Source: Parcubacteria group bacterium Greene0416_39 (GTDB lineage: Bacteria; Patescibacteriota; Minisyncoccia; Minisyncoccales; UBA10102). From it: a stretch of DNA of 40,457 bases. Location: contig VMEU01000001.1 of NCBI GenBank assembly GCA_007375675.1, positions 1-40,457 of the forward strand. The letters are read 5' to 3'. A program made the position numbers and the translations under genes. This document shows, piece by piece, positions 1 to 40,457 of this stretch. The notes below the pieces were generated by a model that was not told where the DNA came from, did not search any database, and saw only the letters and a list, made by a program, of their open reading frames with translations. The number at the start of each line of letters is the position of its first letter. Within the stretch, counting starts at the first letter, position 1.

Positions 1-1
1 G

Positions 2-94
2 TGGTACAATACGGAGTGTCCTCACTTGGGCATCAAAGGCCTCACTCCCCAAGAGAAATTAGAGTCCCTTCAGGGGACAAATGTTCGTGTATGA
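2..94 (+). CDS. C-terminal fragment of a DDE/rve transposase or integrase (IS3/IS481-like), truncated by window edge
   Basis: Frame 2 reads WYNTECPHLGIKGLTPQEKLESLQGTNVRV*, matching the typical 'WYNTxRPH..L...TP' tail of rve-type transposases; not in the ORF track. Confidence 0.6.
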   Translation, partial: WYNTECPHLGIKGLTPQEKLESLQGTNVRV

Positions 95-141
95 TTCATA
101 GTGGTAATGTGCAAAAACATATGACGGTTTCCTCTTACCCC

Positions 142-624
142 TTAGGAAAGGATAATTCTGCGCTCGTGGGCTTTTGTAGTTTCAAAAGAAATAGAGGTCG
201 TGCCTTTTGGAAGGATGTTTTTGATTTTGTCTGCCCACTCAACCAAGATAATATTTTGAGGGTTGCCAATAATTTTCTCCCACCCAAGCGCCAAAAGCTC
301 TTTTGAGTTTTGCAGACGATAACAATCTATATGATAGAAATATTGAAACCTCGGATTTCGCCCAGTCATCCGACTGGGCGCCCTGTCGAATGACAGGGCG
401 AATTTCCTCATAATGAGGAATGTTGGGCTTAAGACTTTTTCTTTGACTCCAAGCCCTTTTGCAAATCCCTGCGCAAAACTCGTTTTCCCTGCTCCAAGCT
501 CTCCTTGGAGGCCTATGACAAGAGCGCCTTTCTTTTGAGAAGGTTTTGAAAGAATTTGTTTTGCAAAATCCCTTGCAAAATCTTTTGTTTCTTTTGGAGA
601 GTGGGAAATAAAGGAAGTTTTCAT
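142..624 (-). CDS. tsaE: tRNA threonylcarbamoyladenosine biosynthesis ATPase TsaE
   Basis: Walker A GELGAGKTSFAQGFAKGLG, SPTFLIMRKF, YHIDCYRL, VEWADK motifs; carries an in-frame insert ALSFDRAPSRMTGRNPRFQ. Confidence 0.93.
   Translation of the reverse strand: MKTSFISHSPKETKDFARDFAKQILSKPSQKKGALVIGLQGELGAGKTSFAQGFAKGLGVKEKVLSPTFLIMRKFALSFDRAPSRMTGRNPRFQYFYHIDCYRLQNSKELLALGWEKIIGNPQNIILVEWADKIKNILPKGTTSISFETTKAHERRIILS
359..400 (-). repeat. Double-hairpin palindromic element, copy 1 (inside tsaE)
   Basis: CGCCCAGTC-ATCC-GACTGGGCG followed by CGCCCTGTC-GAAT-GACAGGGCG: two 9-bp stems with 4-nt loops, same architecture as 32939-32980. Confidence 0.85.
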
Positions 625-658
625 TGACTTTCAGGTTGTGGGGGGTTATGGTGCAGGT

Positions 659-1177
659 ATGGAACTTATTGGGAAACCTCAAGATATTGCGATTGCATTG
701 GGCATGGAAGCTTCTGATCCAAAAACTCGGGTTTTTGTGGTAACGGTGCAGAACTTAGCTCCTCTCATCTCCCGAATGTCTTATGAGAAGAGCGACAAAG
801 ACATCAAACTCTATTTTACCCTCAAATCTGTTTCCCGCAATGAGGGCCTGGAACTTCTCCAGGCAGAACGTAGTCCCGAAACCCTGCTTTTAGAACGAGT
901 CTTAGCAAAAACGGAGCGCAGCCAAGATAAGAAGTTGTACATGTCAGCTCTTACAATACAAGACTTTGAGCAGACTGGCGCCAACTCCAGAATGCTCCCC
1001 AACGCTATACAAAGGATACGAGCGCTTTCTGAACCGGGGTTTTCCTACGGAGTAACTTTTGAAGAAGCGGGTGCGAAGAAAGGGCTTCTCTGGACCCAGA
1101 ATCCAAACCTTATTGAAGAATATAAGCAAACGCACCGAGGGATTCAAAAAGGGAACTGGATATTGTGGAACGTATAA
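659..1177 (+). CDS. Hypothetical protein upstream of pilB-like gene
   Basis: Long ORF overlapping the start of the ATPase gene; no family recognised. Confidence 0.6.
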   Translation: MELIGKPQDIAIALGMEASDPKTRVFVVTVQNLAPLISRMSYEKSDKDIKLYFTLKSVSRNEGLELLQAERSPETLLLERVLAKTERSQDKKLYMSALTIQDFEQTGANSRMLPNAIQRIRALSEPGFSYGVTFEEAGAKKGLLWTQNPNLIEEYKQTHRGIQKGNWILWNV

Positions 1178-2457
1178 CAAGAAAAATCACAGGGGAAGTT
1201 GTGCTTTCGGAGAATCTGCCCAAGGTAGAAAACATTGGCGACTTCAAAAAGCTCCTCTTGAAAGAAACGTTTCAAGACGCGTCAACACTCCTGGGTTTCT
1301 TGCTCAATTCTGCAATTCTTTTTGACACGTCAGATGTCCACCTGGAACCTTTAGAGCAAGGAACAAACATTCGCTTTCGTCTGGATGGCGTGCTCCAAGA
1401 TGGGGGAACCCTTCCAAGAGAAGTGTTTTCACTCCTGCTTTCGCGCATCAAACTCGCTTCTGGAATCAGACTTAACGTGGAAGACAGGCCTCAAGACGGA
1501 AGATTCTCGATTCTTGCTAAAGACGAGGCTCCCATTGAGGTGAGAACATCCACCCTGCCCTCACAATATGGAGAGTCCTTGGTGCTCCGTATTCTCAACC
1601 CAAAGAATCTTTTGAGCCTCAAGGATCTCGGTCTTCGAAAAGACCTTCTTTCACTATTTGAAAAAGAGCTCCAAAAGCCCAACGGCATGATCACCGTAAC
1701 AGGCCCCACAGGCTCTGGAAAAACCACCACCCTCTACGCTTTTCTTAAAGAGGTAGCGTCAGAAGAAGAAAAAACCATCACCATTGAAGATCCAATTGAA
1801 TACCATTTGGAAGGAATATCTCAGACGCAGGTGAACCCAGCAAAGGGATATGATTTTGCTTCAGGGCTGAGAGCAATTGTGCGCCAGGATCCTGATGTGA
1901 TTCTTGTTGGAGAGATTCGCGACGGAGAAACCGCGGAGATCGCGCTCCAAGCGGCGCTAACCGGACACCTTGTGTTTTCTACTCTGCATACGAATGACGC
2001 CGCAGGCACTGTTCCGCGGCTTGTAGCTTTGGGGGCCAAGATCTCGCCAATTGCTTCAGCTCTCACTCTTATTGTTGCTCAGCGCTTAGTGCGAAAGGTA
2101 TGCAAAAAGTGCGCTTTTCGTGTAAAGCCGACGGCAGAAGAATTCAAGAAAATTGAGCAGGGTCTTGGTGTATTGAAAACACGGCTTAAGCTTACCGTCG
2201 GGGCATTACTGAAGATTTCCAAAACAAAAGGCTGTAACGATTGCAATTCTACTGGATTCAAAGGAAGGGTTGGCATCTTTGAGGCGTTGGTTGTATCAGA
2301 TGACACAGAAGAGTTTATCCTGCGCTCTCCGTCAGTTTCCGCGCTAAAAGAATTTGCAATCAAAAAGGGCATGACCACAATGTACCAAGACGGCTTGATC
2401 AAGGTAACGGAAGGGATTACAACGTTAGAAGAACTCGCAAGAGTAACGAGTGAGTAG
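1165..2457 (+). CDS. Type II/IV secretion or type IV pilus assembly ATPase (GspE/PilB family)
   Basis: GPTGSGKTTTLYAFL, TIEDPIEYHLEGISQTQVN, RQDPDVILVGEIRDGETAEIALQAALTGHLVFSTLHTNDA, CxxC zinc motif. Confidence 0.92.
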   Translation: MERITRKITGEVVLSENLPKVENIGDFKKLLLKETFQDASTLLGFLLNSAILFDTSDVHLEPLEQGTNIRFRLDGVLQDGGTLPREVFSLLLSRIKLASGIRLNVEDRPQDGRFSILAKDEAPIEVRTSTLPSQYGESLVLRILNPKNLLSLKDLGLRKDLLSLFEKELQKPNGMITVTGPTGSGKTTTLYAFLKEVASEEEKTITIEDPIEYHLEGISQTQVNPAKGYDFASGLRAIVRQDPDVILVGEIRDGETAEIALQAALTGHLVFSTLHTNDAAGTVPRLVALGAKISPIASALTLIVAQRLVRKVCKKCAFRVKPTAEEFKKIEQGLGVLKTRLKLTVGALLKISKTKGCNDCNSTGFKGRVGIFEALVVSDDTEEFILRSPSVSALKEFAIKKGMTTMYQDGLIKVTEGITTLEELARVTSE

Positions 2458-2463
2458 GCAAAA

Positions 2464-2583
2464 CCCTTAGGTTGGGGACCAATTTGGTTGCGTGGAACAC
2501 AAATTGAAAATTATTTCAGAGTATAGCTCAGCATGACCCGTGCTACCTACTGAGAATAAAATCCCAGGTCCCCAACCTAAGGG
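2464..2583. repeat. ~120-bp element bounded by a perfect 17-bp inverted repeat, with two internal hairpins (candidate structured RNA or MITE)
   Basis: CCCTTAGGTTGGGGACC (2464-2480) vs GGTCCCCAACCTAAGGG (2567-2583); internal AATTTGGTT-GCGTGG-AAC(A)CAAATT (2481-2505) and TTATTTCAG..GTA..AGCA/TGCT..TACTGAGAATAA (2511-2559). Confidence 0.75.
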
Positions 2584-2626
2584 CTCAAGCTAACTGTTTC
2601 AAGCTTCTACTATACTATACAATAAA

Positions 2627-3634
2627 ATGTTTGTCAAGACACCAGCCACAACTAAAATTGAGGATGAAACGCTAGACACCCAGCTCCGCCCCAAAACCTG
2701 GGATGAATACATTGGCCAGGATAAGGTGAAACAAAAACTTAACATCATTATTGAGGCCGCAAAGAAACGCGGAGAGCCTGTTGAGCATCTCCTGTTCTAC
2801 GGAAACTCAGGCCTGGGGAAGACAACCTTAGCTCACGTGATCTCTCGCGTGATGGGCAAAGGCATTAAAACTTGTTCTGGCCCCACGCTGGAAAAAACAG
2901 GGGATTTAGCCTCCATTCTCACAAACCTTCAAGACGGCGAGGTGTTGTTTGTAGACGAGTGCCACAGAATTCAGCGGCTCGTCGCAGAAATGCTCTATTC
3001 GGCTCTTGAGGATTTCAAGCTGCACCTGATCTTGGGCAAAGGACCCATGGCAAGAACCATGGAACTTGCAGTGCCTCGCTTTACGTTTATTGGCGCAACA
3101 ACGCGCCTCAGCCTTTTGCCAGGCCCGTTGCGAAACAGATTTGGAGGCATTTTCCAGTTGGACTTTTACACTTCCGAGGACTTGGAAAAAATTATCAGGC
3201 GGTCTGCAAACATTTTGAAGGTTGCAATAGACCAAGACGCAGTAAGGCTTCTCGCTACACGATCTCGCTTTACTCCAAGAATCGCAAACAGACTTTTAAA
3301 AAGAGTGCGCGACTTTGCAACTGTTGAAGGAAGTGAACTCATCACTAAGGAAATGGCTACTAAGGGATTGGAACTTTTGGAGGTAGACGAGTCTGGCTTG
3401 GAACCAGAAGACAGAAAGATTCTCCGTTGTATTATAGAAAGGTTTGGTGGCGGGCCCGTGGGGATTAAGGCGTTAGCTTCGTCGGCTGCAGAGGAACCAG
3501 AGACCATTTTAGACATCTATGAACCCTACCTCATGCAGCTCGGATTTATTGAGAGAACTCCCCAGGGAAGGGTTGCCACCTCCCTTGCCTACAAACATCT
3601 TGGCATTGCCATGCCCCAGCGTGACCTCTTGTAG
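2627..3634 (+). CDS. ruvB: Holliday junction branch migration helicase RuvB
   Basis: LRPKTWDEYIGQDKVK, FYGNSGLGKTTLA, FVDECHRI, FIGATTRLSLLPGPLRNRFGGIFQLDFY. Confidence 0.95.
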   Translation: MFVKTPATTKIEDETLDTQLRPKTWDEYIGQDKVKQKLNIIIEAAKKRGEPVEHLLFYGNSGLGKTTLAHVISRVMGKGIKTCSGPTLEKTGDLASILTNLQDGEVLFVDECHRIQRLVAEMLYSALEDFKLHLILGKGPMARTMELAVPRFTFIGATTRLSLLPGPLRNRFGGIFQLDFYTSEDLEKIIRRSANILKVAIDQDAVRLLATRSRFTPRIANRLLKRVRDFATVEGSELITKEMATKGLELLEVDESGLEPEDRKILRCIIERFGGGPVGIKALASSAAEEPETILDIYEPYLMQLGFIERTPQGRVATSLAYKHLGIAMPQRDLL

Positions 3635-3663
3635 AAGTATAGGAGTTATGGTAGATTAAGAGT

Positions 3664-3861
3664 ATGACAGCCACGAACGCCACCGTTCTCAAAACGGTAA
3701 ATGAAATTGAAAAGAATCTCCAAGACCTCAAGGTAAGGTTATTTTTCAGTTCCCCCAGCGAGCAACGAAAGTTTGGCGTCTATAAAGAAGGGACTATCTT
3801 AAGAGTCTTGAAGCAGACGAGAAGACAACTTTGGAATGAAAAGTACTCCAAAGCTCTTTAG
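3664..3861 (+). CDS. Putative antitoxin / small protein preceding PIN protein
   Basis: 65-aa ORF overlapping the downstream PIN-domain ORF by 26 nt. Confidence 0.55.
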   Translation: MTATNATVLKTVNEIEKNLQDLKVRLFFSSPSEQRKFGVYKEGTILRVLKQTRRQLWNEKYSKAL

Positions 3862-4267
3862 CGTTTTTCTCGATACCTCAGTCTTGCTCTCAGGATTAAA
3901 CTCGCAGTTTGGCGCATCGGGGATTATCCTCTCGCTTTTTAAGTTGGGAAAAATAAAAAGTTGTATCTCCCCGGAAGTCTTGGAAGAAACAGATAGGGTT
4001 ATCCAAACAAAATTACCTCTTCTTGTAAATCCGTTTCTTAGTTTCTTAATGAGCAAACCAATGATTACTGCGAGGGTAACCCAAAAAGAAATGCAATCTG
4101 CCTATAAAATTCTGCAGACCGAAGATTCTCCTATCCTTGCAGGCTTCCTGAAGTCAAGGGCACATTACCTGCTCACTTTAGACAAGAAATTTCAAAAGCT
4201 TACGCGAGAAAGAATTGAGGGCCAAGTCATTACCCCAGGAGAATTTCTGGAGCTGTATCGAAGTTGA
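3836..4267 (+). CDS. PIN-domain protein (putative RNase toxin)
   Basis: FLDTSVLLSGL N-terminal Asp motif, conserved acidic residues (E in SPEVLEET, TEDSPIL, LLTLDKKF). Confidence 0.75.
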   Translation: MKSTPKLFSVFLDTSVLLSGLNSQFGASGIILSLFKLGKIKSCISPEVLEETDRVIQTKLPLLVNPFLSFLMSKPMITARVTQKEMQSAYKILQTEDSPILAGFLKSRAHYLLTLDKKFQKLTRERIEGQVITPGEFLELYRS

Positions 4268-4316
4268 GGTACTCCGAAATTCATCTATCGTATATTTCTT
4301 GCTAAATTCGATTTAG

Positions 4317-4325
4317 TTATCCACA
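4317..4325 (+). promoter_or_regulatory. Isolated perfect DnaA-box match
   Basis: TTATCCACA in a short intergenic region. Confidence 0.4.
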
Positions 4326-4332
4326 TACAAAT

Positions 4333-4368
4333 GAAAATCCCCGCGGAGCGTATCACGCGGGGATTTTC
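4333..4368 (-). terminator. Intrinsic terminator hairpin
   Basis: GAAAATCCCCGCG(gagcgtatca)CGCGGGGATTTTC, 13-bp stem downstream of the minus-strand gene. Confidence 0.75.
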
Positions 4369-4394
4369 CCCAAGGACTTAAGTATCCAGGGGAT

Positions 4395-4844
4395 TTAGAG
4401 TTGCTTGCGGACGCCAGCAAACGCGCAGCCGCGATTCCAACTGGTTTCGAACCCGTAGAGGTACAGGCCCCGGTGGCCAGCTTCCTCGCGCAACACGAGG
4501 ACGTAGAGACTGCCGCCCTTGCCCCGCACAGGTTCGTGAAGGAATATAATCGGGCGCTTCCGCTGTTCCTCGGGATGCTTGATCCCGAAATACAAAGCAT
4601 GCTCGTACGTGGGGCGCTCCAGCCCTCGCCGAAGCAACTCTTCCAGGATTTGGTTATTACTCGGGTCGTGATCAAACTCCAGGAGTTCAATCGTGCGATC
4701 CAACGGGGCATGTTCCTTGATGGGAAAACGCCCGTCTGTGATCCAGTCATCGAACCACTCCTTTCCCTGCTTCACGAGCTCGGAGGTCTTGAGCGAACCT
4801 TCGAGGGTAATGGGAAAGGTACCTATGACAGTAGTGCCCGCCAT
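4395..4844 (-). CDS. Hypothetical protein (lineage-specific, strong SD)
   Basis: 149-aa ORF with AAGGAGAT SD, TTGACT-17-CATATA promoter (4886-4914) and terminator. Confidence 0.75.
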   Translation of the reverse strand: MAGTTVIGTFPITLEGSLKTSELVKQGKEWFDDWITDGRFPIKEHAPLDRTIELLEFDHDPSNNQILEELLRRGLERPTYEHALYFGIKHPEEQRKRPIIFLHEPVRGKGGSLYVLVLREEAGHRGLYLYGFETSWNRGCAFAGVRKQL

Positions 4845-4953
4845 AACAATCTCCTTCCGTAGTAAGATCTACCGCGTTCAAGATATATATGGCATAACTA
4901 CGCAGAAAAGTCAAGGGCTTTCGTAGAACTCCGGGATGGATTACAATATCTGT

Positions 4954-5673
4954 ATGTCGGGACATTCTCATTCTAAAAAAATCAAACACGAGAAAGACGC
5001 TACTGACGCGCAGCGCAGCAAGATGTTTTCAAAGCTCGCTAAGGAAATCACGCTTGCCTCGAGAGATGGAACTGACCCTGCTATAAACTCAAGGTTGAGG
5101 GTGGCAATGGAACGAGCGCGCTCTTTTAATATGCCAAAAGACAACGTGGAACGAGCGGTAAAGCGCGCAACCGGCGAAGGCGGCCAGAACGCGCAGTTGC
5201 AAGAAATGCTTTTAGAGGCCTACGGCCCTGGTGGCGTTGCAATACTCATTTCCGTAATCACAGACAACAAAAACAGAACGCTCAGTGAAATAAAACAGAC
5301 CCTCGCAAGCCACCAAGGGAAACCTGTTGAAGGAGGAGCGGTGCGATGGATGTTTGAACAAAAAGGCGTGCTCACAATCCCCCAATCTTCCCCGAAAGAA
5401 GAGCTGGAACTCCTCGCCATAGAAGCAGGCGCGCAAGATCTTTTCTGGAACGAAGACGGTTCTCTTGATGTCTATACGGCCCCCGCGGATCTTGAAACAG
5501 TCAAGAAGGCGTTGGAAGAAAAGGGCAGAGTGTCAGAATCTGCAACTCTTGATTGGATGCCAAAAGAACCACTCAAAGCCGCAGAAAAAGTAAGCAGCGC
5601 CAACCAAAAACTTTTTGATGCTCTCAATGAACAAGAAGACGTGCAGGACGTGTACTCTAACCTCGCTTCATGA
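4954..5673 (+). CDS. yebC: YebC/PmpR family protein
   Basis: MSGHSHSKKIKHEKDATDAQRSKMFSKLAKEI...RARSFNMPKDNVERAVKR...YGPGGVAILI. Confidence 0.93.
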   Translation: MSGHSHSKKIKHEKDATDAQRSKMFSKLAKEITLASRDGTDPAINSRLRVAMERARSFNMPKDNVERAVKRATGEGGQNAQLQEMLLEAYGPGGVAILISVITDNKNRTLSEIKQTLASHQGKPVEGGAVRWMFEQKGVLTIPQSSPKEELELLAIEAGAQDLFWNEDGSLDVYTAPADLETVKKALEEKGRVSESATLDWMPKEPLKAAEKVSSANQKLFDALNEQEDVQDVYSNLAS

Positions 5674-6161
5674 TTATCTTAGGACTAGATCCTGGGACTG
5701 CCTCTACGGGATATGGGGTCGTAGAGAAAATCCGAAATCCGAAATCCGAAATCCGAAACGGACTACGGTGTCTTGAGTATGGCTGCCTTGAAACTCCAAA
5801 ACACAAAACAGCTGGGGAGCGCTTCGTATTGCTAGAGAAAGCTCTCTTGAGAGTGCTCGAGGAGCACAAACCAGATGTGGCGGCGGTAGAACGGCTCTTC
5901 TTTTTCAAAAATCTTAAAACCGTAATGCCGGTGAGCGAAGCTAGGGGCGTACTTCTGTTAGCGCTTGCAAGAAAAAAGATTCCGACGATAGAACTTTCTC
6001 CGCTCCAAGTAAAAATGGCGATTACGGGATACGGCAGGGCAGACAAGAAACAAATACAGGGAATGGTAAAAGAAATCCTTGGGCTAAAAGAAATTCCAAA
6101 GCCAGACGACGCAGCCGACGCTCTTGCTCTTGCCATTGCCTCCAGCGCCAGGGATGCTTAA
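5670..6161 (+). CDS. ruvC: Crossover junction endodeoxyribonuclease RuvC
   Basis: MIILGLDPGTASTGYGVV, AVERLFFFKNLKT, SEARGVLLLA, DDAADALALAIA; contains IRNPKSEIRN heptamer-repeat insert. Confidence 0.93.
   Translation: MIILGLDPGTASTGYGVVEKIRNPKSEIRNGLRCLEYGCLETPKHKTAGERFVLLEKALLRVLEEHKPDVAAVERLFFFKNLKTVMPVSEARGVLLLALARKKIPTIELSPLQVKMAITGYGRADKKQIQGMVKEILGLKEIPKPDDAADALALAIASSARDA
5728..5755 (+). repeat. (AAATCCG)x4 tandem heptamer inside ruvC
   Basis: Four perfect AAATCCG units read from the sequence. Confidence 0.95.
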
Positions 6162-6166
6162 ATAGG

Positions 6167-7200
6167 TTAAGCAATTGCCACGAATCTTCTCTTTCCTGCC
6201 TGAAGAACCATTCCTTTCGCGGGGGTGATCAATGCTTGAGGATCTCGCTGCACTACTCCATTAATTTTCACGCCGCCTTGCGCCACCAACCTTCGCGCTT
6301 CTGATTTTGAAGACGCAAATTTTGTTTTCACAATCAAATCGACAAGGAAAAGCTCTCTCTCTCCCAAAGAAATTTCTGCCATGTTTGTTGGCTGCTTTTT
6401 TTTGGAAAACACTGTTTCAAACTCTGCTGCTGCAAGTTTTGCCATGGATCTGGCATGCTCATGATTTTGCCGAACATGTCTTGAGCGGTATCATCAAGCC
6501 AAACACAGTTGCCCGTGGTCTTGCTCATCTGCTTTCCGTCGGTTCCCATGATCATGGGGTACGTGAGGACATACTTTTCTCTGTTTTTCATTTTTCTCTG
6601 AAGCTCCCGTCCAATGAGCATGTTAAACTCTTGGTCGGTTCCGCCAATCTCCAGGTCAACGTCCATCACAACCGAATCGTATCCCTGGAGCAATGGGTAC
6701 ATGGTTTCGTGGTACCAGACCGTATCTCCCTGGCCAATTCTCCGTTGAAACATTTCTCGCTTGAACAGTTGAACTGCTGAGATATTGCTTGCAATTTTAA
6801 TAAGCTCTCTAAGTGTGAGTTTGGTGAGCCAATCTCCATTGCGTTTAATCTGCACCTTTGTAAAGTCAACAAGCGGGGCTGCCTGGCGCTTCCAGTTTTT
6901 GATGTTTTCTTCAATCTCTTCTTCTCCAACAAACTTCCTGGCGCTGCTCCGCTGGCTTGGGTCTCCCACGAGTACTGTCCCGGTACCAAACAGAAAAATG
7001 ACTTCGTGCCCAAAATTTGCAAACTCCATAAGTTTTCTAAGGCCTATGCTGTGGCCCAAATGCAGCCTTGATCCTGTTGGATCAAACCCTTGGTAGAGAC
7101 GAATTTTCTTTTTTGTGAGAAGTTTCGCCAGCCCTTCTTTTGCTGGAAGAACCTTGTCTACCCTTCTGGTCAGCAGTTCCTTAATAGAATCTTCTTTCAT
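6167..7200 (-). pseudogene. tyrS: Tyrosyl-tRNA synthetase, disrupted by frameshift plus internal deletion (or assembly error)
   Basis: ORF 6334-7200 has YQGFDPTGSRLHLGHS...GTDQEFNMLIGR...KQMSKTTGNCV...FGKIMSMPD, then runs out of frame; ORF 6167-6445 in another frame has the C-terminal S4-like domain (KSEARRLVAQGGVKING). Confidence 0.8.
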
Positions 7201-7263
7201 ATAAAAATCGTAGCAAGTTTTGGTCGGTTTGTAAAATTTTTAAAACGTGGTACGTTCAACACC

Positions 7264-9135
7264 ATGCGCGCCTCTCATTGGAAATTTTTTCTCAAAGGAA
7301 TCTTTGGTTTTGCTGCTGGGCTTTTTCTTCTCACCCTCTTTCTTTTTGCGTACTATGCTAAAGACCTCCCAAGGCCAGAGCGGTTCACCGAGCTTTCTTT
7401 GGTTCAGCCCACGAGAATCTATGACAGAACCGGAACCGTTCTCTTATACGAAGTTTACAAAGAAGAACGAAGGGAATTTGTGTCTCTTAATGAGGTTCCA
7501 GACTCTCTGAAAAACGCCATTATTGCTACCGAAGACGCGAATTTCTCCAAGCATTTTGGGATTGACGCGAGAGCTATTGGCAGGGCTCTCTTGGTGAATC
7601 TCAAGTTGCGCGCACCTGCCCAAGGGGCTTCCACCATTTCCCAGCAGCTCATCCGCTCTACGTTTCTCACAAGGAAAAAGACGCTGGAACGAAAAGTGCA
7701 GGAACTCATCTTAACTCTGGAGATTGAGCGCCGCTACTCAAAAGACGAAATTTTAGGGTTCTACCTTAACCAGATTCCTCTTGGAGCAAATGCCTATGGA
7801 GTAGGGGCAGGAGCAGCCACGTATTTTGGCAAAAAAGTTGGCGATCTCACGCACGAGGAAGCCGCAACCTTAGCTGCGATGATAAAAGCTCCCAGCTACT
7901 ATTCTCCTTACGGGACACACCTGGAGCAACTGCTTGCAAGAAAAAACTACGTACTCTCCCGCATGGGAAAAGAAGGGTATCTTACAAAAGAAGAAGTGGA
8001 AGCATCAAGCAAGAAAAAGGTGGTGTTTGCGCAGCCCTCTCTGGGGCTGAAGGCTCCTCACTTTGTGCTCTGGGTGCTAGACCAGCTTGTACAAACCTAT
8101 GGAGAAGATTTTGTGAGAGAAAACGGGCTAAGGGTAACAACCTCGCTTGATTGGGACTTGCAGGAAACAGCAGAAAGAATTGTGCGTGATATTGCAAAAC
8201 GCAATGAGGCGTTGCACGCGTACAATGCAGCTTTAGTTGCCATTGATCCTATGTCGGGAGAAGTCAAGGCAATGGTGGGATCAAAAGATTGGTTCGCAGA
8301 GTCCTCTCCCAAGGGCTGCGCTCCTGGCATTGACTGTTTGTTTGACCCAAAGCTCAATGTTGCCACGGCGCTTCCCGGGCGACAGCCAGGGTCTTCTTTC
8401 AAGCCTTTTGCATATGCAGTGGCGTTCAATAAAGGATACGACGATACAGCAATGGTGGTAGACGAAGAAACAAACTTTGGAATATGGGGCGACAAAGAAT
8501 ACATCCCCAAAAACTATGACGAAAGGTTCCGGGGGCCAGTCACCTTAAGGCAAGCGCTGAGCCAATCTTTAAACATCCCTTCTATTAAGGTTTTGCTGGA
8601 GCTCGCGGGCATCAACGATAGCGTTGCCTTGGCGCGAGATTTTGGCCTTACAACCTTGAGCTCTGACACGTCCTTATACGGGCCATCTTTGGTTTTGGGC
8701 GGAGGAGAAGTGCGCCTTTTGGATTTAGTTTCCGCATACGGCATATTTGCCGCAGAGGGGAATAGAACCCCGTATTTGAGTATTATGAAGGTAGCTGACT
8801 CAAAGGGAAGAATTTTACAACAAAACAAAAACGTTCCCTTGAGAGTTCTGGCCTCTCGGGTGGCAAAGCTTATCACAAACATCCTTTCAGATAATGAAGC
8901 GCGCGCCCCTATATTTGGCGCAAACTCTCTTCTCTACTTTCCCGAGGTTCCAGTTGCTGCAAAAACAGGCACGACCCAGGAGTTTCGCGACGGATGGGTT
9001 GTGGGGTATACGCCAAACATTGTTGCAGGGGTTTGGGTTGGAAATAATGACAACTCACCCATGGACAAAGAACCTGGCATAGTTATAGCAGGCCCCATAT
9101 GGCATGAGTTTATGCAAAAAGTTCTCACGCCTTGA
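7264..9135 (+). CDS. Class A penicillin-binding protein (PBP1A-like)
   Basis: Signal/TM; glycosyltransferase ATEDANFSKHFGID, GASTISQQL; transpeptidase QPGSSFKPFAY, SLN, AAKTGTTQEFRDGW. Confidence 0.95.
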   Translation: MRASHWKFFLKGIFGFAAGLFLLTLFLFAYYAKDLPRPERFTELSLVQPTRIYDRTGTVLLYEVYKEERREFVSLNEVPDSLKNAIIATEDANFSKHFGIDARAIGRALLVNLKLRAPAQGASTISQQLIRSTFLTRKKTLERKVQELILTLEIERRYSKDEILGFYLNQIPLGANAYGVGAGAATYFGKKVGDLTHEEAATLAAMIKAPSYYSPYGTHLEQLLARKNYVLSRMGKEGYLTKEEVEASSKKKVVFAQPSLGLKAPHFVLWVLDQLVQTYGEDFVRENGLRVTTSLDWDLQETAERIVRDIAKRNEALHAYNAALVAIDPMSGEVKAMVGSKDWFAESSPKGCAPGIDCLFDPKLNVATALPGRQPGSSFKPFAYAVAFNKGYDDTAMVVDEETNFGIWGDKEYIPKNYDERFRGPVTLRQALSQSLNIPSIKVLLELAGINDSVALARDFGLTTLSSDTSLYGPSLVLGGGEVRLLDLVSAYGIFAAEGNRTPYLSIMKVADSKGRILQQNKNVPLRVLASRVAKLITNILSDNEARAPIFGANSLLYFPEVPVAAKTGTTQEFRDGWVVGYTPNIVAGVWVGNNDNSPMDKEPGIVIAGPIWHEFMQKVLTP

Positions 9136-10249
9136 TGGGCATGGCAACGTAGAGAAATCCTTCTTTTGCTTTGGGCTGCACAAGAACAGGGCTTTCTTGG
9201 CTTGTGAGCCCGAGTTCAATTGTATCGTCATTGATGCGCAAAATTCCGTCTAAAAGGAACCTCCAGTTAAAGGAAGCCTCCTGCTGCGCTCCTTCTACTT
9301 TTGCTTTCATGCGCGAGGCGTGTTCTCCTGTGTCAAGGTTTTTTGCAGAGAACGAAACACTCTGTTCTTTTGGGTCAAACACCATCCTCACTTCATTTGT
9401 TTTCCCCGCGAACATAGACGAGGCCTTCAGTTGGTTCACAAGCTCCGCTTTCTCAAGAAACACCGTGGTCTCACACTTCACGGGAATCACGTCTTGGTAA
9501 CGAGGGTATTCTCCTTCAATAACCCGGGAAATGAGCTGGATTTGGGGAAGCTCGGGCCTCTCTTTGTTTTCATAGTCAAACGCGACAAGCGTTGCAGATA
9601 GAGAGACGCGCAGCGATCCCGCAAATTCTCCAAAAATACCCACGAGCTCTCGGCAGGTTTTTGCGGGAAGAATGAGGGTGGCGTCTAAGGAATTTTCTTC
9701 AAGGTACAGGGTTTTTTCTCCCAAGCGGAAGCTGTCTGTCGCAACGAGTTTGAGCATATTTTTTTGGAACAGAAAGAGAACTCCTGAAATTTCAGGCCTC
9801 GCCTGTGTTTGCCCCGTAAATCCTATAACAGAAGCAAGGCCCTTGCATAGCGTCTGCGCTTCTACTTTAAAAAACGGCTCGTCCCCTTTAAGGTTTGGGA
9901 TTATGGGGAAATCCTCTGGGTTTAACCCTTTAAGAACCGTGGTAAACTCCTTGCCAAAGACTTTGAGATTGTAGTTTTCTGTTGCGAGGGTAAGTTGGGT
10001 TTCTTTCACGTGTGAAAGATATTGAGAAAAGGATTGTGACGGGATAACCGCGCGCCCCTCTTCTTCATTTTTTGATAAAATACGGAAGCGAAGGCCTACC
10101 TCAAGGTCTGTTGCTTCAATTTGCAGAAAATTTTTCTCAGCAGAGATAAGAAGGGAATTAAGAATGGGCAGGGAAATGGATTTTGTACAAATTCGCTCCC
10201 CAGTAGACAAAGCTTCTTTTAAGTTTTCTTTTAGAATAAGTGATTTCAT
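9125..10249 (-). CDS. dnaN: DNA polymerase III beta sliding clamp
   Basis: MKSLILKENLKEAL..., QIEATDLEVGLRF, LVATDSFRLGEK, GEYPRYQDVIP, VQPKAKEGFLYVAMPIKA. Confidence 0.95.
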   Translation of the reverse strand: MKSLILKENLKEALSTGERICTKSISLPILNSLLISAEKNFLQIEATDLEVGLRFRILSKNEEEGRAVIPSQSFSQYLSHVKETQLTLATENYNLKVFGKEFTTVLKGLNPEDFPIIPNLKGDEPFFKVEAQTLCKGLASVIGFTGQTQARPEISGVLFLFQKNMLKLVATDSFRLGEKTLYLEENSLDATLILPAKTCRELVGIFGEFAGSLRVSLSATLVAFDYENKERPELPQIQLISRVIEGEYPRYQDVIPVKCETTVFLEKAELVNQLKASSMFAGKTNEVRMVFDPKEQSVSFSAKNLDTGEHASRMKAKVEGAQQEASFNWRFLLDGILRINDDTIELGLTSQESPVLVQPKAKEGFLYVAMPIKA

Positions 10250-10253
10250 CTTA

Positions 10254-10276
10254 TTAGAAATTAACTTTTATTATTA
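10254..10276 (-). promoter_or_regulatory. 23-nt leader shared with dksA upstream region
   Basis: TTAGAAATTAACTTTTATTATTA identical to 29000-29022; 4 nt from the dnaN ATG. Confidence 0.8.
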
Positions 10277-10433
10277 GTAAGAGTATATATTATTACTTAC
10301 TATACTTATGGGTGGGGATAAAAAAGAATTGTGTTAAAGTCCGCTTTATAAAACGTGTGGAGTTTTTGTGGAGAAAGCCACTGGGGAAACCGTGGTCCTT
10401 TTTCGCCTAGTTTTTGTGCACAGGTTATACACT
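10255..10433. other. Candidate oriC (dnaA-dnaN intergenic)
   Basis: AT-rich stretch plus near-consensus DnaA boxes: TGGGGATAA, TGTGGAGTT, TGTGGAGAA, TTATACACT. Confidence 0.45.
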
Positions 10434-11780
10434 ATATATTCTCTGCCGTATAAGGTTGATTTCCTCAACCAAACTTTCTGACGCCTGGAGCTCTTTCTCA
10501 ATTTTTGAACACGCATAAATAGCGGTGGTGTGGTCTTTTCCTCCAAATCTTTTCCCAATAAACGGGTACGAACTTCTCAACTCCCCTCGTAACAGGTACA
10601 TTGCAACTTGTCTGGGCCTTACCACCTCCTGTTTTCTTGAGGCGGCAATCATCTCTTTTTCCTTGAGGTCATAAAACTCGCTTACTGCCTGGATGATTCT
10701 TTTTGGGGTCACAAACTTGCTCGGGGCCTGGATAACATTTTTTAACAGCCCTTTTGCTTCTTGCAGGGTTGGAGCTCTTGAGTTTAGTTGAAAAAACGCG
10801 ATCAGGCGAGTGATAGCCCCTTCGAGTTCCCTAATATTCCGCTGGATGTTTGAGGCAATGTAGCTTGCAATTTCGTCTGGCACCTCAACGTTTCTTTCCT
10901 GCGCCTTGCTTTTTACAATGGCCATGCGTGTCTCAAAATCCGGGCTTGAGATGTCGGCCAGCATCCCGCCCTCAAAGCGAGAGCGCAAGCGTTCCTCTAG
11001 AGCCGCGATTGCCTTTGGAGGCCTGTCAGAAGAAAAAATGATCTGTTTGCCTCTTTCGTACAGAGTGTTGAACGTATGAAAGAGCTCTTCTTGGGTTTTG
11101 TCTTTCCCGGTAAGAAATTGGACGTCATCAAGAATGAGGATATCTAACTCTCTCCAAGAAGATCGGAAGGTGTCTATGGTTCTGTTGCGGATAGACGTAA
11201 CCACGCCAGAGGTAAAGCGCTCCGAAGACATGTACCGTATTTTTTTCTGGTTCAGGTCTTTGGCAACTTGGTTCCCCACTGCCTGCAGAAGGTGGGTTTT
11301 CCCAAGGCCTGTCCCCCCATAGATAAACAAGGGGTTGTATACAGAGCCCGGACTTTTTGCCACGGCCGTGGAAGCTGCGTGGGCAAGTTCGTTAAACGGC
11401 CCTACCACAAAGTTACTAAAACCATACCGGGAGTTCAGGTTGGTAGACTTATCCACTCGCAGTTCCTGGAATTCCAGTTGGGGTTCCTGGGGAAGGGTTG
11501 GAGTTCGGAGAGCCGCCTCTTTTTGTTTTACGCCCTGCCGTTCCACGGCGTACGACACCTCCTTGAGGTCTCCCTGTAAACTCCTAAGAATTTTAAATAT
11601 GAGCTTATTGTACTTTTGCTCCAGCCATTCCTTGGAGAAGTTATTGGGCACGGAAACCAAAACCTGGCCCTCTTTTTGAGAAAAGATATACGTATTTTTC
11701 AGCCAGGTTGCAAAGTTGGCAGGAGATATTTGAAATTGGAGTTGAGCAAGGGTTGCTTGCCAGAGTTCTTCTTTAGTCAT
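10425..11780 (-). CDS. dnaA: Chromosomal replication initiator DnaA
   Basis: YNPLFIYGGTGLGKTHLLQAVGN, DILILDDVQFL, GKRFGGKDHTTAIYACSKIE; ATG at 11780 (MTKEELWQATLAQLQ). Confidence 0.96.
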   Translation of the reverse strand: MTKEELWQATLAQLQFQISPANFATWLKNTYIFSQKEGQVLVSVPNNFSKEWLEQKYNKLIFKILRSLQGDLKEVSYAVERQGVKQKEAALRTPTLPQEPQLEFQELRVDKSTNLNSRYGFSNFVVGPFNELAHAASTAVAKSPGSVYNPLFIYGGTGLGKTHLLQAVGNQVAKDLNQKKIRYMSSERFTSGVVTSIRNRTIDTFRSSWRELDILILDDVQFLTGKDKTQEELFHTFNTLYERGKQIIFSSDRPPKAIAALEERLRSRFEGGMLADISSPDFETRMAIVKSKAQERNVEVPDEIASYIASNIQRNIRELEGAITRLIAFFQLNSRAPTLQEAKGLLKNVIQAPSKFVTPKRIIQAVSEFYDLKEKEMIAASRKQEVVRPRQVAMYLLRGELRSSYPFIGKRFGGKDHTTAIYACSKIEKELQASESLVEEINLIRQRIYSV

Positions 11781-11903
11781 TTGGGCAGATTTTTTATATG
11801 AGCCATTATACCCTGGGCATTGGAAAGCGCAAAATAAGAGAGAAATTTCATGCCATGGGGATAACCTGTTGACAATCTGTGAACATTTTCTATAATACCT
11901 CCT

Positions 11904-12038
11904 ATGAGTGTTACATACCAGCCAAAGAAAAGGAAGAGAAAGCGAACCCACGGCTTTCTTGCAAGATCCAAGTCTAAAAATGGGAGAAGAACAATCCAGC
12001 GCAGAAGGCAGAAAGGCCGCTGGAAACTTGGCGTCTAA
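11904..12038 (+). CDS. rpmH: 50S ribosomal protein L34
   Basis: [44 protein letters not shown] (44 aa, below ORF track cutoff). Confidence 0.96.
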
Positions 12039-12349
12039 TGATAGACTTTGAGTCTGTGTTTAAAAAAGGGAGAGGAGTTGGAGAAGACGGCCTTTTTTTG
12101 AAGCTCGCGCGCACAACCTTGAGCATCAGCCGTTTCGGCATAGTTGTCAGCAAAAAGGTTTCAGCAAAAGCAGTGGAGCGGAACAGAAAGCGCAGGCTCT
12201 TAAAGGAAGCAATCCGCGGGTACGAGAAAGAACTCAAAAAGGGAGTAGACGTAGTGATTGTGGTACAACCAATGTTTGGAGCGCAAAACCTTGCAGAAAC
12301 AAAGGCGATTGTTGAGAAACTATTCCGTAAAGCTTCGTTATTTGCATAG
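12038..12349 (+). CDS. rnpA: Ribonuclease P protein component
   Basis: FGIVVSKKVSAKAVERNRKRRLLKEAIR; starts in the rpmH stop overlap (TAATG). Confidence 0.93.
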   Translation: MIDFESVFKKGRGVGEDGLFLKLARTTLSISRFGIVVSKKVSAKAVERNRKRRLLKEAIRGYEKELKKGVDVVIVVQPMFGAQNLAETKAIVEKLFRKASLFA

Positions 12350-12352
12350 CAT

Positions 12353-13078
12353 ATGGGATTTATTTCAGACATTTTTCACATTTTAGATCAGCCGATCGTA
12401 AACGCATTAACGTTTCTCTATACATATCTGCCCGGGCAGGACTTTGGGGTTGCGGTCATTGTTTTGACATTGCTCTTGAGACTCATTCTCTACCCTCTTT
12501 CTGCAAAAGCATTTGAGAGCCAGAAAGCCCAAATGAGAATTCAAGACAAGGTCAAGGCCTTGCAGGAGCAATACAAGGGGCAGAGAGACGAGATGTCACG
12601 CAAACTCCTTGAGCTTTACCGGGCAGAGAAAATCAATCCATTCGCGGCAATTCTCCCCCTTCTCCCGCAGCTTCTGGTGCTTCTGTCTTTATATAGGGTG
12701 CTCAACGGAGGGTTTGGAGAGGGCCAACTTTCACTCATGGACCCGTCATTTTTTGGGATTGTGAACTTAAGCGAGAAATTTTGGCCTTTTGCAATTTTAG
12801 CCGGCCTTTCCCAGTTTATTCAGGGCAAGCAGACGTTGCCTCTCCAGCAAAAAGAGGGCTCAAAAGAGGGTACAGTACTGCACCCTCCAAAGGACATGTC
12901 CCAAAACATCCAGACCAAAATGACGTATGCGCTTCCTCTTGTCACTGTGGTGTTTGCGCTTCAGTTTTCTTCAGCCTTGAGTTTGTACTGGACCGTCTCA
13001 AACGTTTTCTCCATTGTTCAGCAGTGGCATCTCATGCGCAAATCCGAAGCACGAAATCCGAAGTCCGAAACACTATGA
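12353..13078 (+). CDS. yidC: Membrane protein insertase YidC/Oxa1
   Basis: Position after rnpA; GVAVIVLTLLLRLILYPLSAKAFESQKAQMRIQDKVKALQEQYKGQRDEMSRKLLELYR. Confidence 0.92.
   Translation: MGFISDIFHILDQPIVNALTFLYTYLPGQDFGVAVIVLTLLLRLILYPLSAKAFESQKAQMRIQDKVKALQEQYKGQRDEMSRKLLELYRAEKINPFAAILPLLPQLLVLLSLYRVLNGGFGEGQLSLMDPSFFGIVNLSEKFWPFAILAGLSQFIQGKQTLPLQQKEGSKEGTVLHPPKDMSQNIQTKMTYALPLVTVVFALQFSSALSLYWTVSNVFSIVQQWHLMRKSEARNPKSETL
13040..13067 (+). repeat. Degenerate heptamer repeat forming the YidC C-terminus
   Basis: AAATCCG AAGCACG AAATCCG AAGTCCG encoding KSEARNPKSE. Confidence 0.85.
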
Positions 13079-13557
13079 TTACCAAAGAACAACTCCAAGA
13101 AATAGAAAAGCTTGCGAAAGAGTTTTTTGAGAAGCTTGGGGCAGAAATTCTTTCCCTAAAAATAACTCTCGGAGAAGACGAAAGCATTCTTGTTGCGGCC
13201 GAATGCAAAGAACCCCAGGTTTTGATAGGCGAGGGCGGTGAAACTCTTCTTGAGCTTCAGCATGTTTTGCGCCTCATGGCCCGAAAGAAAATTGAGGAGT
13301 CCTCGCAGCTGTACTTAGACATCAACGAGTACCAAAAAAGCAAGGAGAGTTACTTAAAGACCCTTGCAAATTCTGTTGCAGACGAAGTTGTATTGCTCAA
13401 AAAAGAAAAAGAGCTTCCCCCAATGCCCCCAAGAGACAGGCGCATTGTTCACGTGGTAATCCAAGAGCGAGGAGACGTGGTTTCAGAAAGCCGAGGCGAA
13501 GAGCCAGAGCGCAGAGTGGTTGTAAAACCTAAGGCGTCGGGATTTTTAGAACTGTGA
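13075..13557 (+). CDS. jag: KH/R3H RNA-binding protein Jag (KhpB-like)
   Basis: Follows yidC; GEGGETLLELQHVLRLMARKK, R3H-like MPPRDRRIVHVVIQE. Confidence 0.85.
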   Translation: MITKEQLQEIEKLAKEFFEKLGAEILSLKITLGEDESILVAAECKEPQVLIGEGGETLLELQHVLRLMARKKIEESSQLYLDINEYQKSKESYLKTLANSVADEVVLLKKEKELPPMPPRDRRIVHVVIQERGDVVSESRGEEPERRVVVKPKASGFLEL

Positions 13558-13936
13558 GTTCTGGGTTAATAACCTGAAGGATTAAAAACGAGGCTAAGAC
13601 AAGGAGAAGCCCGAGCAGGGCTTTTTGTATTCTGTCTTTTGCGTCGGAAATTGCAGTTGGGCTCCCCGCAGAACTCATCCACGTGATCCCGCCCCACACG
13701 AGCATGACAAACGCCGCAAGCCCGGAAATAATCACAATCGCAGAGTAGACCCACGTTGCAAGATTTTTGAGATCTTGTCCACACTTCACCCCATCTTTTT
13801 CTTCAGCTGGAGTGATTTTATCGCAGTTCAACTTGATTTTTCCGAACTCCGGGTAGTCTAAATTTAATGGGATTGCAGATACGGCGAGCGGGCTTAAGAA
13901 TAGCACGAGGAGCACAATAAGAAACGTCTTTTTCAT
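13529..13936 (-). CDS. TrbC/VirB2-like pilin-type membrane protein
   Basis: Signal peptide and two TM helices, GGITWMSSAGSPTAISDAKDRIQKALLGLLLVLASFLIL. Confidence 0.7.
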   Translation of the reverse strand: MKKTFLIVLLVLFLSPLAVSAIPLNLDYPEFGKIKLNCDKITPAEEKDGVKCGQDLKNLATWVYSAIVIISGLAAFVMLVWGGITWMSSAGSPTAISDAKDRIQKALLGLLLVLASFLILQVINPELTVLKIPTP

Positions 13937-13976
13937 GGATTCACTATATCATTTTTTATGCAGGAGACAAAGCGAG

Positions 13977-14441
13977 TTAGGCGGGTTGCAGAGACAGCTT
14001 GCCTCGGCGCGCTTGTTTGGCAAACCCCTCTAAGGCGTTGAGGATGGCATCCACCTTTTTACACTCTTTCATGTGCGCTCGTACCACAAAGAAGGTGTTT
14101 ATAGGGATCATATTAATAAAAGGGAAAAACTCGAGCATAAGAACAAAGATAAAACGCTTGTATAGCCATTTTCTCATAAACCCTAATTTCCCCATGAGCC
14201 AGACCCATATTAGTATGCCGAAAAAAAAATTGGTGATCATCCCTAGAAAGCCCAAGGTCACAAGGTCTCCAAAGTCCTTGAGGAGTGCCATACAGAGTAT
14301 AAGAAGAGGGAACTTCGGACGGTTTGGAGACTTGGTTACTATTTGTTGAAACTCTTCTTCGGTGAGATCCTCGCCTGGACCGAGTTGCTGGGTGAGCATT
14401 TCGTTAACTTCTTGAAGTTGAGGGGAAGTTAGTTCTGGCAT
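13977..14441 (-). CDS. Hypothetical membrane protein in T4SS locus
   Basis: Hydrophobic segments; abuts the VirB4 gene. Confidence 0.65.
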   Translation of the reverse strand: MPELTSPQLQEVNEMLTQQLGPGEDLTEEEFQQIVTKSPNRPKFPLLILCMALLKDFGDLVTLGFLGMITNFFFGILIWVWLMGKLGFMRKWLYKRFIFVLMLEFFPFINMIPINTFFVVRAHMKECKKVDAILNALEGFAKQARRGKLSLQPA

Positions 14442-14442
14442 A

Positions 14443-16230
14443 TTATTCTATTTCTTTTGGAAGGCCTCTTTTTGCTAGTATTTCTTCTGGTTTGGTGGTT
14501 ATGATTTCGTGTTCAGTGGGTGAAGCGACAACTTTGATTGCAACGTGCTTTTGCCCTGCAAAAAAGATTCCTTCTCCTACCTCGGTTTCCAGGAGCAAGC
14601 TTTTTTCCTCATCGGTAAGATTAAACGCTTTTTTCACAATGTCTATGGTTGCCGGGCTTTGCTTTAAAAGAATTTTCAACGCAGAGTTTGTGATAATAGG
14701 CCTTCCATAGCTCGATTTCAAAAAGTCTCCCACGTCTTGGGTAATGGTGGTAACGCCAAGAAAGTACTTTCTTGCTCTTTTCACAACGCCGTACAAAAAC
14801 GAAGCTCCGTCTTCAGACTGCATCATCCACCAGGCCTCGTCTACCACAAAAATGCGTTTTTTGAGTTCAGACCTCACCTTGTTCCATATGTATCTTGTGA
14901 TGATATACATTGCCATTGGCCTCAAGCCCTCTTCCATATCCCGTATGCCAAAGACCACCAGTTTATTGTCTAACGCAATGTTTGTTGGCTGGTTAAAGAA
15001 GTTTGCATAGGTTCCTTTAGTGAACTTTCTTAGGCGCACCACAAGAGAATCTGCTCCCTCCATACCCTTGAGCACTTCTTCCAAGTCTTCCATTAACGGA
15101 GTTTTGTCTTGCCACATTGCGGGATCCGAATCTACGGTGATATCTTTTGCCGCATAGGTTTCTGAAATTGCCCGGTCCATAATTGCATCTTCTTCTGGGG
15201 TTAGGCCGCCGAGCATAAGGCGCATTAAACCCACAAGGTTAATAATGTTGGAGCGGAGCACGTCTTCTGGTTTCTCGTCTTCTCGAGGAGAAGCAAGATC
15301 AAAAGGGTTGATGTGGTTTTCAGAGCCCAGAGAAATGTTAAAGAAAGAGCCTCCTGCAGCTTCTGCCAAAGGTTTGTATTCGTTTTCGGGGTCAAGAATA
15401 ATCACCTCAACGCCAGTCATCAGGTATCTCAAAACCTCCAGCTTAACAGCGTACGATTTACCCGAACCACTCGTGGCGAAAATTGCTTCATTGGCATTCT
15501 CCAAAGAGAATCGGTCAAAGAGAATGAGAGAGTTATTGTGTCGGTTGATGCCAAACAAGATTCCTTCATTTGAACTTAGGTCGAAAGACACGAATGGAAA
15601 CGTGGAAGATAGGGGCTCGGTATTCATTGACGTGTGCACCTGCAAAAGGTCTTTGCCATAAGGCAGGCACGAGTTGAATCCTTCTTTTTGCTGGTACAAG
15701 GCGGGTTTAATATACATGAGCCTTGACTCAAAAATAGAGCGCAGCACCGTTTCAACGTCCCGTAGCTCCTTTTGGGTTTCTCCGTACACGGTAATGTACA
15801 AGCCAAAGCGGAACATGCGTTCCTGGGCTGTTTGGAGGCGGTCTCGTAAGGCCTCAAGGTCTTGGAAAGCGGTTTGAAGTTCAGGGTCGCGCACCAAACC
15901 CTTGTCTTCCTTTTCCATAATTTCAGATTGCACTTCCGTAACCCTCCTTCGTAGTTGCTTGAGCATGGTTCCCGTATCAATGGGGTGCACAAACATTGCA
16001 ATGTCCATGGGCAGGTCAAGGTTAATGGCAGAAGCAAGCCACGCTGCGGTAAGGTACCTGGGGTAAGAAAAAATGAAAAAGGATTTTGCAAATCTTCCGT
16101 TAAGATCAATGTATTCTGAATCAACCTTCACGGAAGCAGGAGCAATAATGTCTTTTGACGTAGTTACCTCTGTGTCAAATATCTTGTCCTGGGCCTCCGC
16201 TTGTTTTTTCTTTAGAAAAGGGATCTTCAT
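14443..16230 (-). CDS. VirB4/TraC-type T4SS ATPase
   Basis: FATSGSGKSYAVKLEVLRYL, VIILDPENEYKPLAEA, IFVVDEAWWMM, TTITQDVGDFLKSSYGRPIITNSALKILLKQ. Confidence 0.92.
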   Translation of the reverse strand: MKIPFLKKKQAEAQDKIFDTEVTTSKDIIAPASVKVDSEYIDLNGRFAKSFFIFSYPRYLTAAWLASAINLDLPMDIAMFVHPIDTGTMLKQLRRRVTEVQSEIMEKEDKGLVRDPELQTAFQDLEALRDRLQTAQERMFRFGLYITVYGETQKELRDVETVLRSIFESRLMYIKPALYQQKEGFNSCLPYGKDLLQVHTSMNTEPLSSTFPFVSFDLSSNEGILFGINRHNNSLILFDRFSLENANEAIFATSGSGKSYAVKLEVLRYLMTGVEVIILDPENEYKPLAEAAGGSFFNISLGSENHINPFDLASPREDEKPEDVLRSNIINLVGLMRLMLGGLTPEEDAIMDRAISETYAAKDITVDSDPAMWQDKTPLMEDLEEVLKGMEGADSLVVRLRKFTKGTYANFFNQPTNIALDNKLVVFGIRDMEEGLRPMAMYIITRYIWNKVRSELKKRIFVVDEAWWMMQSEDGASFLYGVVKRARKYFLGVTTITQDVGDFLKSSYGRPIITNSALKILLKQSPATIDIVKKAFNLTDEEKSLLLETEVGEGIFFAGQKHVAIKVVASPTEHEIITTKPEEILAKRGLPKEIE

Positions 16231-16234
16231 AATG

Positions 16235-16317
16235 ATAATGCAAATTTACGAATGATATGCGAATGCCGCGAATAAAGAGTATTTGTACATTCGCATACAT
16301 TTGTAGATTAGCATTAT
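16235..16317 (-). mobile_element. MITE-like near-palindromic element, copy A (83 bp)
   Basis: ATAATGCAAATTTACGAATGATATGCGAATGCCGCGAATAAAGAGTATTTGTACATTCGCATACATTTGTAGATTAGCATTAT; ~30-bp imperfect terminal inverted repeats. Confidence 0.85.
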
Positions 16318-16973
16318 TTTAATACCTCTGGCGGTATCTCGGGATAATATCCAACCTCTGCTTCGGCCGGATGGTGCCAAGCCCACAGAAGCTCAATGAG
16401 CTCTTGGGTTTCCAAAGGTACAGCCTGGAGCCCGGCCCTTCTCAAACCCAAAGCAACAAACTCCATTCTCTGCCAGAGCTGGTTTTTCATGCGTTCAAAT
16501 TGTTCGTCAGACAGTTTCCCGGTAAACTTTGGCTTTTGGAATTTGCTTTTCCCGGGCTCGGCAACCGTTTCCAAGAGCGAGAAAGGGACTATGGCAAAAA
16601 AGTTTTTTGCCATAATAGAGCCCCCTTTTCCTCCCTCTGGGCCAGAGATAAGCTGCTCCACGAATTCGCGATAACTCTTCGTCTGCTGCTTCAGAAGCTC
16701 TACCTTCTGTTGCTCCTCAAGGTTTTTTAGGTAGTCTAAATACCCGGTAATGTTTAAGCGCCGAGATTGAATAATGATTTGCAAAGGAAAGTCCAAGGAG
16801 TTTAAAAAGTTTTGGAACTGGGAGATAATGGCCTCCTGTTCTTCGCCAGACTTCAACGCAAAGTTTTGGGAAGAAACCATAAGCACCCCCCGAATGGCGC
16901 GGTCTTTGAGTACGAGCGTTCCTTCCCGCACCTCTTCTATTTCCAAAAATTGTTGAGTTGAAGCGTCTTTCAT
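16314..16973 (-). CDS. T4SS-locus protein (TraC/VirB4 N-terminal-like)
   Basis: LVLKDRAIRGVLMVSSQNFALKSGEEQEAIISQFQNFLNSLDFPLQIIIQSRRL, immediately upstream of virB4. Confidence 0.65.
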   Translation of the reverse strand: MKDASTQQFLEIEEVREGTLVLKDRAIRGVLMVSSQNFALKSGEEQEAIISQFQNFLNSLDFPLQIIIQSRRLNITGYLDYLKNLEEQQKVELLKQQTKSYREFVEQLISGPEGGKGGSIMAKNFFAIVPFSLLETVAEPGKSKFQKPKFTGKLSDEQFERMKNQLWQRMEFVALGLRRAGLQAVPLETQELIELLWAWHHPAEAEVGYYPEIPPEVLK

Positions 16974-16977
16974 TAGT

Positions 16978-17467
16978 ATAATGCAAATTTACAAATGATA
17001 TGCGAATGCCTCAAATCAGGCATTAAAGGCATTCAAAATTCTTTTTGGAGCAATAAACTTCTGGCGAAAGTTTACAAGGATCCCCAATTTCTTTTTCAGA
17101 GCAGTCAAGTATCTTTGAACCTGGTAGTAATCTTCTTTAGTTAGAATCTGTTCTGTTTTTATCTCCAACACTATTTTATCATCAATTAAGAAATCTACTC
17201 TATTTCTTCCAATAGCTTCTCCCGCAAAAGACGGAGGGAGAATTTGCTCACGATCGTATTTTACAGCTGAAGTTTTTAGGTGTTTTTCAATACTATCTCC
17301 GTACTGTTTTTCGTTGCAAAATCGTCCAAGTTCGTTGTGTACAGTAAAAAGAATCCCAATAATTTGGTATGAAAGCTCGGGGTAAATTACCTTCTGTGCT
17401 GGGTCGTTTAGTTTATGTGGTCGCTCGTTTATTTGTACATTCGCGCTCATTTGTAGATTTGCATTAT
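16978..17467 (-). mobile_element. Full-length copy B: same terminal repeats flanking a GxxExxY nuclease gene
   Basis: Left 33 nt (16978-17010) matches A and C at 31-32/33; right 38 nt (17430-17467) matches the right halves of A and C; the gene lies between. Confidence 0.75.
17016..17450 (-). CDS. GxxExxY family protein (PD-(D/E)XK nuclease superfamily)
   Basis: YPELSYQIIGILFTVHNELGRFCNEKQY...IGRNRVDFLIDDKIVLEIKTE...YLTALKKKLGILVNF; catalytic D..ExK intact. Confidence 0.88.
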   Translation of the reverse strand: MSANVQINERPHKLNDPAQKVIYPELSYQIIGILFTVHNELGRFCNEKQYGDSIEKHLKTSAVKYDREQILPPSFAGEAIGRNRVDFLIDDKIVLEIKTEQILTKEDYYQVQRYLTALKKKLGILVNFRQKFIAPKRILNAFNA

Positions 17468-17472
17468 TGTAT

Positions 17473-17748
17473 TCATTTTTTCCAAGTATATATCTTAGGA
17501 GAAGCGCTAAAGTGCAGAAAATCCATCAAAAGCGCGGGAAGCGATTTTGCTCCCACTTTCACAAACCCAAGCGCAAAGCCAAGCCCGCCCAGCAAAAGGG
17601 CGCCAACAATAAATATCGTAAAAGGAACCGTAAAGTACAAAAAGAACGCAACTGCTCCTGGCACACCCAAGTACACGAATTGTTTAAAAGTGAAAGGGCC
17701 AATTACTTTGGCTTCTCGTTCTATAAATTGTGGGATCTGGAATGGCAT
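17473..17748 (-). CDS. PrgI family T4SS-associated membrane protein
   Basis: MPFQIPQFIEREAKVIGPFTFKQFVYLGVPGAVAFFLYF... Confidence 0.8.
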   Translation of the reverse strand: MPFQIPQFIEREAKVIGPFTFKQFVYLGVPGAVAFFLYFTVPFTIFIVGALLLGGLGFALGFVKVGAKSLPALLMDFLHFSASPKIYTWKK

Positions 17749-17755
17749 ATGAAAT

Positions 17756-17837
17756 ATAATGCTAATTTACGAATGATATGCGAATGCCGCGAATACTCGT
17801 ATTTGTACATTCGCAGTCATTTGTTGATTTGCATTAT
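17756..17837 (-). mobile_element. MITE-like near-palindromic element, copy C (82 bp)
   Basis: ATAATGCTAATTTACGAATGATATGCGAATGCCGCGAATACTCGTATTTGTACATTCGCAGTCATTTGTTGATTTGCATTAT. Confidence 0.85.
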
Positions 17838-18274
17838 TCTATCGGTTCACGGTACGTATCCGGCCCAGATGGCTTCTCTTCTTTCCTCGGCCGTTCTCCT
17901 TCCTCACCAGACGGCTGGGGGGTAACGATTTTCGCGGATACCTCAATTTCCATCTTGTGGAGCTGCTCCAGCGCTGGCTTCACAGGATAGAACACCAGGC
18001 GGTTGATCTCGCGAGCAATCAACTCTGCCACATCCTTTTTAACTCCTAACGTTTCTATTTTTGCTGAGAATTCTTGAGGGAGTACCAAACCAATCAAAAC
18101 TTGCCCGGTTAACTCCACAATTTCCCCGAGATGTTCCGTTGCCTCGTATTTTTGGCAGATTTCGTAGATATTGTCTCCTGTTTCTTGCGCCCAAAGAACA
18201 TCCTTAAGCTCTTGGGGAAGCTTTTCGTAGAGTTTCCAGAATTGCTCTTTTTGATCTTTGTTTATCGTAGCCAT
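17834..18274 (-). CDS. Hypothetical T4SS-locus protein
   Basis: First gene of the minus-strand operon; its TAA stop overlaps the end of element C. Confidence 0.65.
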   Translation of the reverse strand: MATINKDQKEQFWKLYEKLPQELKDVLWAQETGDNIYEICQKYEATEHLGEIVELTGQVLIGLVLPQEFSAKIETLGVKKDVAELIAREINRLVFYPVKPALEQLHKMEIEVSAKIVTPQPSGEEGERPRKEEKPSGPDTYREPIE

Positions 18275-18302
18275 TGACAATTTTTTGAATATATGCTATT
18301 AT
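18274..18302 (+). promoter_or_regulatory. Consensus sigma70-type promoter
   Basis: TTGACA-17-TATTAT. Confidence 0.75.
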
Positions 18303-18336
18303 ATTTACAGCTTGGAAGTGAAATATGGAGGTTAAC

Positions 18337-18603
18337 ATGTTCTACCTATTCGGACTCAAGTTCGGGACTCCACCCACCCCGCCGACCCCCGTACCTACCC
18401 CGACCCCGACCCCCACACCCACCCCAACCCCCACGCCGCCGGCGAACCCATATACCCAGGAGTTGGAGCTACTCGACGACGAGTTTCGAGATGTGTCTCA
18501 GCGGCTGACGCTTGCGCTCCGCTATCAGCGTCTCAAACGTATGGAGGATAGAGCAAAGAGCGTTGAGAAGGAAGCGGGCATCGCTCCAAAGGCGACCACC
18601 TAA
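18337..18603 (+). CDS. Small protein with (Pro-Thr)n repeat and charged C-terminus
   Basis: ATGGAGGTTAAC SD before ATG; TPPTPPTPVPTPTPTPTPTPTPTPP. Confidence 0.75.
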   Translation: MFYLFGLKFGTPPTPPTPVPTPTPTPTPTPTPTPPANPYTQELELLDDEFRDVSQRLTLALRYQRLKRMEDRAKSVEKEAGIAPKATT

Positions 18604-18624
18604 CTAAGCGGGGGGTTGCTAACC

Positions 18625-18670
18625 AGGGAGGTAGATCGACTCTTGTCGTGTCCGCCTCCCTTTCATTTTT
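18625..18670 (+). terminator. Intrinsic terminator
   Basis: AGGGAGG...CCTCCCT followed by TTCATTTTT. Confidence 0.7.
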
Positions 18671-18692
18671 GTAAAAGTTCCGTCACATTCTC

Positions 18693-21386
18693 TTAAGGTC
18701 TTGTTCTTCGTCTCTGTTGAGTGCCTCCCATCAATCCTTCGATCTGGTCCCATACTGCCTTTAAGCCGGCGTCTTTTTCTACCACAGTTTCTTTAAATGT
18801 TGTCAATTGATCTTCCGCCCCTTGGACTTCATTGCGCAAGGCGTTGATCTGTGCGCGAAAGGCGTTGATCTGTGCTTGAGGCATCCCTACTTGGCTTGTT
18901 GCAGCTTCAGTAAGTTTTCTTTGAGCTTCTCTCCTGCTTTGCATAAGTTTCGCTGCATTTTCTAAGATTGGTTTTTGAGCTTGGTTCTGTTCAATCAGTT
19001 TCTTTACGCGCTCGCTCGTTTCAAATACCTGAAAACTTGTAGTTACCTGACCATTAAAGTCTTTCATCTGGTTTCCTCCGGTAAAAGGTAGAGCCCTGCC
19101 AGCAGGGGTTGTTTGAAAAGCGCGAAATAACGCCTCGTTCTCCTTGAAAAATTTACGCGCCCCCTCCGGAGTACTTACTGCTTGATTGATCCCCCCAATA
19201 CCATTGAAGATCTCATTTTCTATGTCCGCCTCAAAAGTATTATGTATAGCTTGGATGGAACCTAATGTTTGCTTCTGCAGCGCAAGTCTCATTGGGAGCG
19301 ACCTCACCGATGCTGAACGCATTCTGGCAAAATCAGCTGGTTTTAGTTCTGCTCCGTGTACCATAGCAGCTGCGGTATCATTCTTAAACTTCTCTAATTC
19401 CTCTGTCGTTAGTAGGTCTCCAGGCTCTTTTTTGAGCTTAAGCCGCGCCTCAATTGTAATGTCTTCTTCCTTAACCTTGTCTTGCAGCTCTTTTCGTACA
19501 TCCTCAATCTTTTTTTTCATTTTTTCTTGACCCTCCAAGGTTGGCTCAAAGCTTATCTTGAGCCCGCTGGATATACGCGCTGGGTTGTAGTCCATCCAGG
19601 TTCCCACTTCTCTTCTATAACGAGCGTCTCCCCCCAGTTTTTCTGCATCTTCTTGTGCTTGTTGTTCTGCTCCAGGTTCGTATTTAATTGTGTCATTTTT
19701 AATCATTCTAGCCCAAAGCTTTGCTCGCTCTCCTATATCGCCCTTGCTTTTAAGATACTCAGCTTGCTGCAAACTACTCATTTCGTCAAATTCTTTTGGT
19801 ATTGAGTACTCGCGAGTTCGCGCAGCAACTTTCAACAGCTCTCCTCCCCAAACGCGGGATGGCGCTCGCATAGCCCATCCGAGCGGCCTTGTTGCTACTC
19901 CCAGCGGGCCCGGAAGCCCAGCAAGTTTTTTGTCAGCATCCTCGCCAAAACCTAAAACCCTTTGTGTCCCAAGCGCAAGCTTTTCTCGTACGTTTCTTCC
20001 TATTCCAGTGTTTGCTAATCGGCCAGGCATGCTCCTCCCCAACTTATTTGCTCCCTGTATTATGCCTTGTGCGCCAGCTGGAGCCATGGCCATGCTCATT
20101 GTTATTCCGGTAAAGAGCAGGAAAAGCGTAGTGAATGGAGCAAGAAAATTGCTCAGCGCCCCTATCGTAGGACCAGTTGGAACTTTGCCACTCTCTAGTG
20201 TAAGGCTTGCAAGATACAGGAAGAACGACAATGGGATTCCGAAGAGAGACCACTGAATAAGTTGTTTCCACCAGTCAGTGAAAAATCTTCTCGTGGCAGG
20301 AAGGATATAGGCGGCAAACGCCAAAGGAGAAACAATTGCAAGCGTCCACAAAACAATGGTTCTTAGCCCAAATGCGATCATCACGCCTGCAAAGATGAAA
20401 GAGGAAATAAAATAGTAAATAATCTTTACAATGTTAAGGCCAATACTAGACGTTTCAGCACTCAAAGAAGGAATGTCTGCTGCACTCCACTTTGCTCCAG
20501 CTGCAAGATCGAGAAAGTTGTTCGTAATAATATTGCCAACGTCCGTAACAAGGCCAACAAGAACTCCGCTGAAGTTCACGAGCAGAGCAACGAGAAGAAG
20601 TATTGGAAGAGTTTTTTGAAGTTGGTATGCCTGGAGACGCAAAATCGTTGCCAAACCAATAAACGCCAAGATGAGAATGAAAAAGTTGTTTGTTAGATTG
20701 CGAACCGTGGTCCACGCATTTTGCACAAATTGAGGAGAAGCGGTATTGCTTGGGCTTACTGGCATGCCCATAAAAGACTCAATAACGAGTATCATTGCTT
20801 TCTGAAGCAATCCCGTTAGTTCCCCTAGCAAGCCTGCGAATGTCTTAACCAAGACGCTAAGGATCGCGGCCCCAACGTTATTAACTGCGTTGAAAACCTT
20901 ACTCACCCAGCACCCAACATCGAACCATCTACCGCAATCTTTTTCCGCAGTCCTTCCTAATTCTTCGGGAGTCCGGAAGGCGGTTCCTTTTTCTTCTGCC
21001 GCCACTTCTAGTTGCCTTGGAGTAAGGGGGGGGCTTTTAAGTTTAAGGGAGACTCCGCCGCATGTAGCATCTTTATCTTCTGCGGCAACGCAATAGAGAC
21101 CTGTTGCATCCACTCCAGAAAATATAATGCGCGCTGGAATGCCAATAGCTTCACGGCATGCCTCTACGCAACCTTCTTGGATTACTGGACTCGGGTGGCT
21201 TTTTAGAACAATCTCATTGCATTCGGCGATGAGAGTTGTTTTATCTGGGGGTTTGCAATTGTTTTTTGTGTCTGCTGCGCTAACCAGTGTTGGCGTGAAA
21301 GTAAAAGCAACCAGAAAAACTGTTGCTGACGCAACAAAAATTAGAGTAGACGCCCACAAGAGTTTTCTCTCGCACCCCACAGTCAT
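18693..21386 (-). CDS. Large TrbL/VirB6-like polytopic membrane protein
   Basis: Signal peptide, multiple TM segments in the middle, charged coiled C-terminal region; ATG at 21386. Confidence 0.75.
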   Translation of the reverse strand: MTVGCERKLLWASTLIFVASATVFLVAFTFTPTLVSAADTKNNCKPPDKTTLIAECNEIVLKSHPSPVIQEGCVEACREAIGIPARIIFSGVDATGLYCVAAEDKDATCGGVSLKLKSPPLTPRQLEVAAEEKGTAFRTPEELGRTAEKDCGRWFDVGCWVSKVFNAVNNVGAAILSVLVKTFAGLLGELTGLLQKAMILVIESFMGMPVSPSNTASPQFVQNAWTTVRNLTNNFFILILAFIGLATILRLQAYQLQKTLPILLLVALLVNFSGVLVGLVTDVGNIITNNFLDLAAGAKWSAADIPSLSAETSSIGLNIVKIIYYFISSFIFAGVMIAFGLRTIVLWTLAIVSPLAFAAYILPATRRFFTDWWKQLIQWSLFGIPLSFFLYLASLTLESGKVPTGPTIGALSNFLAPFTTLFLLFTGITMSMAMAPAGAQGIIQGANKLGRSMPGRLANTGIGRNVREKLALGTQRVLGFGEDADKKLAGLPGPLGVATRPLGWAMRAPSRVWGGELLKVAARTREYSIPKEFDEMSSLQQAEYLKSKGDIGERAKLWARMIKNDTIKYEPGAEQQAQEDAEKLGGDARYRREVGTWMDYNPARISSGLKISFEPTLEGQEKMKKKIEDVRKELQDKVKEEDITIEARLKLKKEPGDLLTTEELEKFKNDTAAAMVHGAELKPADFARMRSASVRSLPMRLALQKQTLGSIQAIHNTFEADIENEIFNGIGGINQAVSTPEGARKFFKENEALFRAFQTTPAGRALPFTGGNQMKDFNGQVTTSFQVFETSERVKKLIEQNQAQKPILENAAKLMQSRREAQRKLTEAATSQVGMPQAQINAFRAQINALRNEVQGAEDQLTTFKETVVEKDAGLKAVWDQIEGLMGGTQQRRRTRP

Positions 21387-21421
21387 TAAAACATTATACC
21401 ACAGATAAATTCCATGCAAAG

Positions 21422-21459
21422 AAAAAGGGCGCCGTGGTTTTAATACGTCGCCCCGCCCT
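21422..21459 (-). terminator. Intrinsic terminator
   Basis: Minus strand AGGGCG...CGCCCTTTTTC. Confidence 0.6.
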
Positions 21460-21486
21460 ACTCTCGGATGCCATAGGTCCCAAGGG

Positions 21487-22335
21487 CTACTGAAGAAGCT
21501 TGAAGGGCTCGTTGTCCGCCTTTTTGAGCTCTACTTCAAAGGATTTCTGGGTCCAGAACTTTGCCTCACCTAGAGAAAAAGCCTTTATCCTCCAATCGTC
21601 AGAGGATGCTTTATAGAGCCGGAGCTCTATCGGCCAGAATTCAGTGCCGGTTTCGTGAGCTTCGGGTGGCGAGACGAAGATAGCCGTTCCGGCATAGTTG
21701 ACGTCCAGCTCAGCCTCCCTGGAGCTGACGAAGTTACCGTTCAGCAGATGACGTAGACTCCCGATCAGTAGCCAGTCGTCATCCGTACGTTGTTCCAAGG
21801 CCTGACGGAGTCTGTATAAGTCGTGACGTTCTTGATCGACGCGGAGGTCACCTTCGTACCAATCTGGTGGGGGCACCGTTTTGTTGATAGCTGCAGCAAC
21901 GAATGCAACCACCACATTAGAAGAAGAAGGTGTGATCTGGGAGAGTTTGTACTTCCCAGATGCGAACTCCTTTCCCGTTACGCGCGGGACAGTGCTTTCT
22001 GACGCGGCTGCCTGTTGTGGAGCAGCAGGCGCAGCTGGCTGCTGCGCCGGTGCAATGGGCGCGGCAGGCGCAGGCGCTGCGACAGGCGCGGCTATTGGCG
22101 CTACAGCTGCAGCGGGCGAAGTAGAAGAAGAAGTAGTAGTAGAGACATTGTCTCCATCCCCACCCAGCAGTACCGCAAGAGCTACGGCACAGATAACGAC
22201 CAGCAGTACTCCTCCGAGAGCGACACCCCATTTCTGGTTCCTTCGCAACCAACTTGGAGTTGGCGGTGGTACTCCCCCCTCCCCTAAAGGAGATGGTGCC
22301 GTAGTAACCTTTGGCTTTGTATCCGTTGTCGCCAT
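21487..22335 (-). CDS. Hypothetical single-TM protein with Ala/Pro-rich linker
   Basis: AAGGAGGTGTTAAA SD; WLRRNQKWGVALGGVLLVVICAVALAVLL TM; PIAAPVAAPAPAAPIAPAQQPAAPAAP. Confidence 0.75.
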   Translation of the reverse strand: MATTDTKPKVTTAPSPLGEGGVPPPTPSWLRRNQKWGVALGGVLLVVICAVALAVLLGGDGDNVSTTTSSSTSPAAAVAPIAAPVAAPAPAAPIAPAQQPAAPAAPQQAAASESTVPRVTGKEFASGKYKLSQITPSSSNVVVAFVAAAINKTVPPPDWYEGDLRVDQERHDLYRLRQALEQRTDDDWLLIGSLRHLLNGNFVSSREAELDVNYAGTAIFVSPPEAHETGTEFWPIELRLYKASSDDWRIKAFSLGEAKFWTQKSFEVELKKADNEPFKLLQ

Positions 22336-22504
22336 TTTAACACCTCCTTTTGGTGTGGCGCTCTATCCCTAAAAGTTGCCTTAGTAGAAACTACCTATAC
22401 CATACCCCATTTCTTGCCTGTCTGTCAACCTTTTTCAGTTTATGATACTCGTAAGGGCCTTGGGTCTTGAGCAATACTATGAATGGTGGTATGATGGGTT
22501 TATT

Positions 22505-22762
22505 ATGTTTCAAGAATTTTTAACTTCATATTTACAAAAAGCCCGATACGAACTCATTGATCAAGGCAAAACTTATTACGGAGAGATTCGCGAATTAACA
22601 GGAGTTTGGGCTGCAGGGAAAACATTGAAAGAATGCAGAAAAAATCTTCTCGATACGTTGGAGGGATGGGTACTGCTAAGATTGAGAAAAGAATTGCCTA
22701 TCCCTAATTTCAAAATTCCTTTCAAGAAAATGCTTCTCGACAGGACGTATGCCAAAGCTTGA
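22505..22762 (+). CDS. HicB-like antitoxin
   Basis: YYGEIRELTGVWAAGKTLKECRKNLLDTLEGWVLLRL; directly upstream of hicA-like ORF. Confidence 0.82.
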   Translation: MFQEFLTSYLQKARYELIDQGKTYYGEIRELTGVWAAGKTLKECRKNLLDTLEGWVLLRLRKELPIPNFKIPFKKMLLDRTYAKA

Positions 22763-22964
22763 GTCGATTTTCTGGAGGAAGTTGGTCCACAGGCTCAAAA
22801 GTTTTGGATTTGAGGGTCCTTTTCAGTCCGCAAAACATCCCTATATAATAAAGAGAGATCTTACTCTTACCATCCCAAATCCTCATTCGGAAGATATCAG
22901 CGTTGATCTTCTTTCCAAAATACTCAAGCAGGCCGGGATATCGAAAAAAGAATGGAGGTTTTAG
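22749..22964 (+). CDS. HicA-like mRNA interferase toxin
   Basis: WRKLVHRLKSFGFEGPFQSAKHPYIIKRDLTLTIPNPHSEDISVDLLSKILKQAGIS. Confidence 0.85.
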   Translation: MPKLESIFWRKLVHRLKSFGFEGPFQSAKHPYIIKRDLTLTIPNPHSEDISVDLLSKILKQAGISKKEWRF

Positions 22965-23014
22965 AACGGAATATCATACCACTTGCCGTAGAACTTGATG
23001 TTGAAGCCCGCTAT

Positions 23015-23779
23015 TTACAACCACCTTTTCAGCCAATGTTCGGTGATGGCAATGGTTTGTTTTTGGATGCCGGGTTTGCCGGTAAATTCGTGGCTGAGCT
23101 CTTTAAGGATCTTTATTTCAGCTTTACCGCCGGTCTCTTTTCTCGCTTTTTCTCCCTCGGAGATAGGTACCGTATCATCCGCTTCACCATAGAGAAGGCC
23201 GAGCGGAATTTTGAGCTTTCGCAGAGCTTTTCTTGAGTTATACTTCATACTATCTTTTATATAAGTATCGTATTGAATAGTGTAGCCCTCCCCAAAATGA
23301 AGGAATCCTTTGCGCTCCGCTTCTTCTAGCCACGTTTTTGAAGCGAAATCTTTGTAATCAGAGAACCTGCCCATCCACGATATCAGTGTTTTTACGCGAT
23401 TATCTTTTGTAGCATAAAATAAAGCAATATATGCCCCCTGACTGTGGCCGATAAGAGCAATGCGATTGTCATCGACCTCCTTTCTTTTAGCGAGCACGCC
23501 AACTACCGTCTCCAAATCACTGAGCATTGAAGTGATGGTTTGCTGTTCGAAGACGCCATCGGAATTACCGTTGCCGCGAAAGTCGAATCGGAAGACCGCG
23601 TATCCTTTCTTTGCCAAATCGTTGGCTGCGTTTGTGAAAAACGCATTCCACGTTCCCAAGTGATTGCCGGTCCAACCATGGCAAAGCACTACAAGCGGTG
23701 CCTTTCCTTTCCGCTTTTCGGGCAGGTGCAATATTCCAAAAATCCGTTGCCCTTTGTTTTTCAAAATAAGTGGTTCCAT
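23015..23779 (-). CDS. Alpha/beta hydrolase
   Basis: VVLCHGWTGN, FDFRGNGNSDG, LIGHSQGAYIALFYA, GEADDTVP, LSHEF. Confidence 0.9.
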   Translation of the reverse strand: MEPLILKNKGQRIFGILHLPEKRKGKAPLVVLCHGWTGNHLGTWNAFFTNAANDLAKKGYAVFRFDFRGNGNSDGVFEQQTITSMLSDLETVVGVLAKRKEVDDNRIALIGHSQGAYIALFYATKDNRVKTLISWMGRFSDYKDFASKTWLEEAERKGFLHFGEGYTIQYDTYIKDSMKYNSRKALRKLKIPLGLLYGEADDTVPISEGEKARKETGGKAEIKILKELSHEFTGKPGIQKQTIAITEHWLKRWL

Positions 23780-23848
23780 AATTATTAAGGGGTACTTGCG
23801 ACTTTCATTGATGTCGCTTTCCCCCTAATGTTTTGCGGCTAGGCTAGG

Positions 23849-24022
23849 TTACCTGCCTCTTCCGCCGCCCTTGCCACCGCCAGAGCGGGGACCACCACCG
23901 CCGTGGCCGTTCGAGCCGCTTCGGCCGCCGCCTTGGGAACTGGATCCTCCCTTGCTCCCTCCGCCGGAATTGCCGCCGCCCTTGCTTCCTCCGCCGCTTC
24001 GTCCGCCTTGTCCACCAGCCAT
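23849..24022 (-). CDS. 57-aa glycine/arginine-rich protein
   Basis: MAGGQGGRSGGGSKGGGNSGGGSKGGSSSQGGGRSGSNGHGGGGPRSGGGKGGGRGR*; GGGAGG SD; below ORF cutoff. Confidence 0.75.
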   Translation of the reverse strand: MAGGQGGRSGGGSKGGGNSGGGSKGGSSSQGGGRSGSNGHGGGGPRSGGGKGGGRGR

Positions 24023-24065
24023 AATTGGCCTCCCGTAATATAAGATTTGCTCAGCAGTGAGCTAC

Positions 24066-24096
24066 TTTATAGTACCAAGCACGAGAGTATTGTCAA
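24066..24096 (-). promoter_or_regulatory. sigma70-type promoter for the Gly-rich gene
   Basis: TTGACA-16/19-TACTATAAA on the minus strand. Confidence 0.65.
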
Positions 24097-24150
24097 CCCC
24101 GCACCTTCGTGGGCTACACTAATAGCGCGCAGATTTCAACAAATGCTCGG

Positions 24151-26643
24151 CTACTTAAACGGAACTTCATACCAATGTCCGTAGAACTTAATATTGAACC
24201 CAACTAAACCGAGAAGAATATTGAGAAAAAGCCATGAGAATAGGAGAATGAGCACGCCTATTCCAACTGCTTTCCACATGGCCCTCACTTTTGTCATAAC
24301 GTCTGGGCCGCCAAAAGAGAAAAATATGATTGCTCCGGTAGCTATTGCCATGAGAACAACAATAATTAAGCTAAGCTTCCACAAAGCAAAATCAATGAGG
24401 TTACGAATAAGAAGAAAGATGTGTTCAATACCGCAAGGTTTTCTTTCGTCAGCACCGCCAGGAGCATCATTTCCTCTGTCGCAGGGAACCAGGCCGCCGC
24501 TGGGCGCGAGAAGTTTTTCTACAGACAAAGCAGAAATCGTAGATGCCCCAGCTTCTTTGCAGTCGCTATCAATACACGCTTGCACCGCGAGCGTATAGTT
24601 TCCCAAACAGCGAAATCTCACTGTCGCCCCATTTTCTGCAATAATTTGATGCGCAGCCTCATACGTCTTTTTACATTCAGTAGAAGCTTCTTCTGGCCCT
24701 GGAGAGAGAAACGTTAGCGTATAGGAGTAGAAGTTCCCGCTAAATACCGTGCCCCAAGAGATGCGCGTAGAGGGTTCAAATTCTTTTTGTCCTGGGGCTG
24801 GGACACTGAGTGGAGGCGCTGCAAGGGTCACAGTGGTAAAACTTCCTGAAGCTTCAGGTCCGCACACATTTGCGAGTTTATCTGCGCATGTTTTCACTGC
24901 CCACGAATACGGAGTTTTGGTTTTCAGCGCAGGGTACTGGAGCGTAGTTTCAGATTTTTCGCTCACAATTCTTGCGTTGGGCGCAACAACAATCTGGTAG
25001 GAAGCTGCGCCGTCAGCATCATTCCAACCAAGAGTAAGAGGGATGCCGGCAACTCCTTCTTGCAATGAGAAAACGTTTAGACTTTTTGGTTGTGCTCCTG
25101 TGGTAGTGAATTGCTGCTCACTACTCCACGGAATGATTCCCTCGTCATCGATGTCTTTCTTATTTTTGCAGTCCTCAATATCTTTAGATGTTGGAGCTCC
25201 TCCGCACGGAGCCACTTTCCACTGATAGGGAGTAGTAAGCGCGAGTCCCTGCCAAATGCTTCCAAGCGGAAGCTGATTGTTTTGGATAAAGAAATCCTTT
25301 TCTTGCAAGACCGATCCTTTAGCATCCTTTAATGGTCCTTTGATATGAACGACATAGTGAGTTGCGAATACACGGTGTTGCCATTGAAGCGCGTCCGTCA
25401 TGTTCACAAAAGAACCTGATGAGGGGGATAGGTTTATTGGAGCTTTGAGTTCTCCTCCCGGAACAACCTTCCAAAGCTGGCTCAAGATTCCACATTGTTT
25501 TGCTTGTGAATCTGTGCAGGCCCCAATTTCCCAAAAATAGGAGGCGCCCCTTCCAAGTCGGTTGACACCGCCCCTTAAGGAAGAATCAGAATACGTTGTT
25601 TTTTCCCTTGAAGACGTGCCAGTTAGAAGTACCTTAGTTCCTTGCGTGCCGTCTGCTTTGACTTCATACGCATTGAGAGTATATGATTTTACAGAAGAAT
25701 CAGGATACTCGCACCAGTTAAATTCTGCAGGAAAGTGTGTTGCTGCGTTTTCTTTGCCTTCCCAGTCAGGGTCGTAGGGAGAAAGGAGCTGGGGCGCGGG
25801 GCTCGTTGTAAAAGGAAGAGTTCCTGTTGCTCCGCAGGGTCCGTTTGCGCAGGCCTGAACTTGAAAATTATAGGAAGTTTGAGAAGCAAGTTTGCATTCA
25901 TCTTCATCAACCACGATATCGTGTTTTGCTGCAGGCACCGTATCTGTCGTAGGCAAAAGAGCCGCAGGCACTTCGTATTTGTAGGTTTCTACGCTGCAGA
26001 CAGAACCATCGGGGTTGGGATTTGCTGCAAGCTCCTGTTCAACGTTGTCTTTCCAGCCAAAGTTCACCGGGAGCTTTGGCTTTTTCTCGTCGTCAAAAAC
26101 GTTTTTTGGCGAGAGTGAGTTGTCATTGAGCGGTTTTATTTCAGGCGCAGGATAGCATTGGCCAGAGCATTGGTAGGCTGGAGGGCTTTGGCTCCAGCTG
26201 TTGCCGCTCGCCGGGCATATTTGATACTTCCCAGCCCTGCTGAATTCCCCTTCGTCGTTATAAAACGGGCCACCGATAATAGATGTGATGCTGGAGCTAC
26301 CACCTCCACCGCACCCGTCGTCACAACTCTCCGTTGTCGTTTCGCACGTAAAGGACTCTGTTGCCTGTTTTATGGCCCCTCCATTTTTGCCGCACGCATT
26401 GTTGAGGCATTGATACACCGTCTCAAGTCCTTTTCCCTTATGAACATTACATTTAAAAGGGTCCGAGGTGCTCGAAGAACAAGATAGAGGTCCGGGGTCA
26501 CATTTTAACAGTGCTTCGGGTGGCGCGCACGGCTCTTCAAAACAAGGAGGCGACTCTTCTGTCTGCTGGGGGAGTGCAGGAGAAACAACTGCAAAAGCAT
26601 CAGCAAAAGAGAGCAAGAGAAAAATAGTCAAAGCGATTCTCAT
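24151..26643 (-). CDS. Large secreted Fn3-like repeat protein with C-terminal TrbC/VirB2-like TM pair
   Basis: Signal peptide; repeated YxWxVxxC and xFTT motifs; C-terminal LIRNLIDFALWKLSLIIVVLMAIATGAIIFFSFGGPDVMTKVRAMWKAVGIGVLILLFSWLFLNIL. Confidence 0.75.
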   Translation of the reverse strand: MRIALTIFLLLSFADAFAVVSPALPQQTEESPPCFEEPCAPPEALLKCDPGPLSCSSSTSDPFKCNVHKGKGLETVYQCLNNACGKNGGAIKQATESFTCETTTESCDDGCGGGGSSSITSIIGGPFYNDEGEFSRAGKYQICPASGNSWSQSPPAYQCSGQCYPAPEIKPLNDNSLSPKNVFDDEKKPKLPVNFGWKDNVEQELAANPNPDGSVCSVETYKYEVPAALLPTTDTVPAAKHDIVVDEDECKLASQTSYNFQVQACANGPCGATGTLPFTTSPAPQLLSPYDPDWEGKENAATHFPAEFNWCEYPDSSVKSYTLNAYEVKADGTQGTKVLLTGTSSREKTTYSDSSLRGGVNRLGRGASYFWEIGACTDSQAKQCGILSQLWKVVPGGELKAPINLSPSSGSFVNMTDALQWQHRVFATHYVVHIKGPLKDAKGSVLQEKDFFIQNNQLPLGSIWQGLALTTPYQWKVAPCGGAPTSKDIEDCKNKKDIDDEGIIPWSSEQQFTTTGAQPKSLNVFSLQEGVAGIPLTLGWNDADGAASYQIVVAPNARIVSEKSETTLQYPALKTKTPYSWAVKTCADKLANVCGPEASGSFTTVTLAAPPLSVPAPGQKEFEPSTRISWGTVFSGNFYSYTLTFLSPGPEEASTECKKTYEAAHQIIAENGATVRFRCLGNYTLAVQACIDSDCKEAGASTISALSVEKLLAPSGGLVPCDRGNDAPGGADERKPCGIEHIFLLIRNLIDFALWKLSLIIVVLMAIATGAIIFFSFGGPDVMTKVRAMWKAVGIGVLILLFSWLFLNILLGLVGFNIKFYGHWYEVPFK

Positions 26644-26683
26644 TCTTTTATTGTATACCCTGTAGTAGAACTTTTGCAAAGTT

Positions 26684-27523
26684 TCACTCCGGGGTATACT
26701 TTTTCATGTTCTTTGCTAACCGTATCCAAGTTTCAACTCCGAGAGTCTCTGCTCTTTGGTTTGGCTTTATATGATTATTCTCAAGCCATTGGACGATTAT
26801 TTCTTTTTTGACGCCAAGGCCATTTGCCAGATTATTAAGAAGTTGTTTTCTTGGCTGTTTGAACCCCGCCTTTACTATCTTAAAGAATCCGCGGGCATCA
26901 GCGTTTATATCAGCGGTAATCGGCGTGATCTTTAGAATGGCACTATCAACTTTCGGTATGGGCCAAAACGATGTTTTTGAGACATAAGAAAGAATCTTGG
27001 GTTTTGCGTAGAATTGCACGGCAACAGCAAGCAAGCTCATGTCTGGCGGGTTTGTGCAGATCCGTTGCGCAACTTCTTTCTGTACCATAAGTACCATGAG
27101 TTTTGGTTTGTGTGGTGCTTCCAGAAACTTCCGGATGACAGGAGAAGTGATGTAGTAGGGAAGGTTGGCGACCACTTTGTATTTAGTATTTAGTATTTGG
27201 TATTTAGTATCGAGTTTTAAAATATCTCCGTGGACGACATCAACGTTGCTGAAGTTTTTAAGTTCTTCTGTGAGGATTTCAACCATGCGCGGGTCTTTTT
27301 CAACGGCGATAACCTTTTTTGCTTTTTCTGCTAGGGCTTTTGTGAGCACGCCTAAGCCTGGCCCTACTTCTACCACTGTGTCCTGGGGAGACAGATCTGA
27401 TGCGAGAAGTATCTTTGCTAAGACCTTTCGGTCTGTCAAAAAGTTTTGGCCCAAACGCTTTTGGGGGCGCGCCCCGTATGTTTCAAGCAATAACTTGATT
27501 GTCTTTAAAGAAAAGAGGTTCAT
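26684..27523 (-). CDS. rsmA: 16S rRNA (adenine1518/1519-N6)-dimethyltransferase
   Basis: RPQKRLGQNFLTD, VVEVGPGLGVLTKAL, VANLPYYITSP, FWPIPKVDSAIL. Confidence 0.95.
   Translation of the reverse strand: MNLFSLKTIKLLLETYGARPQKRLGQNFLTDRKVLAKILLASDLSPQDTVVEVGPGLGVLTKALAEKAKKVIAVEKDPRMVEILTEELKNFSNVDVVHGDILKLDTKYQILNTKYKVVANLPYYITSPVIRKFLEAPHKPKLMVLMVQKEVAQRICTNPPDMSLLAVAVQFYAKPKILSYVSKTSFWPIPKVDSAILKITPITADINADARGFFKIVKAGFKQPRKQLLNNLANGLGVKKEIIVQWLENNHIKPNQRAETLGVETWIRLAKNMKKYTPE
27180..27207 (-). repeat. Heptamer tandem repeat (TATTTAG)x4 inside rsmA
   Basis: TATTTAG TATTTAG TATTTGG TATTTAG; encodes TKYQILNTKY on the minus strand. Confidence 0.9.
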
Positions 27524-27537
27524 TGTAAGGGGGGTTG

Positions 27538-27575
27538 ACCCAGCACCACTTTTGGTGTGAAAAGTGGTGCTGGGT
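27538..27575. promoter_or_regulatory. Perfect 16-bp hairpin in divergent rsmA/M23 promoter region
   Basis: ACCCAGCACCACTTTT-GGTGTG-AAAAGTGGTGCTGGGT abutting TTGACT (27575)-17-TATACT (27598). Confidence 0.75.
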
Positions 27576-27615
27576 TGACTGCATGCCATGGGTGGTATAT
27601 ACTTTGAACCACGAC

Positions 27616-28635
27616 ATGAAACGTTCTCTTACAGAGGATTTGGGTGCTAAACAAGGGGTGCATCCCCTTATTTTCGTAGCGCTTTGCGCCATTTTTTTGT
27701 TCGGCATGCTCTCCACAAGAAACGTAAAACAAGAATCCTCTTTAGCGCTCCTGGCAGGAGTGTCTGCAGGAGTTTTTCCATCTCAAGGGCAGGTGAGTTC
27801 AAGCGCAAGGTTAGGACCTGAAGCTCCAGAACTTGTGATGGTAGGCCAGACAGGGATTTTGGCGAGCACCCCTCCATTGAGCGTTACTTCCAAGGTCCTT
27901 GGAGCTATTGTAGGACAGGTGGATACAGATATCCATGCTGAAGTGTTTGAGTATGAGGTTGAACAAGGAAACACGCCCGAGTCGCTCGCAAAGCAGTTTC
28001 TTATTTCTGTCAACACTATTCTCTGGGCAAACGACCTCCAGGAGACCTCAACGTTAAAACCAGGCCAAAGTGTTCTCATTCTGCCAGTTTCAGGAACCTT
28101 GCACTTGGTGCGTCCTAACGACACTCTCAGTGAAATCGCTTCGTGGTATCAAGCGGATAAAGAATCTATTATTGAATTCAACCGACTTGATCCCTTGAGC
28201 GGCATCTTTGCAGGAGACTTTCTCATTATTCCCAATGGCATTATGCCTAAAACCCTTCCTCAAGGACGGCTCACTCGCCTTGCAAATTCCTACTTTATCT
28301 GGCCCATTCCAGCTCCTCATAGGATTACCCAAGGGCTGCATCCTTTTAACGCGGTTGATATGGCTAACGGTATGTGCGGCGAGTCTGTATATGCGGCTGC
28401 GAGCGGCATGGTGCAGAAAACAGGATACACGTATATTGGGGGAAACTATGTTCGTATTCTCCATTCCAACGGAGTTGTGACCTACTACGGGCATCTTTCT
28501 GCAACTTTAGTAAGTCCGGGAGCAAAAGTGTTCCAGGGCCAGGTTGTTGGGTATACAGGCCGCACAGGCCGCCTCGCTACCGGGTGCCACCTGCACTTTG
28601 AGGTGCGTGGTGCCGCCAACCCGTTCTCGCAATAG
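27616..28635 (+). CDS. M23 family metallopeptidase with two LysM domains
   Basis: EVEQGNTPESLAKQF..., LVRPNDTLSEIASWY..., VRILHSNGVVTYYGHLS, GYTGRTGRLATGCHLHFEV. Confidence 0.92.
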   Translation: MKRSLTEDLGAKQGVHPLIFVALCAIFLFGMLSTRNVKQESSLALLAGVSAGVFPSQGQVSSSARLGPEAPELVMVGQTGILASTPPLSVTSKVLGAIVGQVDTDIHAEVFEYEVEQGNTPESLAKQFLISVNTILWANDLQETSTLKPGQSVLILPVSGTLHLVRPNDTLSEIASWYQADKESIIEFNRLDPLSGIFAGDFLIIPNGIMPKTLPQGRLTRLANSYFIWPIPAPHRITQGLHPFNAVDMANGMCGESVYAAASGMVQKTGYTYIGGNYVRILHSNGVVTYYGHLSATLVSPGAKVFQGQVVGYTGRTGRLATGCHLHFEVRGAANPFSQ

Positions 28636-28638
28636 AGT

Positions 28639-28995
28639 TTATTGGTTGCACGCCTCGCAGGTTTTAGCTTCTGGGAACGCAAATAGGCGCTCTTGAGAAA
28701 TCTCTTTGCCGCAAGCTTCGCAGATTCCGTATGTTCCTTTTTGGATTTGTTCCAAGGCGCTGTTCACGCCTTTGAGCTGAAGTTCCAAGCTGTGCTCAAT
28801 AGGAAGAGAGGTGGAGTATTCTTCCACTTCGCTTGCAGCTTCTTCTAAGTTGCCCTCTGGAATTCTTGGGTATTTCGTGTCCCAGTCGCCCTTGAGTTTT
28901 GGGTCTTTGGTTGCAAAACGGGAAAGCTCTTTTTCAAGAGCTTCTTTTTTTATCTGCAAGGTTTTCTGCAAACGATCTATTGTTTCTTTATCCAT
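28639..28995 (-). CDS. DksA/TraR family zinc-finger regulator
   Basis: CEACGKEISQERLFAFPEAKTCEAC. Confidence 0.88.
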   Translation of the reverse strand: MDKETIDRLQKTLQIKKEALEKELSRFATKDPKLKGDWDTKYPRIPEGNLEEAASEVEEYSTSLPIEHSLELQLKGVNSALEQIQKGTYGICEACGKEISQERLFAFPEAKTCEACNQ

Positions 28996-28999
28996 CCCG

Positions 29000-29022
29000 T
29001 TAGAAATTAACTTTTATTATTA
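29000..29022 (-). promoter_or_regulatory. 23-nt leader shared with dnaN
   Basis: TTAGAAATTAACTTTTATTATTA identical to 10254-10276; 4 nt from the ATG. Confidence 0.8.
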
Positions 29023-29045
29023 CTTAGTTTCTGAAAGAAGGTCAA

Positions 29046-29109
29046 GCCCCGTAGTGAAACTTTGACCAAACTTCGTTTGCGAAAGCAAGTCAAAGTTCTA
29101 CTACGGGGC
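29046..29109. other. 64-nt long hairpin with GNRA tetraloop, overlapping the stop codon of 29101-30015
   Basis: GCCCCGTAGT/ACTACGGGGC, AACTTTGAC/GTCAAAGTT, TTGC-GAAA-GCAA. Confidence 0.75.
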
Positions 29110-30015
29110 AAGAGCTGCTTTCATACTTTCGAGAGAGGACGTGATGAGGAGTACATTGCCCTTGAGAGCGTATACAATCCCAAAGTCTTTCACAGAAAAA
29201 GTCTGAAAGCGAATCAGGGTGTTTTGATAAGAGGTCTGTCTGAAAAAAGGAACATACGCCTTCCCTTTCTGTCCAATAACATTCCAAAGAGTTTCAAGGT
29301 CTTTTTCCATGTTTCCTTCCCACTGTTGGAGCATCTCCTGTACTCCTTGTGGACTCTGGAGCTGAAAAATAAAACCCAAACGTTTTTTGTCTTGAGAAAC
29401 AAAAGAGAATACCGTAAATTCATCTTGGATAATTTCCTTGAGTTGAGAAGGGAAAGGAAGTTCTGCCATCTTGTCTTTTACCAGCATTTTTGTGAGCCCT
29501 GAAGTTTCTTCTTTTGCGAGTAGTGTTTGAAAAAGAGAGAAGAGAGAAGGCTCGGGAGCCCGTCCAGAATCTTCTGGGCGAGGCTCGCCCCCTTCGGGGG
29601 CGGCAGGCGCTGGTGCTAGAGCAGGGGCTGTTTCCGCTTTACTGTTCTTTTGCATATTCCATACCGCAAAGGCTGCAATGTTGATGAGTATAAAGGTAAT
29701 GCCTAAAATCAGCGCAACCCTGATAAACACCTTGTCAAAACGAGCAGGCTTCTTTAAAGGAGCAGCTAAAGGAGCGGGTAAAGGAGCAGGTAAAGGAGAG
29801 GATAAGGGAACAGGTAAAGGAGCGGGTACAGGAGTGGGTAAAGAAACAGGGGCTTTGGGCTTAATGCTCATAATCTTTTCTCGTTCTTTCCCTGCCTGTT
29901 CTTCCCGAAGTTGTGCAACATCTTTTGCCATAGTACGAACCTCGTTCCGTTTCAGGAATTCCAAAGTCTCTTCTGGGCCTTGTTTTTCAATTGGATGTTC
30001 CGGGCTTTGTGGCAT
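29101..30015 (-). CDS. Hypothetical membrane-anchored protein with Pro-rich linker
   Basis: Cytoplasmic N-term, PLPAPL repeats, TM VALILGITFILINIAAFAVW; overlaps pnp by 29 nt. Confidence 0.75.
   Translation of the reverse strand: MPQSPEHPIEKQGPEETLEFLKRNEVRTMAKDVAQLREEQAGKEREKIMSIKPKAPVSLPTPVPAPLPVPLSSPLPAPLPAPLAAPLKKPARFDKVFIRVALILGITFILINIAAFAVWNMQKNSKAETAPALAPAPAAPEGGEPRPEDSGRAPEPSLFSLFQTLLAKEETSGLTKMLVKDKMAELPFPSQLKEIIQDEFTVFSFVSQDKKRLGFIFQLQSPQGVQEMLQQWEGNMEKDLETLWNVIGQKGKAYVPFFRQTSYQNTLIRFQTFSVKDFGIVYALKGNVLLITSSLESMKAALAP
29758..29842 (-). repeat. ~12-bp tandem repeats (GGAGCAGGTAAA-like) coding the (P-x-P-L) linker
   Basis: aaaggagcagctaaaggagcgggtaaaggagcaggtaaaggag... Confidence 0.8.
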
Positions 30016-32101
30016 CTTTCAAAGAGAGATTAAGTCTTCCTTGTTCGTCAATCTCAATTACTTTCACAGGAATCACGTCTCCTATTTTCACCACGTCAGT
30101 CACCTTATTGACTCTGTGGGGGGCGAGCTGGGAGATGTGCACCAGTCCTTCGTGGCTACCGGCGAATTCCACGAACGCTCCGAATTCCATAATCCGCTTT
30201 ACCTTCCCCTGGTACATTTCTCCAACCTGCACGTCTTTCACCAGGTCTTTGATTACTTGAAGAGCTTTTGTCGCAAGGTCTGCGTTTTCTCCCGTGACAA
30301 ACACCTTTGCGGTGGCGTCGTCAATGTCAATTTCAACTTTGTATTCAGCCGTAAGCTTATTGATGGTTTTTCCTCCTGGGCCAATGAGTAGCCCTATTTT
30401 ATCGGGGTTGATATCCATAGAAAAAACTCTCGGGGCAAGAGGAGAAAGCTCGGCCCTGGGTTTCTCAAGCGTTTTTAAAAGAACTCCTTTGATGATTTCT
30501 TCTCTTGTCTTTTTTGCCTGAACCAAAGCCTGTTTGAATATCTCCTCGGTTATCCCTTTTATCTTTACGTCAAGCTGGAGAGCGGTGACGCCCTCTTGAG
30601 TGCCCGCTATTTTAAAGTCCATGTCTCCGTGGTGATCTTCAGGGCCTTGAATATCTGTGAGAAGCTTCCAGTCTTTGCCTTCAGACATCAGGCCCATTGA
30701 GATGCCAGCCACCGGATTCTTAATAGGGACGCCTGCGTCCATTAAAGCCAACGAAGAAGAGCAGCAAGAAGCCATGGACGTCGAACCATTGGAAGACAAT
30801 ACTTCAGTTACGATTCGTATGGTGTACGGGAACTCATCAAACGTGGGAATCACAGGAAGCAGCGCTTTTTCTGCAAGCATGCCGTGGCCAATTTCTCTTC
30901 TTCCGGGGCCGCGTAGAGGCTTTACTTCTCCTGGCGCGTAGGGAGGAAAGTTGTAGTGGTGCAAAAAGCGTTTCTTGCCAATAAACTCCATGCCTTCCAG
31001 GAGTTTCTGGTCTCCGGGAGCGCCCAATGTCAAAAGGGAGAGTGTTTTGGTTTCTCCTCTCGTGAATACCGCCGATCCGTGCGTTCTTGGGAGGAGTCCC
31101 ACCTGGGCTCCCAGGGGGCGTATTTCGTCAACGCCGCGGCCGTCCACGCGTTTCCCTTCTTTGAGAAGGCCCTCGTGCACGACCCTGTCTACTTCTCGTT
31201 CAAAGAAATCTTTTGCCTGGTTTTCAGATCCTGCGTATTTTTCTTTTGTAAAGTCTATGAGTTCCTTGGACAGAGCGTTTATCTTTTGCATGCGCGCAAA
31301 TTTTTCTCCTGTGAACAACGCATTCTTGAGTTTGTCTCCGATAAATTCTTGGAGGCCTTTTTCAAGCGCTTCCTGGCCCTCAGGAATCTTGATTACAATC
31401 TTTGCTTTTCCTTCTGACTCCCTCAGTTTTTCAATGAACTGGAGGGATTCCAGAAGGTATGGTTTTGCAAACGCCAAGGCGTCTTGAACAATTGATTCCC
31501 CAACCTCGTTGCATCCCCCCTCTATCATATTGAGGAGAACATTGTCTCCTTCTTTGGTGGCGGCGAACACAATATCCAGGTCGCCCTTTTCCCGTTCTTC
31601 GTAGGTAGGATTTACAATGAAAGTTCCTTGCACTTTCCCCACTCGTACCCCTGCAACCGGTCCGTTCCAGGGAATGTCGGAAAGCGAGAGGGCCGTGGAA
31701 GCTCCGAGCAAACTCAACATATCAGGGTCGTTTACGCCGTCCCATGAAAGGCATGTGGTGATGACCTGCACCTCCCGTTTGAAACTCTGGGGGAACAAGG
31801 GCCGAATCGCCCGGTCTACAAGCCTTGCCGAAAGGATTGCTTCGTCTGTAGGCCTGCCTTCTCTTCTTACAAAGCGGGAGCCTAAAATCTTGCCTGCCGC
31901 ATAGAATCGTTCTTCATAGTCCACGGTCAAAGGGAAAAAGCCCATATTTGAGCTTTGCTCCCCAGACATCACGGCAGTAACTAAAGCGACGGTATCGCCC
32001 GTTCTCATAAGAACTGCTCCGTTTGCCTGGCCGGCAAGGTCAGTCTTTTCAAAGAAAATTTCTTTGTCTTTGAGTTTTAGTGAAAAAGAGGAATCGGCCA
32101 T
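29987..32101 (-). CDS. pnp: Polyribonucleotide nucleotidyltransferase (PNPase)
   Basis: RREGRPTDEAILSARLVDRAIRPLFP, GPGRREIGHGMLAEKAL, LIGPGGKTINKL (KH), S1 domain MEFGAFVEFAGSHEGLVHISQLA. Confidence 0.96.
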   Translation of the reverse strand: MADSSFSLKLKDKEIFFEKTDLAGQANGAVLMRTGDTVALVTAVMSGEQSSNMGFFPLTVDYEERFYAAGKILGSRFVRREGRPTDEAILSARLVDRAIRPLFPQSFKREVQVITTCLSWDGVNDPDMLSLLGASTALSLSDIPWNGPVAGVRVGKVQGTFIVNPTYEEREKGDLDIVFAATKEGDNVLLNMIEGGCNEVGESIVQDALAFAKPYLLESLQFIEKLRESEGKAKIVIKIPEGQEALEKGLQEFIGDKLKNALFTGEKFARMQKINALSKELIDFTKEKYAGSENQAKDFFEREVDRVVHEGLLKEGKRVDGRGVDEIRPLGAQVGLLPRTHGSAVFTRGETKTLSLLTLGAPGDQKLLEGMEFIGKKRFLHHYNFPPYAPGEVKPLRGPGRREIGHGMLAEKALLPVIPTFDEFPYTIRIVTEVLSSNGSTSMASCCSSSLALMDAGVPIKNPVAGISMGLMSEGKDWKLLTDIQGPEDHHGDMDFKIAGTQEGVTALQLDVKIKGITEEIFKQALVQAKKTREEIIKGVLLKTLEKPRAELSPLAPRVFSMDINPDKIGLLIGPGGKTINKLTAEYKVEIDIDDATAKVFVTGENADLATKALQVIKDLVKDVQVGEMYQGKVKRIMEFGAFVEFAGSHEGLVHISQLAPHRVNKVTDVVKIGDVIPVKVIEIDEQGRLNLSLKDATKPGTSN

Positions 32102-32616
32102 TTTTTTCGTTGTTTTAAAAGGTATTTATCTGCGGGAGCCTCAAGGTCTATAAATTCGTCAGCAACCTCTCTAATTTTGCTTGAGGTTGATTTTCCGAAT
32201 GCTATTGCTTCCACGCGTTTGCCGTGGTTTTGAAGGTATTCTATCAAAGGAGCAAAATCTCCGTCTCCTGAAACAATGACTACTGCGTCAACGCTGTCTG
32301 AAGTTTTGATGGCGTCAACTGCAATGCCCACGTCCCAGTCTGCCTTTTTTAACCCGCCATAATACTCCTGGAGATCTTTTACCCTTGTTTCAATGCCAAG
32401 GCTTGTGAGCGCGTCAAAAAACGGTTTTTCCTCGCCTGTTTTGGTGCGTACCACGTACGCAAACGCACGGATAAGCTTTCGTCCTGCAACCGCGGTTTTT
32501 AAAATCTCTCCAAAGTTCACCTTTGATTGATAGAGGTTCTTTGCAGAGTGGTACATGTTCTGCACGTCAATGAAGACTGCAACTCTCTGGTCTTTGTTTT
32601 TGAGCGTTGTCACCAT
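32077..32616 (-). CDS. NYN-domain (LabA/DUF88-like) ribonuclease-fold protein
   Basis: VAVFIDVQNMYHSAK, DVGIAVDAIK, VVIVSGDGDFAPLIEYLQNHGKRV. Confidence 0.88.
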   Translation of the reverse strand: MVTTLKNKDQRVAVFIDVQNMYHSAKNLYQSKVNFGEILKTAVAGRKLIRAFAYVVRTKTGEEKPFFDALTSLGIETRVKDLQEYYGGLKKADWDVGIAVDAIKTSDSVDAVVIVSGDGDFAPLIEYLQNHGKRVEAIAFGKSTSSKIREVADEFIDLEAPADKYLLKQRKKWPIPLFH

Positions 32617-32886
32617 TTATGCCGCCTTGATGCCGAGTTTTTTTGCGAGAGCGACATAGCGTTTTGGGCTCTCGTGCTTTAGGTATGCCAGGAGAGTTCT
32701 TCTTTTAGCAACCTGGCGAAGCAGTCCTCGTTTTGAAGAAAAATCCTTCGGGTGTTTCTTAAGGTGGGAGATCAATCGTAAAATTTCCTCTGAAAGCAAA
32801 GCAACCTGAACCTCTGAAGACCCAGAGTCAGTTTCATGGATTTTGTGTTGCTCAATAACCTTTTCTTTGGCCTTCTGTGTGAGCAT
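32617..32886 (-). CDS. rpsO: 30S ribosomal protein S15
   Basis: HETDSGSSEVQVALLSEEILRLISHLKKHPKDFSSKRGLLRQVAKRRTLLAYL. Confidence 0.96.
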   Translation of the reverse strand: MLTQKAKEKVIEQHKIHETDSGSSEVQVALLSEEILRLISHLKKHPKDFSSKRGLLRQVAKRRTLLAYLKHESPKRYVALAKKLGIKAA

Positions 32887-32938
32887 AGTGTTACTCTATC
32901 AGAAAAGCATAAAAAATTCAAGTGCCCCCAGAAGGAAT

Positions 32939-32980
32939 CGGGGAGTCATTCGACTCCCCGCCCCGTCGAATGACGGGGCG
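32939..32980 (+). repeat. Double-hairpin palindromic element, copy 2
   Basis: CGGGGAGTC-ATTC-GACTCCCCG then CGCCCCGTC-GAAT-GACGGGGCG. Confidence 0.85.
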
Positions 32981-32988
32981 AACCTTTG

Positions 32989-33062
32989 TGCCCCCATCGC
33001 GACTCGAACGCGAAACCTTGATCTTAAGAGGATCCTGCTCTAGCCAATTGAGCTATGGGGGC
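32989..33062 (-). tRNA. tRNA-Lys(CTT)
   Basis: GCCCCCATAGCTCAATTGGCTAGAGCAGGATCCTCTTAAGATCAAGGTTTCGCGTTCGAGTCGCGATGGGGGCA folds as a cloverleaf; loop CTCTTAA; no encoded CCA. Confidence 0.92.
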
Positions 33063-33071
33063 GGAAAGATT

Positions 33072-33524
33072 TTATGGTTTCACCGGGCACCAGGAAGCGG
33101 TGTCTGTCCAGCTCTTGAGACTAAAACCTGGGCTGACGCCGATGGCAGTGAACAAGGTACCCAGGAGTAGCCCTGAAGCGTATATAATAATGAGGCCTAC
33201 GACAACTGCAGTCAAGACAGCACCCGCCTTTTTTAACCTAGTAGGATCTCCTCCTGCAGTCATCAAAAGGAATCCTCCCAAGACAATAAGGATGGTTGCG
33301 ACGATGGGTACGATACCGGCTCCTAATGGTGGGGGTAAGAGAAAGAAGTTTATTATGTTCCCGCCAAGCACGAAGATGTGGCATAGTCCGCAGGCAGACT
33401 GTTTTGTCCCATCTGGATTGATTCCTCCGCAGGGAATAAGCCCTGCATCCGCGACAGACGGCAAAAGAGCAAGCGCCAAAAATGCTATAGCAAAAAGAGG
33501 AAATAGTTTTTTCATTGTGGTCAT
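33072..33524 (-). CDS. TrbC/VirB2-like pilin-type membrane protein
   Basis: Signal peptide, PCGG..., two TM, TAGGDPTRLKKAGAVLTAVVVGLIIIY. Confidence 0.75.
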   Translation of the reverse strand: MTTMKKLFPLFAIAFLALALLPSVADAGLIPCGGINPDGTKQSACGLCHIFVLGGNIINFFLLPPPLGAGIVPIVATILIVLGGFLLMTAGGDPTRLKKAGAVLTAVVVGLIIIYASGLLLGTLFTAIGVSPGFSLKSWTDTASWCPVKP

Positions 33525-33545
33525 AGTTCAGTATATCATGCTTGG

Positions 33546-33617
33546 TGCCTTCGCCAGGATTCGAACCCGGAATACAACGTCCGAAGCGTTGCGTGATATC
33601 CGTTTCACCACGAAGGC
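33546..33617 (-). tRNA. tRNA-Arg(TCG)
   Basis: GCCTTCGTGGTGAAACGGATATCACGCAACGCTTCGGACGTTGTATTCCGGGTTCGAATCCTGGCGAAGGCA; loop CTTCGGA. Confidence 0.92.
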
Positions 33618-33682
33618 ATTATGAAGTAATCATACCATTTTAGATTGAAAAATTCAATGATTTCAGCTACCATACACTTGCT

Positions 33683-35125
33683 ATGGATATTCCAAAAGAA
33701 GTACAGTCTGTTGTTGCTCAACTTGAGAAAAAAGGCTTTGAAGCGTACATTGTGGGCGGGTGCGTAAGAGATCTGCTCTTGCAAAGAGAACCTGAAGACT
33801 GGGACGTTGCAACTTCGGCAAAGCCAGAGGAGGTCCAGGCAATATTTCCAGATAACTTCTATGAGAACAAGTTTTTCACCGTAACGGTCCAGACGCAAAG
33901 CGCCAACCCCAAGCTCAAAGATATTGAGGTGACAACGTTCCGGTCTGACATGAAGTATGGGGATCGGAGGCATCCAGAAGAGGTGCAATATGCAAAGACT
34001 ATTGAAGAAGATCTTGCAAGAAGGGATTTTACAATCAATGCGATGGCACTCGGATTAAAATTGGTTGATCCTTTTGAAGGGCAGAAGGATTTGAAAGTAA
34101 AACTCATTCGCGCAGTAGGAGATGCTGACGCAAGGTTCCAGGAAGACGCCTTGCGCATGATGCGAGGAGTGCGCTTTGCTGCAACCTTGGGATTCGAGCT
34201 TGAAGAAAAGACGAGCAAGGCGATTGAAAAGAATTCAGCTCTGCTCAAAGAGATTTCCCAGGAGCGCATTCGAGACGAGCTTGTGAAAATCATTATGGGA
34301 GGTGGCGCCGCAGCCGGCGTTGAACAGATGAGAGAGCTTAGACTTTTGCAGTACATCATCCCGGAGCTTTTAGAGGGAGTGGATGTTAGCCAGAACAAGC
34401 ATCACATCTACAACGTGTGGGAACATAACCTACATTCTTTGGAGTACGCAACTTCCAAGGGGTGGGGGTTGCGTGTGCGTTTGGCAGTGTTGCTTCACGA
34501 CGTTGGCAAGCCCAGAACAAAACGCGGGGAGGGCCTAGACGCTACATTTTACAACCACGAAGTAGAGGGGGCAAAAATGATGCAGAGGATTCTCTCTCGC
34601 CTGAAGTTTTCTCGCGAGGATACTGAACAAATCTCTGACCTTGTGCGTTATCACATGTTCTACTATAACGTAGGAGAAGTTACCGAGTCTTCGGTTCGCA
34701 GGTTACTGGCAAAGATAGGGCCAGAGAACATGGAAGAACTCCTGCAGGTTCGCATGGCAGATAGAATTGGTTCTGGCGTGCCCAAAGCCCAGCCCTACAA
34801 GCTCCGCCATTTGCGCTACATTATAGATAAGGTTTCCCAGGATCCGATTTCAGCAAAAATGCTGAAACTCAATGGCGACAATGTGATGAAACTTCTCAAA
34901 ATCTCGCCAGGGCCTAAAGTGGGGTGGGTTCTAGACGTTCTGTTAGGAGAAGTGCTGGATGATCCTGCAAAGAACAAGAAAGAGCTTTTGGAAGCTCGGG
35001 CAAAGGAATTGCACGCTCTTTTAGACAAAGATCTTAAAGAGTTATCCCTGCAAGCGAAACACGGAAAAGAGGAAGTTGAAACAGAAAGAGACAAGGCAAC
35101 AAAACAAAAATACTGGGTGACGTAA
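33683..35125 (+). CDS. CCA tRNA nucleotidyltransferase / poly(A) polymerase family with HD domain
   Basis: YIVGGCVRDLLLQREPEDWDVATSA, RRDFTINAMAL, DALRMMRGVRFAATLGFE, LLHDVGKPRT. Confidence 0.93.
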   Translation: MDIPKEVQSVVAQLEKKGFEAYIVGGCVRDLLLQREPEDWDVATSAKPEEVQAIFPDNFYENKFFTVTVQTQSANPKLKDIEVTTFRSDMKYGDRRHPEEVQYAKTIEEDLARRDFTINAMALGLKLVDPFEGQKDLKVKLIRAVGDADARFQEDALRMMRGVRFAATLGFELEEKTSKAIEKNSALLKEISQERIRDELVKIIMGGGAAAGVEQMRELRLLQYIIPELLEGVDVSQNKHHIYNVWEHNLHSLEYATSKGWGLRVRLAVLLHDVGKPRTKRGEGLDATFYNHEVEGAKMMQRILSRLKFSREDTEQISDLVRYHMFYYNVGEVTESSVRRLLAKIGPENMEELLQVRMADRIGSGVPKAQPYKLRHLRYIIDKVSQDPISAKMLKLNGDNVMKLLKISPGPKVGWVLDVLLGEVLDDPAKNKKELLEARAKELHALLDKDLKELSLQAKHGKEEVETERDKATKQKYWVT

Positions 35126-35147
35126 TTGTGTTCCAAAATCAGCAATT

Positions 35148-35220
35148 CAGGGTGTGGTCTAGCAGCTAAGACACCGGTTTCGGGAACCGGAAATCGAGGG
35201 TGCAAATCCCTCCACCCTGA
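35148..35220 (+). tRNA. tRNA-Pro(CGG), atypical D- and T-loops
   Basis: CAGGGTG TG GTCT-AGCAGCTA-AGAC A CCGGT-TTCGGGA-ACCGG AAATC GAGGG-TGCAAAT-CCCTC CACCCTG A. Confidence 0.88.
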
Positions 35221-35225
35221 CAACA

Positions 35226-36119
35226 TTAATGTAAAAAATCTCTGAATTTATTTTTAAGACTACTCTCTAAATAATTTTTGGGATATATGTCTTTTGGATA
35301 AATCCCGATTAAATGGATGTTGTATTTTTTACAAAGCATCTCTTTTTCTCTTATGGAGCGGTCGTATCTTGGACTATCATTTGCTAAACCAAAATATTCT
35401 ACAAAAAGTTCTTTATTTTTAGCGAATATTTTCCAGTCCGCCTTATGATGTGTTGTTGGATAATACGCATCTCTTTCATGTAAGATATTGTTTTTATCAA
35501 GCCAATTATCAATCAAAAGCTCCGAAATGGAATCGCATACATGACCATCTATAGCCTTAGCATTAACGCGCTTATACATCCGATTATCATGTGAGCGGTT
35601 GGGGATAAACCCTGCCGTCTGAATAGCCTTATTCCAAGAGCCAAATGTTGTAATACATCGTTCTGCGAGTGTTCGGACATCGCGCTTTGCAGGAGTTCGT
35701 TGCATCTCAGATGCTGTTTGTTTAAGGAGTTTTATCAGTTGTTCTGGGGTATATCCTTTTCTGCCACTTTTCCCACATTGGCGGGAGCAGTATTTGTTTT
35801 CACCCCTAAACCGTTTGCGGCACTCCTCATACGCACATACTTTTGGTTTGACTCTATATCTTGGAGCAATAAAGTTACTTTGCTTGGCAGCGCACGAGCT
35901 TGAGCAGTAGTTATGCGGTGAAATTGCGGAAAGCGCCCGTGCAAATTTCTCGTTGCAGTATTCGCAAGCAAGTATTTTTCGCTGTGTTTTATACTGATAC
36001 TCGCACTTTCTGGAACAATAGAAATTCCACCCAAATTTTAAATTTTCATTAAATCGGCCGACGCTTCGATAAATTGGTTTTTTACAATTTTTACAAAAAA
36101 CTTTTTTAAGATCAGTCAT
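35226..36119 (-). CDS. Putative homing-type endonuclease: Cys-rich zinc motifs + homing-endonuclease-associated repeat + PD-(D/E)XK-like C-terminus
   Basis: Multiple CxxC pairs; FGSWNKAIQTAGFIPNR; SELLIDNWLDKNNILHERDAYYP...HKADWKIFAKNKELFVEYFGL...KEMLCKKYNIHLIGIYP. Confidence 0.75.
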   Translation of the reverse strand: MTDLKKVFCKNCKKPIYRSVGRFNENLKFGWNFYCSRKCEYQYKTQRKILACEYCNEKFARALSAISPHNYCSSSCAAKQSNFIAPRYRVKPKVCAYEECRKRFRGENKYCSRQCGKSGRKGYTPEQLIKLLKQTASEMQRTPAKRDVRTLAERCITTFGSWNKAIQTAGFIPNRSHDNRMYKRVNAKAIDGHVCDSISELLIDNWLDKNNILHERDAYYPTTHHKADWKIFAKNKELFVEYFGLANDSPRYDRSIREKEMLCKKYNIHLIGIYPKDIYPKNYLESSLKNKFRDFLH

Positions 36120-36210
36120 GGGTCTTATTTACTATTTTGGGTTTATAAATTAATATTAAACTAAAAGGGGCTGGGTCTTTATTGATTATACCATAACTTG
36201 GAGGATTTAG

Positions 36211-36237
36211 CCCCAGTCCGAATCTGGGTGCTCCGAC
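36211..36237 (+). pseudogene. Possible tRNA 3' remnant (T-arm + acceptor 3' strand only)
   Basis: CCCAG-TCCGAAT-CTGGG-TGCTCCG-A with no matching 5' acceptor CGGAGCA found nearby. Confidence 0.35.
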
Positions 36238-36243
36238 AGACAC

Positions 36244-37377
36244 ATGAAAACCAACATTTTTCTTATTGCAGGCATTCTTGTAGCACTCCTGTTTCTTTCT
36301 ATGGTATTGACGAGGGAAAATCCTTCAGAACAAGCACCTTTGCCCGCCCAAGGGTCTATTGAATCATTCGTAAACCAAATGCTCTCGCAAGAGCAGCGCA
36401 GGGAAGAGGATCCTTCCGTGGTCGACGTTCCCTTAGCCGAGCCATGTGAAGGAGCGAACCATACGAATTTTGATTGTTATGAGGACTACTTTAAGAACAC
36501 AGTAAAACAGCAAAGCATTGTGTACGCATTTGATGCTTTGAAAACAATATACCCCAGTAATGAATACGCAAGGGCACAGTGCCACCCCATCACCCACGTG
36601 ATTGGACAGGAGGCCTCAAAAAAGTTTGCAACCGTTGCAGAGGCATACACCCAGGGAGACAGCTTTTGCTGGTCTGGGTATTACCACGGAGTTTTGGAAG
36701 GTGTTATCGCAAAGATTGGTTACACCAACCTTGCGAGTCAAATGGATGACATTTGCGCTCCTCTTGCAAAAGCGCGTCAGTACAGTTTTGACCATTATAA
36801 CTGCGTTCACGGCTTGGGCCACGGAATTATGGCAATAACGCAAGACGAATTGTTCCAGTCTTTGGAAACCTGCAATGTTCTAAGCGACACCTGGGAGAGG
36901 CAATCGTGCTGGTCAGGCGCTTTTATGGAGAACATTATTATTGACAACAAGAACCACTTCACAAAGTACTTAAAACCAGAAGATCCTTTGTACCCTTGCA
37001 ACGAGGCAGGCAAAGAGTATAAAGGTACGTGCTATCTCATGCAAACCTCGTATATGCTGAAACTCACGAACGGAGACTTTGCAAAGGTATTTGAGCAGTG
37101 TGCAATGGCTGACGAAGGCTTTCAAGACATCTGCTACCAGAGCTTAGGAAGAGACGCTTCAGGCAGAAGCGTGAGCAACGTGCAGCAGACCAAGGCAACG
37201 TGCATCCTTGGGAAAGATTTTCAGCAGCAATCTAATTGCGTGATTGGCGCAGTAAAAGATTTTATTTCCTACCACCATTCCGATATTCAAGCAAAAGAAC
37301 TTTGTTCGTCGCTCGAAAGTTTAGAATTGCAGCAGGTGTGTAAGTCTACCTCAGAAACCTACGCAAAGGTATTATAA
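36244..37377 (+). CDS. Secreted/anchored Cys- and His-rich protein
   Basis: N-terminal TM; repeated motifs CHPITHVIG, CWSGYYHGVLEG, NCVHGLGHGIM, CWSGAFMEN. Confidence 0.8.
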   Translation: MKTNIFLIAGILVALLFLSMVLTRENPSEQAPLPAQGSIESFVNQMLSQEQRREEDPSVVDVPLAEPCEGANHTNFDCYEDYFKNTVKQQSIVYAFDALKTIYPSNEYARAQCHPITHVIGQEASKKFATVAEAYTQGDSFCWSGYYHGVLEGVIAKIGYTNLASQMDDICAPLAKARQYSFDHYNCVHGLGHGIMAITQDELFQSLETCNVLSDTWERQSCWSGAFMENIIIDNKNHFTKYLKPEDPLYPCNEAGKEYKGTCYLMQTSYMLKLTNGDFAKVFEQCAMADEGFQDICYQSLGRDASGRSVSNVQQTKATCILGKDFQQQSNCVIGAVKDFISYHHSDIQAKELCSSLESLELQQVCKSTSETYAKVL

Positions 37378-37406
37378 ACGCAAGCTGGGGGTCGGGGTGA
37401 TTTTGA

Positions 37407-37477
37407 GGGCCCATAGTAAAACGGCATTACGCAGCATTCGCATTGCTGAGGCGGGAGTTCAATTCTCCCTGGGTCCA
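37407..37477 (+). tRNA. tRNA-Ala(CGC)
   Basis: GGGCCCATAGTAAAACGGCATTACGCAGCATTCGCATTGCTGAGGCGGGAGTTCAATTCTCCCTGGGTCCA; G3:U70 identity pair; loop TTCGCAT. Confidence 0.88.
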
Positions 37478-37573
37478 CATGTATCTCGCTTGGTAAGCGA
37501 TCGCTAACGAAGCGAGATCAGGGGTAACGGTTCGCGCTATTGTAAGAATAGATTACAACAGTATAATGAAAGC

Positions 37574-38128
37574 ATGGAAAAGTTGTTTATCCCTATTCTT
37601 TTAGGATCTGACCGTGAAGGCCGCCAATCAGAAAAGGTAGCTCGCTTTGTGTTTGACCAAGCAAAAGTCTATGGAAAGTTTGACACGCAATTTCTTGATG
37701 TAAAAGATTTCGTTCAGACCGCCAAGACCGGAGCAGCAATGCCCTCGGAGAAATCAAAACTTTGGTCTGAGATTATGAAGCGCGCCGACGGGCTCGTCAT
37801 TGTTTCGCCAGAATATAACCACGGATACCCAGGCGAACTCAAACTCATGCTCGACCAGCTGTACCAGGAGTACAACAGGAAACCCGCAGGAATTTGCGGA
37901 GTTTCAGCCGGAGACTTGGGAGGCGCAAGAATGGTAGAGGTTTTAAGGATTTGTCTTATTGAGCTTCAAATGGTTCCCATACGCGAGGCAGTGTATTTTC
38001 CAAAAGCGCATGATCTCTTTAACGAAAAAGGAGAAATCCGCGATGCCTCGTATAAAGAACGCCTGCAAAAATTTTTTGCAGAGCTTGCCTGGTACGCAGA
38101 TGCTCTTGCAAAGGCAAGAAAGGCATGA
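37574..38128 (+). CDS. NADPH-dependent FMN reductase family protein
   Basis: ILLGSDREGRQSEKVARFV, IVSPEYNHGYPGELKLMLDQLYQEY, GVSAGDLGGARMVE. Confidence 0.92.
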   Translation: MEKLFIPILLGSDREGRQSEKVARFVFDQAKVYGKFDTQFLDVKDFVQTAKTGAAMPSEKSKLWSEIMKRADGLVIVSPEYNHGYPGELKLMLDQLYQEYNRKPAGICGVSAGDLGGARMVEVLRICLIELQMVPIREAVYFPKAHDLFNEKGEIRDASYKERLQKFFAELAWYADALAKARKA

Positions 38129-38182
38129 TATACTCTTTGTATGAATGAGATGTCCGTGCGAACGGACATCATTTTCTAAAAC

Positions 38183-39346
38183 ATGGATTTAAAAAACCTT
38201 ACCGTATTGGTAAACCACATTTCAGAAGAGAAAGGGCTTGCAAAAGAGCGCGTGTTAGAAGCTGTTGAGCAGTCTTTGGCAGCAGCATACAAGAAAGAGT
38301 TTGGGGGGAAAGGCCAGGTCATTAAAGCCAAGATTGAACCTAAATCTGGTTCGGTTGAGTTTTGGCAAGAAAAGCTCGTGGTGGATGACTCTATGATTTA
38401 TTCTGAAGAAGAATTAGAGAAGATGAAAGAAGAACCCGCCGAAAACCTTCCAGACATTCAGGCGGGCCCGCCAAACTCCGAAGGTGTTGGCGGGAAGGTG
38501 CATTTTAACCCCGAACGTCATGTGATGGAAGGAGACGTTAAAGGGAAGAAATCAGGAGACATTCTTGAGATTAAACTCAAGACCCAAACAGATTTTGGGA
38601 GAATTGCCGCTCAAACTGCAAAACAGGTTATTCTCCAGAAGATCAGGGAAGCAGAACGAGAGCAAATTCTTTTGGAGTTTCGCTCCAAAGAAGGAGAGCT
38701 TCTCTCTGGAGCCATTCAGAGAATTGAGGGCAGGCTTATCTTTATTGATCTTGGGAAAACTCTTGGGATTCTGTTGAGAGAAGAACAGGTTCCAGGAGAA
38801 TTTTACCGCATTGGCCAGCGTTTGAAGTTTTATTGTCTCAAAGTGGAGGAATCTCCTAAAGGGCCTCAGATTCTTTTGTCGAGAGCATACCCAAAGCTCG
38901 TATCAAAACTGTTTGAGCTTGAGGTTCCAGAGATTGGCGCAGGCGCCGTGGAGATTAAGGCAATTGCAAGAGAGCCAGGATCGCGATCAAAGGTTGCAGT
39001 ATCTTCAAATGAAGAGGGCGTTGACCCTATTGGAGCAATGGTAGGGCAGAGAGGCACAAGGGTGACTGCCGTGATGAATGAGCTTGGAGGAGAGAAAATA
39101 GACATTGTGGAATGGGCAGAAGACCCTGCAAGTTTTGTGGGCAACGCGCTTTCTCCTAGCCGTGTGCTAAACGTTGAAATCTTTCCGAGAAACAGGGCGG
39201 TTGCAGTAGTTGCAGAAGACCAGCTTTCGCTTGCCATTGGACGGGAAGGGCAAAACGTGAGACTTGCTGCAAAGCTCACAGGATGGAAAATAGACGTGAG
39301 AGCTCCTGGACAGGAACAAGAAAAAAGTGATACAACAGAGGTATGA
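38183..39346 (+). CDS. nusA: Transcription termination/antitermination factor NusA
   Basis: [44 protein letters not shown]1, [53 protein letters not shown]. Confidence 0.95.
38467..38494 (+). repeat. Palindromic element inside nusA
   Basis: CCCGCCAAACTCCGAAGGTGTTGGCGGG imperfect hairpin. Confidence 0.75.
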
Positions 39347-39924
39347 ACCTTATCCCAACCGTAATTGAAAAGTCACAGTATGGCGAGCGCGCCTATGATA
39401 TTTATTCGCGCCTGTTAAAAGACCGTATCATCTTTTTGGCAGGCCCTATCAATGACATTGTTGCAAACTCTGTGATTGCCCAGATGCTTTTTCTTGCTTC
39501 CCGAGATTCCAACAAGCCCATCCAGTTTTACATTAACACTCCAGGAGGCATCGTTACCTCGGGTCTGGCAATTTATGACACCATGCAGTATGTGAAATGC
39601 CAGGTTTCAACCGTATGCGTTGGCATGGCAGCTTCCATGGGGGCTGTTCTTTTGGCTGCAGGCGCCAAAGGAAAGCGTTTTGCGCTTCCCCACTCCCAAA
39701 TTTTGCTCCATCAGCCAATGGGAGGAGCGCAGGGCCAGGCAACAGAGATTGAAATTACCGCAAAGCAAATCGTGAAGATCAAAGAGCAGCTGAACACCAT
39801 TCTTGCAAAGCATACGGGCCAGCCTTTTGACAAAATTGAGAAAGACACTGACCGGGATTTTTACCTTTCTTCAGAAGACGCAAAAGCATATGGCCTTCTT
39901 GACGAGGTCATAGGAGAAAAGTAA
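39343..39924 (+). CDS. clpP: ATP-dependent Clp protease proteolytic subunit
   Basis: [48 protein letters not shown]. Confidence 0.96.
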
Positions 39925-39956
39925 TATAAATACCATGATAACTTGTAACCCATTAT

Positions 39957-40457
39957 ATGAGTCAACTTATCCTATTTTCAGTAGGCATTGTAGTATTACT
40001 CGGAGGGGTTCTTATTGGGTATTATGCGAGGCAGTCTCTGGCCCGAAAGCGGGCAGGGACAATTGAGCAAAAGCTCCAAAGCCGTATTGCGCAAGTTGAG
40101 CAAGAAGGCAGCCAGATTCTTGAAAAAGCAAAAGAAGACGCGAGGCGTGTTCTTGAGACAGGGAAGGCAACAGAGCAACTCTTATTCGAGCGTGAGGCGG
40201 TCTTAGACCGGAAGTTTTTGGAGTTTGACAAGAAAGACCAGGAAGTGCAAAAACGCTCCTCTGGACTTTTACAGCAAGAACAAAAACTCAACGAACAAAT
40301 CGCAGACATTGCAAAGAAGTTAGAGACCGTAGCGCGCATGTCTCAGCAGGAAGCTCTGCAGGAGCTCATGAAACGAGTGGAAGATCTCCACGAAAAAGAC
40401 ATTGTAGGAAGAATGAAAAAGCTTGAGGCAGAAGGCCAGGAGCGCTTTGAGAGGAGG
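39957..40457 (+). CDS. rny: Ribonuclease Y, N-terminal part (truncated by window end)
   Basis: MSQLILFSVGIVVLLGGVLIGYYARQSLARKRAGTIEQKLQ... TM + coiled coil, open to the last base; not in ORF track. Confidence 0.8.
   Translation, partial: MSQLILFSVGIVVLLGGVLIGYYARQSLARKRAGTIEQKLQSRIAQVEQEGSQILEKAKEDARRVLETGKATEQLLFEREAVLDRKFLEFDKKDQEVQKRSSGLLQQEQKLNEQIADIAKKLETVARMSQQEALQELMKRVEDLHEKDIVGRMKKLEAEGQERFERR

Follow-up and report, generated by a model that had tools for sequence, protein, structure and literature searches.

The window, by which we mean the whole 40,457-nucleotide stretch analysed (contig VMEU01000001.1 of Parcubacteria group bacterium Greene0416_39), contains three palindromic elements, A, B and C, lodged between co-directional genes (Table 1). 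The palindromic structure and boundaries that a first-pass annotation had assigned to each were borne out, as was the M-x-A-N-V-Q-I start that it had read in all three: on the coding strand B begins MSANVQI, A MYANVQI and C MTANVQI, and the mini-ORF of C reads MTANVQIRVFAAFAYHS, followed by a stop. The TAA stop of the 219-aa gene is supplied from within A, the stop codon of the 148-aa gene lies inside the end of C, and B is flanked by the stop of the PrgI-like gene 5 nt upstream and the start of the 219-aa gene 4 nt downstream. Strong RNA hairpins are predicted for A (-27.1 kcal/mol, z -6.4) and C (-23.3 kcal/mol, z -4.8). The VirB4/TraG-like gene has orthologues in 19 of 24 other family genomes searched.

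Table 1. Palindromic elements of the window and the genes around them
Feature	Position	Strand	Remarks
VirB4/TraG-like T4SS ATPase, host gene downstream of A	14443..16230	-	PF19044
Element A, solo palindrome, 83 bp	16235..16317	-	between 219-aa gene and VirB4/TraG-like gene
219-aa host gene between A and B	16314..16973	-	no Pfam family
Element B, full copy, 490 bp	16978..17467	-	two inverted arms around GxxExxY ORF
GxxExxY protein, 144 aa, PD-(D/E)XK nuclease, RecB/Cas4 type	17016..17450	-	TIGR04256, PF13366, alignments, AlphaFold/Foldseek
PrgI-family protein, 91 aa, host gene between B and C	17473..17748	-	PF12666
Element C, solo palindrome, 82 bp	17756..17837	-	between 148-aa gene and PrgI-like gene
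148-aa host gene upstream of C	17834..18280	-	

Profile searches confirmed the GxxExxY identity that had been proposed for the ORF of B, with matches to TIGR04256 (E 6.9e-24, 84.5 bits against a cut-off of 35) and PF13366 PDDEXK_3 (E 4.4e-25, 88.7 bits against a cut-off of 22). Conserved residues are E47, D86, E96, K98, Q110 and Y114, and the nuclease active-site pattern of D, ExK and QxxxY is kept in alignments of 22 and 40 sequences. When an AlphaFold model (mean pLDDT 87, pTM 0.79) was compared with known structures by Foldseek, the nearest were Cas4 (SSO0001, Pcal_0546), AddB and lambda exonuclease, with E just above 0.001; tRNA splicing endonucleases also matched with weaker scores, and PADLOC Cas4 profiles gave a weak match (E 1.6e-4). 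As judged from the model and these profiles, the protein resembles Cas4/RecB nucleases, its activity being inferred in the absence of an assay. It has in common with Cas4, RecB and AddB the fold and the active-site pattern, but GxxExxY, at about 115 residues, is the only gene of its element and is bounded by inverted repeats of its own. The gene is under purifying selection (pN 0.07 and pS 0.71 for the pair L199-L200; pN 0.12 and pS 0.90 for L052-L054), with synonymous sites so near saturation that the pN/pS ratios are rough. The sole PDB sequence match to the profile was 8up5 chain P, named KEOPS subunit Pcc1 (about 62 residues, E 0.0016).

The Greene0416_39 genome (517 kb, 14 contigs) has one GxxExxY gene, carried intact by B as the single 490-bp copy. 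A BLAST search with the element returned 49 matches in this genome, so that its recurrence cannot be put down to chance; they comprise 23 two-armed solo palindromes of 79-85 bp, one half element and B. Solo copies of about 83 bp, which the first-pass annotation had suggested looking for, are therefore present in number. It had also taken A and C for internal-deletion derivatives of the gene-bearing cassette. Their MITE-like character stands, but they need not be separate in-place deletions of B: nine solos at unrelated loci, C among them, have an identical 28-bp centre including the loop, CCGCGAATACTCGTATTTGTACATTCGC, and therefore descend from one already-deleted copy, the gene having been lost before dispersal. 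The solo form itself, as inferred from that common centre, has spread. In most solos a short ORF begins within the upstream arm and terminates 8-20 nt short of the element's end; no null comparison was made, and palindromy alone may put the stop at that position. We saw no clear target-site duplication by eye in the flanks or in full/empty comparisons, and no flanking sequence common to the solo sites, which are many unrelated junctions.

Almost every copy has the same orientation and lies precisely between a stop codon and the co-directional start codon that follows it. In gene orientation, a co-directional stop codon lies at -8 to +5 of the element start in 20 of 24 copies, and the next start codon falls at -2 to +7 of the element end in 21 of 24; the automatic start finder missed the rpsS start after C12:45713, which was seen in the S10-operon comparison, and by the stop/start test one solo (C14:6919) lies outside operon junctions. 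Polarity is fixed, arms with GACTGCG always being upstream. Four junctions of the S10 ribosomal operon are occupied in this genome (before rpsS, rpsC, rplP and rpsQ). Crude gene calling placed about 1 of 3468 intergenic bp of the window in co-directional gaps of 15 nt or less; because it mis-called at least one gene, this is only a rough sign of non-random site preference.

Related genomes reveal what these junctions look like when unoccupied. In three sister genera the genes on either side of A's site overlap stop to start (ATGA; such as TTAAAATGAAA) where this genome reads TTAAA-ATAATGC...GCATTATCATT-ATGAAG, and at B's site most relatives have TAATG or short gaps (-1 to 19 nt), so that T4SS operons without the elements, another check proposed in the first-pass annotation, do exist. 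The rplB-rpsS, rplV-rpsC and rpsC-rplP junctions are gaps of a few nt in most of up to 22 relatives. The rplP-rpsQ junction is not a clean empty site, since in most relatives it spans about 180-200 nt and seems to contain a small ORF at the position of rpmC. Since relatives have empty sites at most junctions compared, the copies were inserted. The same comparison bears on the idea of a regulatory role, in which the host would keep the palindromes upstream of a regulon as operators, attenuators or translational leaders. The near-constant distance to the start codon and the mini-ORFs ending just before it in most copies would speak for such a role. Some relatives have other palindromes at the S10-operon junctions, and sister genera lack elements at the same gene pairs, several having unrelated palindromes there; we give this idea almost no credence and, on the strength of the empty sites, rejected a host regulon or operator. 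One genome of the same family (G001) has a palindrome of the element type at an operon junction and no GxxExxY gene detected by protein-family search; a palindrome can thus persist without a resident nuclease.

Across the phylum, GxxExxY genes were found in 62 of 384 genomes searched. With a Smith-Waterman score of at least 24 as threshold, inverted repeats bound 43 of 51 loci (84%) in a first set, compared with 1.4% of 507 control windows of equal geometry in the same loci, and 72 of 82 loci (88%) in a second, compared with 1.6% of 1232 control windows; the second set consists mostly of named GTDB genomes and partly overlaps the first (for example L224/G359 and L243/G161). No repeat was detectable at this threshold for 8 of the 51 genes of the first set. 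The bounded loci are also sense-oriented at junctions: on the sense strand an upstream stop was found at 36 of 43 and a downstream start at 35 of 43, against 4 and 6 on the other strand, with corresponding values of 61 and 62 of 72 against 12 and 15 in the second set.

The arms, about 30-60 bp long, each contain several copies of a word near [AG]-C-N-R-A-W (about ACNRAW), spaced mostly 8-10 nt apart. The expectation that GxxExxY genes would be systematically bounded by the ends seen in the window was met for inverted repeats in both sets but failed for one conserved sequence. What the arms conserve is a pattern of construction from short repeated words, in a dialect that differs from one protein lineage to another. 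When each locus was given a dialect label (CNGAW or CNAAW, admittedly crude), the 51-protein tree required 8 changes, compared with a shuffled mean of 14.4 and a minimum of 9 in 300 shuffles, and word similarity correlated with protein identity (Mantel r 0.507; maximum of 2000 permutations 0.192). Pairs from the same genome with less than 40% protein identity had word sharing of 0.09 (n=8), compared with a background of 0.10 and with 0.55 for pairs from different genomes at 55% identity or above (n=22). By these measures, arm dialect tracks the protein tree and not the genome, and the view that ends and ORF form one heritable unit is well supported; words and protein could, however, be inherited together merely by descending as one unit, without the one being recognised by the other.

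Solos are not confined to Greene0416_39. In a genome of another family in the same class (G161), which has one GxxExxY gene, the stretches examined held 26 palindromic places, the weakest with a palindrome score of only 18, and both flanking genes were co-directional at 22 of them. G211 had one CACAGAT-dialect solo at a junction, and few solos were met in the stretches examined of G359 and G211; solos are thus not abundant in every genome. Small indels in the arms caused an ungapped palindrome scan to miss elements; a gapped scan found more yet missed element C of the window, and its counts are consequently lower bounds. Together with the empty sites, the systematic inverted-repeat ends and the co-inheritance of ends and ORF, the G161 solos support the central proposal of the first-pass annotation, a mobile family with MITE-like derivatives.

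Outside the phylum, relatives occur in plasmid records of Treponema saccharophilum, Gemmatirosa, Persicobacter and Bacteroides finegoldii. The B. finegoldii copy (record NZ_OY725952), between radA and a gene for a FAD-dependent protein, has clear inverted repeats (score 45), which were not seen in the other three. PHROG 5928, of unknown function, matches the GxxExxY protein at 6e-10; no phage record matched the protein, and a phage origin was rejected on that ground despite the PHROG match.

Several copies lie within genes instead of between them. The GxxExxY domain is found inside LepA, before NLIDTPGHVDF (L051, L052 and L054), where three genera from a single family share the insertion loop, and inside RecG, between the DEQHRFG and TATPIPRT motifs (L053, L056 and L058), in the same loop in two families (f70 and f125). 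Pfam confirmed split hosts for L052, L056 and L058 and found no protein-splicing domain in these three, the only in-frame hosts scanned. Inverted-repeat scores are low for L051, L052, L054 and L056, with word-like sequence visible by eye in some. Insertion in frame within conserved LepA and RecG recalls inteins and homing endonucleases, from which the element differs in the lack of a splicing domain in those three hosts and in the intergenic position of most copies. The recurrence of the same loops would suit a homing gene drive, with the nuclease cutting alleles of a site that lack the element and homologous repair then copying it in. Yet vertical inheritance or transfer may account for the common RecG and LepA sites, and one allelic site cannot explain solos at many unrelated junctions with no common flanks, which leaves homing a decidedly improbable account. 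The in-frame copies also recall Rickettsia palindromic elements (RPEs), palindromes able to insert in frame in protein genes. To our knowledge RPEs carry no gene, whereas the element has a full copy with a nuclease gene and most of its copies are at gene junctions.

A parallel class is built around a different protein. Four-helix-bundle genes of the type found in 23S rRNA intervening sequences (IVSs) were found in 161 of 290 phylum genomes searched; inverted repeats were present at 20 of 30 TIGR02436 loci (score 24), in arms with a strict 7-nt period (0.417 at lag 7, compared with 0.265 in controls). These elements occupy the same kind of stop-start junction and have the same architecture as the GxxExxY elements, whose words are 8-10 nt apart and not strictly periodic at 7 nt. 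This genome's own four-helix-bundle gene (PF05635; L124, C4:107671-107988) is flanked by 7-nt words of the AATTCCAAATTCCAA type as a separate element class, and at the PrgI-219-aa junction that B occupies, a related genome (G010, locus L127) has a four-helix-bundle-like ORF with TTGTTAAACTGTTAAATTG words, identified by eye.

The 23S rRNA IVS (S23/four-helix-bundle ORF, TIGR02436, PF05635) is likewise a small ORF between inverted repeats, about 400-500 bp in all, but the element encodes PF13366/TIGR04256 and not an S23/four-helix-bundle protein. An rRNA IVS identity was rejected, none of 17 GxxExxY loci tested being in an rRNA gene; by Rfam none of these 17 lay in or beside any known RNA gene, and a known structured RNA was rejected in the absence of an Rfam match at the window elements. 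A looser kinship is conceivable, namely an IVS-like element acting at the RNA level, whose arms form an mRNA hairpin that is cut or bypassed after transcription, the nuclease acting on RNA or aiding tolerance and the route of spread remaining unknown. Sense orientation at operon junctions, the strong predicted hairpins and the 23S_rRNA_IVP four-helix-bundle genes, which sit in parallel elements at comparable sites, fit such a reading, as does the Coxiella IVS, whose terminal inverted repeats form a stem that is cut by RNase III in vitro (PMC4990558). It is nonetheless unlikely in our estimation, though a live possibility: the LepA and RecG copies are read through in frame, so that a cut in the mRNA would inactivate the host gene, the closest structural matches are for the most part DNA nucleases (Cas4, AddB and lambda exonuclease), and no Rfam family matches.

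The genome encodes five Y1 (RAYT-like) transposases as well, four of them over the family cut-off, and REP palindromes are the classic case of dispersed palindromes mobilised in trans. The solos might then be REP-like sequences moved by these enzymes, with the GxxExxY gene a passenger in one copy. However, two of the Y1 genes (L279, C12:12876; L281, C5:12145) are flanked on both sides by REP palindromes of their own (ACAAAGGACGGACCTTTGT; TGTGCGAAGTCCGTCCTCGCACA), with a core of GGACGGAC or GTCCGTCC that is unrelated to the GxxExxY element, and no element-like sequence was found near any Y1 gene (alignment score at most 18, compared with 164 for self). Word-built inverted ends, moreover, accompany GxxExxY genes throughout the phylum. 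Although the Y1 transposases could act in trans on the elements, we consider a passenger origin improbable, the Y1 genes having other palindromes or none found.

The reading that we favour, with reasonable though far from full confidence, is of a selfish mobile DNA element mobilised by its nuclease and accompanied by non-autonomous solos; data on nuclease activity or transposition are lacking. Two word-bearing inverted arms would bound one minimal Cas4/RecB-type nuclease gene, and the unit would insert sense-wise in the gap between a stop codon and the start codon of the following operon gene, leaving every gene intact. The nuclease would be translated from the operon mRNA, with its ATG in the upstream arm. 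We infer that it may recognise the word-bearing palindrome, as a cruciform or hairpin, and cut the palindrome or the target, and that host repair would complete the insertion. Solos would have lost the gene, kept both arms and gone on spreading in trans, like MITEs or REPINs. At the level of sequence, comparison among genomes establishes insertion, the junction site, the fixed orientation, the heritable unit of ends and ORF and the spread of solos after gene loss; mobility of the palindromic element is strongly supported on the same footing. That the GxxExxY nuclease is the mobilising enzyme is inferred as the likeliest explanation, without direct evidence. As to whether there is a phylum-wide, undescribed and transposase-free class of operon-junction palindromes, in which a minimal Cas4/RecB-type nuclease, encoded by the only gene, would recognise its own iterated arm words and mobilise gene-less copies in trans, with a sister class of four-helix-bundle elements and 7-nt words, we find the case evenly balanced.

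Among known systems, REP/REPIN sequences with their RAYT (TnpA-REP) genes come close, as short dispersed palindromes with a single flanked gene and many non-autonomous copies, but the enzyme here is a PD-(D/E)XK nuclease and not a Y1/HUH transposase, and the arms consist of short repeated words inserted sense-wise at stop-start junctions; the REP/RAYT hallmark, a Y1/HUH gene flanked by the repeats, is not met in this genome. As in a MITE system, short copies that keep the termini of the complete element occur alongside it, both here (one full copy with 23 solos) and in G161; unlike the parent transposon of a MITE, however, the complete element encodes no transposase, GxxExxY being the only gene in B. 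Because each known family tested fails a defining feature, we regard the element as novel as a category, with the caveat that it works like a REPIN/MITE system. No published description was found in open-access full text, most subscription papers and preprints being outside the search, and within that literature the absence remarked on in the first-pass annotation holds. We know of no settled function for GxxExxY or four-helix-bundle IVS-type proteins; our analysis offers a testable role for both, as genes of mobile elements, accounts for the palindromes scattered along operon seams of highly reduced genomes and suggests a route of insertion that spares the host because the element lands between a stop and a start codon. 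Movement driven by the nuclease alone, if real, would represent a new mechanism of mobility for a DNA element.

Palindromes and inserts of other kinds were also seen. At 29032-29123 of the window, a 92-bp palindrome of another type (CCCCGTAGTAGAACTTTGACTTGC...) lies near a co-directional gene junction. Short palindromes of the form TCCTTCGA[CT]AA[GA]CTCAGGA, another dispersed class, lie at S10-operon junctions in three related genomes (L151, L153 and L165, of G004, G010 and G007, respectively), and two more unrelated inserts (L164 of G002 and L155 of G001) each occur at two S10-operon junctions of one genome.
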